From positions 1-64,000 of the forward strand of contig SVEC01000016.1 in the NCBI GenBank assembly GCA_015057555.1: a DNA stretch of 64,000 nt. Direction: 5' to 3'. Shown one piece after another: positions 1 through 64,000 of this stretch (its first letter is position 1; every line of letters begins with the position of its first letter). This DNA comes from Lachnospiraceae bacterium. GTDB taxonomy: Bacteria; Bacillota; Clostridia; Lachnospirales; Lachnospiraceae. The translations under genes were made by a program, and so were the position numbers. The notes under the pieces were generated by a model. The model was not told the origin of the DNA. It worked only from the letters and a program-made list of their open reading frames with translations, and made no database searches.

Positions 1-101
1 TCTTCGGAGTAAGACCCCTTGAAGACTACAAGGTTGATAGGTTAGGAGTGTAAGTGTGGTAACACATTCAGCTGACTAATACTAATAGGTCGAGGGCTTA
101 T
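1..101 (+). rRNA. 23S ribosomal RNA, 3' end (partial)
   Basis: The first hundred bases match the conserved 3' end of bacterial 23S rRNA, including the block ending CTGACTAATACTAATAGG followed by TCGAGGGCTTA. The gene begins outside the window. The end is placed near 101 by analogy with other clostridial 23S genes. No 5S rRNA follows before the first tRNA at 191. Confidence 0.93.
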
Positions 102-190
102 CCTTAGAGGTTTCTTAGGAAACGGGAGAATATTTGAAGAGATGAAAATCTCATCTGTGTGAAGTTCTGAAGGTATATGGTTTTTATTAT

Positions 191-263
191 TCCTCCTTAG
201 CTCAGTCGGTAGAGCACCTGACTGTTAATCAGGGCGTCGTTGGTTCAAGTCCAACAGGGGGAG
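191..263 (+). tRNA. tRNA-Asn (GTT)
   Basis: The acceptor stem TCCTCCT pairs with AGGGGGA (one G-T wobble). The D-loop AGCTCAGTCGGTAGAG is canonical, the anticodon loop CTGTTAA gives GTT, and the T-arm contains GGTTCAAGTCC. CCA is not encoded. First of six clustered tRNAs behind the 23S gene. Confidence 0.95.
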
Positions 264-278
264 CTTTTTTTAAACTTT

Positions 279-350
279 GGCCCCATGGTCAAGCGGTTAA
301 GACATCGCCCTTTCACGGCGGTAACACGGGTTCGATTCCCGTTGGGGTCA
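279..350 (+). tRNA. tRNA-Glu (TTC)
   Basis: Acceptor GGCCCCA pairs with TGGGGTC; the anticodon loop CTTTCAC gives TTC; the T-arm contains GGGTTCGATTCCC. CCA is not encoded. A possible processing hairpin (GTGCC/GGCAC, about 357-385) separates it from the next tRNA. Confidence 0.95.
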
Positions 351-397
351 CTAATAGTGCCAGGCGGGTTTAACCCATAAGGCACACAAGTAAATAT

Positions 398-470
398 GCC
401 GATGTGGCTCAATTGGCAGAGCAGCTGACTTGTAATCAGCAGGTTATCGGTTCGATTCCGATCGTCGGCT
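398..470 (+). tRNA. tRNA-Thr (TGT)
   Basis: Acceptor GCCGATG pairs with CGTCGGC with one wobble. The anticodon loop CTTGTAA gives TGT. The T-arm contains GGTTCGATTCC and the discriminator is U. Confidence 0.95.
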
Positions 471-482
471 TTTAATTATTAA

Positions 483-556
483 GGACGTTTAGCTCAGTTG
501 GTTAGAGCATCCGGCTCATAACCGGACGGTCCCGGGTTCGAGTCCCCGAACGTCCA
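483..556 (+). tRNA. tRNA with CAT anticodon (Met, or Ile2 read after lysidine modification)
   Basis: Acceptor GGACGTT pairs with AACGTCC and the anticodon loop CTCATAA gives CAT. The body resembles the Bacillus-type tRNA-Ile(CAT), which begins GGACCTTTAGCTCAG, at least as much as elongator tRNA-Met. An isoleucine tRNA modified by TilS is therefore a real alternative. It lacks the unpaired first base expected of an initiator. Confidence 0.9.
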
Positions 557-582
557 CTAAACATTAATCAAAAGATAAATTT

Positions 583-656
583 GGCCCGGTGGCTCAGCTG
601 GTTAGAGCGCCGCCCTGTCACGGCGGAGGTCGAGGGTTCGAACCCCTTCCGGGTCG
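583..656 (+). tRNA. tRNA-Asp (GTC)
   Basis: Acceptor GGCCCGG pairs with CCGGGTC; the anticodon loop CTGTCAC gives GTC; the T-arm contains GGGTTCGAACCCC and the discriminator is G. Confidence 0.95.
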
Positions 657-683
657 CTAACAATTACATATTGTTAAAAATTT

Positions 684-767
684 GCTGGCGTGGCGGAACT
701 GGCAGACGCACAGGACTTAAAATCCTGCGGGGTAAAACCCGTACCGGTTCGATTCCGGTCGCCAGCA
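684..767 (+). tRNA. tRNA-Leu (TAA)
   Basis: Acceptor GCTGGCG pairs with CGCCAGC. The anticodon loop CTTAAAA gives TAA. A long variable arm (GCGGGGTAAAACCCG) marks a class II tRNA. It is the last tRNA before the terminator. Confidence 0.95.
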
Positions 768-769
768 TT

Positions 770-804
770 AAAAACCCATCGTACATAGTACGGTGGGTTT
801 TTAA
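770..804 (+). terminator. Rho-independent terminator of the rRNA/tRNA operon
   Basis: AAAAACCCATCGTAC and GTACGGTGGGTTTTT form a GC-containing hairpin ending in a T run, three bases after tRNA-Leu. Confidence 0.85.
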
Positions 805-838
805 TGCCCTGAAGACAGGAGACGGTCGATGACCCTTA

Positions 839-1135
839 TTATTCTTTTACAGTTGGTAAGCTACCTAAGTTATTATCCTCACTATCATCAGGAATTGATT
901 TTAGATATTCTGTATTCTTTCTGTGAGCAACTCCTACATTTTTAATCTCCCCAGCTTTAGCCATAGAAACACCATCCTCTTTAGATACCTTTTGTCCATC
1001 AGATAACTGATAGCCAGATATACGACCACTAGATTTAATTAATCCAACGATTTCTTTTGCATCGAGATTAGCAGTAGGTATCTGATCAAGAGCTGCTTTT
1101 GCTAGAGATGAACCTATATTATTTTCTGAATTCAT
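839..1135 (-). CDS. DUF3892 domain protein
   Basis: A 98-residue soluble protein with no signal peptide or membrane segment. The second half has features I associate with DUF3892: ISGYQLSDGQKVSKED, then an AKAGEI..VGVAHRKNTEYLKS block and a PDDSEDNNLGSLP tail. The function of this family is not established. The start is supported by GGAG eight bases upstream (minus strand). It is transcribed towards the tRNA operon; the 3' ends converge. The family call is from memory of its sequence pattern. Confidence 0.7.
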   Translation of the reverse strand: MNSENNIGSSLAKAALDQIPTANLDAKEIVGLIKSSGRISGYQLSDGQKVSKEDGVSMAKAGEIKNVGVAHRKNTEYLKSIPDDSEDNNLGSLPTVKE

Positions 1136-1273
1136 AATGTCAACTCCATTTTTTGTATTTGTAATAATATTATTTGAAAAAATATTAGGTTTATGTATAT
1201 ATTATATATGAAAGTTTTGGATTTGATTTTTGATATGTATGTATTTCGAATATTTCCATAAAAATTCCAATAG

Positions 1274-1299
1274 AAAACGTATACATATGTATATGTTTT
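1274..1299. promoter_or_regulatory. Near-perfect 26-bp palindrome in a divergent intergenic region (candidate operator)
   Basis: AAAACGTATACATATGTATA followed by TGTTTT is an inverted repeat with one mismatched pair. It lies between the divergent DUF3892 gene and the LRR/ChW protein gene, about 60 bp before the latter's start. A regulator dimer could bind here, but no cognate regulator is evident. The rest of 1136-1361 is very AT-rich with no supported gene. Confidence 0.35.
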
Positions 1300-1361
1300 T
1301 ATACAGTGATTATTATTTGCAATACGCATTAATTAGTAACAATTAATTAGAGGAGATAATT

Positions 1362-3305
1362 ATGAGAAAAACAAAAAGAATATTAAGAACATTGTCAGTT
1401 TTGTTATTAACTGGATTTATGATCCTGGGGAATGTGGGAGTAAACATTACTCTTAAGGCGGCTTCAGGAGATGTCGCTATCAATGAAACCAATTTCCCAG
1501 ACCCGGTATTTAGAAACTACATATCAGACAAATTTGATAAGGACGGTAATAAGGTAATTACCCAAGCGGAGATAAATAAGATTACTGATATTAGATGTGG
1601 TTCTTATGTTGGCAGCACAGAGAAGATACAAAATCTAAAGGGTATAGAATATTTTACCGAGATCACCTATCTGTTTTGCGACTATAGTAACCTGGAATAT
1701 GTAGATATTAGTCATAACACCAAATTAACTCATGTCCATTTTGATGGTAATAATCTTAAGGAGATTGATTTAAGTAATAATAAAGAGATTATTAAACTAT
1801 GGCTAAGCGAAAATGAATTAACTACATTAGACGTAAGTATGCTTCCGAATCTAAAGGAATTGTTGGTGTCTAATAATCAGCTTACCCAGTTGGATGTAAG
1901 TAAGAACACAAAGCTACATACACTAAGATGCTCCTATAATGATATCACAGAGCTTAACCTTAATAATTGCAAGAGCTTGGGTGAACTTAGCTGTGATAAT
2001 AATGAGATTAAGGAGATAGATTTATCTGAGAATGGCTTTTTATATAGACTTTATATTAGTGGCAATCCTTTAACAAAGTTGGATATAAGCAATAATACAA
2101 ATTTGGAATATATTTCCTGTACAGGAACAGACATTGAATATTTATATGTGGGAAATAATTCTTATCTTACTGATGAAGATGATATATCTGTCAATGATGA
2201 TGTTCAGATTGTGACTACTATGCCATCAGTAAACATCTCCTACCGTACCCACATCCAGTCCTTTGGGTGGGAGGGAACGGCAGGCGATATTACTACCTGG
2301 AAGTCAAACGGAGCTATGTCAGGAACCAGTGGAAAGTCAAAGAGACTTGAGAGTATCAACATAGTAGTAGATAGCGCAGATTCCAAGTTTGATATTGACC
2401 TTGGAATCCAGTACACAACACATTGTCAATCTTACGGCTGGTTGCCATGGTCAGCAAATGGAGAGATGAATGGTACAGAGGGTGAGGCTAAGAGACTTGA
2501 AGCAATCATGATAAAGCTTACTGGTTTTGAAGCTAAGTATTACGATGTATATTACCGAGTACACGCACAGAGCTACGGTTGGCTTGGTTGGGCAAAGAAC
2601 GGCGCCCCAGCGGGTACAGCAGGCTATGGAAAGAGACTTGAAGGTATTCAGATAGTTGTAGTAAAGAAGGGCGAAAGCTTTAACCAGAAGATGGAGAATA
2701 TCACTTCTGCTAGAACCGAAGCATTTGTGGCAAAGGCAGGTAACTCACCTATAGTTAACTATCCAGCTACAAGCAACACAACCCCAGTTGTTCCAGGAGC
2801 AGACACTGTAAATGTAGCTTACAGAACTCACGTGCAGTCCTTCGGCTGGCAGGGATGGAAGTACAATGGACAGATGTCAGGAACTAGTGGCAAGGCTAAA
2901 AGGCTTGAGGGAATCAACATTGAGCTTCGTAATCAGGCTTACCCAGGTGACATAGTTTACACAACTCACGTGCAAAAGTACGGCTGGCAGGGTAAATTAG
3001 AGGACCAGTCAACATGGAAGAAGAACGGTGAGATGAGTGGAACTTCAGGAGAAGCAAAACGTCTTGAAGCAATATGCATCAACCTTACTTGTGAGATGAG
3101 CCAGAAGTATGATATTTACTATAGAGTACACGCACAGAGCTATGGTTGGCTTGGCTGGGCAAAGAACGGAGAACCATCAGGAACAGCAGGTTATGGAAAG
3201 AGACTTGAGGGAATACAGATAGTGTTAGTTCCAAAGGGTGGAGCAGCGCCTGGCAACTATCAGGGAATAACTTCTGATAAAACAGAAGCCTATGTTCAAA
3301 AATAA
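1362..3305 (+). CDS. Secreted leucine-rich-repeat and ChW-repeat protein
   Basis: A 647-residue exported protein. Residues 1-35 form a signal peptide (basic MRKTKRILRTL, hydrophobic core, AAS cleavage region). Residues about 60-280 hold leucine-rich repeats of the short bacterial type (LTxLDVSxNxxL units such as LTQLDVSKNTKLHTL). Residues about 287-647 contain six clostridial hydrophobic-with-tryptophan (ChW) repeats, each with YRTH.QSFGW, a WK/WA.NG motif, GT.G.(A/S)KRLE.I.I. ChW proteins are surface or secreted proteins of Clostridia, thought to mediate adhesion or substrate interaction. There is no LPXTG anchor. ATG start behind AGAGGAG. It is followed after 54 bp by a paralogue with a nearly identical C-terminal half. 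Confidence 0.88.
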   Translation: MRKTKRILRTLSVLLLTGFMILGNVGVNITLKAASGDVAINETNFPDPVFRNYISDKFDKDGNKVITQAEINKITDIRCGSYVGSTEKIQNLKGIEYFTEITYLFCDYSNLEYVDISHNTKLTHVHFDGNNLKEIDLSNNKEIIKLWLSENELTTLDVSMLPNLKELLVSNNQLTQLDVSKNTKLHTLRCSYNDITELNLNNCKSLGELSCDNNEIKEIDLSENGFLYRLYISGNPLTKLDISNNTNLEYISCTGTDIEYLYVGNNSYLTDEDDISVNDDVQIVTTMPSVNISYRTHIQSFGWEGTAGDITTWKSNGAMSGTSGKSKRLESINIVVDSADSKFDIDLGIQYTTHCQSYGWLPWSANGEMNGTEGEAKRLEAIMIKLTGFEAKYYDVYYRVHAQSYGWLGWAKNGAPAGTAGYGKRLEGIQIVVVKKGESFNQKMENITSARTEAFVAKAGNSPIVNYPATSNTTPVVPGADTVNVAYRTHVQSFGWQGWKYNGQMSGTSGKAKRLEGINIELRNQAYPGDIVYTTHVQKYGWQGKLEDQSTWKKNGEMSGTSGEAKRLEAICINLTCEMSQKYDIYYRVHAQSYGWLGWAKNGEPSGTAGYGKRLEGIQIVLVPKGGAAPGNYQGITSDKTEAYVQK

Positions 3306-3359
3306 TGATTTTGCAGAGCTTAGCTCTGTAAGATATATAGTATTTATGGAGGTATAAGG

Positions 3360-5825
3360 ATGAAAAGAAAGAACAAGATGATAAAGCTCATACAGGGAAT
3401 AATGCTTGTAGCGGCTATTGTTTTAGTTACCATGTGGTCAGCACCTAGTGTCCATGCAGAGGGTGAAAAATGTGCTGTGTCAAGCTGTACAGGACATTAC
3501 GAAAATGGGTTTTGCTCTGTATGCGATGGCTATCAGGAGGCAAAGCAGGTAAGTAGCACTCATTACAGTGAGCTTATGAGTACTCACGAGGGTTACTATG
3601 CTATCGAGAATGCAGGTCAGCTTTATTGGCTTTCTGATAAGGCTGAGAGTTCCACGTCATTTGTTATTAAAGCAGTAATTGTAAAGGATATAGTAGTAAA
3701 TAAAAATGTCTTAGATTCGGAATACAACCTTAGTTCAAATTATAAGGATTTTAGACCATGGAAGCCTATAAATGGAAATAAAAATATTATTCTTAAATAT
3801 TTCGATGGTATGAATCATACTATCAGTGGATTGTACTTAAACGATAATAGCTTAAATTATGGAGGCTTATTTGGCGATGCCTCAAGAATAACTATAAAAA
3901 ATATTGGAGTCATAGATTCATATTTTAGTGCTGGTGAATTTTGTGGACCTATAGCTGGCCATTGTGTCTACGGTTCTAAAATAGAAAATTGTTATAGTGA
4001 TGCTCGCATAGATATGAATGTAGATGGTTACGCTAATGTTGCAGGTGGAATAGCAGGATATTTAGATACATCAAAGGTTTCTAACTGTCATAGTAAAAGT
4101 AAAATAACAATTACAGCAGGCGCAGAAGGCATGGTAGGAGTTGCGGCAGGAATAATTGGTGATTCTTCTGAAAATACAATAGTTAATTGCTATAATACGG
4201 GAGATATATCAGTTAAAGCATCTACTTGTGAAGTGGGAGGAATTGTAGGGTTTCAAAACAACTATAATTCAGTTGCTTCTTCGATAACAAATTCATATAA
4301 TACTGGCTCCCTTTCTGCTGAAGGAAATATGATAGGTATAGGTGGAATAGTAGGTATAAATACAGAATATTGTGAGGTAAAAAATAGTTTTAATACAGGA
4401 ACTATTACATATTCTGAGTCGGCAGAAATATTGTGTGTAGGGGGAATTTTAGGTGTAAGTATTGATGGTGATGTCACAAATTGTTATTATAATTCTGATA
4501 ATTATTCCGGAGCTGCTGTGGGAGATGATCAAAGAGAGGAAAACAATGATACCGCTTATGGCAAGACCACAGAGCAGTTTGAAAATGGTGAAGTAGCATA
4601 CTTATTAAATGGCTCAACTAGTGAGGGAACTGAAGACAACCCATTAATCTGGTATCAGACTACAGGAAGTGATGGTGTGCCAACTTTAGATAATACTCAC
4701 AAGGTTGTATATTATGAGGATGGAAGATATAGTAACAACTGGCCAGAGATGTCTGTAGCATACCGTACCCATATCCAGACCTTTGGTTGGGAAGGAACTG
4801 CAAATGATATAAAGACCTGGAAATCAAACGGAACCATGTCAGGAACCAGCGGAAAGTCAAAGAGACTTGAGGGTATAAATATAGTCGTAACTCCAAATAC
4901 TGCTGATGAATCTCTAGACCTTGGCATCCAGTACACTACACATTGCCAGTCCTACGGTTGGCTACCTTGGTCAGCAAATGGTGAGATGAACGGTACTGAG
5001 GGCGAGGCAAAGCGACTTGAAGCTATTATGATCAAGCTTACAGGAAAGAACGCCAAGGATTACGATGTATACTATAGAGTACATGCACAGACCTACGGCT
5101 GGCTTGGATGGGCGTCAAATGGAGCCCCAGCCGGAACAGCTGGCTTTGCAAAGAGACTCGAGGGTATTCAGATAGTTGTAGTTAAGAAGGGCGAAAGCTT
5201 CAACCAGAAGATGGGTGATATTACATCTGCTAGAACAGAGGCTTTCGTAGCTAAGGAAGGTAACTCACCTATAGTTAATTATCCTGCAACCAGCAATACT
5301 AACCCTGTAGTACCAGGAGCAGATACCGTAAATGTAGCTTACAGAACCCACGTACAGTCCTTCGGTTGGCAGGGCTGGAAGTATAACGGTCAGATGAGTG
5401 GTACTTCTGGAAAATCTAAGAGACTTGAAGGAATCAACATCGAGCTTCGTAACAAGGACTGCAGTGGTGATATAGTTTACACAACTCACGTTCAAAAGTA
5501 TGGTTGGCAGGGCAAATTAGAAGATCAGTCCACATGGAAGAAGAATGGTGAGATGGCTGGAACCAGTGGTGAGGCCAAGCGTCTTGAAGCAATATGCATC
5601 AATCTTACAGGTGAGATGTGTCAGAAGTACGACATTTACTACAGAGTTCACGCTCAGTCTTACGGCTGGCTTGGCTGGGCTAAGAATGGTGCTCCAGCAG
5701 GAACAGCAGGCTATGCTAAAAGACTTGAAGGTATTCAGGTAGTGCTTGTTCCAAAGGGAGGAGCAGCACCTACAAGCCATGATGGTATAACATCTGCAAG
5801 AGCAGAGGCGTATATTAAAAAATAG
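3360..5825 (+). CDS. Secreted GLUG-motif and ChW-repeat protein
   Basis: An 821-residue exported protein. A signal peptide ends near residue 33 (PSVHAEG). Residues about 38-58 carry four cysteines (CAVSSC...GFCSVCDGY), a possible small zinc or disulfide knuckle. Residues about 160-380 contain at least six GLUG-type repeats (GGIAGYL, GGIVGFQ, GGIVGIN, GGILGVS with following NCYNTG-like strands), expected to form a beta-solenoid. Residues about 465-821 repeat the six ChW units of the upstream protein almost residue for residue. It probably shares a transcript with the upstream gene; the 54-bp gap contains a small hairpin (CAGAGC/GCTCTG) without a T run. Likely a surface binding protein; substrate unknown. 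Confidence 0.88.
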   Translation: MKRKNKMIKLIQGIMLVAAIVLVTMWSAPSVHAEGEKCAVSSCTGHYENGFCSVCDGYQEAKQVSSTHYSELMSTHEGYYAIENAGQLYWLSDKAESSTSFVIKAVIVKDIVVNKNVLDSEYNLSSNYKDFRPWKPINGNKNIILKYFDGMNHTISGLYLNDNSLNYGGLFGDASRITIKNIGVIDSYFSAGEFCGPIAGHCVYGSKIENCYSDARIDMNVDGYANVAGGIAGYLDTSKVSNCHSKSKITITAGAEGMVGVAAGIIGDSSENTIVNCYNTGDISVKASTCEVGGIVGFQNNYNSVASSITNSYNTGSLSAEGNMIGIGGIVGINTEYCEVKNSFNTGTITYSESAEILCVGGILGVSIDGDVTNCYYNSDNYSGAAVGDDQREENNDTAYGKTTEQFENGEVAYLLNGSTSEGTEDNPLIWYQTTGSDGVPTLDNTHKVVYYEDGRYSNNWPEMSVAYRTHIQTFGWEGTANDIKTWKSNGTMSGTSGKSKRLEGINIVVTPNTADESLDLGIQYTTHCQSYGWLPWSANGEMNGTEGEAKRLEAIMIKLTGKNAKDYDVYYRVHAQTYGWLGWASNGAPAGTAGFAKRLEGIQIVVVKKGESFNQKMGDITSARTEAFVAKEGNSPIVNYPATSNTNPVVPGADTVNVAYRTHVQSFGWQGWKYNGQMSGTSGKSKRLEGINIELRNKDCSGDIVYTTHVQKYGWQGKLEDQSTWKKNGEMAGTSGEAKRLEAICINLTGEMCQKYDIYYRVHAQSYGWLGWAKNGAPAGTAGYAKRLEGIQVVLVPKGGAAPTSHDGITSARAEAYIKK

Positions 5826-5837
5826 AGAACAAAAGAT

Positions 5838-5875
5838 AGAGGGGGAGTCAGATACAAGTCAGATTCCCTCTTTTT
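5838..5875 (+). terminator. Rho-independent terminator after the ChW genes
   Basis: GAGGGGGA pairs with TTCCCTC across a short loop, followed by TTTTT. Confidence 0.75.
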
Positions 5876-5909
5876 AATTATAATAAAAAAGTATATTTAT
5901 TAATATATA

Positions 5910-5939
5910 TTAGACAAGCGCTGAAGTATTATATATAAT
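5910..5939 (+). promoter_or_regulatory. Candidate sigma-A promoter for the C39-like peptidase gene
   Basis: TTAGAC at 5910-5915 and TATAAT at 5934-5939 are separated by 18 bp, 43 bp before the start codon. Confidence 0.4.
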
Positions 5940-5981
5940 TATAAAGTGTTTTAAGTAAATTATTAGATAGAGAGCACTATA

Positions 5982-6857
5982 ATGAGTAATTTTTCCAAGA
6001 ATATAACTAGATTATTAACATTTATAATTGCATTATTATTAGCTTATCTTATCTTTGTGGTAGGAATTATAGGTAATTTGAATAAGTCTGGTAAAAGAGA
6101 ACAGGATAAGATGTTAGATGCTGCCACATCTGAAGATGCTACACTGCTGGATGCATCCTGCGCAGATGCAGAGATTAATGAACAAGCCACTCCTGATGAT
6201 GCGGAACTTGAGGAACAGGCTACAGACACTGATGATAAGGAGTCTACTCCTCTAGATGCACAGGTAGAGGAAGAAAAGGCTTTGACAAGTAAAGTATCCC
6301 TAGATATAGAACTTATTATGCAGTATCCTGAACTTCCTACAGGTTGCGAGTCGGTCGCCCTTACTATGCTTTTGAATTACTATGGTTTTGATTTGGAGAA
6401 AACAACCATTGCCAAGGATTATCTGATTTATTCTACGAACTTTGTGGAGGGGTATATGGGTAATCCATTTACTACAGGTGGAGCAGGGATTTATTCTCCA
6501 GGATTAACCAGGACTGCTAACAAGTTTTTGGACGCACAGGGTTCAGAACTTAACGCTAAAAATGTTACTGACAGTACCCCTGAGGAGTTGTATAGATATC
6601 TTGCAGAAGGTAAGCCGGTGGTTATATGGAATACAGTTTTTTTTCTAAACAATCAGCCTACAGGTCTTACTGTGAAGTGGGGAGAGAAATCTTATGTGTG
6701 GGATAACTGTGAGCATTGTATGGTTCTGTCAGGATATGACCTAGAACGAAATGTGGTTATAGTCCATGACCCCATAGAGGGAATTGTGGAAAGGGATGCA
6801 GAAGGCTTCTGGCAGAGATATGAAAAGCTTGGAAGTATGGCTCTTATTATAAGATAG
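5982..6857 (+). CDS. Membrane-anchored C39-like cysteine peptidase
   Basis: A 291-residue protein with one N-terminal membrane segment (about 10-31), then an acidic low-complexity spacer (about 45-100) rich in DAT/DAE/EQAT units, and a C39-like peptidase domain (about 105-291). The presumed nucleophile is Cys122 in PTGCESVALTMLL; the presumed His is 245 in NCEHCMVLSGYD, followed by the VHDP motif near 261-264. This papain-like fold family includes exported hydrolases and bacteriocin-processing peptidases. No ABC transporter domain or bacteriocin precursor is adjacent, so a cell-surface processing role is only inferred. A downstream palindrome ends the unit. Confidence 0.8.
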   Translation: MSNFSKNITRLLTFIIALLLAYLIFVVGIIGNLNKSGKREQDKMLDAATSEDATLLDASCADAEINEQATPDDAELEEQATDTDDKESTPLDAQVEEEKALTSKVSLDIELIMQYPELPTGCESVALTMLLNYYGFDLEKTTIAKDYLIYSTNFVEGYMGNPFTTGGAGIYSPGLTRTANKFLDAQGSELNAKNVTDSTPEELYRYLAEGKPVVIWNTVFFLNNQPTGLTVKWGEKSYVWDNCEHCMVLSGYDLERNVVIVHDPIEGIVERDAEGFWQRYEKLGSMALIIR

Positions 6858-6893
6858 AGTATTTATAACAATTGTTATAAATACTCTATTTTG
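6855..6893 (+). terminator. Terminator: 34-bp perfect palindrome
   Basis: TAGAGTATTTATAACAA and its exact reverse complement form a perfect palindrome that begins at the stop codon, followed by TTTT. It could work in either direction. Confidence 0.7.
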
Positions 6894-6979
6894 CATGAAA
6901 TAGTTGTTTTCTTGTTTGTTTTTTTGTGGTATTATTTAACCAGTTGTAAACTAATTACATTATTAAATATGGAGGATTT

Positions 6980-8383
6980 ATGGAAACTAATAAGAAAAGC
7001 AGAAATTCATTTTCCGGCTCCTTAGGATTCGTTCTTGCGGCAGCTGGTAGTGCGGTAGGTTTAGGAAATATTTGGAGATTCCCTTACCTTGCTGCAAAGG
7101 ATGGGGGAGGATTATTCCTCGTTATCTATCTTATCTTAGTACTTACATTTGGTTACGCCCTTCTCACAACAGAGGTTGCTATCGGTCGTAAGACTAAGCA
7201 GAGCCCACTTACTGCATATAGTGAGATTAAGAAGGGTTGGAAGGGACTTGGTTTACTTGCCAGCTTAGTACCACTTTTGATTATGCCTTACTACTGTGTA
7301 ATCGGTGGATGGGTAATTAAGTACTTTGTGGCATTTTTATCAGGTGAAGGTGTGGCAGCAGCTGAGGATGGTTACTTTACAGGATTTATTACCCAGGATG
7401 TTTGGCCACTTGTATTCTTTGCTATATTCCTTGGTGCCTGTGCGTTTGTAGTATTCCGAGGAGTTAATAAGGGTATTGAGAATACTTCTAAGATTATAAT
7501 GCCTATATTAATTTTGCTTGTAATAGGAATATCAGTATTCTCTATAGCACTTAGTCATACAGATGCTAGCGGTGTTACAAGAACAGGCCTTGAGGGACTT
7601 AAGGTATATGTTGTTCCTAATTTTGATGGACTTACCGTAAGTGGTTTCTTTACAGTATTAGTAGATGCTATGAACCAGCTGTTCTTTAGTATAAGTGTTG
7701 CTATGGGTATCATGGTTGCTTACGGCTCATATGTTAAGGATGATGCTAATCTTGGTAAGTCAATCAACCAGATTGAGATTTTCGATACAGTAGTAGCTGT
7801 ACTTGCCGGTGTTATGATTGTTCCTGCAGTATTTACATTTATGGGAACTGAGGGAATGGAGGCGTCAGGTCCGTCTCTTATGTTTGTAACACTTCCTAAG
7901 GTATTTGAGGCTATGGGTCCTGCAGGATATCTTATCGGTACTGCATTCTTTGCTATGGTTCTTTTTGCAGCTTTAACAAGTGCAGTATCAGTTATGGAGG
8001 CTGTTGTTGCAAGTCTTATGGATCAGTTCCATATTTCAAGATTTAAAGCATGCGTTATAGAGACTATTATCGCAGTAATCGGCGGTGTATTTGTATGTCT
8101 TGGATATAACAAGCTTTATTTTGAGGTTGACCTTCCAAATGGAGCAAAGGACACACAAATTCTTGACATACTAGATTACATCAGTAATTCCGTTATGATG
8201 CCACTTGTAGCACTTCTTACCTGTATCCTTATCGGTTGGGTTGCTAAGCCACAGACTGTTATAGATGAGGTAGAGAAGAATGGTGAGAAGATGGGTAGAA
8301 AGGTGCTTTACACAGTTATGATTAAGTTCCTGGCACCAGTATTTATGGTGATCCTTCTCCTAAAGGCATTTGGATTAATGTAA
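6980..8383 (+). CDS. Sodium-dependent transporter, NSS (neurotransmitter:sodium symporter) family
   Basis: A 467-residue polytopic membrane protein, the usual size for 11-12 helix bacterial NSS transporters. The family signature occurs in the first helix: GSAVGLGNIWRFPYLA followed by GGG, which forms part of the Na+ and substrate site. It probably imports an amino acid coupled to Na+; the substrate cannot be read from sequence. ATG start with GGAGG just upstream. Upstream, TGTGGTATTAT near 6925-6935 resembles an extended -10 element. Transcribed alone; its terminator is at 8403-8460. Confidence 0.9.
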   Translation: METNKKSRNSFSGSLGFVLAAAGSAVGLGNIWRFPYLAAKDGGGLFLVIYLILVLTFGYALLTTEVAIGRKTKQSPLTAYSEIKKGWKGLGLLASLVPLLIMPYYCVIGGWVIKYFVAFLSGEGVAAAEDGYFTGFITQDVWPLVFFAIFLGACAFVVFRGVNKGIENTSKIIMPILILLVIGISVFSIALSHTDASGVTRTGLEGLKVYVVPNFDGLTVSGFFTVLVDAMNQLFFSISVAMGIMVAYGSYVKDDANLGKSINQIEIFDTVVAVLAGVMIVPAVFTFMGTEGMEASGPSLMFVTLPKVFEAMGPAGYLIGTAFFAMVLFAALTSAVSVMEAVVASLMDQFHISRFKACVIETIIAVIGGVFVCLGYNKLYFEVDLPNGAKDTQILDILDYISNSVMMPLVALLTCILIGWVAKPQTVIDEVEKNGEKMGRKVLYTVMIKFLAPVFMVILLLKAFGLM

Positions 8384-8402
8384 TAGTGAAATTATAAATT
8401 TG

Positions 8403-8460
8403 ACTTGGTTTTCCTTTGCGAAAGATAATTTTGCAAAGGAAAATCAAGTTTATTTTTTAT
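8403..8460 (+). terminator. Rho-independent terminator after the NSS transporter
   Basis: ACTTGGTTTTCCTTTGC pairs with GCAAAGGAAAATCAAGT, followed by TTTATTTTTTATTTT. Confidence 0.85.
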
Positions 8461-8494
8461 TTTCTTGTAAAAGAGGGGAAAGGACCTTGATTTA

Positions 8495-8522
8495 TTGACT
8501 AAACTAAATTCTTTGCTAAAAT
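8495..8522 (+). promoter_or_regulatory. Sigma-A-like promoter for a candidate small RNA
   Basis: TTGACT at 8495-8500 and TAAAAT at 8517-8522 with a 16-bp spacer. No coding region follows before the terminator at 8621-8655. Confidence 0.55.
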
Positions 8523-8529
8523 AACCATA

Positions 8530-8655
8530 GAAGTTCGGTGAGTCAAACTCCCTAATTTTGAAAATGCTATCCATTTTCTTATGACTCACGGAACATTATA
8601 ATCAGCATATGAAAAGATGAGGAATCCGAAAGGATTCCTTTTTCTTTTTTTCTTG
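8530..8655 (+). ncRNA. Candidate small structured RNA with its own promoter and terminator
   Basis: Behind the promoter at 8495-8522 lies about 125 nt without a plausible coding sequence. GTTCGGTGAGTCA pairs with TGACTCACGGAAC (12 of 13 pairs, about 8534-8593), enclosing a second hairpin GAAAATG/CATTTTC. It ends in an intrinsic terminator AGGAATCC-GAAA-GGATTCCT followed by a T-rich run (8621-8655). I do not recognise the family. It could be an independent sRNA or, less likely, an attenuator for the Lrp-type gene downstream, which appears to have its own promoter. Confidence 0.5.
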
Positions 8656-8681
8656 CAAACTTGCCTCTGTGGTATTATTAT
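8653..8681 (+). promoter_or_regulatory. Candidate promoter for the Lrp/AsnC gene
   Basis: TTGCAA at 8653-8658 and TATTAT at 8676-8681 are 17 bp apart. An overlapping extended -10, TGGTATTAT, lies at 8670-8678. The transcription start would be near 8688, giving a leader of about 38 nt. Confidence 0.45.
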
Positions 8682-8726
8682 AGTTCTAGCTTTAAATTAG
8701 GGAGTTTAAAGAAGGAGAATAAGAAG

Positions 8727-9197
8727 ATGGAGAAACGAGAGTTAGTTTATTACAAGTTAGATGATATAGATACACAGATTCTAACTATTTTACAGGATAA
8801 CGCCAGAACATCACTTAAGGATATAGCCCAGAAGGTGTTCATGTCCCCTACAGCAGTAGGTGCTAGAATTGACAGGATGCTTGAGGAAGGAGTTCTAGAA
8901 GGCTTTACCACCAGAATTAATCCAGAAGCTATGGCCCATAATATCAAAGCATTTATAAATCTACAGATAGAGCCTGAGCGAAAGGCTGAATTTGCAGAGT
9001 ATATAGAGGGTGTGCTAAATGTGGTGGAGTGTAATTCTGTAACTGGTGACTATTCTATGCTTATAGAGGTTAGATTTCCTACTACAGCGGAGCTTGATCA
9101 TTTTATAGGAGAGCTGCAGCAGTTTGGAAAGACGAAGACACAGATAGTGTTTTCTACGCTGGTAAAGCATAGGTGTAAGTACTGGAGAGAGATGTAG
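8727..9197 (+). CDS. Lrp/AsnC family transcriptional regulator
   Basis: A 156-residue protein with an N-terminal winged helix-turn-helix (DDIDTQILTILQDNARTSLKDIA, then a second helix with MSPTAVGARIDRMLEEG) and a C-terminal RAM/AsnC ligand-binding domain (about 68-150). The family responds to amino acids as octameric feast/famine regulators. The ATG at 8727 is chosen because GAAGGAG precedes it closely; an in-frame TTG at 8661 lies within the promoter. It is flanked by an NSS transporter and glutamate dehydrogenase, so control of amino-acid uptake and nitrogen assimilation is a reasonable inference. Confidence 0.88.
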   Translation: MEKRELVYYKLDDIDTQILTILQDNARTSLKDIAQKVFMSPTAVGARIDRMLEEGVLEGFTTRINPEAMAHNIKAFINLQIEPERKAEFAEYIEGVLNVVECNSVTGDYSMLIEVRFPTTAELDHFIGELQQFGKTKTQIVFSTLVKHRCKYWREM

Positions 9198-9236
9198 AGA
9201 TGGGATGTAATCGACAGAAAATTTATAACTTACTCC

Positions 9237-10657
<1,421 letters not shown>

Positions 10658-10680
10658 GATAATATAAATGTAATTCTAAG

Positions 10681-10714
10681 TCCTACAGACTGGGTAGTCT
10701 GTAGGATTTTTTTT
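10681..10714 (+). terminator. Rho-independent terminator after gdhA
   Basis: TCCTACAGACT pairs with AGTCTGTAGGA around a short GGGT loop, followed by TTTTTTT. Confidence 0.92.
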
Positions 10715-10862
10715 GAAAAAAATTATTCCTTTGTCAAAATCTAACAAAAACCATTCCTAATAATCTAAATGTTTATTTAATTATTGCATTTTAATATTTA
10801 ATTAATTAAGGTATAATCGTAAAAAATATACACTATGACTACCTACGGGGAAAGGAGAATTT

Positions 10863-12788
10863 ATGTCATACGTTGATTACGAAAAGGCACAGAAGGCAGG
10901 ACTTAAGGCGTTTAAGAACGCAGTGTCCAAGGGGGAAGGAGAATATCTGCCAGTGCTTGATGAAATATTAAAGGGAGTAGATATTGTAGGCGAGATAAGC
11001 TTAGGTTTGGTTCAAATACCTCTTGATAGAGTAGTGGGAACCAGCAATGTGGGAAGAACCTATGCATTTGCCAATAATTTTATGCCTATACTTGATTATA
11101 AAACTGAGTTTGGTTCCAAGTGGTCCAGTCTGTATGAAAGTCATATTGAGGAGGGGATTCGTGAACCTATTAAGGTTTATGAATACATGAATAAGTTTTA
11201 TGTGGTTGAGGGTAATAAGAGAGTATCTGTGCTTAAGTACTGTGAGGCAGTAACTGTGCCAGCCCAGGTAACTAGAAAGATTCCTAAGCTGACTGATGAC
11301 CTTCAGGTTAAAATATACTATGAGTTTATGGAGTTTTATAAGCTTAATGAGATTAACTACCTGTGGTTCAGCCAGGAGGGTGGCTTTAAGAAGATGCTTG
11401 AGCTTACCTGTGAGGATCCAGAGGCAAGGTGGACAGAGGATCAGATTAAGGATTTTGGTTCGGCCCATCACAATTTCTGTGTAGCCTTGAGCAAAACAGA
11501 GGGTAAGAAGCTACCTCTTACCAGTGGAGATGCATTTTTAATATTTATCGATATATATGGATATGAGGAGATTAAGAATCTTACTGCCAATGAGATGAAG
11601 GAAAAGCTAGATCCTATTATGGAGGAGTTTTTGCTGGAATCTAAGGGTGGAGAGGTTCAGCTTAGAACAGAACCATCTGCATCTGCAAAGAAGAAATTAG
11701 TTAACTATATTTGGAGTCCGGGACCTAAGAAGATTATGGCGGCCTTTGTATTTGACAAGGACCCAGGGGAAAGTGAATGGTTATATGCCCATGAGCTTGG
11801 AAGACTTTACCTGGAGGAGCATTTTGGGAATAAGATTAAGACCTTAAAGGTACATAACATTAACTCTGAGGAAGAGGCAGTTGTGGCTATGAATGACCTG
11901 ATTGATATGGGTGTTAATGTTATATTTACTACCTCAGCCCAGCAGCTTAGTGCCAGCCTAAAGGTGGCAGCAGAGCATAAGGATGTGGTTATTCTTAACT
12001 GTTCTCTTAATACATCACATAAGTTGATTAGAACATATTATGCAAGACTTTACGAGGTTAAGTTCCTGACAGGTATGCTGGCGGGAGCACTTTCTAAAAG
12101 TGGAAACATAGGATATCTGGCAGATTATCCTATAGTTGGAACTCCTGCAAATATTAATGCATTTGCCCTTGGCGCCCAGATGGTTAATCCACACGCTAAA
12201 GTATTCCTTGAGTGGACTAAGGTTAAGGGAGTTTCCAGAGAAAAGGCCATAGAAGGCTTTAAGGCTAAGGGTGTGGAATATGTATCAGACCAGGTTATGA
12301 TTAAGCCTAATGAAGCCAGCAGGCAGTTTGGTCTTTACAGTATTACGGAGGATGAGCCTGTAAATATAGCTATGCCAATGTACCTTTGGGGACCATTTTA
12401 TGCAAAGCTTATAGATTCTGTTATGAGTGGTGCCTTTAAGCAGGAAAATGATGATAGTGAAGCAAAGGCAATTAATTATTGGTGGGGACTTTCTGCTGGG
12501 GTTGTTGACCTTATATATTCGCGTAAGATTCCTGAAGGAATCAAGAAGCTGGTACATCTAATTAAGCAACAGATAGTGGACAACGAATTTTCACCATTCC
12601 AGGATGAGATTAAGGCTCAGGGAGGAATCATTAAGAACGAGAATGGATATAAAATGTCTCCAGAGGAGGTTATGAAGATGAACTGGTTGGCAGAAAATGT
12701 AGAGGGAGAAATACCAGAACTGGATGACCTTAGAGAAGAGGCCAAGCCAATAGTTTCACTAAAGGGAGTAAGTGAAGAGGAGAATTAA
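10863..12788 (+). CDS. Cytoplasmic protein with ParB-like N-terminus and BMP-family C-terminus
   Basis: A 641-residue protein without signal peptide or lipobox. Residues about 50-140 look ParB/Srx-like: IPLDRVVGT, then IREPIKVYEYMNKFYVVEGNKRVSVLKY. Residues about 285-600 resemble the BMP/PnrA substrate-binding fold (KIMAAFVFD, a NVIFTTSAQQ-like segment, FLTGMLAGALSKSGNIGYLAD, NAFALGAQMVNP). BMP proteins normally bind nucleosides outside the cell in ABC importers; here nothing directs export and no permease or ATPase is adjacent. A cytoplasmic nucleoside-sensing role is inference. The metallophosphoesterase gene follows after 50 bp and may be co-transcribed. Confidence 0.75.
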   Translation: MSYVDYEKAQKAGLKAFKNAVSKGEGEYLPVLDEILKGVDIVGEISLGLVQIPLDRVVGTSNVGRTYAFANNFMPILDYKTEFGSKWSSLYESHIEEGIREPIKVYEYMNKFYVVEGNKRVSVLKYCEAVTVPAQVTRKIPKLTDDLQVKIYYEFMEFYKLNEINYLWFSQEGGFKKMLELTCEDPEARWTEDQIKDFGSAHHNFCVALSKTEGKKLPLTSGDAFLIFIDIYGYEEIKNLTANEMKEKLDPIMEEFLLESKGGEVQLRTEPSASAKKKLVNYIWSPGPKKIMAAFVFDKDPGESEWLYAHELGRLYLEEHFGNKIKTLKVHNINSEEEAVVAMNDLIDMGVNVIFTTSAQQLSASLKVAAEHKDVVILNCSLNTSHKLIRTYYARLYEVKFLTGMLAGALSKSGNIGYLADYPIVGTPANINAFALGAQMVNPHAKVFLEWTKVKGVSREKAIEGFKAKGVEYVSDQVMIKPNEASRQFGLYSITEDEPVNIAMPMYLWGPFYAKLIDSVMSGAFKQENDDSEAKAINYWWGLSAGVVDLIYSRKIPEGIKKLVHLIKQQIVDNEFSPFQDEIKAQGGIIKNENGYKMSPEEVMKMNWLAENVEGEIPELDDLREEAKPIVSLKGVSEEEN

Positions 12789-12838
12789 TAGGGGATACTT
12801 GGGGAAGTATTATTAGAAAGGCAATTAGGAATCAATAC

Positions 12839-13429
12839 ATGAGGATTTTGTTACTTGCAGATGAAGAGTCAAAATATTATTGGGATTTCTTTGAGAAAAG
12901 TAAGCTGGATGGGATAGACCTTATCATATCCTGTGGTGACCTTGCACCACAGTTTCTATCCTTCCTTGCTACATTTGCAAAGGTTCCAGTATTATATATT
13001 CATGGAAATCATGACTACTGTTACGATGAAACTCCACCAGAGGGTTGCATATGTGTAGATGATGATGTTTACATTTATGAGGGAGTTAGGATTATGGGCT
13101 TAGGTGGTTGCATGAGCTATAATTATGGTCCGTATCAGTTCACTCAAGAGGAGATGAGAAAGCGTGCTAAGAAGCTTAGACGCAAAATTAAGAAGGTTGG
13201 TGGTATAGATGTCCTCGTTACCCACGCCCCAGCTTATAAGCATAATGACAGTGAGGATCTGCCACATACTGGCTTTGAAGCATTTATAGAGATTATGGAT
13301 ACCTACAAGCCTAAGCTTTTCGCTCACGGCCATGTACACATAAATTATGGCAGAGATTTTAAGAGAGAGTCATATTATAATGAGACTAAGGTTATTAACG
13401 CCTTTGAGAAGTTTATAGTGGAGCTTTAG
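12839..13429 (+). CDS. Calcineurin-like metallophosphoesterase
   Basis: A 196-residue soluble protein with the ordered metal-binding motifs of the superfamily: an N-terminal LLLADEES variant of the DxH block, CGDLAP, GNHDYC, a VTHAPA block and the terminal HGHVHINYG. The first motif lacks the usual D-x-H, so the metal site may be modified. Substrate unknown. The stop codon overlaps by one base the first base of the structured repeat element at 13429-13560, which would form the 3' untranslated region. Likely co-transcribed with the BMP/ParB-like gene. Confidence 0.82.
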   Translation: MRILLLADEESKYYWDFFEKSKLDGIDLIISCGDLAPQFLSFLATFAKVPVLYIHGNHDYCYDETPPEGCICVDDDVYIYEGVRIMGLGGCMSYNYGPYQFTQEEMRKRAKKLRRKIKKVGGIDVLVTHAPAYKHNDSEDLPHTGFEAFIEIMDTYKPKLFAHGHVHINYGRDFKRESYYNETKVINAFEKFIVEL

Positions 13430-13560
13430 CAACGAGCTGTGCACACATAAAAAAACATACGCGCAAGTTTACTTGCATGCGTATGTTTTTTTATGTGTAT
13501 ACAGCGACTGCGGCGATGCCCACTCCACGCAAGCGTGGGGTGGGAGAGACAGCTCGTTGC
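13429..13560 (+). repeat. Structured repeat element, copy 1 (three-way-junction fold)
   Basis: GCAACGAGCTGT at the left end pairs perfectly with ACAGCTCGTTGC at the right end. Inside lie hairpin A (20-bp stem beginning ACACATAAAAAAACATACGC, capped by GCAAGT-TT-ACTTGC with a 2-nt bulge), a linker ending AGCGACTGCGGCG, and hairpin B (CCCACTCCACGC/GCGTGGGGTGGG). The T-rich TTATTTTT follows directly. A second copy on the opposite strand at 44941-45091 keeps the architecture with compensatory changes. Neither a transposase nor a clear target-site duplication is visible. It may act as a structured 3' UTR/terminator or be a palindromic mobile repeat. Confidence 0.85.
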
Positions 13561-13632
13561 TTATTTTTACCTACATCTTTTTTTCGGACATAGCTCCATA
13601 AATAGTCAATTTATATTCGTACATTTATATAG

Positions 13633-13908
13633 AAACTAACGGATTGCCTATGTGAACTACACAATGTATTTACGACTTTAGGGGACAATATAAACGATTG
13701 CAAATATTTTGGAGTTACCACAGCAGATAGGCTGTTTTATAGGATAGATTTTCCGGGATGGCTTTTCTATATAGTGATGCTGGTGTTTATTCTATTTATA
13801 ATACATTTTTGTAGAGATGTATTTTTGTGGTTGGAAAGTTTTGCATATGCACCTGTGGTGGTGTGCGTGTTTATACTTAAGCTATATTTGTCTAAGGAAT
13901 TCAAATAA
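13633..13908 (+). pseudogene. Possible remnant of a small membrane protein gene
   Basis: An open frame of 91 codons without a usable start codon near its 5' end. It encodes a segment with KYFGVTTADRLFYRIDFPGW followed by a strongly hydrophobic stretch and a second hydrophobic segment ending LYLSKEFK. The first in-frame ATG (about codon 45) lies inside the first hydrophobic segment and has no SD. It lies just downstream of the structured repeat. It may be a decayed gene fragment or a chance frame. The rest of 13561-13979 shows no gene. Confidence 0.3.
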
Positions 13909-13979
13909 TGATTTTTTGCCATAAAAAATAAAATCTAATCCGTATAATGTAGTAGAGTGGTTAAGAAAGGTGCTGAAAG

Positions 13980-14783
13980 ATGACAAAAAGAAAAGTAATT
14001 ATATTGATTATGGCAATGATATTTCTCTTGGCAGGATGCAGTAATAATGAATCAAATGATGAAGCAAACAGTGGATATAATCATGGAGATGAGATCGTAG
14101 AAATGTCAGACGAGGAAGTGGAATTACTATGCAGTATTTACGTAAACGAAGATGGAATAAGAGAGGGAAAGCTTCACGATTACCAGCAACAAGCCTTAGA
14201 AGAGTTTCGTATGGCTAAAAGTTATCTTCAGGAGAAATACCCGGGGTATGTATATAATTTTTATCTTCTATCTCCAAGTGACAGGTTTGATGAAACTACA
14301 GAAATAGAGTTTGCCATAGATGAAAGCAATGGCTACTATACTGTAAGAGTAGAGCTTGTAGATGGTGAATATGTAATTACAGATAATTTTTTTGGATATG
14401 TGTTAGAGCCTGCCTTTGATGATATGTTAGAGAAGAAGCTAAGAGAAGCAGGACTCTCAAGTTTTGGAGTATATACAAACTTATCTGGATTTGTGGGAAG
14501 GGATATTGATGCAGAAACCACAGCGGAAGAGTTACTAGTATCTGGTGACGAGATTAAAAAGGACATAACTGTATGGGTAGATATGTTAAATACAGATGAA
14601 ACGGAAAATCAGAGAATTGCTGCTTTAGTAGAAAATACTGTAAGGGAGCTGAAGATTTATGGTGGCCACCGAGTATATTTCGATGAGGGGATAGTTGAGA
14701 GCTGTCCTACGTTCTGGGATTTAGTAGAGTACAGAAAGAAGGATAATTTGGTAAGTATTGGGTTTGACACCTTTGACTTATAA
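13980..14783 (+). CDS. Putative lipoprotein of unknown function
   Basis: A 267-residue exported protein. Residues 1-20 form a lipoprotein signal with lipobox LLAGC (Cys20), followed by a Ser/Asn/Asp/Glu-rich linker. The mature domain is acidic and shows no motif I recognise. It precedes the MoxR/Bat operon by 70 bp, but that operon has its own promoter candidate, so a functional link is uncertain. ATG start behind GAAAGG. Confidence 0.7.
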   Translation: MTKRKVIILIMAMIFLLAGCSNNESNDEANSGYNHGDEIVEMSDEEVELLCSIYVNEDGIREGKLHDYQQQALEEFRMAKSYLQEKYPGYVYNFYLLSPSDRFDETTEIEFAIDESNGYYTVRVELVDGEYVITDNFFGYVLEPAFDDMLEKKLREAGLSSFGVYTNLSGFVGRDIDAETTAEELLVSGDEIKKDITVWVDMLNTDETENQRIAALVENTVRELKIYGGHRVYFDEGIVESCPTFWDLVEYRKKDNLVSIGFDTFDL

Positions 14784-14805
14784 GGGCGATTATTGTATAG
14801 TTATT

Positions 14806-14834
14806 TGCATGTGGGAACAGTAAAAAATATAAGA
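14806..14834 (+). promoter_or_regulatory. Candidate promoter of the MoxR/Bat operon
   Basis: TTGCAT at 14806-14811 and TATAAG at 14829-14834 with a 17-bp spacer, 19 bp before the start codon. Confidence 0.5.
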
Positions 14835-14853
14835 TAAATCAGGGGAGGATATT

Positions 14854-15846
14854 ATGGATAACAATTATGTAGGCATTAGCCAACCAGAGATGGATAAGTG
14901 CAAGGAAATAATATTAAAAATCAACAATTATTACTTTTCTAAGATGGTAGGTCAGTATCAGCTTGGTACTGCGCTTCTTGCATCTATGATGTGTAACGGA
15001 CATATATTACTTGAGTCAGTTCCGGGTCTTGCGAAGACTACTGCTGCCAAGACTATGACAGAGGCGGTTAACGGTACATTTTCTAGAATTCAGTGTACAC
15101 CTGACTTGCTTCCAAGTGATATTGTTGGTACACAGATTCTTAATTATACTACTAATACATTTGAGACAAAGCTTGGACCTGTATATGCAAACTTTGTGCT
15201 TCTTGATGAGATTAACCGTTCAAGTGCAAAGACACAGTCAGCTATGCTTGAGGTTATGCAGGAGCATCAGGTAACCATAGCTAACACTGCTTATGATATG
15301 CCGGAGATATTTATGGTTGTTGCAACACAAAACCCTATTGAACAGGAGGGTACATACCTTCTTGCTGAGGCACAGCTGGATAGATTTTTGATTAAGGAAA
15401 AGCTTACATATCCTAATCAGGATGAAGAATTTGAGATTCTTAACCGAATTGAAAATGATGTATTTTCAAGTAAGTCATTTGTAACAGATATTAAGGATGT
15501 TAAGTTCCTTCAGGACCTTACTAAGAGAGTATATATTGATAATGCTATTAAGAAATATATTATTGCAATTATAGATGCAACCAGACATCCGGAGAGATTC
15601 CTCCCACCAGACCTTGCACAGTATGTGACTATGGGTGCAAGTACTAGAGGAGCTATTGCTCTTATGGAGGTTTCTAAGGCGATGGCTCTTATGAGAGGAA
15701 GACATTATGTAATACCTGATGATGTAAGAGCACTTATTCACAGCGTATTAAGACACAGAATTACGCTTAACTATGCAGCTGTGGCAGATGGAATAAGTGA
15801 GGAAAGAATTATTGATGCGATTGTAGGAGCTATTCAGACACCATGA
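14854..15846 (+). CDS. MoxR-family AAA+ ATPase
   Basis: A 330-residue AAA+ ATPase. Walker A appears as ESVPGLAKTTAAKTM (a GLAKT variant normal for MoxR), Walker B as FVLLDEINRSSAKTQSAMLEVMQE, sensor 1 as VVATQNPIEQEGTYLLAEAQLDRF, and an arginine-containing lid domain in the last third. MoxR proteins work as chaperone-like partners of VWA-domain proteins. First gene of a six-gene operon; its stop overlaps the next start (ATGA). Confidence 0.93.
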   Translation: MDNNYVGISQPEMDKCKEIILKINNYYFSKMVGQYQLGTALLASMMCNGHILLESVPGLAKTTAAKTMTEAVNGTFSRIQCTPDLLPSDIVGTQILNYTTNTFETKLGPVYANFVLLDEINRSSAKTQSAMLEVMQEHQVTIANTAYDMPEIFMVVATQNPIEQEGTYLLAEAQLDRFLIKEKLTYPNQDEEFEILNRIENDVFSSKSFVTDIKDVKFLQDLTKRVYIDNAIKKYIIAIIDATRHPERFLPPDLAQYVTMGASTRGAIALMEVSKAMALMRGRHYVIPDDVRALIHSVLRHRITLNYAAVADGISEERIIDAIVGAIQTP

Positions 15847-16718
15847 TAAAAAGCTATGTTGGTAAAATTAAATCACTTGTAAGCATTTATTCTAGTAAAA
15901 AGAGTAGTAGCTTATTTGATGGTTCATACAAGTCCATATTTAAGGGAAATGGCTTTGATTTTGAGAATCTTCGTGAGTATATTCCCGGCGATAATATTAG
16001 AGATATAGATTGGAAAGCATCCTCTAGAGGAGGAAAGCTTTTGGTTAAGAGATATATCGCGGAGAAACAGCACAATATAATGCTGGTTTTTGATACGGGT
16101 AAGAAGATGTCGGCAAATACAAGAGGACAGCAACCTAAAAAGGATGTGGCCTTAAATGCAGGTGGCGCCATAGGTTATTTAGCAGCAAAAAATGGTGATA
16201 ACGTGGGGGCTATGTATAACAGAGATGGTATGTTCCAGTATTTCCAGTTGAAGCCAGGTATGGAAAACATTGAGAGAATATTAGCTGCTTACGACAAGGA
16301 GCAGTTTTCTGACAATAATGGGGATATAACCAAAACCTTGGATTACATAGTTAAGAACATTAGACGTAGGATGGTTATATTTGTAATCAGTGATGCTGCG
16401 GGTATAAGAAGTATCTCTGATGACACTCTTAAGAAGCTTACTTATCAGCATGACCTTATGGTTATGGATATAAGTGATGCGGACTTTACAGATGGTAATG
16501 CCTACAATATTGACAAGGACAAATATATCCCAGAATATATAGCTAGTAATAAAAAGCTAAGGGATATTGAAATTAACACTAAGCAACAAATTTATGAGGA
16601 AAATGAAAGGAAGCTTATAAAATATCAGGTTGTCAGCACCAAGATTGATTCAGAGGAACAGATAGTTGAAAAAGTTATAGAGCTTCTAGGAGGACACAAA
16701 TATGCAAACTGCAGGTAA
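15843..16718 (+). CDS. DUF58 domain protein of the Bat operon
   Basis: A 291-residue protein without membrane segments. The DUF58 signature is clear: FDFENLREYIPGDNIRDIDW followed by KASSRGGKLLVKRYIAEKQ, then a degenerate VWA-like domain (NIMLVFDTGKKMS). DUF58 genes typically follow moxR and precede VWA genes. Overlaps the upstream gene by 4 bp and the downstream gene by 17 bp, showing translational coupling. Confidence 0.9.
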   Translation: MIKSYVGKIKSLVSIYSSKKSSSLFDGSYKSIFKGNGFDFENLREYIPGDNIRDIDWKASSRGGKLLVKRYIAEKQHNIMLVFDTGKKMSANTRGQQPKKDVALNAGGAIGYLAAKNGDNVGAMYNRDGMFQYFQLKPGMENIERILAAYDKEQFSDNNGDITKTLDYIVKNIRRRMVIFVISDAAGIRSISDDTLKKLTYQHDLMVMDISDADFTDGNAYNIDKDKYIPEYIASNKKLRDIEINTKQQIYEENERKLIKYQVVSTKIDSEEQIVEKVIELLGGHKYANCR

Positions 16719-17193
16719 TGAATTACCTATTACAGTTGAATTACAGGATATGATGAGCTACTCAAAGGCAGGAATTATAGGGATGATCGCTATGGTTTTA
16801 GTGGTGCTACTTGCCATAGTAATTTCATTGATTATTAAGGCTAAAAAGAATGCACCGACTCCAGTGCCACGTGTGGTGTCTATGAACAAAATCCAGATGG
16901 CTAAGGAAAAGTATAATAGGCTTCTTTTGGATTTGGATGCCAGATATCAGATGGGTAGAGTGAGCGAGAAGGAAGGCTATCAGGAGTTAAGTAAGTACAT
17001 TAGACATTTTGTTCATGATGTGACAGGTATTAAGGTTCAAAACTATACCCTTGAGGATATAGGAAAGCTTAATATGCCTATGCTTTACTATCTTATAGCA
17101 GAGTGCTATGTTCCGGAATTTGCAAAGGAAGGAACAGGTGACTTAAGTGAATCAATAGGCAAGGCGAGAGGAGTAATCTACGGATGGAATTAG
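16702..17193 (+). CDS. Small membrane protein of the Bat operon (DUF4381-like position)
   Basis: A 163-residue protein with one membrane helix (about residues 27-48, GIIGMIAMVLVVLLAIVISL) and a cytoplasmic helical C-terminus. Its position between DUF58 and the VWA genes is that of DUF4381 proteins in other MoxR operons; sequence-level assignment is uncertain. Overlaps both neighbours. Confidence 0.65.
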   Translation: MQTAGNELPITVELQDMMSYSKAGIIGMIAMVLVVLLAIVISLIIKAKKNAPTPVPRVVSMNKIQMAKEKYNRLLLDLDARYQMGRVSEKEGYQELSKYIRHFVHDVTGIKVQNYTLEDIGKLNMPMLYYLIAECYVPEFAKEGTGDLSESIGKARGVIYGWN

Positions 17194-18221
17194 TTTATCC
17201 TTTGGTGCTTTTTGTTGGGCTTCCGGTGGTGTTAATATTATTTCTTATAAGGTTTAAGAAAAAGGACACCTATAGGAAGGGAAACAAGGTGGCAAATGCT
17301 GATTTTGTGGAAAGCAACCCATACTACAAAAAGCTGATGGTACAATACAAAATATTTGGTTCTGTGGCTGTTCTAAGCTTACTGCTTTCTACCTGGGCAA
17401 GTCTTGCTATGGTGTCTAGACCAGTGGAGATAGAGACGGTAACGGAGGAGATTAGAAATAGAGACATCTTCATCTGTATGGATATATCCGGTTCAGTAGA
17501 TGAGACTAATCTAGAACTGATGGATCACCTTAAGACAGTAGTCAGTGAACTGGATGGTGAGAGGTTTGGTATCACTATATTTAATGCGAAATCAGTGCTT
17601 CTTATACCTCTTACTACAGATTACCAGTACATTATGGAGATGCTGGATGAGCTAGAGGAATCTTTTAAGGAAAGCTTAGTTTTGACAAAGTACTCAGAGG
17701 GAGAACCGTTATCTGCAAAGGAATATGATATACTTCTAAACTTTGATTACGAGAAGTATTATTTTAAGTACGGTGGAACCTTGTCTGAGGAGGGAAGCTC
17801 CTACATAGGAGATGGACTTGCTACCTGCCTATATAACTTCTCAGATTTAGAGGAGAATCCTGACAGAGCAAGAGTTATAATAATGACCACTGACAATGAA
17901 CTTTTAGGAAATCCGCTTTTATCTATAGAGGAGGCGGCAGACCTTTGTGCAAAGCATGATGTAAAGGTGTTTGGAGTTGCACCAGACCATATTGCAAATG
18001 AGGAGCAGTTTAAGACGGCAATACTCAGTACTGGTGGTGGGTATTATCGTACCAGTGAGGACAAAGCATATGAGAAGCTGGTAAATGATATTAAGGCTAC
18101 AGATGCCTCTGTTATTGAGAAGACAGAAACAATAGTTTATGATCAGCCAGAGGTGTTATTTATAGTACTTATTTCACTTCTTGGAGTATATTTTGTATTT
18201 AGTAGAAAGGTTAAGCTATGA
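17184..18221 (+). CDS. VWA-domain membrane protein, BatA-like
   Basis: A 345-residue protein: N-terminal membrane helices (about 5-20 and 58-78), a von Willebrand factor A domain (about 98-310) with MIDAS motif DISGSVDET in ICMDISGSVD, a later threonine loop and TTDNELLG, and a C-terminal helix (VLFIVLISLLGVYFVF). Typical of BatA/BatB. The domain would face outside with an intact metal ion site. It overlaps the next gene by 4 bp. Confidence 0.88.
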   Translation: MELVYPLVLFVGLPVVLILFLIRFKKKDTYRKGNKVANADFVESNPYYKKLMVQYKIFGSVAVLSLLLSTWASLAMVSRPVEIETVTEEIRNRDIFICMDISGSVDETNLELMDHLKTVVSELDGERFGITIFNAKSVLLIPLTTDYQYIMEMLDELEESFKESLVLTKYSEGEPLSAKEYDILLNFDYEKYYFKYGGTLSEEGSSYIGDGLATCLYNFSDLEENPDRARVIIMTTDNELLGNPLLSIEEAADLCAKHDVKVFGVAPDHIANEEQFKTAILSTGGGYYRTSEDKAYEKLVNDIKATDASVIEKTETIVYDQPEVLFIVLISLLGVYFVFSRKVKL

Positions 18222-19174
18222 TAATTAATCCAATTATTCCTATATGGCTAATGGGAATTATATGCGTGATATTCCTAGTGCTTAGGAGAAAGGGCGTATT
18301 CAATTATATAAGACAGATTATCATTGTGGTTCTAATCTTTGTTATTAATCTTAGAATAATGGTGCCAGGTGGAACAGTTATAACCGTGGCACCGGAAATC
18401 GACATATTGTTTGTATGTGACAATACCATCAGTATGTTGGCAGAGGATTATAATGGAGATGAAAGAAGAATGGATGCGGTGAAGAAGGATTGTTTGTATA
18501 TTATGGAGCAATTTCCCGGAGCTTCATTTTCGGTGGTAACCTTTGGCCGTTCCGTGGAGTTTAAGGTTCCATATACTGTAGATACATTTATAGTAGAGCA
18601 GACTATCAATAACCTAAATGGTGAAGCCTCCTACTATGCAAATGGTAGCTCTCTCAATATGATAATGACACAGCTAGAGGATTTTCTAGATAGAGGAAGA
18701 GATACCTATCAGTTGGTATTTTTTATAAGTGATGGAGAGATTACGGATAAAAAGCCCGAGCTAAAATCTTACGACAATCTTAAAGGCTATGCTGATGATG
18801 GTGCAGTTTTAGGTTACGGTACGGAGCAAGGTGGATATATGCAGACAGTGGATATGTCTATGACGGATGACGAGCCGGAATACTTGTATTATTATGATGA
18901 CAATTTTGACAAGGTAAAGGCTGTATCTAAGATAAACGAGGATAATCTTAAAAGTATAGCTAATGATTTGGGTGTTGATTATATTCATATGACCAAACAT
19001 TCAGATATACGCGAGAAGGTTGAGAATATTAAGGGGAATATGGGAAAAGTTATAACTGCTGAGAATAAGGATTCTAAGAGTGGTTACTCAGAAACCTATT
19101 ATTACTTCTTGATTCCACTTATAGCCTTATTGATATTTGATTTGATGTATTACAAGAGAAAGGTATTTAATTAG
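18218..19174 (+). CDS. VWA-domain membrane protein, BatB-like
   Basis: A 318-residue protein with N-terminal membrane helices, a VWA domain beginning DILFVCDNTISMLAED and a C-terminal helix (YYFLIPLIALLIFDLMYY). The MIDAS reads D-N-T-I-S rather than the D-x-S-x-S form, so the metal site may be altered. FFISDGEITD matches the second MIDAS part. Overlaps the preceding gene by 4 bp and shares one base with the following GTG start. Confidence 0.85.
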   Translation: MIINPIIPIWLMGIICVIFLVLRRKGVFNYIRQIIIVVLIFVINLRIMVPGGTVITVAPEIDILFVCDNTISMLAEDYNGDERRMDAVKKDCLYIMEQFPGASFSVVTFGRSVEFKVPYTVDTFIVEQTINNLNGEASYYANGSSLNMIMTQLEDFLDRGRDTYQLVFFISDGEITDKKPELKSYDNLKGYADDGAVLGYGTEQGGYMQTVDMSMTDDEPEYLYYYDDNFDKVKAVSKINEDNLKSIANDLGVDYIHMTKHSDIREKVENIKGNMGKVITAENKDSKSGYSETYYYFLIPLIALLIFDLMYYKRKVFN

Positions 19175-19887
19175 TGAAAAAGGTAATTAAGGTTATAGTG
19201 ATAGTTTTAACAGTGCTATTGTTTCTGTTTTTAGGGTTGCTAACCTTTAACTATTGCTACAATGAATTTACAATTACAAAGTATGAGGAGCATGACTATT
19301 CCCAGAATGATGACTTACTTACTCACACCTCTATATTTCAGGCTTACATAGCTCATTATAATAATGGAAATATACATTACCAATGTGGTGAGTACCAGGA
19401 GGCTATAGAGGATTATAAGCAGGCTTTGGAGGCGGGAGCTCCGCATGAGGACGAAGAGTGCAATGTTAGAGTTAATCTTGCTCTTGCTATTATAGGTACT
19501 TTGCCTGAAAACTATTCTGCTTCGGAGAATGTAGAGCAATCTATACAAACCTTAGAGGAGGCCAGAGAATACCTACTAGAGGAGGAATGTGCCTTGGATG
19601 ATGGCGAAGGTCATGATGACGAGGCTCAGCAGCTTAAGGAAGAGATTGATAAGCTTATAGAACAGCTAAAGCAACAGCAGTCTGGTGGAGGTTCTGACAA
19701 TCCGGATGAGCCTAAGGAGGATGATGAGAATCAGACTGGTGAAACCGGTAATGACAGAGAAGAAGAGATAAAGGAAGAGCTTCAGCAGATTCAAGAGGAG
19801 TCGCATCAGGAGCGAGAGGAAGAACTTCAGCTGTACGAGGAGGTTAATACTAACACTGGTCATGACTTCGGCGGAGAGATTTGGTAA
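19174..19887 (+). CDS. TPR membrane protein, BatC-like
   Basis: A 237-residue protein with an N-terminal membrane helix (about 4-26), TPR units (about 55-125, e.g. NGNIHYQCGEYQEAIEDYKQ) and a very acidic, Gln/Glu-rich coiled-coil tail (about 145-237). Similar TPR proteins end Bat operons. It starts with GTG that overlaps the previous TAG. The operon ends at the terminator 19891-19916. Confidence 0.82.
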   Translation: MKKVIKVIVIVLTVLLFLFLGLLTFNYCYNEFTITKYEEHDYSQNDDLLTHTSIFQAYIAHYNNGNIHYQCGEYQEAIEDYKQALEAGAPHEDEECNVRVNLALAIIGTLPENYSASENVEQSIQTLEEAREYLLEEECALDDGEGHDDEAQQLKEEIDKLIEQLKQQQSGGGSDNPDEPKEDDENQTGETGNDREEEIKEELQQIQEESHQEREEELQLYEEVNTNTGHDFGGEIW

Positions 19888-19890
19888 AGA

Positions 19891-19916
19891 AGGGAACCGA
19901 AAGGTTCCCCTTTTTT
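19891..19916 (+). terminator. Rho-independent terminator of the MoxR/Bat operon
   Basis: GGGAACC-GAAA-GGTTCCC followed by TTTTTT. Confidence 0.93.
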
Positions 19917-19936
19917 ATGTAATGTGTTAATTTAGC

Positions 19937-19965
19937 TTGTTAAATCAATATAGCTTTGATATAAT
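19937..19965 (+). promoter_or_regulatory. Sigma-A promoter for the kinase gene
   Basis: TTGTTA at 19937-19942 and TATAAT at 19960-19965 with a 17-bp spacer. Confidence 0.6.
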
Positions 19966-20008
19966 TAATAATTAATGCTTTGATTTAACTTTTAGGAGGA
20001 GAAAGGTT

Positions 20009-22501
20009 ATGCAAAATAGATACGACAGATGTCCGAACTGTATGCAGGCATTGCCAAATGGAGATGATGTATGTCCATATTGCGGTTTTGGTGTAAACGA
20101 TTATGAGGAGAAGTCAACCTGCCTTAAGCCATTTACAGTGCTTCAAAATAAGTACATGATTGGTAGAGTAATAGGGATAGGTGGATTTGGTATAACTTAT
20201 ATTGGTTGGGATTTAAATCTTCAAACTTATATTGCTATAAAGGAGTATTTCCCGGGAAGTCTTGCTTCAAGAGATACCAGTACAACTGTAACACAGGTAT
20301 TGCCAAATGAATCATCAAAGGAGGTTTACGAAAAGGGACTTAAGAGATATGTTGAGGAAGCTCAGAATCTCTCTAAGTTTTACCAGCTTCAGGGTATAGT
20401 TTCTGTTAAGGACTTCTTCTATGAGAATGCTACAGGCTATATCGTTATGGAGTACATTAATGGTATTAACCTAAAGGAATATCTTAACAATGCAGGTGGA
20501 AAGCTTCCAGAGCAGACAGTTCTTACACTTATGAAGCCTGTATTTGAATCTCTTCATACTATGCATAACTCAGGCCTTGTACATAGAGATATCAGCCCGG
20601 ACAATATAATGGTTGATAAAGACAATAAGATTAAACTTATCGACTTTGGCTCAGCTAGGGGGCAGTCGGCCGAGACAGATAAGACATATACAGTTATTTT
20701 GAAGCATGGATACGCACCGGCAGAGCAGTATTACGCAAAGGGCAATCAGGGACCTTGGACAGATATATATAGCCTTTGTGCTACAATGTATAAGATGCTT
20801 ACAGGTCAGATTCCTCCAAACAGTGTGGAGAGAATGGAACAGGATGAGTATGTGGATCCAACAAAGCTTGGTGTTGCTGTATCACAGAGAACAGAGGCTG
20901 TTCTTAGAAAGGGTCTTGCTGTTAAGACTAGTGACAGATATCAAAATATTGGTCAGCTTCTTGCTGACCTATATGGTGCAGGACCTATTCAGTCAGGTCA
21001 GTCTGGACAACCAGGCCAACCGATGCTTGGGATGGTGAATCAGTCAGCGCCTGTTGCTACACCAGCTGCCTTCGCTGCAACTAATCCTACACAGAACTCT
21101 ATGCATCTTAGTATACAGCCACAGCAAAACCCATCAGATAAAAAGAAAAATATGGGATTGATTATCGGTATTATATCTGCTGCTATAGTGGCACTTATTG
21201 TTGGTTTGGTTTTGATTCTTGGTGGTGGAGACAAGGACAAAGACAAGGATAAGAAGACAGAGGAGCCTACAGAGACAACTACAGAGGCCACAAGCCAGGA
21301 GCCAGACACAACAGAGGATGGCGGCAATACAACGGAGACAACTACAGAAGCTGGTGGCTCAACCTCAACAGGTTCATATGCTTATGAGTGGCCAACAGAG
21401 GTTTCAGAAAATTGGCTAGATTACACTATAAAGATTAATGACACTATTTATAAGTTGCCTATGCCATATGCTGAGTTCAAGTCTGCAGGTTGGGAGGCAG
21501 ATTACTTATCAACAAGTATTGCTGCAAATACATATGACTATACAACCTTTGAGCTAGATGGTATCGAGATGCAGGTTCTTATTGTAAATTATGGACTTAA
21601 GGAAGCTCCTGTAGAGGAGTGCTTTGTAGCTGGATTTAGTATTGATCCTGAATGGTATGATGTAAGAAGCTCATCTGTTATTGAGCTGTCGGGTGGTATT
21701 AAGTGGATGACTTCTACAGAGGCTGATATTAAGGCGGCCTTTGGTGCACCAGATTATACATATGATGGCGAGTATGATGGTGAAGCATATGTGACTATGG
21801 ACTATGCAGATGACGAGATTAGGTCTGGTATGGATTTGGAGATTAATTCTGATGGAGTGCTTGAGTGTATCAGCATAGCAAATGTTGCTGTTCCTGAAGG
21901 ACTTAATGTGGACGCTAGTCAGATTGACACAGCACCACCTGAGATAAACTCTTACTATGTAGCTCCAACAGGACCAAGTACAGAGCTTTTTGATCATATC
22001 GTTACAATTAATGAGAATGAGTATTACAAGCTTCCAGTACCAGTGTCAGAGTTTACTGCAAATGGTTGGACGCTGGATACAGCAACCCCGGATTATATTT
22101 CTGGAAACAGCTATGAACTTACATATATTGAGAAGAATGGCGAGAAGCTTAATGTGAAGATTGATAACTTCACATCTGATGCAATATTGCCAATTAATGC
22201 ATATGTAACCTCTATTTCAGTTGACACAGATTACTTTGCTTTGCCTATAAGCTTCCCAGGTGGATATAGTGTAGGTGACCACTATGATAAGTTTACTGAG
22301 GCCTTTGGTGACAAGGAAGATTATGGCTTTGATGATAGCTACACTTCATTTATAAAGTTAGATTATATGTGTTATGATGGTGATGCGGTAGGAGGCAATG
22401 GAATAGGTTATTTGAGTATTGATATATATGCAGATCCAGAGACTGGAGCTATGAATGAGATTAAATATAGTCTAGGCATGGATAGCATAGAACCACAGTA
22501 A
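20009..22501 (+). CDS. Transmembrane Ser/Thr protein kinase with N-terminal zinc ribbon
   Basis: An 830-residue protein. Residues 8-25 form a double-CxxC zinc ribbon (CPNC, CPYC). The kinase domain (about 50-315) has a glycine-rich loop (GIGGFG), Lys78 in YIAIKEYF, HRDISPDN (His192-Asp194) and DFGSAR (212-217); all catalytic residues are present. A Pro/Gln-rich juxtamembrane stretch leads to one membrane helix (about 389-413). A low-complexity Lys/Asp and Thr/Glu linker follows, then an extracytoplasmic part (about 460-830) with two copies of a similar domain (each begins with a KIND/TINEN..YKLP(M/V)P motif). No PASTA repeats. The ligand is unknown. Citrate synthase follows after 27 bp and may be co-transcribed. 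Confidence 0.88.
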   Translation: MQNRYDRCPNCMQALPNGDDVCPYCGFGVNDYEEKSTCLKPFTVLQNKYMIGRVIGIGGFGITYIGWDLNLQTYIAIKEYFPGSLASRDTSTTVTQVLPNESSKEVYEKGLKRYVEEAQNLSKFYQLQGIVSVKDFFYENATGYIVMEYINGINLKEYLNNAGGKLPEQTVLTLMKPVFESLHTMHNSGLVHRDISPDNIMVDKDNKIKLIDFGSARGQSAETDKTYTVILKHGYAPAEQYYAKGNQGPWTDIYSLCATMYKMLTGQIPPNSVERMEQDEYVDPTKLGVAVSQRTEAVLRKGLAVKTSDRYQNIGQLLADLYGAGPIQSGQSGQPGQPMLGMVNQSAPVATPAAFAATNPTQNSMHLSIQPQQNPSDKKKNMGLIIGIISAAIVALIVGLVLILGGGDKDKDKDKKTEEPTETTTEATSQEPDTTEDGGNTTETTTEAGGSTSTGSYAYEWPTEVSENWLDYTIKINDTIYKLPMPYAEFKSAGWEADYLSTSIAANTYDYTTFELDGIEMQVLIVNYGLKEAPVEECFVAGFSIDPEWYDVRSSSVIELSGGIKWMTSTEADIKAAFGAPDYTYDGEYDGEAYVTMDYADDEIRSGMDLEINSDGVLECISIANVAVPEGLNVDASQIDTAPPEINSYYVAPTGPSTELFDHIVTINENEYYKLPVPVSEFTANGWTLDTATPDYISGNSYELTYIEKNGEKLNVKIDNFTSDAILPINAYVTSISVDTDYFALPISFPGGYSVGDHYDKFTEAFGDKEDYGFDDSYTSFIKLDYMCYDGDAVGGNGIGYLSIDIYADPETGAMNEIKYSLGMDSIEPQ

Positions 22502-22528
22502 AACCGTATTCAAAAAGGAGATAATAAC

Positions 22529-23887
22529 GTGGCAGACTTAAGTTTTGAAAAGATAATAGATGAATACGTAGAATATTGTAAGGAGTCAGGTAAGATAGAC
22601 CTAAATCTTTACGAGGAGTATAATGTTAAACGAGGCTTAAGAGACTCTCATGGTCGTGGAGTTTTAACAGGACTTACAGAGGTTTCAGATGTAGTTGCAT
22701 TTAAGATTGAAGAGGGCGAGAGGCTTCCTATTCCTGGCGAACTATATTTCCAGGGGTACGAGGTTCAGGATTTGGTGGATGGTTTTAAGAATAGTCTTTA
22801 TGGCTTTGAGGAAACCACATACCTCTTGCTCTTCGGAGAGCTCCCTTCAAAGAAACAGCTAGAGAGCTTCGTAGAGGTGTTAGAGGATTTAAGACAGCTT
22901 CCAGAATCCTTTAACAGAGATGTGATCATGAAGGCTCCAAGTAAGGATATGATGAATGTTCTTCAGAAATGTGTACTTACATTATATACCTACGACCCAG
23001 ACCCTAATGATTTGAGTATTAAGAATGTGCTTATGCAGTGTCTTAAGCTTATAGCACAGTTCCCGGTTATGGCGGCTTATGGTTATCAGGCCTACAGGCA
23101 TTACTATCTGGACAAAAGCTTGGTGGTTCATCGACCAAAGAAGGGACTGTCCACAGCTGAGAATATTTTAAGACTTTTACGTTCGGATGGAAAATATACT
23201 GAGCTTGAGGCTAAGGTGCTTGATGTATGTTTGATTATCCATGCAGAGCATGGTGGTGGTAATAACTCTACATTTACAACCCATGTGCTTTCATCAACAG
23301 GTACAGATACATACTCAGCAGTAGCGGCTTCTTTGGGTTCTCTGAAGGGACCAAGACATGGTGGAGCAAACCTTAAGGTTCAGCAGATGTTTACAGACCT
23401 TAAGGAGAATGTTAAGGATTGGACAAATGAGGACGAAATAAGTGAGTATCTTCAGGGGCTTTTGGATAAGAAGGGCTTCGATAAGTCAGGTCTTATCTAC
23501 GGTATGGGTCACGCTGTATATAGCGAGTCAGACCCAAGAGCAGTAATCCTTAAGAAATATGCCAAGAGACTTTCAGAGGAAAAAGGCCTAGAGGAAGAAT
23601 TTGCCCTTTATGAGAGAGTTGAGAATATAGCTGCAGAACTTATTGCAAAGCAGAGAAGAACCTTTAAGACAGTTAGTGCAAATGTGGATTTCTATAGTGG
23701 ATTTGTATATACTATGCTTAAGCTTCCTATAGAAATATTTACTCCTATATTTGCTATTTCAAGAATTTCAGGTTGGTCAGCTCACAGAATTGAAGAATTA
23801 GTAAATAATGGAAAGATTATAAGACCAGCATACAAATTTGTAGGAACTCATAAGGAGTATAAGGCTTTAGAGGATAGAGACTGGTAG
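22529..23887 (+). CDS. Citrate synthase (citrate/2-methylcitrate synthase family)
   Basis: A 452-residue cytoplasmic enzyme condensing acetyl-CoA with oxaloacetate (or propionyl-CoA for 2-methylcitrate). Active-site regions: the first His in HAEHGGGNNSTFTTH, the substrate loop GSLKGPRHGGANLK, and GMGHAVYSESDPRA; the C-terminus has NVDFYSGF with the catalytic Asp. Residues HRIEELVNNGKIIRPAYKF end the protein. It belongs to the longer clostridial branch, so the exact substrate is unproven. GTG start behind AAAGGAG. It ends at a strong terminator. Confidence 0.92.
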   Translation: MADLSFEKIIDEYVEYCKESGKIDLNLYEEYNVKRGLRDSHGRGVLTGLTEVSDVVAFKIEEGERLPIPGELYFQGYEVQDLVDGFKNSLYGFEETTYLLLFGELPSKKQLESFVEVLEDLRQLPESFNRDVIMKAPSKDMMNVLQKCVLTLYTYDPDPNDLSIKNVLMQCLKLIAQFPVMAAYGYQAYRHYYLDKSLVVHRPKKGLSTAENILRLLRSDGKYTELEAKVLDVCLIIHAEHGGGNNSTFTTHVLSSTGTDTYSAVAASLGSLKGPRHGGANLKVQQMFTDLKENVKDWTNEDEISEYLQGLLDKKGFDKSGLIYGMGHAVYSESDPRAVILKKYAKRLSEEKGLEEEFALYERVENIAAELIAKQRRTFKTVSANVDFYSGFVYTMLKLPIEIFTPIFAISRISGWSAHRIEELVNNGKIIRPAYKFVGTHKEYKALEDRDW

Positions 23888-23892
23888 AAACT

Positions 23893-23926
23893 AAGGAAGC
23901 ATCTTTAGGTAGATGCTTCCTTTTCT
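23893..23926 (+). terminator. Rho-independent terminator after citrate synthase
   Basis: GGAAGCATCT pairs with AGATGCTTCC, followed by TTTTCT. Confidence 0.88.
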
Positions 23927-23952
23927 AGAACAATAAAAGGTGGATAAAAAAT

Positions 23953-24819
23953 ATGTGGATTGCAGATAATTGGAAGGACTATGAAATTATAGATTGCTCT
24001 GGCGGAGAGAAGCTAGAGCGTTGGGGAGATTATATTCTTCTAAGACCAGACCCACAGGTGCTTTGGAATACTCCGAAGAATAATCCTGCATGGAAAAAGC
24101 TAAATGGACACTATCATAGAAGCTCAAAGGGCGGTGGAGAATGGGAGTTTATGAAGCTGCCAGAGCAGTGGAGTATAAATTACAGAGAGCTTACCTTTAA
24201 CCTTAAGCCCTTTGCATTTAAGCATACCGGATTATTTCCAGAGCAGGCAGTTAACTGGGATTGGTTTTCCGGAATTATCAAGAAAACAGGAAGACCGGTT
24301 AAGGTGCTTAATCTTTTTGCATACACAGGTGGTGCTACTTTGGCAGCGGCAGCAGCAGGAGCAAGCGTTACTCACGTGGATGCATCAAAGGGTATGGTTA
24401 CCTGGGCTAAAGAAAATGCAGTTTCCTCAGGATTAGGCGATGCGCCTATTAGATGGCTTGTTGATGACTGTGTAAAATTTGTGGAGAGAGAAATTCGTCG
24501 AGGTAACAAATACGATGGTATAATTATGGACCCACCATCCTACGGAAGAGGTCCTAAGGGGGAAATTTGGAAGCTGGAGGAAAAGATACATCCGTTTATT
24601 GAACTAACTAGTCAGTTGCTTTCAGAGGATGCATTATTTTTCTTGGTTAATTCCTATACTACAGGCTTAGCACCAGCAGTACTCACCTATATGATATCCA
24701 CGGAGGTTAAGTCCAGGTTTGGTGGAAATGTAGTATCAGAAGAAATTGGCCTTCCTGTTACCGAAAGTGGACTTGTGCTTCCTTGCGGAGCATCAGGAAG
24801 ATGGAGTAGGGAGAGATAA
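23953..24819 (+). CDS. Class I SAM-dependent methyltransferase (RlmI/RlmK-like)
   Basis: A 288-residue protein. The Rossmann methyltransferase core occupies about 115-265: motif I VLNLFAYTGGATLAAAAAGA, then VTHVDASKGMVTWAKENA, and the DPPSYGRG catalytic motif (IIMDPPSYGRGPKGE). The NPPY-like DPPS and FAYTGG are characteristic of rRNA cytosine/guanine methyltransferases of the RlmI/RlmK group, but no PUA domain is present, so the target is uncertain. Confidence 0.82.
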   Translation: MWIADNWKDYEIIDCSGGEKLERWGDYILLRPDPQVLWNTPKNNPAWKKLNGHYHRSSKGGGEWEFMKLPEQWSINYRELTFNLKPFAFKHTGLFPEQAVNWDWFSGIIKKTGRPVKVLNLFAYTGGATLAAAAAGASVTHVDASKGMVTWAKENAVSSGLGDAPIRWLVDDCVKFVEREIRRGNKYDGIIMDPPSYGRGPKGEIWKLEEKIHPFIELTSQLLSEDALFFLVNSYTTGLAPAVLTYMISTEVKSRFGGNVVSEEIGLPVTESGLVLPCGASGRWSRER

Positions 24820-24872
24820 GCTCTTGTGCGGGGAGAGGCAGGATGGTTTTGTGATATGAAGGGGTTGGTTTT

Positions 24873-26450
24873 GTGGCTATAAGCAGATATGATAAGAAAT
24901 CAAATATTGGTTCCACAGATATGTCCAAGAGAATATTTGTGGCAAGACTGGCTATTATAATAGCTTTGATTTTGATGCAGATATTTGTTCTCTTTATTAT
25001 ATATGGTATAGCTAGAAATTATGTATTCTATTGGAGAACCAGCGCCCTACTACTTACTGCCTTTGTGGTTTTGTATCTGATAAATAAGCAGGAAAATCCT
25101 GCATATAAGCTGGCGTGGGTGGTGCTTGTTATGGCAGTGCCTTTAGTGGGAGGAATACTATATGTTATGCTCTCAGGAAATAGAACCAGGATGAAATTTA
25201 TAAACGAGGCAAGGGAAAGTCACGTAGATATTTTTAAATATATGCCAAAGGATGGTAATGTTCAGCAGGAAATTAAGAATATAAGTAAAAGTGCCAGCGT
25301 ACAGTCAACTTATATCTCTCAGTCAGTTGGTTTTCCAGCCTACAAAAACACTAATGTAAAATACTTTCCTACAGGAGAGGAAAATTATTCTCGTCTAAAG
25401 GAAGAACTTAAGAGTGCTAAACACTTCATATTTATGGAGTACTTTATTATAAAACAGGGAAAGATGTGGAATGGAGTCCTAGACATTCTTAAGGAAAAGG
25501 CTAAGCAGGGTGTGGATGTAAGATTGATATATGATGATTTTGGTTGTGCCATGCACATGCCTTCTAGATTCATTGAAGAGATGAAGTCCTATGGCATACG
25601 AGCCATACCATTTAATCCTATAACACCTATTCTAAGCTTGAGACAGAATAATAGAGACCATCGTAAGATTACTGTTATAGATGGACATACCGGTTTTACT
25701 GGTGGAATTAATTTGGCTGATGAATATATTAACATTGGCTCAAAATATGGTCATTGGAAGGATACAGGTATCATGTTGAAGGGAAATGCTGTGTGGAATC
25801 TTACGGTTATGTTCCTTCAAACCTGGCGTATGCTCACTAAGGAGGATGAGGATTATACCCTTTATATTCCTATGAAGCATAAGCGCACACCTATTTATAC
25901 AGATGGGTACATTCAGCCATATGGTGATACTCCAGTGGACGATGAGATTGCTGGAGAAAACATTTATCTAAATATGATTAATAAGGCAAAGCATTATGTA
26001 TATATAATGACCCCTTACCTTATTATAGACAATGAAATGATGACGGCCCTTACCCTGGCTGCTAAAAGTGGAATAGATGTTAGAATAATCACACCAGGCA
26101 TTCCTGATAAAAAGCTGGTATATATGGTTACACAATCCTACTATGCGGAGTTAGTTAGAGCAGGAGTAAAGATATATCAATACACTCCAGGATTTGTTCA
26201 TGCTAAAACAGTGGTAATGGATGACTCGGTGGCCACAGTGGGAACTATTAACTTTGATTATAGAAGTCTGTACCTACATTTTGAATGTGGTGTGTGGATG
26301 TTTAACTGCGCAACAGTATATGATATTAAGGATGACTTTCTTAAGACTCAGGGGAAGTGTGATATGATTACCGCCAAAGAAATAGAAAAGACTAATGGGA
26401 TAAAGAGATTGGGACAGAGTATATTGAGATTGGTAGCCCCATTGCTTTAG
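24873..26450 (+). CDS. cls: Cardiolipin synthase (phospholipase D family)
   Basis: A 525-residue membrane enzyme that forms cardiolipin from phosphatidylglycerol. Two N-terminal membrane helices plus a third (about 25-95) precede two HKD motifs: HRKITVIDGHTGFTGGINLA and HAKTVVMDDSVATVGTINFD. Both carry the His and Lys, with GG/S/N residues as in active PLD enzymes. GTG start with AAGGGG upstream. The next gene starts 10 bp downstream, so the two are probably co-transcribed. Confidence 0.92.
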   Translation: MAISRYDKKSNIGSTDMSKRIFVARLAIIIALILMQIFVLFIIYGIARNYVFYWRTSALLLTAFVVLYLINKQENPAYKLAWVVLVMAVPLVGGILYVMLSGNRTRMKFINEARESHVDIFKYMPKDGNVQQEIKNISKSASVQSTYISQSVGFPAYKNTNVKYFPTGEENYSRLKEELKSAKHFIFMEYFIIKQGKMWNGVLDILKEKAKQGVDVRLIYDDFGCAMHMPSRFIEEMKSYGIRAIPFNPITPILSLRQNNRDHRKITVIDGHTGFTGGINLADEYINIGSKYGHWKDTGIMLKGNAVWNLTVMFLQTWRMLTKEDEDYTLYIPMKHKRTPIYTDGYIQPYGDTPVDDEIAGENIYLNMINKAKHYVYIMTPYLIIDNEMMTALTLAAKSGIDVRIITPGIPDKKLVYMVTQSYYAELVRAGVKIYQYTPGFVHAKTVVMDDSVATVGTINFDYRSLYLHFECGVWMFNCATVYDIKDDFLKTQGKCDMITAKEIEKTNGIKRLGQSILRLVAPLL

Positions 26451-26459
26451 GGAGAAAAT

Positions 26460-27644
26460 ATGGAAATAAGAGAAGAAATTAAAAATGAAATAGAGCAGGC
26501 GATAGGTCAGGGAATTAGTCGTATTATAATAAGTAATAAGTCTGACAAGTCCTACGAATACAAGAAGGTGGAGATGAAAATAATTCGCCTTAAGGGAAAG
26601 GATATGTGTCAGGTGAGTCACTATACAGACAAGCAGGTATTCCAGGAGAATATTAGCATAGAACAAATAGCTTCTTATTTGTGCAAGATTTTCCCTGACA
26701 AGCTCAAACAAGTAAATATATTTACTAATACAAAGGAATCGAGCTTAAAGGCAACCAAGTCTGGAAAACTACTTAAGAATAGTAGAATAGTAGCTTCTGA
26801 CGTGGCAGATAAAAATGCTAGGAACCTAGACAAGGAGCACAACAGAAAGAAAAATTATATATTGCAGGAGGGAACAGTGATACCACCTTTGGTAGATATG
26901 GGAGTGTTTACTAAGGATGGCAAGGTGGTTGCCTCTATGTATGATAAGTTTAAGCAGATAAATAGATTTATTGAACTGGTGGATGATGTGCTCAAGAGTC
27001 ACAATAAGGATACTATTAACATAGTAGATTTCGGATGCGGTAAATCATATCTCACCTTCATACTGTATTATTATCTGGTGGAGCTTAAGCGAAAAAAGGT
27101 GAATATAGTTGGCTTGGATTTAAAAGAGGATGTTATAAAAAAATGTAATGCCACTGCAAAGAAGTATGGTTACGATAGCCTAAAGTTTAAGCTAGGGGAT
27201 ATTAATGGCTACAAATCTGATATTCCAGTAGACATGGTGGTAACTCTTCATGCCTGTGACACTGCCACAGACTATGCCCTTTATAATGCAGTAAATTGGA
27301 ATGCTACATATATAATGTCCGTTCCTTGCTGCCAGCATGAGGTGAATAAATCTATAGCAAGTGAGAAAATAGCCCCTATGATGAAGTACGGTATTATAAA
27401 GGAGAGAACAGCAGCTCTTGCCACAGATGCACTAAGAGGCGCAATGCTAGAAAGCTGTGGATATAAAACTCAGCTTTTGGAGTTCGTTGATTTGGCACAC
27501 TCTCCTAAAAATATATTAATCCGAGCAGTAAAGGCAAATGTAAGCAAGGATAAGAAGGAAAAGTCCTTGCAGGAGGCAAAGACTATGTGCGCCTTCTTTG
27601 GAGTAGAGCCAACCATAGTAAGGTTGCTAGGGAAGGAAGAATAG
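26460..27644 (+). CDS. Class I SAM-dependent methyltransferase (Methyltransf_32-like)
   Basis: A 394-residue soluble protein. Residues about 170-330 contain the SAM fold: DFGCGKSYLTFILYYYL (motif I), VGLDLKEDVI, and MVVTLHACDTATDYAL (motif IV region); MSVPCCQHE is a further family signature. The N-terminal 130 residues may bind substrate. Related clostridial proteins are annotated as methyltransferases of unknown target, possibly RNA. SD GGGAG before ATG. Confidence 0.82.
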   Translation: MEIREEIKNEIEQAIGQGISRIIISNKSDKSYEYKKVEMKIIRLKGKDMCQVSHYTDKQVFQENISIEQIASYLCKIFPDKLKQVNIFTNTKESSLKATKSGKLLKNSRIVASDVADKNARNLDKEHNRKKNYILQEGTVIPPLVDMGVFTKDGKVVASMYDKFKQINRFIELVDDVLKSHNKDTINIVDFGCGKSYLTFILYYYLVELKRKKVNIVGLDLKEDVIKKCNATAKKYGYDSLKFKLGDINGYKSDIPVDMVVTLHACDTATDYALYNAVNWNATYIMSVPCCQHEVNKSIASEKIAPMMKYGIIKERTAALATDALRGAMLESCGYKTQLLEFVDLAHSPKNILIRAVKANVSKDKKEKSLQEAKTMCAFFGVEPTIVRLLGKEE

Positions 27645-27766
27645 CCGAAGAAACGGAACATATATATTAGAAAGAATTGTATATCAATATCCGAACATAA
27701 TAAGAGTATGTACTATATAATATGTAGATTTATGTAGGACAAATCTTATATGGGAGATATTAATAT

Positions 27767-27967
27767 ATGAAGAAACAGGAAACAGAAACAAATATAAATC
27801 TAGGACTTGAATACAACACAGGAAGTAATAAGGTTGCAACCGAGCCTTCCACCCAGGAAGAAACCCAGATAGAGAAAAGCTTAGGACGTAACGAAAAGGA
27901 TAAGGTTCAAAGCGACAGCGCAGTATCTGGCATAGCCAATTTTAGAATACTGGCCAACAACCAATAG
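27767..27967 (+). CDS. Small hydrophilic hypothetical protein
   Basis: A 66-residue polar, Gln/Glu/Thr/Lys-rich protein without membrane segments or a motif I recognise. The start is supported by GGGAG eight bases upstream. Low complexity and short length leave open that it is not translated. It lies directly upstream of the structured region at 27982-28176, so that RNA could be its 3' UTR. Confidence 0.45.
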   Translation: MKKQETETNINLGLEYNTGSNKVATEPSTQEETQIEKSLGRNEKDKVQSDSAVSGIANFRILANNQ

Positions 27968-27981
27968 TAAGGCATAAACTC

Positions 27982-28176
27982 AGTACAATGTATTAATTAT
28001 ATCTAATCAAAGTACAGCATATAAAAACCAGGGATAGAGTATGTAGCTCGTATACATATGACCAGGGGTGGAGGTGACCTCTTACAGTCGCCGGAATCCC
28101 TGTGTCATTGTATACGGCAGAACCATAAACCTCCACCCTGGTTTTTATATGCGTCTGTATGGATACACATTGTACT
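27982..28176 (+). ncRNA. Candidate structured RNA with mutually exclusive stems upstream of the S10 operon
   Basis: AGTACAATGT (27982-27991) pairs with ACATTGTACT (28167-28176). Inside, GCATATAAAAACCAGGG (28017-28033) pairs perfectly over 17 bp with 28136-28152. The same 3' strand can instead pair with ACCAGGGGTGGAGG (28061-28074) through CCTCCACCCTGGT (28130-28142), directly before TTTTTAT, giving an intrinsic-terminator-like form. No protein-coding assignment is convincing; a 68-codon frame (28068-28274) overlaps the stems and the promoter. I cannot match it to a known class such as 6S, SRP RNA or a riboswitch. Confidence 0.5.
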
Positions 28177-28197
28177 CAAAAAAATACAAAAAAGTTC

Positions 28198-28226
28198 TTG
28201 CATTATATATTTTCTTGTTATATAAT
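28198..28226 (+). promoter_or_regulatory. Strong sigma-A promoter of the S10 ribosomal protein operon
   Basis: TTGCAT at 28198-28203 and a consensus TATAAT at 28221-28226 with a 17-bp spacer. Transcription would start near 28233. Confidence 0.8.
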
Positions 28227-28232
28227 CATTCT

Positions 28233-28472
28233 TGCTGTGACATTGATAGCGTGGAAGCGGAGGTTGCTACTTAAGTAGGTTTTTCGTGGAGCGAATGTCA
28301 ATTAAAGATAACTGGCGACAAGTCACTGTACCAAATACCATCCGTCATGGGGCGGAGATGACGTGTGAGAATCAGTAGATTGGAATGAGAAAATTTACGA
28401 CACACACGGGAAAGTTGTACAGTCACCACTTGTCGTACTACTAATAAGTGCGAAAAGGAGGCGGCTTTTTTT
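28233..28472 (+). promoter_or_regulatory. Long structured 5' leader of the S10 operon
   Basis: About 240 nt separate the promoter from rpsJ. CGACAAGT and ACTGTAC (about 28314-28329) can pair with GTACAGT and ACTTGTCG (about 28417-28436), enclosing hairpins such as CGTCAT/ATGACG (about 28343-28363). S10 operons in many bacteria are controlled by L4 binding the leader; autoregulation here is inferred from position and structure only. I see no obvious intrinsic terminator in the leader. Confidence 0.6.
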
Positions 28473-28784
28473 ATGGCAAGTCAAATTATGAGAATCACAT
28501 TGAAGGCGTACGATCACAAGTTAATCGATAAGACTGCAAAGGAAATTATCGAGACTATCAAGAGTACTGGTGCAAAGGTAAGCGGACCAGTTCCAATGCC
28601 TACAAAGGTTGAGAAGATCACAATTCTTAGAGCTGTTCATAAGTATAAGGATTCTAGAGAGCAGTTCGAGCAGAGAACTCACAAGAGACTCATTGATGTA
28701 CTTACACCAAACAACAAGACTGTAGAAGCTCTTAGAAAGCTTGATACATCAGCTGGTGTACACATCGAAGTTAAGATGAAGTAA
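28473..28784 (+). CDS. rpsJ: 30S ribosomal protein S10
   Basis: 103 residues, normal length, with the S10 features [24 protein letters not shown] and [10 protein letters not shown]. It contacts 16S rRNA in the 30S head and also works in NusB-S10 antitermination. First gene of the S10-spc-alpha locus, behind GGAGG. A 149-bp gap to rplC contains a perfect hairpin GATTGCC/GGCAATC (28886-28901) without a terminator T run. Confidence 0.97.
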
Positions 28785-28933
28785 TTATACTCATCTAGGT
28801 AACCGTAGCGATAAGCTACATATTAAATAAGTAAATTGCAGTACCTAATTACATCCATTACGAGTTGCGGGATGAATTTAGTATGATTGCCAAGGCAATC
28901 CGCTGTGAATTAAAAATTAGGAGGAAAATTATA

Positions 28934-29617
28934 ATGAAGAAAGCGATTTTAGCAACTAAAGTCGGAATGACACAGATCTTCAATGAAGATGGCGTGTTAA
29001 CACCAGTAACAGTATTACAGGCTGGACCATGTGTTGTAACTCAGGTAAAAACAGTTGATAATGACGGTTACGATGCAATTCAGGTTGGTTTCGGCGAGAA
29101 GAAGGAAAGAGTAACTACTAAGGACGTTTCAGGAAAGAAAGTTATCAGAAACCCACATGGTGCTGGTAAGGCTGAGGTAGGTCACTTCAAGAAGGCAGGC
29201 ACTACACCTAAGAAGTTCGTTAGAGAGTTCAGATTAGAGAACGTTGCTGATTACAATGCAGGCGACGAGATCAAGGCTGACATCTTTGCAGAGGGCGACA
29301 AGATTGATGTAACTGCTAAGTCAAAGGGTAAGGGATATGCTTCAGGTATCAAGAGATACGGTATGAGAACAGGTCCTAAGACTCACGGTTCTAAGTACCA
29401 CCGTCATGCAGGTTCAAACGGTTCTGCTACTACTCCAGGTAGAGTATTCAAGGGTAAGAAGATGCCTGGACATATGGGTAACGTAAGAGTTACAGTACAG
29501 AATCTTGAGATAGTTAAGATAGATGTAGAAAACAATGTAATCTTGGTAAAGGGTGCCGTTCCTGGACCAAAGAAATCATTAGTAATGATTAAGGAGACAG
29601 TAAAGGCTGGCAAGTAA
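28934..29617 (+). CDS. rplC: 50S ribosomal protein L3
   Basis: 227 residues beginning [16 protein letters not shown], the conserved L3 start. The ATG at 28934 has AGGAGG at good spacing; an in-frame upstream extension to 28865 has no SD and no L3 similarity. L3 is an early assembly protein near the peptidyl transferase centre; the [13 protein letters not shown] loop reaches in that direction. Confidence 0.97.
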
Positions 29618-29644
29618 GCCGCTTTTCAGGAAGGAGGAAACAAG

Positions 29645-30265
29645 ATGGCAACAGTAGCTGTATATAACATCGAAGGTAAGGAAGTAGATAAGCTTGAGCT
29701 TAACGATAACGTATTCGGTGTAGAGATAAATGAGCATTTAGTACACTTGGCTGTAGTAAGCCAGTTAGCAAATAGTCGTCAGGGAACTCAGAGTGCAAAG
29801 ACTCGTTCAGAAGTTTCAGGTGGCGGCAAGAAGCCTTGGAGACAGAAGGGAACAGGTCATGCAAGACAGGGTTCAACAAGAGCACCTCACTTTACAGGTG
29901 GTGGCGTTGTATTTGCTCCAAAGCCAAGAGATTATTCTATGAAGATGAACAAGAGAGAGAAGCAGATCGCTATGAAGTCTGCTCTTACTTCAAAGGTTCA
30001 GGATTCAAAGCTTATCGTAGTAGATGAGTTCAAGATGGATGAGGTTAAGACTGCTAAGTTCGCTCAGATCCTTAACAACCTTAAGGCACCTAAGGCTTTA
30101 GTTGTTACTAAGGATAAGGACGAGAAGGTAGTTCTTTCAGCAAGAAACATCCCTACAGTTAAGACAACTATGACAAATTCAATCAACGTATATGACATTC
30201 TTAAGTATGACGCACTTGTTATGACTAAGGATGCAGTAGCAGCAATTGAGGAGGTGTATGCATAA
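29645..30265 (+). CDS. rplD: 50S ribosomal protein L4
   Basis: 206 residues. The conserved extended loop includes [20 protein letters not shown], which lines the exit tunnel. L4 is the usual autoregulator of S10 operons. Strong SD GGAGG. Its stop overlaps the rplW start by one base (TAATG). Confidence 0.97.
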
Positions 30266-30564
30266 TGGCAGATATCAAATATTATGACGTAATACTTAAG
30301 CCTGTACTTACAGAGAAGAGTATGAACGCTATGGCAGAGAAGAAGTACACTTTCCTTGTACACACTGAGGCAACTAAGGCTCAGATTAAGGAAGCTGTTG
30401 AGAAGATGTTCGAGGGCGCTAAGGTAGCTAAGGTTAATACTATGAACTATGATGGTAAGACTAAGAGACGTGGTATGACTTTCGGTAAGACTGCTAAGAC
30501 AAAGAAGGCAGTTGTTCAGCTTACAGCTGAGAGCGCTGATATCGAGTTATTTGAGGGATTATAA
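30265..30564 (+). CDS. rplW: 50S ribosomal protein L23
   Basis: 99 residues with the L23 elements [33 protein letters not shown] and GKTKRRG. It sits at the tunnel exit and is the docking site for trigger factor and SRP. Translationally coupled to rplD. Confidence 0.97.
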
Positions 30565-30630
30565 AATCCAAGATAGTATTATATGCAGTAAAGCATGACA
30601 ATAAAACATTGTTTTGAAAGGAGAAACAAA

Positions 30631-31473
30631 ATGGGAATTAAGACATATAACCCATATACACCTTCTAGAAGACATATGACTGGTCTTGATTTCGCTGAGA
30701 TTACTAAGAGTACTCCAGAGAAGTCACTTATAGCTAAGAAGGATAAAACAGCTGGTCGTAATAACCAGGGTAAGATAACTGTAAGACACCACGGTGGTGG
30801 TAGCAAGCAGAAGTACAGAATCATCGACTTCAAGAGAAGAAAGGACGATATCCCAGCAAAGGTTGCTGCTATCGAGTACGATCCAAACAGAACTGCAAAT
30901 ATCGCACTTCTTTTCTATGCAGATGGTGAAAAGGCATACATCATTGCTCCAGTTGGCCTTAAGGTTGGCGATACAGTAATGAATGGTGAGAATGCAGACG
31001 TAAAGGTTGGTAACTGTTTACCACTTTCAAATATTCCAGTTGGTACTGAGATTCACAACATTGAGTTATATCCTGGAAAGGGAGCTCAGTTAGTTCGTTC
31101 AGCTGGTAACTCAGCTCAGCTTATGGCTAAGGAAGGCAAGTATGCTACACTTAGACTTCCATCAGGCGAGATGAGAATGGTTCCTATCGTTTGTCGTGCA
31201 ACAATCGGTCAGGTTGGTAACATTGAGCACGGCCTTGTTAATGTAGGTAAGGCAGGACGTAAGCGTCACATGGGTATCAGACCTACAGTTAGAGGATCTG
31301 TTATGAACCCTAACGACCATCCACACGGTGGTGGTGAAGGTAGAACTAGTATTGGTAGACCAGGACCATCAACTCCTTGGGGTAAGCCAGCATTAGGTCT
31401 CAAGACAAGAAAGAAGAACAAGCAGTCTAACAAGTACATTGTAAGAACAAGAGACGGTAAGAACGTTAAATAA
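30631..31473 (+). CDS. rplB: 50S ribosomal protein L2
   Basis: 280 residues starting [20 protein letters not shown]. It ends with the conserved [20 protein letters not shown] region containing the essential His. The ATG at 30631 follows AAAGGAG; an ATG at 30595 in the same frame has no SD. L2 is needed for subunit joining and peptidyl transfer. Confidence 0.97.
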
Positions 31474-31484
31474 GGAGGTAACAT

Positions 31485-31766
31485 ATGGCTCGTTCATTAA
31501 AAAAAGGACCATTTGCAGATGATTATTTATTAAAGAAGATAGATGCATTAAATGCAGCAAATGACAAGCAGGTTGTAAAGACTTGGTCACGTCGTTCAAC
31601 AATCTTCCCATCATTTGTTGGTCATACAATAGCAGTATATGATGGAAGAAAGCATGTGCCTGTATATGTAACTGAGGATATGGTTGGACATAAGCTCGGT
31701 GAGTTTGTTGCTACAAGAACATACAGAGGACATGGTAAGGATGAGAAGAAGGGTAAGAAGAGATAA
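31485..31766 (+). CDS. rpsS: 30S ribosomal protein S19
   Basis: 93 residues: [10 protein letters not shown] start and [20 protein letters not shown] core, both diagnostic. Part of the 30S head. SD AAGGAGG close upstream. Confidence 0.97.
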
Positions 31767-31786
31767 GTCGAAAGGAGGACACATTC

Positions 31787-32173
31787 ATGGCAAAAGGACA
31801 TAGATCCCAGATTAAGAGACTCAGAAATGAGAATAAGGATACAAGACCTAAGGCTACTGTTTCATACGCTAGAGTATCAGTAACTAAGGCATGTTTCGTA
31901 TTAGATGCTATCAGAGGCAAGGATGTAACTTCAGCACTTGGTATTCTTGCTTACAATAACAGATATGCTTCAAAGGTAATTGAGAAGTTATTAAAGTCAG
32001 CTATCGCTAACGCTGAGAACAATAACGGAATGAAGATGGAGGACCTTTACATTGCAGAGTGTTACGCAAATAAGGGACCAACAATGAAGAGAATTCAGCC
32101 AAGAGCACAGGGTAGAGCTTATAGAATCGAGAAGAGAACAAGCCACATTACTATAGTGCTGGATGAAAGATAG
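31787..32173 (+). CDS. rplV: 50S ribosomal protein L22
   Basis: 128 residues, with VSYARVSVTKACFVLDAIRG and the tunnel beta-hairpin KRIQPRAQGRAYRIEKRTSH. Macrolide-resistance changes are known in this hairpin in other bacteria; none can be judged here. Confidence 0.97.
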   Translation: MAKGHRSQIKRLRNENKDTRPKATVSYARVSVTKACFVLDAIRGKDVTSALGILAYNNRYASKVIEKLLKSAIANAENNNGMKMEDLYIAECYANKGPTMKRIQPRAQGRAYRIEKRTSHITIVLDER

Positions 32174-32183
32174 GAGGTAAGCA

Positions 32184-32849
32184 ATGGGACAGAAGGTTAA
32201 TCCACATGGTTTAAGAGTCGGAGTAATCAAGGATTGGGATTCAAAGTGGTATGCAGATACTAAGAACGGCGAGTTCGCTAACAACCTTGTAGAAGACTAT
32301 AAGATCAGAGAGTTTTTAAAGAAAGAGCTTTTCTCTGCAAGCATTTCAAAGGTTGAAATCGAGAGAACTGCAGACAGAGTTAAGGTTAAAGTATATACAG
32401 CTAAGCCTGGTGTAGTAATCGGTAAGGGCGGTGCTGGAATCGAGAAGCTTAAGGCTAAGGTTCAGAAGCTTACTGACAAGAAGCTCATCATCGATATTCA
32501 GGAGATTAAGAAGCCTGACCTTGATGCACAGTTAGTAGCTGAGAATATTGCAGCACAGTTAGAGGCACGTATCTCATTTAGAAGAGCTATGAAGTCATGC
32601 ATGGGAAGATCTATGAAGGCTGGAGCTCTTGGTATCAAGGCTGCATGTTCAGGAAGACTTGGTGGTGCTGATATGGCTAGAACAGAGTTTTACAGCGAGG
32701 GAACAATTCCTCTTCAGACTCTTCGTGCTGATATCGACTACGGTTTTGCTGAGGCAGATACAACATACGGCAAGGTTGGTGTTAAGACATGGATTTACCA
32801 TGGTGAAGTACTTCCTACTAAGGGAAATGTAGAAGGGAGCGATAAATAA
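32184..32849 (+). CDS. rpsC: 30S ribosomal protein S3
   Basis: 221 residues starting [18 protein letters not shown]. The KH domain carries [14 protein letters not shown], and the C-terminal domain has [15 protein letters not shown]. Located at the mRNA entry site. Its last base is the first base of rplP. Confidence 0.97.
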
Positions 32850-33271
32850 TGTTAATGCCTAAGAGAGTAAAGCGTCGTAAGCAGTTCAGAGGAACTATGG
32901 CAGGTAAGGCGCTTAGAGGAAATAAAATCACTAACGGTGAGTACGGTATAGTAGCAATGGAGCCAGCTTGGATTAAGTCAAATCAGATCGAGGCTGCCCG
33001 TATCGCAATGACACGTTACGTAAAGCGTAATGGTAAGGTTTGGATAAAGATTTTCCCTGATAAGCCAGTAACAGCTAAGCCAGCTGAAACTCGTATGGGT
33101 TCTGGTAAGGGTTCACTTGAGTACTGGGTAGCAGTAGTTAAGCCAGGCAGAGTTATGTTCGAAATCGCTGGCGTACCAGAGGAGACTGCAAGAGAGGCAC
33201 TTCGTCTTGCAACTCATAAGTTACCAGTAAAGTGTAAGATCGTATCAAAAGCAGACTTAGAGGAGGTATAA
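32849..33271 (+). CDS. rplP: 50S ribosomal protein L16
   Basis: 140 residues starting [15 protein letters not shown], with the [19 protein letters not shown] block. L16 positions tRNA at the A and P sites. Coupled to rpsC by a one-base overlap. Confidence 0.97.
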
Positions 33272-33276
33272 TAGCA

Positions 33277-33480
33277 GTGAAGCTTAAGGATTATAAGAAC
33301 GAATTAAATTCAAAGTCACTTGAAGAGTTACAGAGCGATTTAGTAGCTGCTAAGAAGGAATTATTTAACTTAAGATTCCAGAATGCCACTAATCAGCTCG
33401 AGAACACATCAAGAATTAAGGATGTTAGAAAGAACATCGCAAGAATTCAGACAGTTATAGCTAAGAAGGCTAACGCATAG
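33277..33480 (+). CDS. rpmC: 50S ribosomal protein L29
   Basis: 67 residues: [20 protein letters not shown], the L29 helical hairpin. GTG start behind AGGAGG, 5 bp after rplP. Confidence 0.95.
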
Positions 33481-33504
33481 TTATCGTAATAGGAGGAAAT
33501 TATC

Positions 33505-33759
33505 GTGGAAAGAAATTTAAGAAAAACACGTGTAGGTATTGTTACAAGTGATAAGATGGACAAGACAATCGTTGTATCAATCGTTGATAATGTAAAGCAT
33601 CCTCTTTACGGTAAGATTGTAAAGAGAACTTACAAGCTCAAGGCTCATGATGAGAACAACGAGTGTAAGAAGGGCGATAGAGTAAAGGTTATGGAGACAA
33701 GACCATTATCAAAGGATAAGAGATGGAGACTTGTTGAGATAGTTGAGAAGGCTAAATAA
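33505..33759 (+). CDS. rpsQ: 30S ribosomal protein S17
   Basis: 84 residues: [20 protein letters not shown] and [12 protein letters not shown] are typical of S17. GTG start behind AGGAGG. Confidence 0.96.
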
Positions 33760-33772
33760 GGAGGATTAAACA

Positions 33773-34141
33773 ATGGTACAGCAGGAAAGTAGATTAAGAG
33801 TTGCTGATAACACTGGTGCTAAGGAAATCCTCTGCATTAGAGTTTTAGGCGGTTCAACAAGAAGATATGCAAATATCGGAGATGTTATCGTTGCCTCAGT
33901 TAAGGATGCAACACCAGGCGGAGTTGTAAAGAAGGGTGACGTTGTTAAGGCTGTAGTTGTTAGAACTAAGCATGGTGCTCGCCGTAAGGACGGTTCATAC
34001 ATCAAGTTCGATGAGAATGCAGCAGTTATTATAAAGGAAGATGGTAACCCAAGAGGAACACGTATCTTCGGACCTGTAGCAAGAGAGCTCAGAGATAAGA
34101 AGTACATGAAGATTGTTTCACTTGCACCAGAAGTATTATAG
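33773..34141 (+). CDS. rplN: 50S ribosomal protein L14
   Basis: 122 residues: [18 protein letters not shown] start and the [19 protein letters not shown] end region, both diagnostic. First spc-type protein at the subunit interface. Confidence 0.97.
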
Positions 34142-34154
34142 GAGGTAAAAGACT

Positions 34155-34472
34155 GTGGCAACAATGAAAATCAAAAAAGACGATCTTGTTAAAGTAATTG
34201 CCGGAAAAGACAAGGGCAAAGAAGGCAAAGTATTAGCAGTTGATACTAAGAATAATACTGTATTAGTTGAAGGTGTTAATATAGTACACAAGCACAGCAA
34301 GCCTAGCATGCAGAATCAGGCAGGCGGAATCATAGAGAAGGAAGCTCCAATCGATATTTCTAACGTTATGTATCTTTACAAGGGTAAGCCAGTTAGAGTT
34401 GGTTTCCAGGGTGAGAAGAAGGCTAAGGTTAGAGTAGCAAAAGTTGACGGTAAGACAGTAGTTATCGATTAG
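34155..34472 (+). CDS. rplX: 50S ribosomal protein L24
   Basis: 105 residues with a KOW motif ([20 protein letters not shown]). The GTG at 34155 is chosen because AGGAGG lies at correct spacing; an ATG three codons later is an alternative. Confidence 0.95.
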
Positions 34473-34498
34473 TGAGCAAGGAAAGGAGGCACAGGATC

Positions 34499-35038
34499 TT
34501 GAGCAGACTTAAAGAAATGTATAGCAACCAGATTATGGAAGCTATGAAGAAGAAATTCGGATATAAGAACGATATGCAGATACCAAAGCTTGAGAAGGTT
34601 GTTATCAACATGGGCGTTGGTGAAGCAAAGGAAAATGCTAAAGTGTTAGATGCAGCGGTTAAGGATCTTGAGACTATCTCAGGCCAGAAGGCTATCATCA
34701 CACGTGCAAAGAAGTCAGTAGCTAACTTCAAGCTTAGAGAGGGTATGCCAATCGGATGTAAGGTAACTCTTAGAGGCGAGAAGATGTATGAGTTTACTGA
34801 TAGACTTGTAAACCTTGCATTGCCACGAGTTCGTGACTTTAGAGGTGTTAATCCTAACGCATTTGATGGTAGAGGTAACTACGCATTAGGAATTAAGGAG
34901 CAGCTTATTTTCCCAGAAATCGAGTACGATAAGGTTGATAAGGTAAGAGGTATGGATATTATTTTCGTAACTACTGCCGAGACAGACGAGGAAGCTCGTG
35001 AGTTATTAACTCTTTTCGGAATGCCATTTAGTAAGTAA
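34499..35038 (+). CDS. rplE: 50S ribosomal protein L5
   Basis: 179 residues, exactly the usual length, when started at the TTG of 34499 ([11 protein letters not shown]). AAAGGAGG lies at good spacing before it. A GTG at 34472 would overlap rplX and add ten basic residues not expected in L5. Core motif [33 protein letters not shown] near the end. Contacts 5S rRNA and P-site tRNA. Confidence 0.95.
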
Positions 35039-35050
35039 GGAGGGAAAATT

Positions 35051-35236
35051 ATGGCTAAAACATCTATGAAGATAAAGCAGCAGCGTCCACAGAAGTTCTC
35101 TACTAGAGAATATACACGTTGTAAGCTTTGTGGTAGACCACACGCGGTTTTAAGAAAGTACGGAATCTGTAGAGTATGTTTCCGTGAGTTAGCATATAAG
35201 GGACAGATACCAGGCGTTAAGAAGTCAAGCTGGTAA
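35051..35236 (+). CDS. rpsZ: 30S ribosomal protein S14, zinc-binding short form (type Z)
   Basis: 61 residues with four zinc ligands in C24-x2-C27 and C40-x2-C43 (CKLC, CRVC). The short zinc form is the usual housekeeping S14 of Gram-positives; a zinc-free alternative is not in this window. Confidence 0.96.
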
Positions 35237-35261
35237 GATTTTATAAGGAGGCAAATGAATT

Positions 35262-35663
35262 ATGTCAATGAGCGATCCAATTGCAGATATGCTTACAAGA
35301 ATTCGTAATGCAAATACTGCAAAGCATGATACAGTAGATATACCTGCATCTAAAATGAAGCAGGCGATTGCAGACATTCTCCTCAAGGAGGGATATGTTA
35401 AGGCAGTTGACGTTGTTGAGGAAGGTAACTTCAAGACTATAAAGATTACACTTAAGTATGGTGCAGATAAGAACGAGAAGATCCTTACAGGCCTTAAGAG
35501 AATCTCTAAGCCAGGACTTCGTGTTTACGCATCAAAGGATGAGCTTCCAAAGGTTCTTGGTGGACTTGGAACAGCTATCATCTCAACTAACAAGGGTGTA
35601 TTAACTGATAAGGAAGCAAGAAAAGAGAACGTTGGTGGCGAGGTTCTTGCATTTATCTGGTAA
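35262..35663 (+). CDS. rpsH: 30S ribosomal protein S8
   Basis: 133 residues: [15 protein letters not shown] start and the C-terminal [19 protein letters not shown]8 binds helix 21 of 16S rRNA and controls spc operons in some bacteria. Confidence 0.97.
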
Positions 35664-35705
35664 GAACTTTAGACCAATATTTAAATTATTAAGGAGGACG
35701 GCGAA

Positions 35706-36245
35706 ATGTCACGTATTGGAAGAATGCCTATCGCTATTCCAGCAGGTGTAACTGTTGAGATAGCAGAAAATAATAAGGTGACTGTTAAGGGACCAAAGGG
35801 AACACTTGAGAGAGTACTCCCAGCTGAGATGGAAATCACTCAGGAAGGTTCAGAAGTAGTAGTTAAGAGACCAAATGACTTAAAGAGAATGAAGTCACTT
35901 CACGGTCTTACAAGAACTCTTATCAACAACATGGTTGTTGGTGTTAATGAGGGATATACAAAGGTGCTTGAGGTTAACGGTGTTGGTTACAGAGCATCTA
36001 AGCAGGGCAACAAGTTAGCACTTGCTCTTGGATATTCACATCCTGTAGAGATGATCGATCCAGAAGGTATCACAACTACAGTAGATGGTAACAAGATTAC
36101 TGTAAGTGGTATCGATAAGGAAAAGGTTGGACAGTATGCGGCTGAAATCAGAATTAAGAGAAAGCCAGAGCCATATAAGGGCAAGGGTATCAAGTATTCT
36201 GATGAGGTAATCAGACGTAAGGTTGGTAAGACTGGTAAGAAATAA
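35706..36245 (+). CDS. rplF: 50S ribosomal protein L6
   Basis: 179 residues: [15 protein letters not shown] start, [19 protein letters not shown] in the middle and the [13 protein letters not shown] signature. Confidence 0.97.
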
Positions 36246-36262
36246 TTAAAGGAGTGAATAAG

Positions 36263-36631
36263 ATGATTAAGAAGGAATCAAGAAGTGCTATACGTACTAA
36301 AAAACACATGAAGATTCGTAACCGTTTTAGCGGCACAGCTGCTAGACCACGTTTAGCTGTATTCAGAAGTAATAATCATATGTACGCTCAGATTATTGAC
36401 GATACAGTTGGTAAGACTTTAGTGTCAGCTTCTACAGTACAGAAGAACGTTAAGGATCAGTTAGAGAAGACTAATGATGTTGCAGCAGCAGCTTACTTAG
36501 GTCAGGTTATCGCTAAGAGAGCTCTTGAGGCTGGTATTACAGCAGTAGTTTTCGATAGAGGCGGTTTTATATATCAGGGTAAGATTAAGGCTTTAGCAGA
36601 TGCAGCAAGAGAAGCTGGATTAGAATTCTAA
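36263..36631 (+). CDS. rplR: 50S ribosomal protein L18
   Basis: 122 residues starting [19 protein letters not shown], with [27 protein letters not shown] sits eight bases before the ATG at 36263; a GTG nine bases earlier overlaps the SD and is unlikely. L18 binds 5S rRNA. Confidence 0.95.
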
Positions 36632-36649
36632 GAAGGAGGAATACGACAC

Positions 36650-37159
36650 ATGAAGCGTGAAATAATCGATGCTAGTAAGTTAGAATTAGAAGAAAATGTA
36701 GTAGCCATCAAGCGTGTAACTAAGGTTGTTAAGGGTGGTCGTAACTTCAGATTTGCTGCACTCGTTGTTGTTGGTGATAAGAATGGTCACATTGGTGCCG
36801 GTCTTGGTAAGGCAACAGAAATCCCTGAGGCAATCCGTAAGGGTAAAGAGGACGCAACTAAGAAGTTAGTTAAGGTTAATATTAACGAGAATGGTAGTGT
36901 ACCATATGACTGGACAGGAGAGTTTGGTAGTGCAAAGGTATTACTTAAGGCTTCACCAGAGGGTACTGGTATCATCGCTGGAGGTCCAGCGCGTAAGGTG
37001 CTTGAGCTTGCAGGATACAGAAACATTCGTACTAAGTCCTTAGGTTCAAATAATAAGCAGAACGTAGTTCTCGCTACAATCGAGGGTCTTTCAAAGATTA
37101 AGTCCCCTGAAGAGGTAGCAAAACTTCGTGGTAAGTCATTAGACGAGATTCTTAACTAA
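36650..37159 (+). CDS. rpsE: 30S ribosomal protein S5
   Basis: 169 residues: [20 protein letters not shown] and [21 protein letters not shown] are diagnostic. Involved in decoding fidelity. Confidence 0.97.
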
Positions 37160-37173
37160 GGAGGTAATGGATA

Positions 37174-37356
37174 ATGGCAGATAAGTTAAAGGTTACATTA
37201 GTTAAGTCACCTATCGGAGCAATCCCTAAGCACAGAGCTACAGTTGAGGCACTTGGTCTTAAGAAGCTTCACAAGACAGTAGAGCTTCCTAACAATGCAG
37301 CAACTAAGGGAATGATTCAGCAGGTTCGTCACTTAGTTAAAGTAGAAGAGGTTTAA
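37174..37356 (+). CDS. rpmD: 50S ribosomal protein L30
   Basis: 60 residues: LKVTLVKSPIGAIPKHRATV then LGLKKLHKTVELPN. Usual length of the bacterial short L30. Confidence 0.96.
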   Translation: MADKLKVTLVKSPIGAIPKHRATVEALGLKKLHKTVELPNNAATKGMIQQVRHLVKVEEV

Positions 37357-37386
37357 TTATTATTTGAATTAGAAGGAGGTACAGTC

Positions 37387-37827
37387 ATGGATTTATCAAG
37401 TTTAAAGCCAGCTGAGGGCGCTGTTTCAAGCGATAACTTCAGAAGAGGCCGTGGACATGGTTCAGGAAATGGCAAGACCGCAGGTAAGGGACACAAGGGT
37501 CAGAAGGCTCGTTCAGGTGCTCCAAGACCAGGTTTTGAGGGTGGCCAGATGCCACTTTATAGAAGAATCCCTAAGAGAGGATTCACTTGCAGAAATCACA
37601 AGGAGATAGTAGCTATCAACCTTTCTGCACTTGACAGATTTGAGGATGGTTCAGAGGTATCAGTAGCAACTCTTATCGAGGCTGGTATCGTAAAGAACCC
37701 TAGAGATGGTGTTAAGATTTTAGGAAATGGAGAGTTAACTAAGAAGCTTACTGTTAAGGCTAACGCTTTCAGTAAGTCAGCTGTAGAGAAGATCGAAGCA
37801 CTTGGTGGAAAAGCAGAGGTGATGTAG
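37387..37827 (+). CDS. rplO: 50S ribosomal protein L15
   Basis: 146 residues: KPAEGA..., [20 protein letters not shown] and [18 protein letters not shown]. The stop codon is one base from the secY start. Confidence 0.97.
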
Positions 37828-37828
37828 T

Positions 37829-39139
37829 ATGTTCAAAACCTTAAGCAATGCTCTCAAGGTGAAAGAAATTCGTAATGGATTACTTTTTACACTTTTTATA
37901 ATGATTGTTATCAGATTAGGATCACTTATACCTGTACCAGGACTCGATACAGTTAGAGTTTCACAGTATCTACAAGATACTATGGGAGACAATGGATTCC
38001 TTAATTCTATTACAGGTGGATCCTTTTCACAGATGGCAATCTTTGCCTTAGGTGTAACACCTTATATTACATCTTCTATCATCATTCAGCTTCTTACAAT
38101 TGCAATCCCTGCACTTGAGGAGCTTTCAAAGGATGGAGAGGATGGACGAAAGAAATTAAATACAATTACTAGATATACTACAATACTTCTTGCTATTATC
38201 GAGGGTATTGGTCTTACCATCGGCTTTGACAGAGGTGGTTATCTCACAGTTGATGGTATGCTTGGATATCTTTTAATAGTATTTACACTTACAGCAGGTT
38301 CCACATTTGTTATGTGGTTAGGAGAGAAGGTTACAGTATACGGTGTAGGAAATGGTATTTCAATCATCCTCCTTATTAACATCGTATCTAGAATGCCAGC
38401 TGATTTCTATTCACTTTACGTATTGTTCGTAAAGGGTAAGGACTTAGTACAGATGATAATTGCAGCTGCAGTAATTGTACTTGTAGTTATCGCAACGGTT
38501 GTACTTGTAGTTCTTCTTCAGGATGGTGTAAGAAAGATTCCTGTACAGTACGCACAGAAGGTTCAGGGACGTAAGATGGTTGGTGGACAGGGTTCACATA
38601 TTCCACTTAAGGTTAATACCTCAGGTGTTATTCCAATTATCTTCGCTTCATCAATATTATCTGTACCACAGATTGTTATGAACCTATTTGGTAAGCAGCC
38701 TACAGGTGTATGGGCAAGTATTTTCAACGGTATGAACCAGAATTACTGGTTTAATCCAGATCACCCTTGGGGAAGCGTTGGTGTAATCTTCTATATACTT
38801 CTCGTATTGTTCTTTGCATATTTCTATACATCGGTTACATTTAATCCGATGGAGATTGCAAACAACTTAAAGAGAGGCGGTGGCTTTATACCTGGTATCA
38901 GACCTGGTAAGCCAACACAGGATTACTTAAACAAGATACTCAACTTTATAGTATTCATAGGTGCATTATTCCTTATAATTGTTGCATTGATACCAATATT
39001 CTTCTCAGGAATGTTCAATGCCAACGTATCCTTTGGAGGAACATCACTTATAATCATAGTTGGTGTAGTTGTAGACACAATTAAGCAGATAGAGTCTAAG
39101 ATGATTGTTAGAAATTATTCAGGATTCTTAAATGACTAA
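37829..39139 (+). CDS. secY: Protein translocase subunit SecY
   Basis: 436 residues with ten predicted membrane helices. It forms the SecYEG channel for export and membrane insertion. Visible landmarks: the plug/TM2 region (ALGVTPYITSSIIIQLLT), the cytoplasmic loop with KIPVQYAQKVQGRKMVGGQG, and the C-terminal FNPMEIANNLKRGGGFIPGI segment. Overlap with rplO suggests coupling. Confidence 0.97.
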   Translation: MFKTLSNALKVKEIRNGLLFTLFIMIVIRLGSLIPVPGLDTVRVSQYLQDTMGDNGFLNSITGGSFSQMAIFALGVTPYITSSIIIQLLTIAIPALEELSKDGEDGRKKLNTITRYTTILLAIIEGIGLTIGFDRGGYLTVDGMLGYLLIVFTLTAGSTFVMWLGEKVTVYGVGNGISIILLINIVSRMPADFYSLYVLFVKGKDLVQMIIAAAVIVLVVIATVVLVVLLQDGVRKIPVQYAQKVQGRKMVGGQGSHIPLKVNTSGVIPIIFASSILSVPQIVMNLFGKQPTGVWASIFNGMNQNYWFNPDHPWGSVGVIFYILLVLFFAYFYTSVTFNPMEIANNLKRGGGFIPGIRPGKPTQDYLNKILNFIVFIGALFLIIVALIPIFFSGMFNANVSFGGTSLIIIVGVVVDTIKQIESKMIVRNYSGFLND

Positions 39140-39340
39140 TATAATATAGGGCTGGGAGTGTATCCTTAGGATACATTCCTATTCCTAGTTATAGAGTTTT
39201 AATAGAAATATAACATAGAAAATAATTACTTGATTCATATAAATCAAGACTTCACATAGATATAAATGGGATAGCTCCTTTATAATATGTGAGATAAGGA
39301 GCTAGTTGAATTTATCATTATATAAATAGGAGGTACTAGT
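39140..39340 (+). other. secY-adk intergenic region with several hairpins
   Basis: GGAGTGTATCC/GGATACATTCC (about 39156-39178), CTTGATT/AATCAAG (about 39230-39249) and TAGCTCCTT/AAGGAGCTA (about 39271-39305) can form in the 201-nt gap. None is followed by a T run. It could contain an internal promoter or a regulatory or processing site. No gene is seen. Confidence 0.35.
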
Positions 39341-39985
39341 ATGAAGATTATTATGTTAGGTGCACCTGGTGCAGGTAAAGGAACTCAGGCAAAGATGCTT
39401 GCAGCAAAGTATGATATTCCACACATCTCAACAGGAGATATTTTTAGAGCAAATATTAAGAATGGTACAGAGCTTGGCGCAAAGGCTAAGGAGTACATGG
39501 ATAAAGGACTTCTTGTACCAGACGAGTTAGTAGTAGATTTAATTATGGATAGATTCCAGGCAGATGACTGTAAGAATGGTTACATTCTTGATGGTTTCCC
39601 AAGAACTATTCCACAGGCAGAGGCTCTTGATAAGGCACTTGCAGCAGTAGGCGAAAGCATTGACTACGCCATCAACGTAGAGGTACCAGATGAGAATATC
39701 GTTAACAGAATGTCAGGAAGAAGAGCTTGTGTTGGTTGTGGTGCTACATACCACATCAAGTACAGCCCAACTAAGGTGGAGGGTAAGTGCGATACATGTG
39801 GCGCTGACCTTATAATAAGAGATGATGACAAGCCAGAGACAGTATTAAACAGACTTAATGTATATCATGAGCAGACTCAGCCACTTATCGACTTCTACAG
39901 CGCAAAGGGCGTTATGAAGGAAGTTGACGGAACTGTAGATATGAATGATGTATTTGATGCTATTGTTGCTATATTAGGAGAGTAA
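39341..39985 (+). CDS. adk: Adenylate kinase, zinc-containing
   Basis: 214 residues. P-loop GAPGAGKGT at 7-15; DGFPRT nucleotide-binding motif; LID domain with four cysteines (CVGCG...CDTCG) that bind structural zinc. It interconverts ATP + AMP and 2 ADP. Follows secY as in most Firmicutes; map starts 4 bp later. Confidence 0.97.
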
Positions 39986-39989
39986 TAAA

Positions 39990-40757
39990 ATGGCTATAAT
40001 TATCAAATCTCAGAGAGAAATTGAATTGATGCGTGAGGCAGGAAGAATACTTGCTTTAACACATGAGGAAATAAAAAAAGCTCTTAAGCCGGGAATATCA
40101 ACCTACGAGATTGATAGAATCGGTGAGGAGGTAATAAGAAGCTATGGATGCATTCCATCCTTTCTTAATTACAATGGTTATCCAGCATCAATTTGTGTTT
40201 CTGTAAATGATGAGGTTATACATGGAATTCCATCTAAGGACAGAATCATTCAGGAAGGCGACATAGTAAGCTTAGATGCTGGAGTTATATATCAGGGATA
40301 TCATTCTGATGCGGCTAGAACCTACGGAGTGGGAGTAATAGATAGTAAGGCTCAGCAGCTTATAGACGTAACAAGAGAAAGCTTCTTCGAAGCACTAAAG
40401 GTTTGTAAGCCAGGCAATCATATCCAGGATATTGGATGGGCGGTTTACAATTATATAACTGAGAGAGGCTTTACAGCAGTTGAGGATTTTGTAGGTCACG
40501 GAGTTGGAGCAAACCTTCACGAAGGACCGGAGGTGCCAAACTTCCCACAGGGAAGAAAGGGACCAAAGCTTAGACCGGGTATGACCATTGCCATCGAGCC
40601 TATGATAAATGCAGGAAGCTGCGACGTATTATGGATGGATGATGACTGGACAATAGTAACTGCAGACGGTGAGCTCTCAGCACACTATGAGAATACAGTC
40701 CTTATAACAGAGGGTGAGCCAGAGATACTATCTAAAGCAGATGGAATTGACTTATAG
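39990..40757 (+). CDS. map: Methionine aminopeptidase type I
   Basis: 255 residues. Removes the initiator methionine. Metal ligands visible in VSLDAGVIYQGYHSDAARTY (two Asp), GHGVGANLHEGPEVPN (His) and TIAIEPM (Glu), plus a terminal Glu in SAHYENTVLIT. No N-terminal extension. Confidence 0.97.
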   Translation: MAIIIKSQREIELMREAGRILALTHEEIKKALKPGISTYEIDRIGEEVIRSYGCIPSFLNYNGYPASICVSVNDEVIHGIPSKDRIIQEGDIVSLDAGVIYQGYHSDAARTYGVGVIDSKAQQLIDVTRESFFEALKVCKPGNHIQDIGWAVYNYITERGFTAVEDFVGHGVGANLHEGPEVPNFPQGRKGPKLRPGMTIAIEPMINAGSCDVLWMDDDWTIVTADGELSAHYENTVLITEGEPEILSKADGIDL

Positions 40758-40802
40758 TAGCTAGATGAAATTTGTATATATAGTAAATAGGAGGATTAAT
40801 AT

Positions 40803-41021
40803 ATGCCAAAGGCTGATGAGATAGAAATGGAAGGCGTTGTATTGGAAAAGCTTCCAAACGCAATGTTCCAGGTAGAATTAGAGAACGGATTACAGGTGTT
40901 AGCACACATAAGTGGAAAGCTTAGAATGAACTACATCAAAATCCTTCCAGGAGACAAGGTAACTGTTGTTTTATCTCCATATGATTTAACTAAGGGAAGA
41001 ATCACTTGGAGAGCAAAATAA
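40803..41021 (+). CDS. infA: Translation initiation factor IF-1
   Basis: 72 residues, a single OB/S1 domain: [20 protein letters not shown] and GRITWRAK. Binds the 30S A site. Confidence 0.97.
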
Positions 41022-41103
41022 TTTTATAAAAAGCTTGCATTATATTCTATGAAATGATAGAATATCAATTTGTAGCGGACTTTTTTGAAAGGAGTGCATT
41101 TTA

Positions 41104-41217
41104 ATGAAGGTTAGAGCATCAGTAAAACCAATTTGCGACAAGTGCAAAGTCATTAAAAGAAAAGGTAGTATTCGTATTATCTGCGAAAACCCAAAGCACA
41201 AACAGCGTCAGGGTTAA
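41104..41217 (+). CDS. rpmJ: 50S ribosomal protein L36
   Basis: A 37-residue protein beginning [20 protein letters not shown] and ending PKHKQRQG. Zinc ligands Cys11, Cys14, Cys27 and His32 mark the zinc-binding form. GAAAGGAG precedes the ATG. It completes the normal infA-rpmJ-rpsM order. Confidence 0.97.
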
Positions 41218-41514
41218 TCTATCAGTATAATGGATAGGTCATCGTTAAACATTAGGTTTTTCGATCTGACAGGAAATGTTAGAACAAGGTATTTAGGATG
41301 ATAGCCCATCTATAACTATGCCTTGTATTTGTGCGCGTTTATAGAATTCCACTATAACGTTACTAACACAATGCGGCTGGGCACAAAAGTGCCAAAATTA
41401 TAATTATTAGTAGAATTGTTTCCAGTTTTCAAGGTATGCATTTCACCTTCTATATACATAGAAGATACTAAGAAACGTGAGACAAAAGTAGTAAAATTAC
41501 GGAGGTATATTAGA
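41218..41514 (+). promoter_or_regulatory. Long structured leader before rpsM (alpha operon)
   Basis: A 297-nt gap without a gene. Possible hairpins: AACATT/AATGTT (about 41249-41281), ACAAGGTAT/ATGCCTTGT (about 41284-41328), TATAG/CTATA (about 41340-41357) and GGCAC-AAAA-GTGCC (about 41380-41393). In E. coli the alpha operon leader binds S4; a similar role here is inferred only from position. No convincing promoter was found in it. Confidence 0.45.
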
Positions 41515-41883
41515 ATGGCTCGTATTTCAGGTGTTGATTTACCAAGAGAGAAGCGTGTCGAGGTTGGACTTACTTATATCTATGGTATTGGTAAGACTTC
41601 AGCAACAAGAATTCTTAAAGAAGCAAATGTTAATCCTGATACCAGAGTGCGTGATTTAACTGATGACGAGGTTAAGAGACTCAGTGAGATCATTAACGAG
41701 ACTCAGGTAGTAGAGGGTGATTTACGTAGAGAGATAGCCCTTAACATTAAGCGTTTACAGGAGATTGGATGCTATCGTGGTATCCGTCATAGAAAGGGTC
41801 TCCCTGTTCGTGGTCAGAAGACAAAGACAAACGCTAGAACTCGTAAGGGTCCTAAGAAGACAGTAGCTAATAAGAAGAAGTAA
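41515..41883 (+). CDS. rpsM: 30S ribosomal protein S13
   Basis: 122 residues starting [20 protein letters not shown] and ending in the basic [18 protein letters not shown] tail. The ATG at 41515 has CGGAGG upstream; an in-frame ATG at 41416 would add 33 unrelated residues and has no SD. Confidence 0.96.
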
Positions 41884-41911
41884 GATAGAATAACCAGGGA
41901 GGTTTAGGTTA

Positions 41912-42310
41912 ATGGCTAAGAAAGTTACAGCTAAGAAAGTGACTAAGAAGCGTGTCAGAAAGAACGTTGAGCGTGGACAGGCACACATTCAGTCATCTTT
42001 TAACAATACAATTGTTACATTAACAGATGCCGAGGGTAATGCATTATCTTGGGCAAGCGCAGGTGGATTAGGCTTCAGAGGTTCTAGAAAGTCTACTCCT
42101 TATGCAGCACAGATGGCAGCTGAGACTGCTGCAAAGGCTGCAGCACCATACGGTTTAAAGACTGTAGATGTATTTGTTAAGGGACCAGGATCAGGTAGAG
42201 AGGCTGCTATCCGTGCACTCGCTGCTTGTGGTATCGATGTAGTTAGTATTAAGGATGTTACTCCAGTTCCACATAATGGATGTCGTCCACCAAAAAGAAG
42301 AAGAGTCTAA
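41912..42310 (+). CDS. rpsK: 30S ribosomal protein S11
   Basis: 132 residues: [18 protein letters not shown] and the terminal [13 protein letters not shown] are diagnostic. The N-terminus is lysine-rich. Confidence 0.97.
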
Positions 42311-42327
42311 TAGGAGGTACAAGAATA

Positions 42328-42921
42328 ATGGCAGTAGATAGAACCCCAGTTCTTAAGAGATGCAGATCTTTGGGTATGGAGCCAATGTATCTCGGTGTTA
42401 ATAAGAAGTCAAACAGAACATTATCAAGAGCAAATAGAAAGGTAAGCGAGTATGGTCTTCAGCTTAGAGAGAAGCAGAAGGCAAAGTTCATTTATGGTAT
42501 GCTTGAGAAGCCTTTCCGTAACTTATACAATAAGGCAGAGAGAATGCCAGGTCTTACTGGTCCAAACCTTATGACTTTATTAGAGTTAAGACTTGATAAT
42601 ATCATTTTCCGTATGGGATTTGCTAGAACAAGAAGAGAGGCTAGACAGATTGTTGATCATAAGCACGTTCTTGTAAATGGCAAGTGTGTAAACATCCCTT
42701 CATACAGAGTAAATGCTGGTGATAAGATCGAGATTAGAGAGAAGAGCAAGTCTCTTCAGAGATATAAGGATATCGTTGAGGCTAATACAGGATATACAGC
42801 TCCAGCTTGGTTAGATGCAAGCTTAGAGACTTTAAGTGGTACTGTAGTTGAGAAGCCACTTAGAGAGCAGATTGACGTACCTGTAAATGAAACACTTATC
42901 GTCGAGTTATATTCTAAGTAA
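42328..42921 (+). CDS. rpsD: 30S ribosomal protein S4
   Basis: 197 residues. RCRSLGMEPMYLG at the start, the S4 RNA-binding domain with RRMEARQIVDHKHVLVNG-type motif (RTRREARQIVDHKHVLVNGK) and VETLIVELYSK-like end. ATG at 42328 behind AGGAGG; an in-frame ATG at 42280 lies inside rpsK. Lacks the N-terminal zinc cysteines. S4 is the likely regulator of its operon by analogy. Confidence 0.96.
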   Translation: MAVDRTPVLKRCRSLGMEPMYLGVNKKSNRTLSRANRKVSEYGLQLREKQKAKFIYGMLEKPFRNLYNKAERMPGLTGPNLMTLLELRLDNIIFRMGFARTRREARQIVDHKHVLVNGKCVNIPSYRVNAGDKIEIREKSKSLQRYKDIVEANTGYTAPAWLDASLETLSGTVVEKPLREQIDVPVNETLIVELYSK

Positions 42922-42933
42922 GATTTTAAATTG

Positions 42934-42968
42934 GTATATACCGCGTTATTTTTTAACGTGGTATATAC
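42934..42968 (+). promoter_or_regulatory. Stable hairpin between rpsD and rpoA
   Basis: GTATATACCGCGTTA pairs with TAACGTGGTATATAC (15 bp, one G-T) around TTTTT. There is no T run after it. A processing, stability or attenuation role is possible. Confidence 0.5.
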
Positions 42969-43023
42969 TTGTAGTTAAAGATGTAACTTAAAGTACACCG
43001 GTTTTCCAAAAGGAGGGTTAATA

Positions 43024-44004
43024 GTGTTTGATTTTCAAATACCTAAGATAGAAATCGTAGAGATTTCTGAGGACAACAAGTACGGCAAATTTGTAGTAGA
43101 GCCTTTAGAGAGAGGTTATGGAACAACTCTCGGTAATTCTCTTAGAAGAATTATGTTATCATCATTACCAGGTACTGCTGTAAGTATGGTAAAGATTAAA
43201 GGCGTGCTTCATGAGTTCAGTTCTATTCCTGGTGTTAAGGAAGATGTAACTGAAATCGTTATGAATATAAAGAATTTATGTATCAAGAACAACAACAAGG
43301 CTAACGCTATTTCAGGCGAGGCTAAGAGAGTATATACAGCATACATTGATATGGCTGGTGACTGTGTTGTTACTGCTGGTGACATTAAGCTTGAGGATGC
43401 AGAGCTTGAGATTCTAAATCCAGACTTAGTAATTGCTAACTTAAGTGGCAAGGAAGCTAAGCTTGAGATGGAGCTTATGATTACTGACGGCAGAGGTTAC
43501 GTAGGTTCAGACAAGAACAAGAATTATGATGCATCTATCGATGCAATCGCTGTAGATTCAATCTACACTCCAGTAGAGCGTGTAAACCTTACTGTTGAGA
43601 ATACACGTGTTGGACAGATTACAGATTATGATAAGCTTACTCTTGAAGTATTTACAAACGGAACACTAGCTCCAGATGAGGCTGTAAGCCTTGCAGCTAA
43701 GGTTTTAAGTGAGCTTTTAGCTCTCTTCATTGACTTATCAGAGATTGCTAATTCAGTTGAGGTTATGGCTGAGAAGGCTGATGATGAGAAGGAGAAGGTT
43801 CTTGAGATGAGCATTGATGAGCTTGAGCTTTCAGTTCGTTCACACAACTGTCTCAAGAGAGCAGGCATCAATACTGTAGAAGAGTTAACTAATAAAACTT
43901 CAGAGGATATGATGAAGGTTCGTAACCTTGGTCGTAAGTCACTTGAGGAAGTTTTAGGCAAATTAAAGGAATTAGGTTTATCACTTAAGTCAGGAGACGA
44001 GTAG
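43024..44004 (+). CDS. rpoA: DNA-directed RNA polymerase subunit alpha
   Basis: 326 residues. N-terminal assembly domain with [20 protein letters not shown] and the C-terminal domain (about 250-326) with [20 protein letters not shown] and [12 protein letters not shown], which binds UP elements and activators. GTG start behind AAAGGAGGG. Confidence 0.97.
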
Positions 44005-44081
44005 GATAAACGATTACCACTCACGCTGAATAATAGTAGGCACAGTGAAGACCCGAAAAAGGGTAAGGAGGAAAAATTATT

Positions 44082-44618
44082 ATGGCTATGTATAGAAAGC
44101 TTGGAAAGAAATCAGACCAGAGAAAGGCATTACTTCGTAATCAGGTAACTCAGTTACTTTACCACGGAAAGATCGAGACTACTGAGGCTAGAGCTAAGGA
44201 AGTTCGTAAGATCGCTGAGCATCTTATCACACTTGCAGTTAAGGAGAAGGATAACTTCGATGAGGTTACTGTAACAGCTAAGGTTGCTAAGAAGGATAAG
44301 GATGGCAAGAGAGTTAAGGAAGTTGTTGATGGCAAGAAGGTAACTCAGTATACTGAGGTTGAGAAGAAGGTTAAGAAGGATCAGCCTTCAAGACTTCACG
44401 CTAGAAGACAGATGCTTAAGGTTTTATATCCAGTAGTTGAGGTTCCAACTGAGGCAGCTGGTAAGAAGGCTAACACTAAGAAGGTTGACTTAGTTGCTAA
44501 GTTATTCGACGAGTACGGTACTAAGTATGCATCACGTAAGGGTGGATACACTAGAATCGTTAAGGTTGGCGAGAGACGTGGCGATGGCGCTATGGTTGTT
44601 ATTCTTGAGCTTGTATAA
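44082..44618 (+). CDS. rplQ: 50S ribosomal protein L17 with internal insertions
   Basis: 178 residues, longer than the usual 115-130. The standard L17 start ([18 protein letters not shown]) and end ([20 protein letters not shown]) are intact. The middle has a Lys/Val/Glu-rich insertion (about 65-100) and a shorter one near 115-135. Longer L17 proteins occur in related Clostridia as far as I recall. Last gene of the alpha operon; a terminator follows. Confidence 0.95.
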
Positions 44619-44642
44619 ATTTAAGCTAATATACTAAAATAT

Positions 44643-44674
44643 AAATCCCCGCAGCTGATTGCTGTGGGGATTTT
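44643..44674 (+). terminator. Rho-independent terminator of the S10-spc-alpha locus
   Basis: AATCCCCGCAGC pairs with GCTGTGGGGATT around TGATT, followed by TTTT. Confidence 0.9.
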
Positions 44675-44763
44675 GTGCGTTACAAGTGTTGTCATGGCTC
44701 ATTAAATTTTGTATGGAAGAATAAAAGATTTTGTATTTTAATGACCATTAGTTATATTTTGTT

Positions 44764-44994
44764 ATGAAAATAAATATCCGACAAGAGATATTTGACAGAT
44801 TTCCTAATACTTTCTTGTATAATGTAAGGTATATAAACCGTGATTTAGAACTGGAGGATTTTTATGGTATATCAATGGATATTACCCATGATGAATTAAT
44901 GTCTAAAATTGGGTGGCCTAATGCAAAGCATGGAACAAAAGCAACGAGCTATGCAGTCCAATCATACAAGCATGGGTTGCCCATGCTTGTATGA
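44764..44994 (+). pseudogene. Possible gene fragment running into the structured repeat
   Basis: A 76-codon frame. Roughly the first 59 codons (MKINIRQEIFDRFPNTFLYN and onward) look protein-like but match no family I know. The last 17 codons read through the left part of the repeat element (44941 onward). No SD precedes the ATG. It may be the 5' part of a gene disrupted at this point, or not coding at all. Confidence 0.3.
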
Positions 44995-45091
44995 TTGGCC
45001 CGCCGCAGTCGCTATATACACATAATAAAACACGCATACGTACAAGTGAACTTGTGTATGCGTGTTTTATTATGTGTGCATAGCTCGTTGC
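44941..45091 (-). repeat. Structured repeat element, copy 2 (opposite strand)
   Basis: Read on the minus strand it is collinear with copy 1: outer stem GCAACGAGCTATGCA with its exact 15-bp complement at the other end; hairpin A (long stem of CACATAATAAAACACGCATAC type, apex ACAAGT-TC-ACTTGT with a 2-nt bulge); linker TATAGCGACTGCGGCGGG; and hairpin B, a 19-bp stem CCAATCATACAAGCATGGG, with a different sequence and length from copy 1. It begins 5 nt after the stop codon of the FNT transporter and is followed on that strand by TTTTGTT. Confidence 0.87.
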
Positions 45092-45096
45092 TAAGG

Positions 45097-45933
45097 CTAG
45101 TACTCCTCTGCGATTTCAATATCCTCTTGCTCGTGGTCGGAATTGATAAATGGCGTTTTGGAAAGATAAGCAAGCCAGTATCCGGCTCCAACGCCCACAC
45201 CACCTATAAGGTTACCAAGTGTAACAGGGATTAGATTGTGGGTGATAAAATTGCTCCAGGTAAGCGTATCTGCTGGTATACCATATTCAACAGATGTAAA
45301 AAGTGCTGCCATACAAAAATACATATCAGCGATACAGTGTTCAAAACCACAAAGCACGAAGAGCATAACTGGCCAAAAGCTTATTAAAAGCTTTCCGGAA
45401 ACATCTTTAGATGCAAAAGCCATCCAAACCGCAATACAAACTAGAACGTTACATAGAATGCCCCTTATAAGAGCATCTTGGAAGTCCATACTAGTACGAA
45501 TAACACCGGAATTTATGACTGCTTCAGCCAAGGTCCCACCAAATAAATCTGGAACATGTCCATATGTAACCATAATTGATACAAATAGAGCTCCTATAAA
45601 ATTACCAGTGTACACGAAAAACCAATTTTTAAGCATCTTAAATACAGAGACCTTTTTCTCTAGTACTGAGATAATGATCAGATTATTTCCAGTGAAAAGC
45701 TCACTACCTGCTATAAGAACCATAGCCATACCAGCTGGGAATACTATGGCTGCTATAAGTCGTCCTGCAGAAGCAGTTTCCATAGTGGCTGTAGCTGTGG
45801 TAGCTGCAATACCTGCGAAGGATATAAATAACCCTGCAAAAAATCCTAAAAGAGTCATTTTGAATGCAGACATCATAGTTTTATGAATACCTATGTCCAC
45901 ATAGTTTTTTGCAATTTCCAAAGGGGAGTGCAT
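45097..45933 (-). CDS. Formate/nitrite transporter family (FNT) channel
   Basis: A 278-residue membrane protein with six predicted helices. The FNT signature appears as CGFEHCIADMYF, with GSELFTGNN near the second helix and GNLIGG in the last. FNT pentamers pass formate, nitrite or hydrosulfide; the substrate here is unknown, though formate is plausible in a fermenter. AGGAGG precedes the ATG. Transcribed alone on the minus strand, with the structured repeat as its 3' end. Confidence 0.92.
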   Translation of the reverse strand: MHSPLEIAKNYVDIGIHKTMMSAFKMTLLGFFAGLFISFAGIAATTATATMETASAGRLIAAIVFPAGMAMVLIAGSELFTGNNLIIISVLEKKVSVFKMLKNWFFVYTGNFIGALFVSIMVTYGHVPDLFGGTLAEAVINSGVIRTSMDFQDALIRGILCNVLVCIAVWMAFASKDVSGKLLISFWPVMLFVLCGFEHCIADMYFCMAALFTSVEYGIPADTLTWSNFITHNLIPVTLGNLIGGVGVGAGYWLAYLSKTPFINSDHEQEDIEIAEEY

Positions 45934-46043
45934 GATGAGATGTACCTCCTTATATTTAGTTTATGGCTTATTTTATCATAAAGGTTAGGTGCTTGGCTAC
46001 AAAAAGTTTAAAAGAGAACTGATATTTCATATAGATAAGAGTA

Positions 46044-46072
46044 TTGAGCTTGCAACTGTGAAAGTGTATAAT
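46044..46072 (+). promoter_or_regulatory. Promoter that appears to give a leaderless mRNA
   Basis: TTGAGC at 46044-46049 and a consensus TATAAT at 46067-46072 with a 17-bp spacer. The predicted transcription start (about 46079-46080) coincides with the ATG of the next gene at 46080. Confidence 0.5.
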
Positions 46073-46079
46073 GTGGTAT

Positions 46080-47039
46080 ATGGAAAATAACAAAGAAAAA
46101 ATACTGAACAATTTAAAAAATGTAATGTTGGATAATACAGGTGATGACACGCTTTTAGGTGATGATTTAGATAAGGATGAGGAGATAGTTGACCAGAAAC
46201 ATCTGAAGAAAAAGCTAAGCAAGCCCAAGCGGATAATCCTTCTTGTGGCTGCAATCCTTCTAGTGGTGGTTATCTGCTGCGATATGCGACTAAAAACCGT
46301 CAGGTATACATTCGATAGTCCTAAGGTGGAAAACTCCTTTAAAATCGCTTTAATTACTGATTTACATGGTAATAGATATGGCAAGAATCAAAGCACGTTA
46401 ATTGATGCAATAGATAAGGAAAATCCAGATTTGGTTCTCTTGGGCGGAGATATATTTGACGATAAGATAAGCTATGAAAAGTCAGAGGAGACCATAGCTA
46501 TATTGTCAGAGAAATATAAGTGCTACTATGTTACAGGTAATCACGAGTATTGGAGCAGGGATGTAGATAATATCATCAATATAGTCAAGTCCTATGGTAT
46601 AACGGTCTTAGAGGGTGGAGTGGATACCATAGATATAAATGGTCAGATGATAAATATCTGTGGTGTAGACGACCCGGATAATTATGTATATCTTGACGGT
46701 GGTCAAAAAATAGAAGACCAACTAAAGCAAGTAGAAAAAAAGGTGAATAAGGATTATTACACCATACTTTTATCCCATAGACCAGAGTACTACCAGGAGT
46801 ACAGTAAGTATGGCTATGACCTTGTACTTTGCGGTCACGCCCATGGTGGACAGTGGAGAATACCTGGAATATTAAATGGTTTGTATGCTCCGGATCAGGG
46901 ATTATTCCCAGAGTACGCAGGTGGATTATATGAATATGAGAGTGGAGCTATGGTAGTAAGTCGTGGTTTGGATAGGCAGGGGGTAAAAGTTCCTAGGATA
47001 TTCAATAGGCCGGAACTGGTAATAATTGAGGTGGAGTAA
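46080..47039 (+). CDS. Membrane-anchored metallophosphoesterase
   Basis: A 319-residue protein with a cytoplasmic N-terminus, one membrane helix (about 51-69, RIILLVAAILLVVVICC) and an external phosphoesterase domain. Metal motifs: LITDLHGNRYG (D-x-H), LLGGDIFDD, TGNHEYWS, LLSHRPEYY and CGHAHGGQWRIP. The family includes YkuE/YaeI-type phosphodiesterases. The ATG at 46071 lies inside the -10 box, so 46080 is chosen; no SD is present, consistent with leaderless initiation. Confidence 0.85.
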   Translation: MENNKEKILNNLKNVMLDNTGDDTLLGDDLDKDEEIVDQKHLKKKLSKPKRIILLVAAILLVVVICCDMRLKTVRYTFDSPKVENSFKIALITDLHGNRYGKNQSTLIDAIDKENPDLVLLGGDIFDDKISYEKSEETIAILSEKYKCYYVTGNHEYWSRDVDNIINIVKSYGITVLEGGVDTIDINGQMINICGVDDPDNYVYLDGGQKIEDQLKQVEKKVNKDYYTILLSHRPEYYQEYSKYGYDLVLCGHAHGGQWRIPGILNGLYAPDQGLFPEYAGGLYEYESGAMVVSRGLDRQGVKVPRIFNRPELVIIEVE

Positions 47040-47056
47040 TACTTTTTGAGGTGCTA

Positions 47057-49168
47057 ATGAAAATACAACTACGAAGAGACAATTTAACAAAAGACATAGT
47101 AGCAGGTATCATAGTTGCCTTGGTGTCTATCCCTATATCTATGGGATATGCACAGGTTGCGGGTCTTCCTGCGGTATATGGTCTATATGGCTCCATATTC
47201 CCAATACTGTTATATGGATTTTTAGCCTCATCTCCACAGGTAATTATCGGAGTTGACGCAACGCCTGCAGCCTTAGTGGGAGGCGCCTTGGCAGGTTTTG
47301 GAGTGATGGCCGGTAGTGTGGAGGCTATGGAGATAGTTCCGGTTATAACTATAGTGACAGCTATGTGGCTACTGATATTCTACTTTATTAAGGCAGGAAG
47401 GATTGTTAATTTTATATCTAAGCCGGTTATGGGTGGTTTTATATCAGGTATTGGTGTCACAATCATACTTATGCAGCTGCCTAAGCTTTTTGGTGGTAGT
47501 GCAGGAACAGGAGAGCTGGTGGCACTTGTTATACATATATGTGAGCAACTTGAGAATTTTAATGGATTAACAGCTTTGCTTGGTGTGGGAACAGTTGCCA
47601 TAATTTTGGTGTCCAAGAAATTAGCACCTAAGTTTCCTATGTCTGTAGTGATGCTTGTGGTAGGAGCATGTTTAGGTATATTTGGCGATTTGCAAAATCG
47701 CGGGGTGGCACTTTTACCTACGGTAGAGGGTGGGCTTCCATCCCTACATATCCCTAAGCTTTCGTTGCTTCTTACGTATGGTGGGGATATTGTAATGATT
47801 TCCCTTTCAATAGCCTTGGTTATAGTGGCTCAGACCCTACTTACTGCCAGTAACTATGCCATGAAGTATAATTATAAAATAAACAACAACCGTGAGGTTT
47901 TTGCCTATGCAGTGGCAAATGTGGCCGGAGGAATGGTGGGATGTTGCCCTATTAACGGAAGTGTTTCACGAACAGGAATAGGAGCCCAGTATGGTGGTAA
48001 ATCTCAGGTGATGTCCATAACTGCAACTATCACTATGGTGTTGGTGCTTTTGTTTGGTACCAAACTTTTGTCATATCTTCCAGTTCCAGTTCTTACAGGA
48101 ATTGTTATATGTGCACTTATAGGAATCATAGAGACTGATGTGGCCAAGAAAACCTGGAAGCAGGATAAGAGAGAGTTTGTAATATTTTCAGTGGCGTTCT
48201 TAGGGGTATTACTGCTTGGAACCGTGTATGGAGTTATCATTGGTGTTATGCTTTCCTTTGTGGCGGTAATAGTTCGTGCTGTAGTTCCTCCAAAGTCCTA
48301 CTTAGGGGTAATACCCGGACATGAGGATTTCTACACCCTTAAGCGTAACAAAAGCGCAAAGCCTATAAGGAATACAGTTATATATCGCTTCAGTGGAAAT
48401 CTATTTTTTGCTAACTGGGATGCATTTCAAAATGATATAGAAGCCGCAATAGAGGAGGGCACTAAGCGGGTAATTGTGGATGCCAGAGGTATCGGAAATA
48501 TTGACATGACTGCAGCAGAGCGACTGGTAATCTTACACGATAACCTTAAAAAGCAGGGAATACATTTTTATATAGCGGAGCACGTGGGTTCTGTTAATGA
48601 CCAGTTACGTACATATGGGGCAGCGAGACTTATAGAAGAGGGCGCAGTTAGAAGAACTATTACCCTGGCACTTCGTGCGGCAGGAGTGGAAAGACCATAT
48701 CCATTAGTTGGAGTTAAGGCAGATGAGCCGTATGAGTACATTGAGGCAAATGAGAGATTAGCTGAGATTGAGTGGGCATTTGGAGATAGCGCAGAGGATA
48801 AGATGGAGCAAATGGCAACCCAGATGGCAGATGAATTGGTACACTCCAAGGATCACAGCATGAAGGGAATACTGAAAGCGGAAGAACATGTTCCTTGGGG
48901 ACGTATGGGACTCTTCGACGAGGACGAGCTTTTGGAGCGTCTTGAATTCCATCTCACAGAATTAGAGGCTCAGGGTGCTGATGATGTGGAGGAGCTTGAA
49001 CAGCGTATCGAGCAGAGACGTCAGGTTATCGAGGCAAAGATTAATAATTTAAGCCCAGAAGCCTTAGAGATTCTCAAACGTCATAGACAGGAGATAGAAG
49101 AGCATCTTAAGGAGCAGCATCCGGAGTATTACCAGAGGATGCAGGAGATACGTAAGAAGATGGAGTAG
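47057..49168 (+). CDS. SulP-family anion transporter with STAS domain and long C-terminal extension
   Basis: 703 residues. Residues about 1-400 are the SulP membrane domain (DIVAGIIVALVSIPISMGYA, later NCPINGSVSRTGI-like CCPINGSVSRTGIGAQYGG). A STAS domain follows (about 430-540; VIYRFSGNLFFANWDAFQND and RGIGNIDMTAAERL). A further 160 residues form a charged, predicted helical extension (MGLFDEDELLERLEFHLTEL onward). Substrate could be sulfate, bicarbonate or another anion. ATG at 47057 chosen for GAGG spacing; GTG at 47051 is an alternative. The radical SAM cluster starts 28 bp downstream. Confidence 0.88.
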   Translation: MKIQLRRDNLTKDIVAGIIVALVSIPISMGYAQVAGLPAVYGLYGSIFPILLYGFLASSPQVIIGVDATPAALVGGALAGFGVMAGSVEAMEIVPVITIVTAMWLLIFYFIKAGRIVNFISKPVMGGFISGIGVTIILMQLPKLFGGSAGTGELVALVIHICEQLENFNGLTALLGVGTVAIILVSKKLAPKFPMSVVMLVVGACLGIFGDLQNRGVALLPTVEGGLPSLHIPKLSLLLTYGGDIVMISLSIALVIVAQTLLTASNYAMKYNYKINNNREVFAYAVANVAGGMVGCCPINGSVSRTGIGAQYGGKSQVMSITATITMVLVLLFGTKLLSYLPVPVLTGIVICALIGIIETDVAKKTWKQDKREFVIFSVAFLGVLLLGTVYGVIIGVMLSFVAVIVRAVVPPKSYLGVIPGHEDFYTLKRNKSAKPIRNTVIYRFSGNLFFANWDAFQNDIEAAIEEGTKRVIVDARGIGNIDMTAAERLVILHDNLKKQGIHFYIAEHVGSVNDQLRTYGAARLIEEGAVRRTITLALRAAGVERPYPLVGVKADEPYEYIEANERLAEIEWAFGDSAEDKMEQMATQMADELVHSKDHSMKGILKAEEHVPWGRMGLFDEDELLERLEFHLTELEAQGADDVEELEQRIEQRRQVIEAKINNLSPEALEILKRHRQEIEEHLKEQHPEYYQRMQEIRKKME

Positions 49169-49196
49169 TAGGATATTTACCATAGAAAGCATCGTA

Positions 49197-49886
49197 ATGG
49201 AGGTAAAACCTTTGAAGCAGGGGACAAGACTATATATAAACATAACTAATCACTGCAATATGGATTGTCCATTTTGTTGTATGTACAGTGGAAAAGATAA
49301 GGGTACATATATGGACCAGGCTACATTTCGGGGAATAGTTGATAATGTGGAAGGTATCTTTGAGCTTCAGTTAGAAGGTGGAGAACCCTTGTGCCATAAA
49401 GAAATGACTGAATTTATAGAATATGGCATATCAACGGGAAGGTGTAGCAGGGTTATTATACTGACAAATGGTGTAAGGCTGCCTGAATATTTTAATAAAA
49501 TTAAAACAATAGTTGAGTCATATAAGATTGAAGTGTTGATTAAGATTAGCATAAATTACTATATACTACAAAGGGAGCCTAACCATATGGAGATTATAAG
49601 GGATTTATACTGCGAATCAAAAAGTATAGATGGTCTTGATATATGGTGCAATGTTCGTAAACGCAAGCAAGGTGACGAGAACATTGAGGAGGAGTTAGCT
49701 AATTATGGCTTGCGTGATATTTCAAATGTATTTTATCTTCAATCCTATGGCAGATTAACAGGAAGTGATTATGATGCGCCTGTAATAGTTCAAAATATTG
49801 AGAATTGGAAAATATACGCATCGGATGGAAGCTGCTTTGGGACGGATTTGATTGGCAGAAGTGAGTACGAGAAAGGACTAAATTAA
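49197..49886 (+). CDS. Radical SAM protein A of a three-gene cluster
   Basis: A 229-residue protein (224 if started at TTG 49212, which has GGAGGT at ideal spacing; the ATG at 49197 has no SD). Radical SAM motif CNMDCPFC (Cys20, 24, 27) binds the 4Fe-4S cluster, and LEGGEPL follows at 59-65 for SAM binding. The protein is shorter than most radical SAM enzymes and shows no auxiliary-cluster cysteine pattern. No SPASM domain. Function unknown. The next gene starts at the following base. Confidence 0.82.
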   Translation: MEVKPLKQGTRLYINITNHCNMDCPFCCMYSGKDKGTYMDQATFRGIVDNVEGIFELQLEGGEPLCHKEMTEFIEYGISTGRCSRVIILTNGVRLPEYFNKIKTIVESYKIEVLIKISINYYILQREPNHMEIIRDLYCESKSIDGLDIWCNVRKRKQGDENIEEELANYGLRDISNVFYLQSYGRLTGSDYDAPVIVQNIENWKIYASDGSCFGTDLIGRSEYEKGLN

Positions 49887-50948
49887 ATGATAAAGGTTGG
49901 CAGCGAAAGAGAAATAACCTTTTGTCGGGAGCTTAGATATAAAAGACAGAAAGATTATGATATAGGTGAGTATGAATATACCAATTATTCCTTTCCTCAG
50001 TGTGGTGATAAAAAGGTATATAAGAACTTCAATTTCAGTATCTTCTTAGATGATTACTGTAATGCGGATTGTAAATTCTGCGTGGCGCAGCTTAGATATA
50101 GTCATAGACAGGCTATGTATATTAAGCCCCGCATTGAGGACGATATGGAGTATTTTAAGAGACTTGATAAGGTTCTTGAGCTTATAAGACCCCTTAATCC
50201 AAGTGTATCAATTACAGGAGGGGAACCCAGTCTTTCACCTAAGCTTAAAGAAGTGATTAGGATGATAGATGACTATGGCTTCAGGAAGAGAACCATAACT
50301 ACTAACGGAAGCGGACTTTTGAACAAGATTAAGGGGAATGAGTCAGTTATAGACCAGCTGATTAGATATAACTGGGATCATTTGAATATAAGCAGAGCAA
50401 GCGAAAATGAAGAGCTTAACTTAAGAATTATGAGATATCATAAGGAAGAAGAATACTGTAATAATCAAATGCTAAAGCAGATAATAGATATTACAAATAA
50501 CAGCCCTTTGAAGCATAGACTTAGCTGTCTGTTGCTTAAGGAAAGTGTAAACAGTGTGGATAGGATAAAAGAGTATTTAGAGTTTTATAGACAGATGGGT
50601 GTAAATAACGTTATATTCCGAGAGCTTATGGACTTTTCCAAGGACGCTGTTAACACTGAGAAAATAAAGTATTGCATAGATAATAAAATTCATCTTAATG
50701 ATATTTGGGGGACTTTGGAAAAGGATAGTGAATTTATACCTTATCTCAATATTTTAGGTTATTACTATTATGTTGAAATATATAAATACCATGAAATGAT
50801 TGTTGCCTCAGAATCAGCAGATTTAAATCAGCAATATGTGGAAAAGGAAAAGCATAAGGATATGGTTTACGAGATGATATTTCACCCTAATGGTAATTTG
50901 TGTGGTAGCTGGGTTGACAGTGAGGAAATATTAGATGGTTACAAATAA
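49887..50948 (+). CDS. Radical SAM protein B of a three-gene cluster
   Basis: 353 residues. Radical SAM cluster CNADCKFC (Cys58, 62, 65), then RPLNPSVSITGGEPSLSP (GGEP 111-114). A conserved region near the C-terminus, MIFHPNGNLCGSW, may supply a cysteine. The same landmarks, in the same order, occur in the C-terminal half of the next protein, so the two are paralogous. Substrate unknown. It starts directly after the previous stop and overlaps the next gene by 14 bp. Confidence 0.85.
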   Translation: MIKVGSEREITFCRELRYKRQKDYDIGEYEYTNYSFPQCGDKKVYKNFNFSIFLDDYCNADCKFCVAQLRYSHRQAMYIKPRIEDDMEYFKRLDKVLELIRPLNPSVSITGGEPSLSPKLKEVIRMIDDYGFRKRTITTNGSGLLNKIKGNESVIDQLIRYNWDHLNISRASENEELNLRIMRYHKEEEYCNNQMLKQIIDITNNSPLKHRLSCLLLKESVNSVDRIKEYLEFYRQMGVNNVIFRELMDFSKDAVNTEKIKYCIDNKIHLNDIWGTLEKDSEFIPYLNILGYYYYVEIYKYHEMIVASESADLNQQYVEKEKHKDMVYEMIFHPNGNLCGSWVDSEEILDGYK

Positions 50949-52911
50949 GCACATGAGACAAACTGAAAAGAGAAAAGAATATAGAGGCTTTGGTCAACTG
51001 CAAATAAGAGGAGAAGGAAGCCTTGGAGATGATATCAAGAGACTTGTTTTCGTGGAGAGAGAACCGGATAATCTTATGGCAGCAGCTCTTCTGGTTAAGA
51101 TGATGAAGGGGGATTTCTGGCTTGTTTTTACAGATAGACATAGTATTAATTTTGATGTAACCGGTAAGCTAAAGGAAGTAGAGTGGGCCCAGGAGATAAT
51201 AATTCTTTGTCCTTCAATTAATGAGTATAGTCTGGAATATCTGCATAATATTAACAAAAGCTTCGTCTATCTGGGAAATACAACCAAGCTTAATGTTTAC
51301 AGAGAAAAATGGACAGAAAATGGAAGCAGAATTTACCTCACGGAAGAATCTGTGGCCAGGAAGCTGGGAAAATATTTTAACTGTCATAAAAAGAGCATAG
51401 AGGATATTGCCTTATACACAGAAAAACTCATCCCTACAGATAAGGATTTGTACTCTGTTATCAGGTATCAGTATATTCATTTTTCTCATAAGCCTTTGGA
51501 GCATTTTATGATTTACTATGATTATTTATCAGGTAACGAGGATGAGGTTAAGCTATCTGATGATAAAGAGAATAGTATGAGGCAAATCTATGATAGGGAG
51601 ACTTCATATTCAGAAAAATGTATAAGTGAAGCAGTTATAAAGGATAGTAAGGGTGTGAAAATTGCATTTATGCAAGGTGGGTGTCCATGTACCCTTATCC
51701 TTAATATGGCTATGAGGAGCCTGAAATGTGACCTTTTCGTTAATGTGTGTATGCACAGACAGCATTTTACTGTTATTGCACATAATAATAGCTTGCTAAA
51801 GGAATATGTTGAACCATTTATTTATTCTGGTAGCGGTTTATATTCAGGTGGAGGATGCTTTGGGGCAGATTACAGCTTTCAGGAGTTTGTGGATGCATTT
51901 GTGAATCATAAGAGAATTCATGGCTTTCATAGTGAAAGAGAATACGACTATGATGTATTTGACCCGAAGGATCACGAATGGATTCCTTTTACTGAAGGGG
52001 AAGCGCACCTTTACCGCAATTTTAATTTCACTATTTTTATAGATGATTATTGCAATGCTGACTGCAGATTTTGTATCGAACAGATAAAAACTGAAAATAC
52101 AGGTCGAATTGTAAAGTGTGGAAAAATAACTGAGGTTGACAAGTATATTCAGAGATTGGATAAGGTGCTGAAAAAAATAAGGCCATACAACCCAAGTGTT
52201 TCCGTTACAGGGGGAGAGCCGCTTATATCACCAGCTTTTCCAGGAGTAATGAAATTACTAAAAAAGTATAAATTTAGAAAAACAGTTATTACAACTAACG
52301 GTGCTGATATTTTGGCACATATGGATGAGATTATAGATGCGGGCATATCACATGTTAATTTCAGCAGGCCCCACTATGATGAAAAAATTGTTCAGCATAT
52401 TATGAGATTTAGAGAATCCATGACCAGCTTCGAGGAGCTCAAAACTGCTATTTCCCATCTAGAGAATAATCATGTTAGAACAAGATTTAACTGTATTATA
52501 GGTAAGGATGGAATAGATGGTCTAGAGGAAATGAAAAGGTATATGGATTACATAGCAACCCTAGGGTGCAAGCATGTGGTATTTAGAGAAATGATGTCCT
52601 TTAATGAGGAAGCATCTAAGAATATTGAAAAAAAGGAATATTCCGCAACCAATAGAATAATGATGAATAACCTGTGGAGAGCTATTGACCAGAATACAGA
52701 TTTTCACCCCTTTAACAGTGTAAGAGGACATTACTATTATATTGAGATGTATAATTACAAGGATATATCAATGGTATCTGAAAGGGCTAATCTAAAATGT
52801 CTAGAGGATGAAAGAATCAAAAATATGTCCTACATATATGAGATGGTATTCCATCCAAATGGAAACTTATGTGCAGGATGGGATGAAAATCAGGATATAA
52901 TAAATGTGTAA
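50935..52911 (+). CDS. Fusion of a DHH/DHHA1-like domain with a radical SAM domain
   Basis: 658 residues. Residues about 33-325 resemble a DHH phosphoesterase with altered motifs: VEREPDNLMAAALLVKMM in place of the HxD-DG-A block, and HFTVIAHNNSLLKEYV followed by SGGGCFGADYSF resembling the DHHA1 GGGGH element. Residues about 355-658 are radical SAM: CNADCRFC (Cys373, 377, 380), RPYNPSVSVTGGEPL (426-429), REMMSF and MVFHPNGNLCAGW. The missing DHH catalytic residues suggest binding or a changed activity. I know of no characterised protein with this fusion. The DHH assignment is inference from pattern. Confidence 0.78.
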   Translation: MVTNKHMRQTEKRKEYRGFGQLQIRGEGSLGDDIKRLVFVEREPDNLMAAALLVKMMKGDFWLVFTDRHSINFDVTGKLKEVEWAQEIIILCPSINEYSLEYLHNINKSFVYLGNTTKLNVYREKWTENGSRIYLTEESVARKLGKYFNCHKKSIEDIALYTEKLIPTDKDLYSVIRYQYIHFSHKPLEHFMIYYDYLSGNEDEVKLSDDKENSMRQIYDRETSYSEKCISEAVIKDSKGVKIAFMQGGCPCTLILNMAMRSLKCDLFVNVCMHRQHFTVIAHNNSLLKEYVEPFIYSGSGLYSGGGCFGADYSFQEFVDAFVNHKRIHGFHSEREYDYDVFDPKDHEWIPFTEGEAHLYRNFNFTIFIDDYCNADCRFCIEQIKTENTGRIVKCGKITEVDKYIQRLDKVLKKIRPYNPSVSVTGGEPLISPAFPGVMKLLKKYKFRKTVITTNGADILAHMDEIIDAGISHVNFSRPHYDEKIVQHIMRFRESMTSFEELKTAISHLENNHVRTRFNCIIGKDGIDGLEEMKRYMDYIATLGCKHVVFREMMSFNEEASKNIEKKEYSATNRIMMNNLWRAIDQNTDFHPFNSVRGHYYYIEMYNYKDISMVSERANLKCLEDERIKNMSYIYEMVFHPNGNLCAGWDENQDIINV

Positions 52912-53071
52912 ATATTTTTTCGTAACCTTACAACACTGTAAGCTAAATGTAAGATTAATAAATGGTACATTCTCATAATTAGCTGTATTATAAGCACATA
53001 GCAAGGGGATGTGAATTGATTATTTGCAAGAGCAATCCTTAATTAATCTTATATTTAGGAGGAGAAAGAAT
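52912..53071 (+). other. Intergenic region after the radical SAM cluster
   Basis: 160 nt. It contains CTTACAACACTGTAAG (imperfect inverted repeat near 52927-52942) and AT-rich sequence before the strong SD of the 17-codon ORF. No clear consensus promoter; TTGCAA at 53024 lacks a well-spaced -10. Confidence 0.3.
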
Positions 53072-53125
53072 ATGAAGAAGGAGAAGAAGGCAAGCTTAGC
53101 ACAGGTAGCAGAAAATGTTAAATAA
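53072..53125 (+). CDS. Possible 17-residue peptide with strong SD
   Basis: ATG followed by 16 more codons, MKKEKKASLAQVAENVK, with AGGAGGAGAAAG at proper spacing before it and a terminator one base after the stop. It is charged and has no cysteine. It could be a short functional peptide, a regulatory uORF, or a remnant. It lies behind three radical SAM genes, but nothing shows that it is their substrate. Confidence 0.4.
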   Translation: MKKEKKASLAQVAENVK

Positions 53126-53162
53126 CAAAAAGCTTTCGGATTGATTGTCCGAAAGCTTTTTG
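53126..53162. terminator. Bidirectional Rho-independent terminator
   Basis: AAAAAGCTTTCGGA pairs with TCCGAAAGCTTTTT. It has T runs on both strands and separates the plus-strand peptide ORF from the convergent minus-strand gene at 53167. Confidence 0.9.
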
Positions 53163-53166
53163 TTAT

Positions 53167-53721
53167 TTAATCAACCTTTATAAACTTTAATTCAGCTCCG
53201 TCTGATTCCAAGGTTATAGATTTATCCCCTGCATTGTAATGTCCCTTCATAGTATCTGAACTATCTTTAATAGTAACGTTGTTCCCATCGAATTTTATCT
53301 GTCCTACACCATCAGTTTTGATGTATGTGTAATCTATTTTAACCTCACATCTACTGCCCTTTATCTTTATGCTGGCGAATATATCCATACCAGATACAGC
53401 TTCTAGCTCTTCTACAGTGTATGTAAGTCCACCCTGAGATGCTGAAACCAATTCATAGGTGCCATTATGCATATTTAGCTTTCTCCAGTTGTTAAGAAAT
53501 CCGCCGATAAAAAATATAGCTATAAGCGCAATTATGGCATATTTTACAATATCAGAGCTGTTATTTTTCTTTGGGCTTGATTCATCTGAATTGTAGCTTG
53601 TTGATTGAATCTGATATGGTGTGTCCATATCTAAGTTTCCAAATAATGCATCATTGACACTAGGTCTTTCATTATAAGTGTTCTCCGTGTTCTTTTGTGC
53701 TTCATCCTTTTTTAATTCCAT
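53167..53721 (-). CDS. Hypothetical membrane protein with C-terminal beta domain
   Basis: 184 residues. Polar N-terminus, one membrane helix (about 61-79, DIVKYAIIALIAIFFIGGF), then a C-terminal domain with alternating beta-like segments (GTYELVSASQGGLTYTVEE, VGQIKFDGNNVTI, SITLESDGAELKFIKVD). Similar one-helix proteins are common in Lachnospiraceae. Function unknown. Convergent with the upstream cluster. Confidence 0.65.
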   Translation of the reverse strand: MELKKDEAQKNTENTYNERPSVNDALFGNLDMDTPYQIQSTSYNSDESSPKKNNSSDIVKYAIIALIAIFFIGGFLNNWRKLNMHNGTYELVSASQGGLTYTVEELEAVSGMDIFASIKIKGSRCEVKIDYTYIKTDGVGQIKFDGNNVTIKDSSDTMKGHYNAGDKSITLESDGAELKFIKVD

Positions 53722-53899
53722 TTTTCTCTCATCCTCTAAATCATATATTAGTTAAATATAACACTATACAGTATAACAGAATTCATATTTTTCGTAAATA
53801 CTTAAGCTGATAGATATGTGTTTCGTATTTTTCTTGAAACTAACAAGGTGGATTGATATAATTAGTTATTATTTTACAAAAGGAGTTCTAGGGGGAATA

Positions 53900-54631
53900 A
53901 TGAGAAAGATAGGAATTTTAGAAGATGATGAGGCTTTAGGGAGAGAGCTTACATATTTCCTTACATCAAATGGATATGAGGCAAGGTTGATTGCGCCAGT
54001 GGAATACGAGGGCAAGAGAACGGATGAAGTGATTAAGCTTTTGATAGATGAGAATCTTCATCTACTGCTTCTAGATATAGGACTTCCGGGAGTGGATGGT
54101 CTTCACATCTGCAAGCAGTTTAGACAGACATCCGAGGTACCGGTTATTATGATAACCAGTAAGAATGATGAGCTGACAGAGCTAATGGCTATTAATAATG
54201 GGGCTGATGATTTCGTGGCCAAGCCATTTAATCCCCAGATACTTATAGCTCATATGGAGTCGGTGCTTAGAAGAACCTATAAGGAGTCGGCTTCTTCAGA
54301 TGAGCTAAGGATTAATCAGACTGTAATTGACGCTGATGGTAATGAGATAAGCCAGAGCTTTACATTTGAGGTGCTAAAGGGAAGAATTACAAATGGTGAC
54401 ATGGTGGCAGATTTATCTAAGAACGAGATTCAGATACTTAGAGAATTGACTAAGCGTCAGGGAGAAATTGTGTCAAGGGATGACATCATAAATGCCCTTT
54501 GGGATGAGTGTATGTTTGTGGATGATAACACTCTCACTGTAAATATGACCAGACTTAAGGGTAAGCTGGAGGACATAGGAATAGTGGGAGCCATAGTAAC
54601 TAAGCGAGGAATGGGGTACCAGCTTGTATGA
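53900..54631 (+). CDS. Response regulator, OmpR/BceR type
   Basis: 243 residues. Receiver domain with acidic pocket (ILEDDEA), phosphoacceptor Asp in LLLLDIGLPGVDGLH, and MITSKND; winged-helix DNA-binding domain from about 160. ATG at 53900 chosen for AGGGGG spacing; an in-frame ATG at 53816 would add 28 hydrophobic residues. Overlaps the kinase gene by 4 bp. With the next three genes it forms a BceRSAB-type module. Confidence 0.9.
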   Translation: MRKIGILEDDEALGRELTYFLTSNGYEARLIAPVEYEGKRTDEVIKLLIDENLHLLLLDIGLPGVDGLHICKQFRQTSEVPVIMITSKNDELTELMAINNGADDFVAKPFNPQILIAHMESVLRRTYKESASSDELRINQTVIDADGNEISQSFTFEVLKGRITNGDMVADLSKNEIQILRELTKRQGEIVSRDDIINALWDECMFVDDNTLTVNMTRLKGKLEDIGIVGAIVTKRGMGYQLV

Positions 54632-55641
54632 GATACGGACAGTATATAAGGGAGCATAAGCTGTGGGTAATAATATTTGCCTGCTTGCTTGGCTCATTTG
54701 AAATATTTTTGCTTACCATAAAGGGCAGTGGCTGGCTTATGGTTTATGTGGCAGCAGCCTGTGTTGTAGGTTTTTTACTTGGAACCTTTGTTGATTACAA
54801 AAGGTGGGCGAAATATTTTCAGCATATAGATAATTTAATGGAGGACCTAGATAAGAAATATCTTCTCTGTGAGCTATTAGAGCAGGGAGATACTCAGGAG
54901 GAAAAGAAGCTAAAGGAAATTCTCTATGACATGGAGGTTAGTATGAATGAGAGAGTTTCCAGGTATAGGAGAGGCTCTAAGGAGTATAAGGAGTACATAG
55001 AAAGCTGGGTTCATGAGATTAAGCTTCCTATAGCTACCATGAAAATGATTCTGGCAAATCATAAGGAGCAGGACCCGGGTCTGGAGGAGGAACTAGGTCG
55101 CTTAGAGGGGTATGTGGAACAGTCACTTTTCTACGCCAGAAGTAATGATGTGGAGAAGGATTATCTGATTAATGAGGTAAGCTTAGAAAGGACAGTCCAG
55201 GAGGTTATTCTAAAGCGTAAGAAAACTCTTAGAAATATAAAGACAGGTATTAATCTTCATGATTTAGAGCAGACCATATACAGTGACAGTAAGTGGCTGG
55301 AGTTTATTCTAGGACAGATAGTGGATAACAGTATAAAGTACGGCGAAGAGGGTAAGCTTCGTCTGGAGATTTATAGTGAAAAGAAGGATAATGCAGTACT
55401 GTTATATATAAAGGATAATGGTTGCGGAATTAAGTCTTCAGAGACCTACAGGGTGTTTGACAAGGGCTTTACCGGAAGTAATGGCAGAGCGGGCAAGAAT
55501 TCCACAGGAATTGGGCTTTACCTGTGTAAGAAGCTATGTGATAGGCTGGAGCACAATATTGGAATTGAGTCAGAGGAAGGTCAGGGAACCACGGTGACTA
55601 TTGTATTCCCGCTTTCTGATATGGTTCAAATGACTGAGTAA
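54628..55641 (+). CDS. Intramembrane-sensing histidine kinase, BceS-like
   Basis: 337 residues: two N-terminal membrane helices (about 13-31 and 36-54) with almost no extracellular loop. The phosphoacceptor is in ESWVHEIKLPIATMKM. ATPase motifs: N box FILGQIVDNSIKYG, G1 IKDNGCGI, G2 GKNSTGIGLYLCKKLCD. This is the architecture of kinases that sense through a partner ABC permease. Confidence 0.9.
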   Translation: MRYGQYIREHKLWVIIFACLLGSFEIFLLTIKGSGWLMVYVAAACVVGFLLGTFVDYKRWAKYFQHIDNLMEDLDKKYLLCELLEQGDTQEEKKLKEILYDMEVSMNERVSRYRRGSKEYKEYIESWVHEIKLPIATMKMILANHKEQDPGLEEELGRLEGYVEQSLFYARSNDVEKDYLINEVSLERTVQEVILKRKKTLRNIKTGINLHDLEQTIYSDSKWLEFILGQIVDNSIKYGEEGKLRLEIYSEKKDNAVLLYIKDNGCGIKSSETYRVFDKGFTGSNGRAGKNSTGIGLYLCKKLCDRLEHNIGIESEEGQGTTVTIVFPLSDMVQMTE

Positions 55642-55647
55642 TTATGA

Positions 55648-55671
55648 TAACCTTACGAAATCGTAAGGTTA
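55648..55671. promoter_or_regulatory. Palindrome upstream of the ABC genes (candidate operator)
   Basis: TAACCTTACGA-AA-TCGTAAGGTTA is a perfect inverted repeat between the kinase and the ABC transporter. The T run expected of a terminator is absent. Binding by the BceR-like regulator is plausible since related regulators act just upstream of their ABC genes. Confidence 0.5.
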
Positions 55672-55797
55672 TTGTAAGTTTAGGAAATGGATACACTTGG
55701 GGATTTGTAATAATATATGCATACAAGGTAGGCAACAGCCTATATGTGCCTTATATTTATGTATCTATTATTAGCGTATTTATTATGGAGGAGAAAA

Positions 55798-56568
55798 ATG
55801 AGTACAGTATTACAGGTAACAAATGTAGAGAAATATTACGGAAATAAGGGAAGTCTTACCAAGGCTCTTGATGACATAAGCTTTTCAGTGGAAAAGGGAG
55901 AGTTTGTAGGAATTATGGGAGCTAGCGGAAGCGGTAAGACTACACTTCTTAACTGTATTTCAACTATTGATAAGGTTACTGGGGGAAGTATCCTTGTTAA
56001 TGGCAATGACATTACAACACTGAAGAAGACAGCCTTAAATAAGTTCAGAAGAGATGAGCTTGGCTTTGTGTTTCAGGACTTTAATCTTCTTGACACCATG
56101 ACAGCTTATGAGAATATTGCTTTGGCATTATCTATTCAGAAGGTTGGGGCTTCTGAAATAGACAAAAGAGTGAAAGAAGTAGCTACAAAGCTTGGCATAA
56201 CTGAGGTGCTTAAGAAATACCCTTACCAGATGTCCGGCGGACAAAAGCAGAGAGTTGCCTGTGCCAGGGCTGTTGTAACTAACCCTAAGCTGATATTAGC
56301 TGATGAGCCTACAGGAGCACTTGATTCTAAGGCTTCAAGAATGCTTCTTGACAGCTTCAAGACCTTAAATAAGGAGCTTGAAGCCACAATTCTTATGGTT
56401 ACACATGATGCATTTACAGCCAGCTATGCATCTAGAATTATATTTATTAAGGATGGAAAAATCTTCACAGAGCTAAAGCGTGAGAATGGGGAGTCTAAGA
56501 AGGACTTCTTCAACAGAATCATCCAGGTGGTAACACTCTTAGGAGGTGAGATGGATGAGCTCATTTAA
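55798..56568 (+). CDS. ABC transporter ATPase, BceA-like
   Basis: 256 residues. Walker A GASGSGKTT, Q-loop FVFQDFNLLD, signature SGGQKQRVACARAV, Walker B LILADEPTGALD, H-loop THD. The MacB/LolD-like family with the TGALD motif works with FtsX permeases to expel or detoxify antimicrobial peptides. ATG at 55798 behind GGAGG. Overlaps the permease start by 14 bp. Confidence 0.93.
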   Translation: MSTVLQVTNVEKYYGNKGSLTKALDDISFSVEKGEFVGIMGASGSGKTTLLNCISTIDKVTGGSILVNGNDITTLKKTALNKFRRDELGFVFQDFNLLDTMTAYENIALALSIQKVGASEIDKRVKEVATKLGITEVLKKYPYQMSGGQKQRVACARAVVTNPKLILADEPTGALDSKASRMLLDSFKTLNKELEATILMVTHDAFTASYASRIIFIKDGKIFTELKRENGESKKDFFNRIIQVVTLLGGEMDELI

Positions 56569-58594
56569 GATGGCTTTGGCTAATATTAGGAAAAGTATGA
56601 GAGATTATGTGGTGTACTTTATAACACTCATAATCGGTGTGGCAATTTTCTACGTATTTAACTCTGTGGGAGATCAAAGTGTGGTTAAAAGTATTACGGG
56701 AACAGGCTATGAGATTATAGAGCTTATGCTGCTTTTGCTTGATGGTGTTTCTGTGGGAGTTGCATTTGTACTTGGCTTCCTTATTATCTACGCAAATAAT
56801 TTCCTTATTAAGAGAAGAAAAAAAGAATTTGGGATATATATGCTTCTTGGAATGAGCAAGAAGCAGGTGTCGAAAATCCTTATTAGCGAGACATTTTTGG
56901 TAGGTGTTGCTTCGCTTATAGTGGGACTTGGAATTGGAGTATTTGCATCCCAATTTGTGTCTATCCTCGTAGGCAAATTCTTTGAGGTGGATATGAGTGC
57001 CTATGCATTTACAGTTTCAGGTGGGGCTATACTTAAGACTGTAATAAACTTTGCAGTTATATATCTGGTGGTGCTTATATTTCACGGAATAGCAATCTCA
57101 AAATACAAGCTGATTGATTTGCTTTCTGCAAATAAGAAGACTGAAAAGCACCTTTTGAAGAACCCTGTAGTATCAACCATTGTATTCCTTGTGTCAGCAG
57201 TGGCGTTAGGATATGCATATTACAGAGTGGGATTTTGTACTGGAGAGTTATATCAGGAGGAGGTTTTGGCCCATATACTTGTAGGTACTGTGTCAACAGT
57301 GTTAATATTCTGGTCTATGTCAGGCTTCCTATTATCAGCCTTAAGAGGCTGTAAGAAGCTTTATAATAAGAATTTAAATTCATTTGTTATAAGACAGTTT
57401 TGTAACAGTATCAATACATCAGCAATTACTATGGCTATTATCTGTCTTATGCTTTTCGTTACAATATGTACTTTCGCGTCAGGCTTTTCTATAGCTCACG
57501 AGATGCAGGCTACTGTAAATGAAAGCACACCTGTTGATTACAGTATGATGATGACTGGTACTAAGCCAGTCAGCCAGCTGGTGCAGGAAGAGGGCATGCC
57601 AACTAGTGAGTGGGCTGCTGATGATATGGTGGAGCTTCCTATATTTCAGGTGGATAATATGACCTGGGGAAGTGGATTGGGAAATGTACACACTGAAGCT
57701 ATCGAACAGTTTCCGGCGGCTAAGTGGGACACAAAGGAAAATATTATCGCAGTGTCAGATTATAATAGGCTAGCTGCTCTATATGGTGGCGAGGAGATTT
57801 CTCTGGGCAGTGACCAGTACCATATTGTATGTGACTTTTCAAGCTTCAAACAGTTTAGAGATAAGGCTATGGCAGCAGGTACAGAGATTGATTGTGGTGG
57901 ATACATTTTAAAGCCCGGCAACAAGGAATGTGTAAATGGATACATTGTAATGTCAGGTGGCTCTACAAATACAGGTGTTATTATAGTACCTGACGAAGTG
58001 GCAAATAGCCTTAAGGACAGTGAAAAGCTTGCAGGATATCTTATGGCTGGAAACTTCAGCGCAAAGGGCAAGAAGGATAAGAAGGAAGTAGAAGCTAAGC
58101 TTCTGGATGTTACTGAAAAGTACTGGGCTATGGACTATGATAACTTAGATTATATGCCTCCTATGATTGTGGGAACTAAGGTGACTATTGTGGAGTCAAG
58201 CAATGGACTTACACTTTTATCAACATTTTTAGTAATATATATGGGTGTGGTATTCCTAATCGCAAGTGCTGCCTTACTTGCTCTTAAGGCTCTGTCTGAA
58301 TCTATCGATTCAACTGGTAGATATGAGATACTTAAGAAGATTGGTAGCGACCAGAAGTTGCTTAGAAAGGCACTTTTCGCTCAGATTGGAGTATATTTTA
58401 CACTTCCACTTGTGGTAGCTATAATTCACTCCATATTCGGTATGAAATTTGCAGAGTTTGCTATGTCAGCCTTCCTTAATGGAAGTCCATTCTGGGGAAT
58501 CTGTGTGACAGCAGCACTTATGGCCGTGTTATATGGTGGATATATGCTTGCAACCTATAGAACTAGTAAGAGGATTGTGGAGCTAGAGGGATAA
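56555..58594 (+). CDS. ABC transporter permease, BceB-like (FtsX)
   Basis: 679 residues, the size of BceB proteins: FtsX-like domains near both ends, ten predicted helices and a large external domain (about 330-550) expected between helices 7 and 8. It probably recognises a peptide antibiotic and signals to the kinase. ATG at 56555 chosen for AGGAGG spacing; the GTG at 56546 overlaps the SD. Confidence 0.92.
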   Translation: MSSFKMALANIRKSMRDYVVYFITLIIGVAIFYVFNSVGDQSVVKSITGTGYEIIELMLLLLDGVSVGVAFVLGFLIIYANNFLIKRRKKEFGIYMLLGMSKKQVSKILISETFLVGVASLIVGLGIGVFASQFVSILVGKFFEVDMSAYAFTVSGGAILKTVINFAVIYLVVLIFHGIAISKYKLIDLLSANKKTEKHLLKNPVVSTIVFLVSAVALGYAYYRVGFCTGELYQEEVLAHILVGTVSTVLIFWSMSGFLLSALRGCKKLYNKNLNSFVIRQFCNSINTSAITMAIICLMLFVTICTFASGFSIAHEMQATVNESTPVDYSMMMTGTKPVSQLVQEEGMPTSEWAADDMVELPIFQVDNMTWGSGLGNVHTEAIEQFPAAKWDTKENIIAVSDYNRLAALYGGEEISLGSDQYHIVCDFSSFKQFRDKAMAAGTEIDCGGYILKPGNKECVNGYIVMSGGSTNTGVIIVPDEVANSLKDSEKLAGYLMAGNFSAKGKKDKKEVEAKLLDVTEKYWAMDYDNLDYMPPMIVGTKVTIVESSNGLTLLSTFLVIYMGVVFLIASAALLALKALSESIDSTGRYEILKKIGSDQKLLRKALFAQIGVYFTLPLVVAIIHSIFGMKFAEFAMSAFLNGSPFWGICVTAALMAVLYGGYMLATYRTSKRIVELEG

Positions 58595-58603
58595 TGGATA
58601 TAG

Positions 58604-58641
58604 TCAGGTGTGATTTGGTAAATCATGCCTGATTTTGTTTT
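58604..58641 (+). terminator. Rho-independent terminator of the BceRSAB-like operon
   Basis: TCAGGTGTGATTT pairs with AAATCATGCCTGA (one G-T and one mismatch), followed by TTTTGTTTT. Confidence 0.8.
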
Positions 58642-58863
58642 GTTAAAAGTTTTCTATAATATTGTTAGACATAAAATCTGTCTTACGTCTTATTAGGTGA
58701 ATGTAGCTTTGCATTCAACTTTTGTCAAAAAAATATAAATCTATCCCCCAAAAAAAAGAGATTGTAATCGTATCTATAGTATATATATGATATAATGCAA
58801 AAAGCGATTCCGAATATATGGGGGAATTGTAGATGCGGTTTATGAAAGAAAAGGAGAACCAAA
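58642..58863 (+). other. Intergenic region before a lipoprotein gene
   Basis: 222 nt, AT-rich. It holds a small hairpin GTGAATG/CATTCAAC (about 58694-58716) and a TATAAT-like hexamer near 58791-58796 that may be the -10 of the downstream gene; no well-spaced -35 is evident. No gene is seen. Confidence 0.3.
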
Positions 58864-59358
58864 ATGAAAAAATTATTATTAACAGTGATGATGATTAGCG
58901 CATTAGCTCTTACTGCTTGTGGAAAGGCAGAAGAAACTAAAAAGACTGAGGCAACCAGTGAAATGAATGTAGATGCAAAAGAGGACTTAGCTGACTTGGC
59001 AAGTGGAGTCGTTGAACAGGTTGATTCTGAAAAGGAAGAGGCGCAGCAGACTAACAATGCATATGTGGGCGAGTATTTGGATTATGATAATAATGAACCA
59101 AACCTGTTTATTAGTGCTAATGGAGATGGCACATATAAGTTGGAAATCGGAATATTTCGTTTAGCTGTATTCGAGGATTCTGATGCAGTTTTGACAGAGG
59201 CTGGGTTGGAGTTTACAGCTGAAGATGGAGCAGGTAATCCTATAAAGGGTGTAATTACTTTGGAGGGTAATGAGGCTGTAGTAACCTTTACTGAGTCCAC
59301 ATGGAGCTTGATTACAAATGGTACAGCCTATAGATACCATAGACCATCCACACAGTAG
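58864..59358 (+). CDS. Small putative lipoprotein
   Basis: 164 residues. Lipoprotein signal with lipobox LTAC (Cys20), a Lys/Glu/Thr-rich spacer (21-62), and a C-terminal beta-rich domain (GEYLDYDNNEPNLFISANGD, then PIKGVITLEGNEAVVTF, ending in a tyrosine and histidine near the C-terminus). The mature domain resembles small external domains common in Lachnospiraceae lipoproteins. Function unknown. Transcribed alone. Confidence 0.7.
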   Translation: MKKLLLTVMMISALALTACGKAEETKKTEATSEMNVDAKEDLADLASGVVEQVDSEKEEAQQTNNAYVGEYLDYDNNEPNLFISANGDGTYKLEIGIFRLAVFEDSDAVLTEAGLEFTAEDGAGNPIKGVITLEGNEAVVTFTESTWSLITNGTAYRYHRPSTQ

Positions 59359-59381
59359 AGAAGATATAAATAAGAACAATT

Positions 59382-59420
59382 GGACCGAATTCGGCAGTGA
59401 GCTGGGTTCGGTTCTTTTTA
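59382..59420 (+). terminator. Terminator after the lipoprotein gene
   Basis: GGACCGAA pairs with TTCGGTTC across an 18-nt loop, followed by TTTTTA. Confidence 0.7.
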
Positions 59421-59493
59421 TTATATTGCTAATTATAGTTTGGTGAATTATAATTTAGTGGATTGGATTTAATTTAGTAATGGGAGTTTACGT

Positions 59494-60312
59494 ATGAAGA
59501 TAATTTGCCTTATGGAAAATACTGCTCAGGCAGATAATATTCTTTCAGAGCATGGCTTTAGCCTGTATGTGGAGACTGAGAATCACAAGCTTTTAATAGA
59601 TGCTGGGCAGTCACCATCCTTTGCTGAAAATGCTAAGACCTTAGGTGTGGATTTGTCTAAGGTGGATATGGCTATGCTTAGTCACGGACACTATGACCAC
59701 TCTGGCGGGCTTATGAGATTTGCCCAGATTAATAATATTGCACCGATTTATATGCAAGTTAATGCAGGAGGAGAGTATTATCACACTAATGACACATTGG
59801 AGAAGTATATTGGGATAGATAAGGAGATTCTTAAACTTCCACAGGTAAAGCTTGTGGATGGAAATATGAGAATAGACCAGGAGATAAGTATGTTTGCAGG
59901 TGTTAAGGGGAGAAAATATTTTCCATCAGGGAATTCGGAACTTACAAGGAAGCTTTCTGACGGTACATTTGTCCAGGATGACTTTAGCCATGAACAGTAT
60001 GTGGTTGTAGAGGAGGATGGTAAGAAGGTTCTGATTTCTGGCTGTGCTCATAATGGAATACTTAATATATTGGATGAGTTTAAGAAGCTGTATGGATGTG
60101 AGCCAGATATGGTAATAAGTGGTTTCCACCTTATGAAGAAGACCGGCTACAGTGGTGAGGATGTTGAGAATATTAAGTCTATCGCTGAAGAACTTGTCAC
60201 CATGGATACCACATTTTACACAGGACATTGTACAGGGGTGCCAGCCTTTGATATAATGAAAGAGATTATGGGAGATAAGCTTCACTACATTCATAGTGGA
60301 GATGAGATATAG
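59494..60312 (+). CDS. Metallo-beta-lactamase-fold hydrolase
   Basis: 272 residues. Metal motif SHGHYDHSGGL (HxHxDH), further His in GCAHNGILN and SGFHLMK, and TGHCTG near the end. It resembles the group named after a dihydropterin synthase of methanopterin biosynthesis, a name usually misapplied; substrate unknown. GGGAG upstream of the ATG. Confidence 0.88.
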   Translation: MKIICLMENTAQADNILSEHGFSLYVETENHKLLIDAGQSPSFAENAKTLGVDLSKVDMAMLSHGHYDHSGGLMRFAQINNIAPIYMQVNAGGEYYHTNDTLEKYIGIDKEILKLPQVKLVDGNMRIDQEISMFAGVKGRKYFPSGNSELTRKLSDGTFVQDDFSHEQYVVVEEDGKKVLISGCAHNGILNILDEFKKLYGCEPDMVISGFHLMKKTGYSGEDVENIKSIAEELVTMDTTFYTGHCTGVPAFDIMKEIMGDKLHYIHSGDEI

Positions 60313-60321
60313 GAGGTTACT

Positions 60322-60816
60322 GTGGAAGGAAATGAATTGGATAAGAATAGTTTGGTTAAAAGAACTGGTAGTATCTTAGGGAAGATAGTAGTTGGAGTTA
60401 GTATATTTATTATTGTGGCATTTGTTGTGGTGATGTGCTTAATTGTAATTCCCTTACCTACCAGCGTGAAAAATGCGGATGTGGATTACCAAACATCACA
60501 GATTTTTACAAGAGATGATATGGATGAAGCTATAGCTGTAGTTAAGGCTGAATTCAAGGAAATGGATTGTTTTGAAGGCTGTAAAATGGATAAGATTGTG
60601 TATGATGGTGATGAAACATCTTTAAGAGAATTGGAATCATTAAAGGAAAGAAACTTGGATTATGATGAGTGTATTTTATTCAAAACTTATTATACAAGAA
60701 GCAAAATAGCATGTTTTAAGGATAGCTGGGGACCAGAGGAAGGTATGTTTATATTTTGGTTAGGAAGAAAAGATGGTGGAAACTGGGGAATAGTAAGTTC
60801 AGGAACAGGATACTAA
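60322..60816 (+). CDS. Hypothetical membrane-anchored protein
   Basis: 164 residues, one membrane helix (about 22-44, VVGVSIFIIVAFVVVMCLIVI) and an external domain containing two or three cysteines (MDCFEGCKMDKI) and LRELESLKERNLDYDECIL. No family recognised. GTG start behind GGAGG, 10 bp after the previous gene, 4 bp before ecfA. Confidence 0.65.
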   Translation: MEGNELDKNSLVKRTGSILGKIVVGVSIFIIVAFVVVMCLIVIPLPTSVKNADVDYQTSQIFTRDDMDEAIAVVKAEFKEMDCFEGCKMDKIVYDGDETSLRELESLKERNLDYDECILFKTYYTRSKIACFKDSWGPEEGMFIFWLGRKDGGNWGIVSSGTGY

Positions 60817-60819
60817 GTT

Positions 60820-62601
60820 ATGATTAAAATTCGCGACCTTGCATTTGAATATTTTGAAAGAGACGAAGAGGGTAATCTCACAGATATGATTAACGCTATC
60901 CGTGGGATTAATTTTGATGCAAGAAAGGGTGAATTTATCGGTGTCTGTGGCAAGAATGGTTCCGGTAAGAGTACATTTGCCAGAATACTGAATAGACTGT
61001 TGGTACCTATTGAGGGTACTGTTATAATCGGTGGCAAGGATGCACTAGATGAGGATAATATTCTGGATATTAGAAAAGCTGTAGGCATGGTGTTTCAGAA
61101 TCCGGACGACCAGCTTATTGGAAGCGTGGTGTCAGAGGATGTGGCTTTCGGCGCGGAGAACCTGAGTGTTGCTCAGGAAGAGTTGTGGGAACGAGTAATA
61201 ACTGCTGTGGAGCAGGCTGGGCTTGTGGCCTATGGTGCCAGAGCTGATGGTGTCGAAAAATATGTGGATAGAAGAATAAATGAATTAAGTGGTGGTGAAA
61301 AACAAAAGGTTGCCATAGCCGGAGTTTTGGCTATGAAGCCTCAGTGTATAGTTTTAGACGAGTCTACAAGTATGCTGGATCCAAAGTCCAGACTAGAGAT
61401 AATTAAGACTATGAAGGAGCTTAATGAAAAGCTTGGCATAACCATTATTATGATAACCCATATGATGGAGGAACTTCTGGTGGCAGACACCATTTACCTG
61501 CTTCATCAGGGGAAATTGGTTGCCAAGGGTAGGAAGGAAAGTATATTTTCCAAGGATAGCAAGCTTTTTGACTACGGACTAGACTATCCTGAGATAGTTA
61601 AAATCAGAGAGATTTTATTAGAAAATAACGTTATAAGAGATAAAAGCTTATTTACAGTAGAGGGAATAGTGGCACGAATTAAGAAGGAGCATCCATATTC
61701 CTTCGAGCTAGGTGTGAAGTTGCCAGCTCCTATGCCAGAGCATAAAAAGATAGACCCGGTAAATGCAATATTAGTTGATAAGCTCTCATGTGGATATGGT
61801 AAGAAAAAGGTTCTAGAGGATATATCCTTTAGCGTAGGCAAGGGTGAATACGTGGCAGTAGTTGGTGCCACAGGAACAGGAAAATCAACTCTCCTACAGC
61901 ATATACCAGCCCTACTCAAGCCTATGTCGGGCACAGTGTATGTGGATGGTATTGATGTAAATGACAGAACCACAGACATACAGGCTTTAAGATGCAAGAT
62001 AGGCTACGTGTTCCAGTATGCCAGTCAACAGCTGTTTGGGAAAAATGTGTACGAGGATGTGGTATTTGGACCTAGAAATGTAGGAGTATCAGAGGTTGAG
62101 GCGGAAAAACGTGCCTACGAGGCTATCAAGCTGGTGGGACTTCCAGATGACATCTACGATATGCCTATAAATAAGCTTAGTGGTGGTCAGAGGAAGAGAG
62201 TGGCACTAGCGGGAGTCCTTGCTATGAAGCCGGAGTACCTGATATTAGATGAGCCAACCTCAGGTCTTGACCCAGTGGGCAAGACGGAAATGCTTGATAT
62301 AATCGATGCCCTCCACAATGAGGCTGGAATAACCATTATAATGGTAAGCCATGATGTGGAAACTATTGCAACTAGGGCGGACAGATTGATAGTTTTAGAT
62401 GGTGGAAACCTTAGCTATGACGGAGATGTGGCTATGGGCTTTTATAAGCAGTGGTGTGATGGACAGGATGAAACTGCTATGTCTAATATCCCGGTTATTA
62501 TGCAGCTTCTTATAAAGCTTAGATTAGCTGGTATGCCTGTGGATTGCGTAGAGACGGATATGGCTAGAGGTGTGGAGAATATTATCAAGTGTTTACGATA
62601 G
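60820..62601 (+). CDS. ECF transporter ATPase, EcfA1-EcfA2 fusion
   Basis: 593 residues containing two complete ABC domains. The first (about 1-270) has GKNGSGKSTFAR, LSGGEKQKVAIAG and VLDESTSMLDP; the second (about 315-550) has GATGTGKSTLLQ, LSGGQRKRVALAG and LILDEPTSGLDP. Firmicutes usually encode EcfA1 and EcfA2 as separate genes. It powers vitamin and metal uptake with EcfT and exchangeable S components. No strong SD precedes the ATG. EcfT follows after 82 bp. Confidence 0.93.
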   Translation: MIKIRDLAFEYFERDEEGNLTDMINAIRGINFDARKGEFIGVCGKNGSGKSTFARILNRLLVPIEGTVIIGGKDALDEDNILDIRKAVGMVFQNPDDQLIGSVVSEDVAFGAENLSVAQEELWERVITAVEQAGLVAYGARADGVEKYVDRRINELSGGEKQKVAIAGVLAMKPQCIVLDESTSMLDPKSRLEIIKTMKELNEKLGITIIMITHMMEELLVADTIYLLHQGKLVAKGRKESIFSKDSKLFDYGLDYPEIVKIREILLENNVIRDKSLFTVEGIVARIKKEHPYSFELGVKLPAPMPEHKKIDPVNAILVDKLSCGYGKKKVLEDISFSVGKGEYVAVVGATGTGKSTLLQHIPALLKPMSGTVYVDGIDVNDRTTDIQALRCKIGYVFQYASQQLFGKNVYEDVVFGPRNVGVSEVEAEKRAYEAIKLVGLPDDIYDMPINKLSGGQRKRVALAGVLAMKPEYLILDEPTSGLDPVGKTEMLDIIDALHNEAGITIIMVSHDVETIATRADRLIVLDGGNLSYDGDVAMGFYKQWCDGQDETAMSNIPVIMQLLIKLRLAGMPVDCVETDMARGVENIIKCLR

Positions 62602-62683
62602 AAGTTGGAGATACCTTAAGATGTTAACGTAAATTAATGTGAAGATATTAAATAGATTTTAACTACAAGGAGTTAAAGTAAGG

Positions 62684-63463
62684 ATGTTAAAGGATATAAC
62701 TCTAGGTCAGTACTACAGCACAGATTCGTTGCTTCATAGACTGGATCCTAGACTTAAGATAAGAGCTACAATTGCATATATAATACTGCTTTTGCTAGAT
62801 AGAAATGTAGCTTTATTTGGCATGCTTACAGTGGTATTTGTGGTAGCAGTTTTCTTAAGCCGAGTACCCTTAGGACATATGATAAGGGGAACTAGAGGAA
62901 TCCTTATAGTAGTTGTGCTTTGTTCAGCTATCAATATATTTACCACACCGGGCACAGGTGGTGTAAGCATATTGGGTCTGACTGCCACATCAGCAGGCTT
63001 AATCAAGTTCGGTTTTGTAGTGTGGAGAATGGTGCTGATGATATTTATGTCATCACTTCTTATGTACACAACTACTCCTACAGAGCTTACAGATGGTTTA
63101 GAAAAATGCTTTCACCTAAGTGGAAATGTAGCTATGGGCATAACAATTGCCATGAGATTTCTGTCAGTCTTAAGTCAGGAGCTAGATAGAATAATGAAGG
63201 CTCAGGAAGCCAGAGGTGCATCCTTTCATAAGGGTGGACCAGTTAAGAGACTTAAGGCAATGAGTAAGGTACTGGTTCCACTGTTTCAAAATTCTATAGA
63301 CAGGGCGGGTAATCTTGGTGAAGCTATGGATGCTAGGTGTTATACTGGTGGTAAGGGAAGAACCAAGCTTAGACCACTTGTGTATGACACTAAGGATGTG
63401 GTAGGATATGTAGTGGTGCTGGTAGTTATGGCACTGGGGATTTATTTGGCAATTAGGTTTTAG
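62684..63463 (+). CDS. ecfT: ECF transporter transmembrane component EcfT
   Basis: 259 residues, multiple membrane helices, the start QYYSTDSLLHRLDPRLK typical of EcfT, and the coupling motifs EARGAS and DARCYTGG that contact the two ATPase halves. Partners the fused ATPase upstream. Confidence 0.93.
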   Translation: MLKDITLGQYYSTDSLLHRLDPRLKIRATIAYIILLLLDRNVALFGMLTVVFVVAVFLSRVPLGHMIRGTRGILIVVVLCSAINIFTTPGTGGVSILGLTATSAGLIKFGFVVWRMVLMIFMSSLLMYTTTPTELTDGLEKCFHLSGNVAMGITIAMRFLSVLSQELDRIMKAQEARGASFHKGGPVKRLKAMSKVLVPLFQNSIDRAGNLGEAMDARCYTGGKGRTKLRPLVYDTKDVVGYVVVLVVMALGIYLAIRF

Positions 63464-63486
63464 GAGAAATATTTTCGAGGGATAAT

Positions 63487-64000
63487 ATGGGTTGGGATAT
63501 AGCACAATGTGAGGATGAAGAATTAATCAAAATTGCTGACAGATTAAATAGATGCAGGGAAAGCAAGGTTATGCTTGATCTAGAGCTTTCCAATGAAGAG
63601 TTTAAGCTTAAGCATATTCATAAGAGAAGACAAATGACGGCATCTAAGGCAAGAAGTAGAATGAAGTATATCATTCCATTTACCTTGGTGGAAATAGGCT
63701 GTATAGTGGGATTTGTTTCGTCGGTAATAGAACTAAAAACTGTGGGTTATAATGCTGGGGGAGTTATTTCTATGCTACTAACCTTAATAGGAGTCTTCTT
63801 CTGCGGACTTATTTGCATACAGCTTTGGCTGCCGGAGCTTAAGATGTTTGGTAAATTCAATCCATTTTCAACTAATATGGATGCTGACAAGGGAGCTGTA
63901 ACCTTTGAGATAGAGCGACAAAAATCAGAGGAAAGAATAACTGTACTTAGGACAGAAATAAATACCGTCGAGGACGAAATCAAGCATTTGTCAGCTAAGA
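63487..64000 (+). CDS. Hypothetical membrane/coiled-coil protein (partial, runs off the end)
   Basis: 171 codons visible, beginning MGWDIAQCEDEELIKIADRL with GAGGG upstream of the ATG. Two predicted membrane helices (about 65-84 and 93-113) are followed by a charged coiled-coil-like segment (from about 135) that continues past the window. In many Firmicutes truA would follow ecfT; this is not TruA. Function unknown. Confidence 0.6.
   Translation, partial: MGWDIAQCEDEELIKIADRLNRCRESKVMLDLELSNEEFKLKHIHKRRQMTASKARSRMKYIIPFTLVEIGCIVGFVSSVIELKTVGYNAGGVISMLLTLIGVFFCGLICIQLWLPELKMFGKFNPFSTNMDADKGAVTFEIERQKSEERITVLRTEINTVEDEIKHLSAK

Follow-up and report, generated by a model that had tools for sequence, protein, structure and literature searches.

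The window analysed here is a 64,000-nt stretch of Lachnospiraceae DNA, which opens with the last part of a 23S rRNA gene and then six tRNA genes (1-767) and carries an S10-Clostridia ribosomal protein leader (RF03136) at 28244-28321. It also holds two copies of a structured element, each lying at the 3' end of a gene. The first copy begins inside the TAG stop codon of a metallophosphoesterase gene (12839-13429), the AG of the stop being the first two letters of the element, and the second begins 4 nt past the stop of a formate/nitrite transporter gene (45097-45933, minus strand; Pfam PF01226), in a flank that recurs in genomes G005, G010, G013 and G015. The features of the two copies, with matches to the covariance model R2 described below, are as follows.

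13428..13561, plus strand: copy 1, whole core (R2 match, 112.2 bits, E 9.8e-27)
13428..13442, plus strand: copy 1, left arm of the outer stem (terminal inverted repeat)
13443..13498, plus strand: copy 1, hairpin A, from folding, with the form of an intrinsic terminator
13503..13515, plus strand: copy 1, linker AGCGACTGCGGCG
13519..13544, plus strand: copy 1, hairpin B (variable), from folding
13549..13561, plus strand: copy 1, right arm of the outer stem
44940..45092, minus strand: copy 2, whole core (R2 match, 126.7 bits, E 1.7e-30)
45018..45077, minus strand: copy 2, hairpin A, from folding and the R2 match
45001..45013, minus strand: copy 2, linker
44958..44998, minus strand: copy 2, hairpin B of 19 bp, from folding
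44921..44933, minus strand: probable remnant (CCATGCTTTGCAT) of a downstream repeat unit of copy 2

Hairpin A of copy 1 consists of an A-rich 5' arm, a GC-richer top with a 2-nt bulge and a T-rich 3' arm, and the linker AGCGACTGCGGCG that follows it corresponds to a mini-hairpin, GGCG..GCC, in most members of the family. The fold of copy 1 has an energy of -75.4 kcal/mol, with 0 of 200 shuffled sequences as stable (z -11.1), and that of copy 2 lies at z -15.1 relative to its shuffles, the two hairpins B being unlike each other in both sequence and length. The exact 13-nt linker occurs twice in the window, and at least two occurrences at up to 2 mismatches arose in 1 of 100 shuffles; this recurrence, the stability of the folds against shuffles and the covariation in a set of 52 copies exclude a chance origin of the copies. 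At five loci related to that of copy 2 (L006, L008, L009, L014, L020), one to at least three repeat units were counted by eye. The initial annotation had described a three-way junction at 13429..13560, whose outer stem and hairpins A and B are confirmed, but the core is one base wider on each side and the family form is four-way by virtue of the mini-hairpin. The paired differences it quoted between the two copies are present in both sequences. As for the parts it took to be unchanged, the bulge in hairpin A stays in place while its letters differ (AT in copy 1, AC in copy 2), and the linker is constant among close copies only, the usual form across the family being the mini-hairpin GGC(GAA or GACT)GCC.

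Further copies were collected by linker and by covariance model. Linker-based scans yielded 16 and 23 stretches, of which only the five loci just named carried the element, the remainder being taken as chance matches on the evidence of fold and flanks. A covariance model built from nine copies (R1) was searched in 37 genomes of the own genus and matched 28 of them at E<=1e-3, with many hits that were weak or merely reflected the palindrome on the antisense strand. On rescanning 73 loci, 19 weak, partial or antisense ones were removed, and 52 of the other 54 passed E<=4e-11 to give alignment A3 and the model R2. Two more alignments were made, A4 with 29 copies from other genera (28 high-scoring genomes) and A5 with 42 copies from four genomes. 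The covariance-model search of Lachnospiraceae genomes that the initial annotation had proposed, run with R2 at E<=1e-8, matched 167 of 299 family genomes, corresponding to 166 of 298 genera, and found no fewer than 11 copies in the own genome (G000, 27 contigs), a lower bound as the best 11 candidates per genome were scored. Among 299 genomes of the phylum, four matched, every one from Lachnospiraceae. A known Rfam RNA is excluded, in keeping with the earlier statement that the element was not recognised as a known RNA class: none of 4227 families reached its gathering threshold at either window copy, the best sub-threshold scores for copy 1 coming from microRNA models, and in 40 further whole loci only tRNA and 6S RNA were matched, never the element. 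A pattern scan of viral contigs returned three stretches, none of them matched by R2, and copy 1 found no match in phage records.

Copies from different genera are more alike within one genome (identity 0.52-0.88) than across genomes (0.42-0.50), whereas inside the own genus the corresponding figures are 0.56-0.75 and 0.62-0.75. Several members of the genus have sites in common, among them the copy-2 site (five genomes) and the end of a groEL-like gene (several genomes).

The element measures about 130-155 bp and, in its family form, combines an outer stem, hairpin A, the mini-hairpin and the variable hairpin B. The outer stem has 15 bp with a conserved inner part (GAGCCATGC/GCATGGCTC), and by eye it runs further out in some loci, as far as the gene or tRNA end (L066, L157). 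At two loci (L066 in G027 and L067 in G034), the sequence 3' of the element is complementary to the tail of a tRNA-Thr gene, with one mismatch in L067, so that the outer stem seems, on this complementarity, to continue into the tRNA gene's 3' end. Hairpin A comprises about 22-24 plus 5 bp, a small loop (GTTTAC, GCTTGC or similar) and mostly a 2-nt bulge on the 3' side, and is followed by TATA, the mini-hairpin CGGCGA(A..)GCCG and then hairpin B, which varies in sequence and length. The mini-hairpin is weak in both window copies, and its cells are paired in 95.7% of cases in other genera and 74.6% in the own genus.

Pairing in these helices is maintained despite extensive change. In A3, 94.2% of 2701 cells are paired, against 31-47% in slid controls, both sides have changed in 55 of 56 pairs, and doubly changed cells number 666 against 157 in shuffles; A4 gives 92.9% paired and 522 doubly changed cells against 144, both alignments consisting of better-scoring matches aligned with the model and hence tilted towards structure. 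A5, with 40 distinct rows, has 88.2% of its cells paired and 547 doubly changed against 179, hairpin B being weakest at 78.9%. The orthologous copies behind the 6S RNA in G000 and G005 show 13 double Watson-Crick changes, together with 3 in which a G-U pair arose or was lost and 4 that made or removed a mismatch. The covariation is overwhelming, also between most orthologous copies, and the initial claim of a conserved, covarying structured element is thus borne out in the 52-copy and 29-copy alignments, although copies lacking paired changes do occur in two orthologous pairs, L096 and L105 (0 double, 5 one-sided changes) and L110 and L115 (0 double, 3 one-sided).

Whether the pairing acts in RNA or in DNA differs between the parts of the element. 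In the outer stem, G-T and A-C mismatches are nearly equal in number (26 vs 23 in A3, 9 vs 6 in A4), as expected for DNA inverted repeats. G-T predominates in hairpin A (25 vs 5 in A3, 29 vs 6 in A4, 54 vs 11 summed) and in hairpin B (17 vs 4, 10 vs 1, 27 vs 5 summed), in alignments fitted to a model and for that reason favouring G-T. When 81 copies were folded without the alignment pairing, the sense strand of hairpin A folded better in 37, the antisense in 18 and both equally in 26 (p=1e-4), a bias that fits a terminator. The outer stem gave 38, 21 and 22 (p=0.08), and hairpin B with the linker gave 70, 10 and 1, the whole element folding better on the sense strand in 67 of the 81. Double changes between orthologues are often transversions, with no G-U intermediate. 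The near-equal mismatch counts of the outer stem and these transversions mean that paired changes alone are no proof of RNA selection; of the earlier conclusion that the structure is selected, the covariation therefore stands and the selection on RNA does not follow from it. The element is read as DNA inverted arms surrounding an RNA-level terminator. The sense bias of hairpin B, which may be due in part to purine-rich loops, is unaccounted for by this reading and speaks for a regulatory role.

Hairpin A matches the form of an intrinsic (Rho-independent) terminator and, judged by its composition, is a predicted terminator. In 116 of 120 copies A outnumbers T in its outer 5' arm, as bidirectional use would call for, and its 3' arm has at least six T within 8 nt in 104, these copies being related rather than independent and 19 of them forming one near-identical group. 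A consensus terminator scanner flagged hairpin A of copy 1 on the minus strand only and copy 2 not at all; it also passed over all five plain terminator hairpins in relatives, the likely cause being that its rule does not recognise a T tract paired inside the stem, and it gave no guidance on this form.

The placement of the copies points to transcript ends. With open reading frames of at least 70 codons called mechanically and no random placement control, a same-strand stop lies within 250 nt upstream in 64 of 81 copies and at -8 to +16 nt in 52, and in 15 a convergent frame either overlaps the right end or stops no more than 11 nt from it. Seven of the 81 copies lie 0-8 nt behind tRNA genes, and two lie 5 nt behind 6S RNA. 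Among the 11 copies of the own genome, seven (copies 1 and 2, L045, L047, L049, L337 and L338) begin -5 to +6 nt from a same-strand stop codon and one (L046) lies 3' of the 6S RNA; by eye, L090 has a TATAAT box upstream and a start codon downstream, and L339 and L340 have no stop codon, RNA or box neighbour on the sense side.

At two sites, the element stands where relatives carry plain hairpins. The gene in front of copy 1 was found in all 37 genomes of the genus, and of 30 loci read only that of the own genome has the element behind it; in G005, G013 and G015, a hairpin with A and T tracts lies just past the stop. The 6S RNA was found in 36 of 37 genomes, with the element behind it in G000 and G005 only, again of 30 loci read, and in G013 and G015 a plain A-hairpin-T terminator occupies exactly the element's position. 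Each of the five plain hairpins forms a single hairpin on folding, and none of 200 shuffles reached its stability (z -4.3 to -7.4). The remaining genomes of the genus mostly differ in what lies behind the gene and are uninformative on replacement.

The clearest signs of mobility come from one genome of another genus, G061, which has 34 matches at E<=1e-6. Twenty copies were compared, with a mean identity of 0.875 that includes one divergent copy (L216); the other 19 are near-identical, 131-132 bp long plus GTAAC/GTTAC ends, some of them one base off. They have the hallmarks of a MITE, namely terminal inverted repeats (GTAACTGTTCAGAGCC), no open reading frame and dispersed near-identical copies, and they sit in both orientations relative to genes. 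Target duplications of 8 bp are exact in 13 of the 19, agree at 7 of 8 positions in five and at 6 of 8 in one; agreement at 7 or more positions thus occurs in 18 of 19, against 8% in mispaired controls. One version appears to have jumped recently within this genome. No target duplication was detected in 20 own-clade copies, 12 G331 copies and 52 others at lengths of 2-10 and end offsets of -2 to 25, and for that reason transposition with 8-bp duplication is not claimed for all members, and the G061 MITE may be a derived case. The element was found in no existing MITE family, as in no Rfam family, yet one genus holds it in MITE form. This form found no match in plasmid records and two in phage records, both without annotation.

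Five G061 end pairs about 80 bp apart (C22:83796-83876, C22:89801-89881, C67:118525-118605, C8:67927-68005 and C3:10020-10099) are apparently shorter derivatives of the MITE. MITE ends also enclose 3.5 kb on contig C15 (L256, 341-3863) with a PF09820 AAA-ATPase-like gene and, by eye, an adenylation-type gene; this region was rejected as an autonomous partner, as its flanks, by eye, lack an 8-bp duplication and no relative of the ATPase gene was found among the other loci compared. The search for a mobilising enzyme covered two families, IS66 (PF03050) and Y1 (PF01797), and found none. IS66 was set aside, PF03050 being present in 0 of 4 genomes (G061, G000, G005, G013) and the terminal inverted repeats sharing only GTAA by eye.

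Taken together, these observations are best explained by a small element interspersed in Lachnospiraceae genomes, which carries a transcription terminator and serves its host as one, a reading to which we assign a probability of about 0.6. Hairpin A would be an intrinsic terminator that the element itself brings along, enclosed by its long inverted arms, and the host would use the element at the ends of genes, tRNAs and 6S RNA, with RNA polymerase stopping at hairpin A. Copies without duplications would also have come by insertion, either long ago or by a duplication-free route, and the exact pairing would owe its preservation in part to replication, with one arm copied from the other, and in part to selection for a functioning terminator. 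In favour of this explanation count the architecture, the covariation, the form of hairpin A and the placement at stop codons and RNA ends, together with the number of copies and of family genomes matched, the two sites where relatives have plain hairpins, the 8-bp duplications of G061 and the greater likeness within genomes seen in comparisons between genera. Against it stand the lack of target duplications outside G061 and of any excess of within-genome likeness inside the own genus, the failure to find a mobilising enzyme in the two families searched, and the scanner calls on the two window copies. Moreover, if the RNA ends at hairpin A, the 3' half of the element lies beyond that end, yet it is conserved, sense-biased and repeated, and an unconditional terminator behind a -10 box would silence the downstream gene.

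The latter point concerns copies preceded by TATAAT, which are the main reason for retaining a conditional terminator or attenuator as an alternative. Here the four-way junction would regulate in cis as RNA, its 3' half determining whether polymerase gets past hairpin A, and would control read-through behind genes and the downstream gene in leaders. TATAAT lies within 26 nt upstream in 16 of 120 copies, 10 of them among the 12 G331 copies read, and within 24 nt in 15 of 120 against 15 of 1190 control windows taken 60-300 nt upstream and not matched for coding content. Copies directly behind a -10 box are L236-L238, L240 and L242-L247 in G331, as well as L133, L141 and L249 in other genomes and L090 in the own genome; two further box copies, L224 and L225, are G061 MITE insertions, and the box of L251 is 19 nt away. 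In 14 of the 16, a ribosome-binding-like site and an open frame follow within 320 nt, a step counted without a control, and the box copies are possible 5' leaders. Among the genes that follow them are a phosphofructokinase-like, a glyA-like and an sbcD-like one, to go by their N-terminal residues only. The element would then have two exact placements, behind stop codons and RNA ends and behind -10 boxes, which suits conditional control, as do the conserved mini-hairpin and the better sense folding of the whole element and of hairpin B with the linker. However, the neighbouring genes seen are unrelated (6S RNA, tRNAs, a formate transporter, a phosphoesterase and a groEL-looking gene), the outer stem has no clear sense bias, the G061 insertions face both ways relative to genes and the sequence of hairpin B is not conserved, and we regard this reading as rather unlikely.

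About as doubtful, and if anything slightly more so, is a broader proposal in which the element is a family-wide, unnamed RNA or DNA module that marks transcript boundaries, lying either immediately past stop codons, tRNAs and 6S RNA or, behind the -10 box, at the very start of transcripts, its terminator conditional on the conserved 3' half and its spread duplication-free and aimed at terminators. If true, a mobile regulatory terminator would be replacing host terminators across Lachnospiraceae and would have been captured as a MITE in one genus.

A new mobile element guided by single strands or hairpins, similar to REP/RAYT or attC systems, moving without duplication and targeting terminators, is improbable. 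It would agree with the lack of duplications outside G061, with the constant bulge near the tip of hairpin A and with the GAA/GTA loops of hairpin B and the mini-hairpin, which we take to resemble stable DNA loops. It would also suit the tandem copies formed by the 3' part only: of 80 loci, 38 have partial copies within 400 nt downstream and one has them upstream, this single case being part of a tandem full-length array. In 58 of the 65 downstream pieces, the end falls no more than 10 nt from the 3' end of the element; the starts lie at positions 16-75, about hairpin A, in 15 pieces and beyond it in 50, and never in the left arm. One array, L142 in G247, holds two full-length tandem copies and further partial ones. 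This polarity led to the consideration of retro-type (5'-truncated) insertion, which was rejected, as the units of some arrays share one start and the L094 array repeats about 50 bp of host flank with microhomology. Ordinary slippage would suffice for single arrays such as L094, and this weakens the case for hairpin guidance, although the one-sidedness is not accounted for by it. The Y1 transposase PF01797 is, moreover, absent from G000, G005, G010 and G013 and represented by a 36-position fragment in G015, these being the five most copy-rich genomes of the genus; it occurs in 8 of the 37 genus genomes and does not track copy number. REP/RAYT is rejected on these grounds, and nothing links the element to that system, in line with the initial annotation, which did not recognise it as a REP family.

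Least probable is that the copies are ordinary, vertically inherited long terminators kept by quasi-palindrome correction and spread by slow duplication or gene conversion, for although several sites are common within the genus, paired changes between orthologues are often transversions, most genomes show no duplications and there is no within-genome homogeneity inside the genus, independent terminators would not be expected to share similar arms, mini-hairpin, loop and bulge at unrelated loci and across genera, and the lineage-specific presence at the 6S and copy-1 sites and the MITE form in G061 speak against it.

If the preferred reading of an interspersed terminator element holds, an unlisted structured element is present in over half of the genera sampled from a major family of the gut and rumen; it would terminate tRNA, 6S RNA and many protein-gene transcripts and could displace ordinary terminators. 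Sites at which close relatives have either the element or a plain hairpin would offer natural pairs for asking whether interspersed repeats rewire transcript ends. The element is also a caution for RNA discovery, since strong covariation in palindromic DNA may arise without RNA selection.

Several known systems resemble the element in part. REP and REPIN sequences are palindromic extragenic repeats with a bulged hairpin, as is the element, but they go with the RAYT (Y1) transposase, which four of the five copy-rich genomes lack. IS66-type ends (terminal inverted repeats beginning GTAA, 8-bp duplications) are like the GTAAC..GTTAC ends and 8-bp duplications of the G061 form, and 30 IS66 loci read elsewhere in the family gave 7 candidate repeat pairs starting GTAA, two of them with exact 8-bp duplications; by eye, the likeness is limited to GTAA, and PF03050 is absent from G061. 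In the portions of the literature available, no description was recognised as the element, which may be among the 3161 candidates of PMC8040213. The comparison with SPRITE, BOX, RUP and BrickBuilt is one of descriptions. BrickBuilt, a MITE of Porphyromonas gingivalis, shares inverted ends and tandem repeats inside, but belongs to another species, has a 23-nt unit and, in the part of its description seen (PMC4596501), has one copy discussed near, not as, a terminator. BOX (boxA-boxB-boxC), as far as the excerpt of PMC3049150 describes it, is likewise a modular folded intergenic repeat with an inner module that expands in tandem to varying number; it repeats a middle module between constant ends, whereas the element repeats its 3' part and right arm downstream of an intact copy. 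A review of prokaryotic MITEs (PMC10969869) deems MITE-formed terminators conceivable, citing SPRITE, and its accessible text contains none of the terms clostridi, firmicutes, is66, stop codon or lachno. SPRITE itself, a small interspersed pneumococcal repeat that, once transcribed, would resemble a long Rho-independent terminator in its fold, is described in the same excerpt of PMC3049150 as enriched near gene 3' ends, where it is proposed to have been co-opted as a terminator, and it resembles the element in being interspersed, terminator-like in fold and located at gene 3' ends. As described there, however, SPRITE consists of an 18-bp duplex with a U-rich tract behind it, whereas the Lachnospiraceae element has four helices, long inverted arms and a second hairpin, and occurs in many genera, where stop codons and RNA ends are its usual sites.
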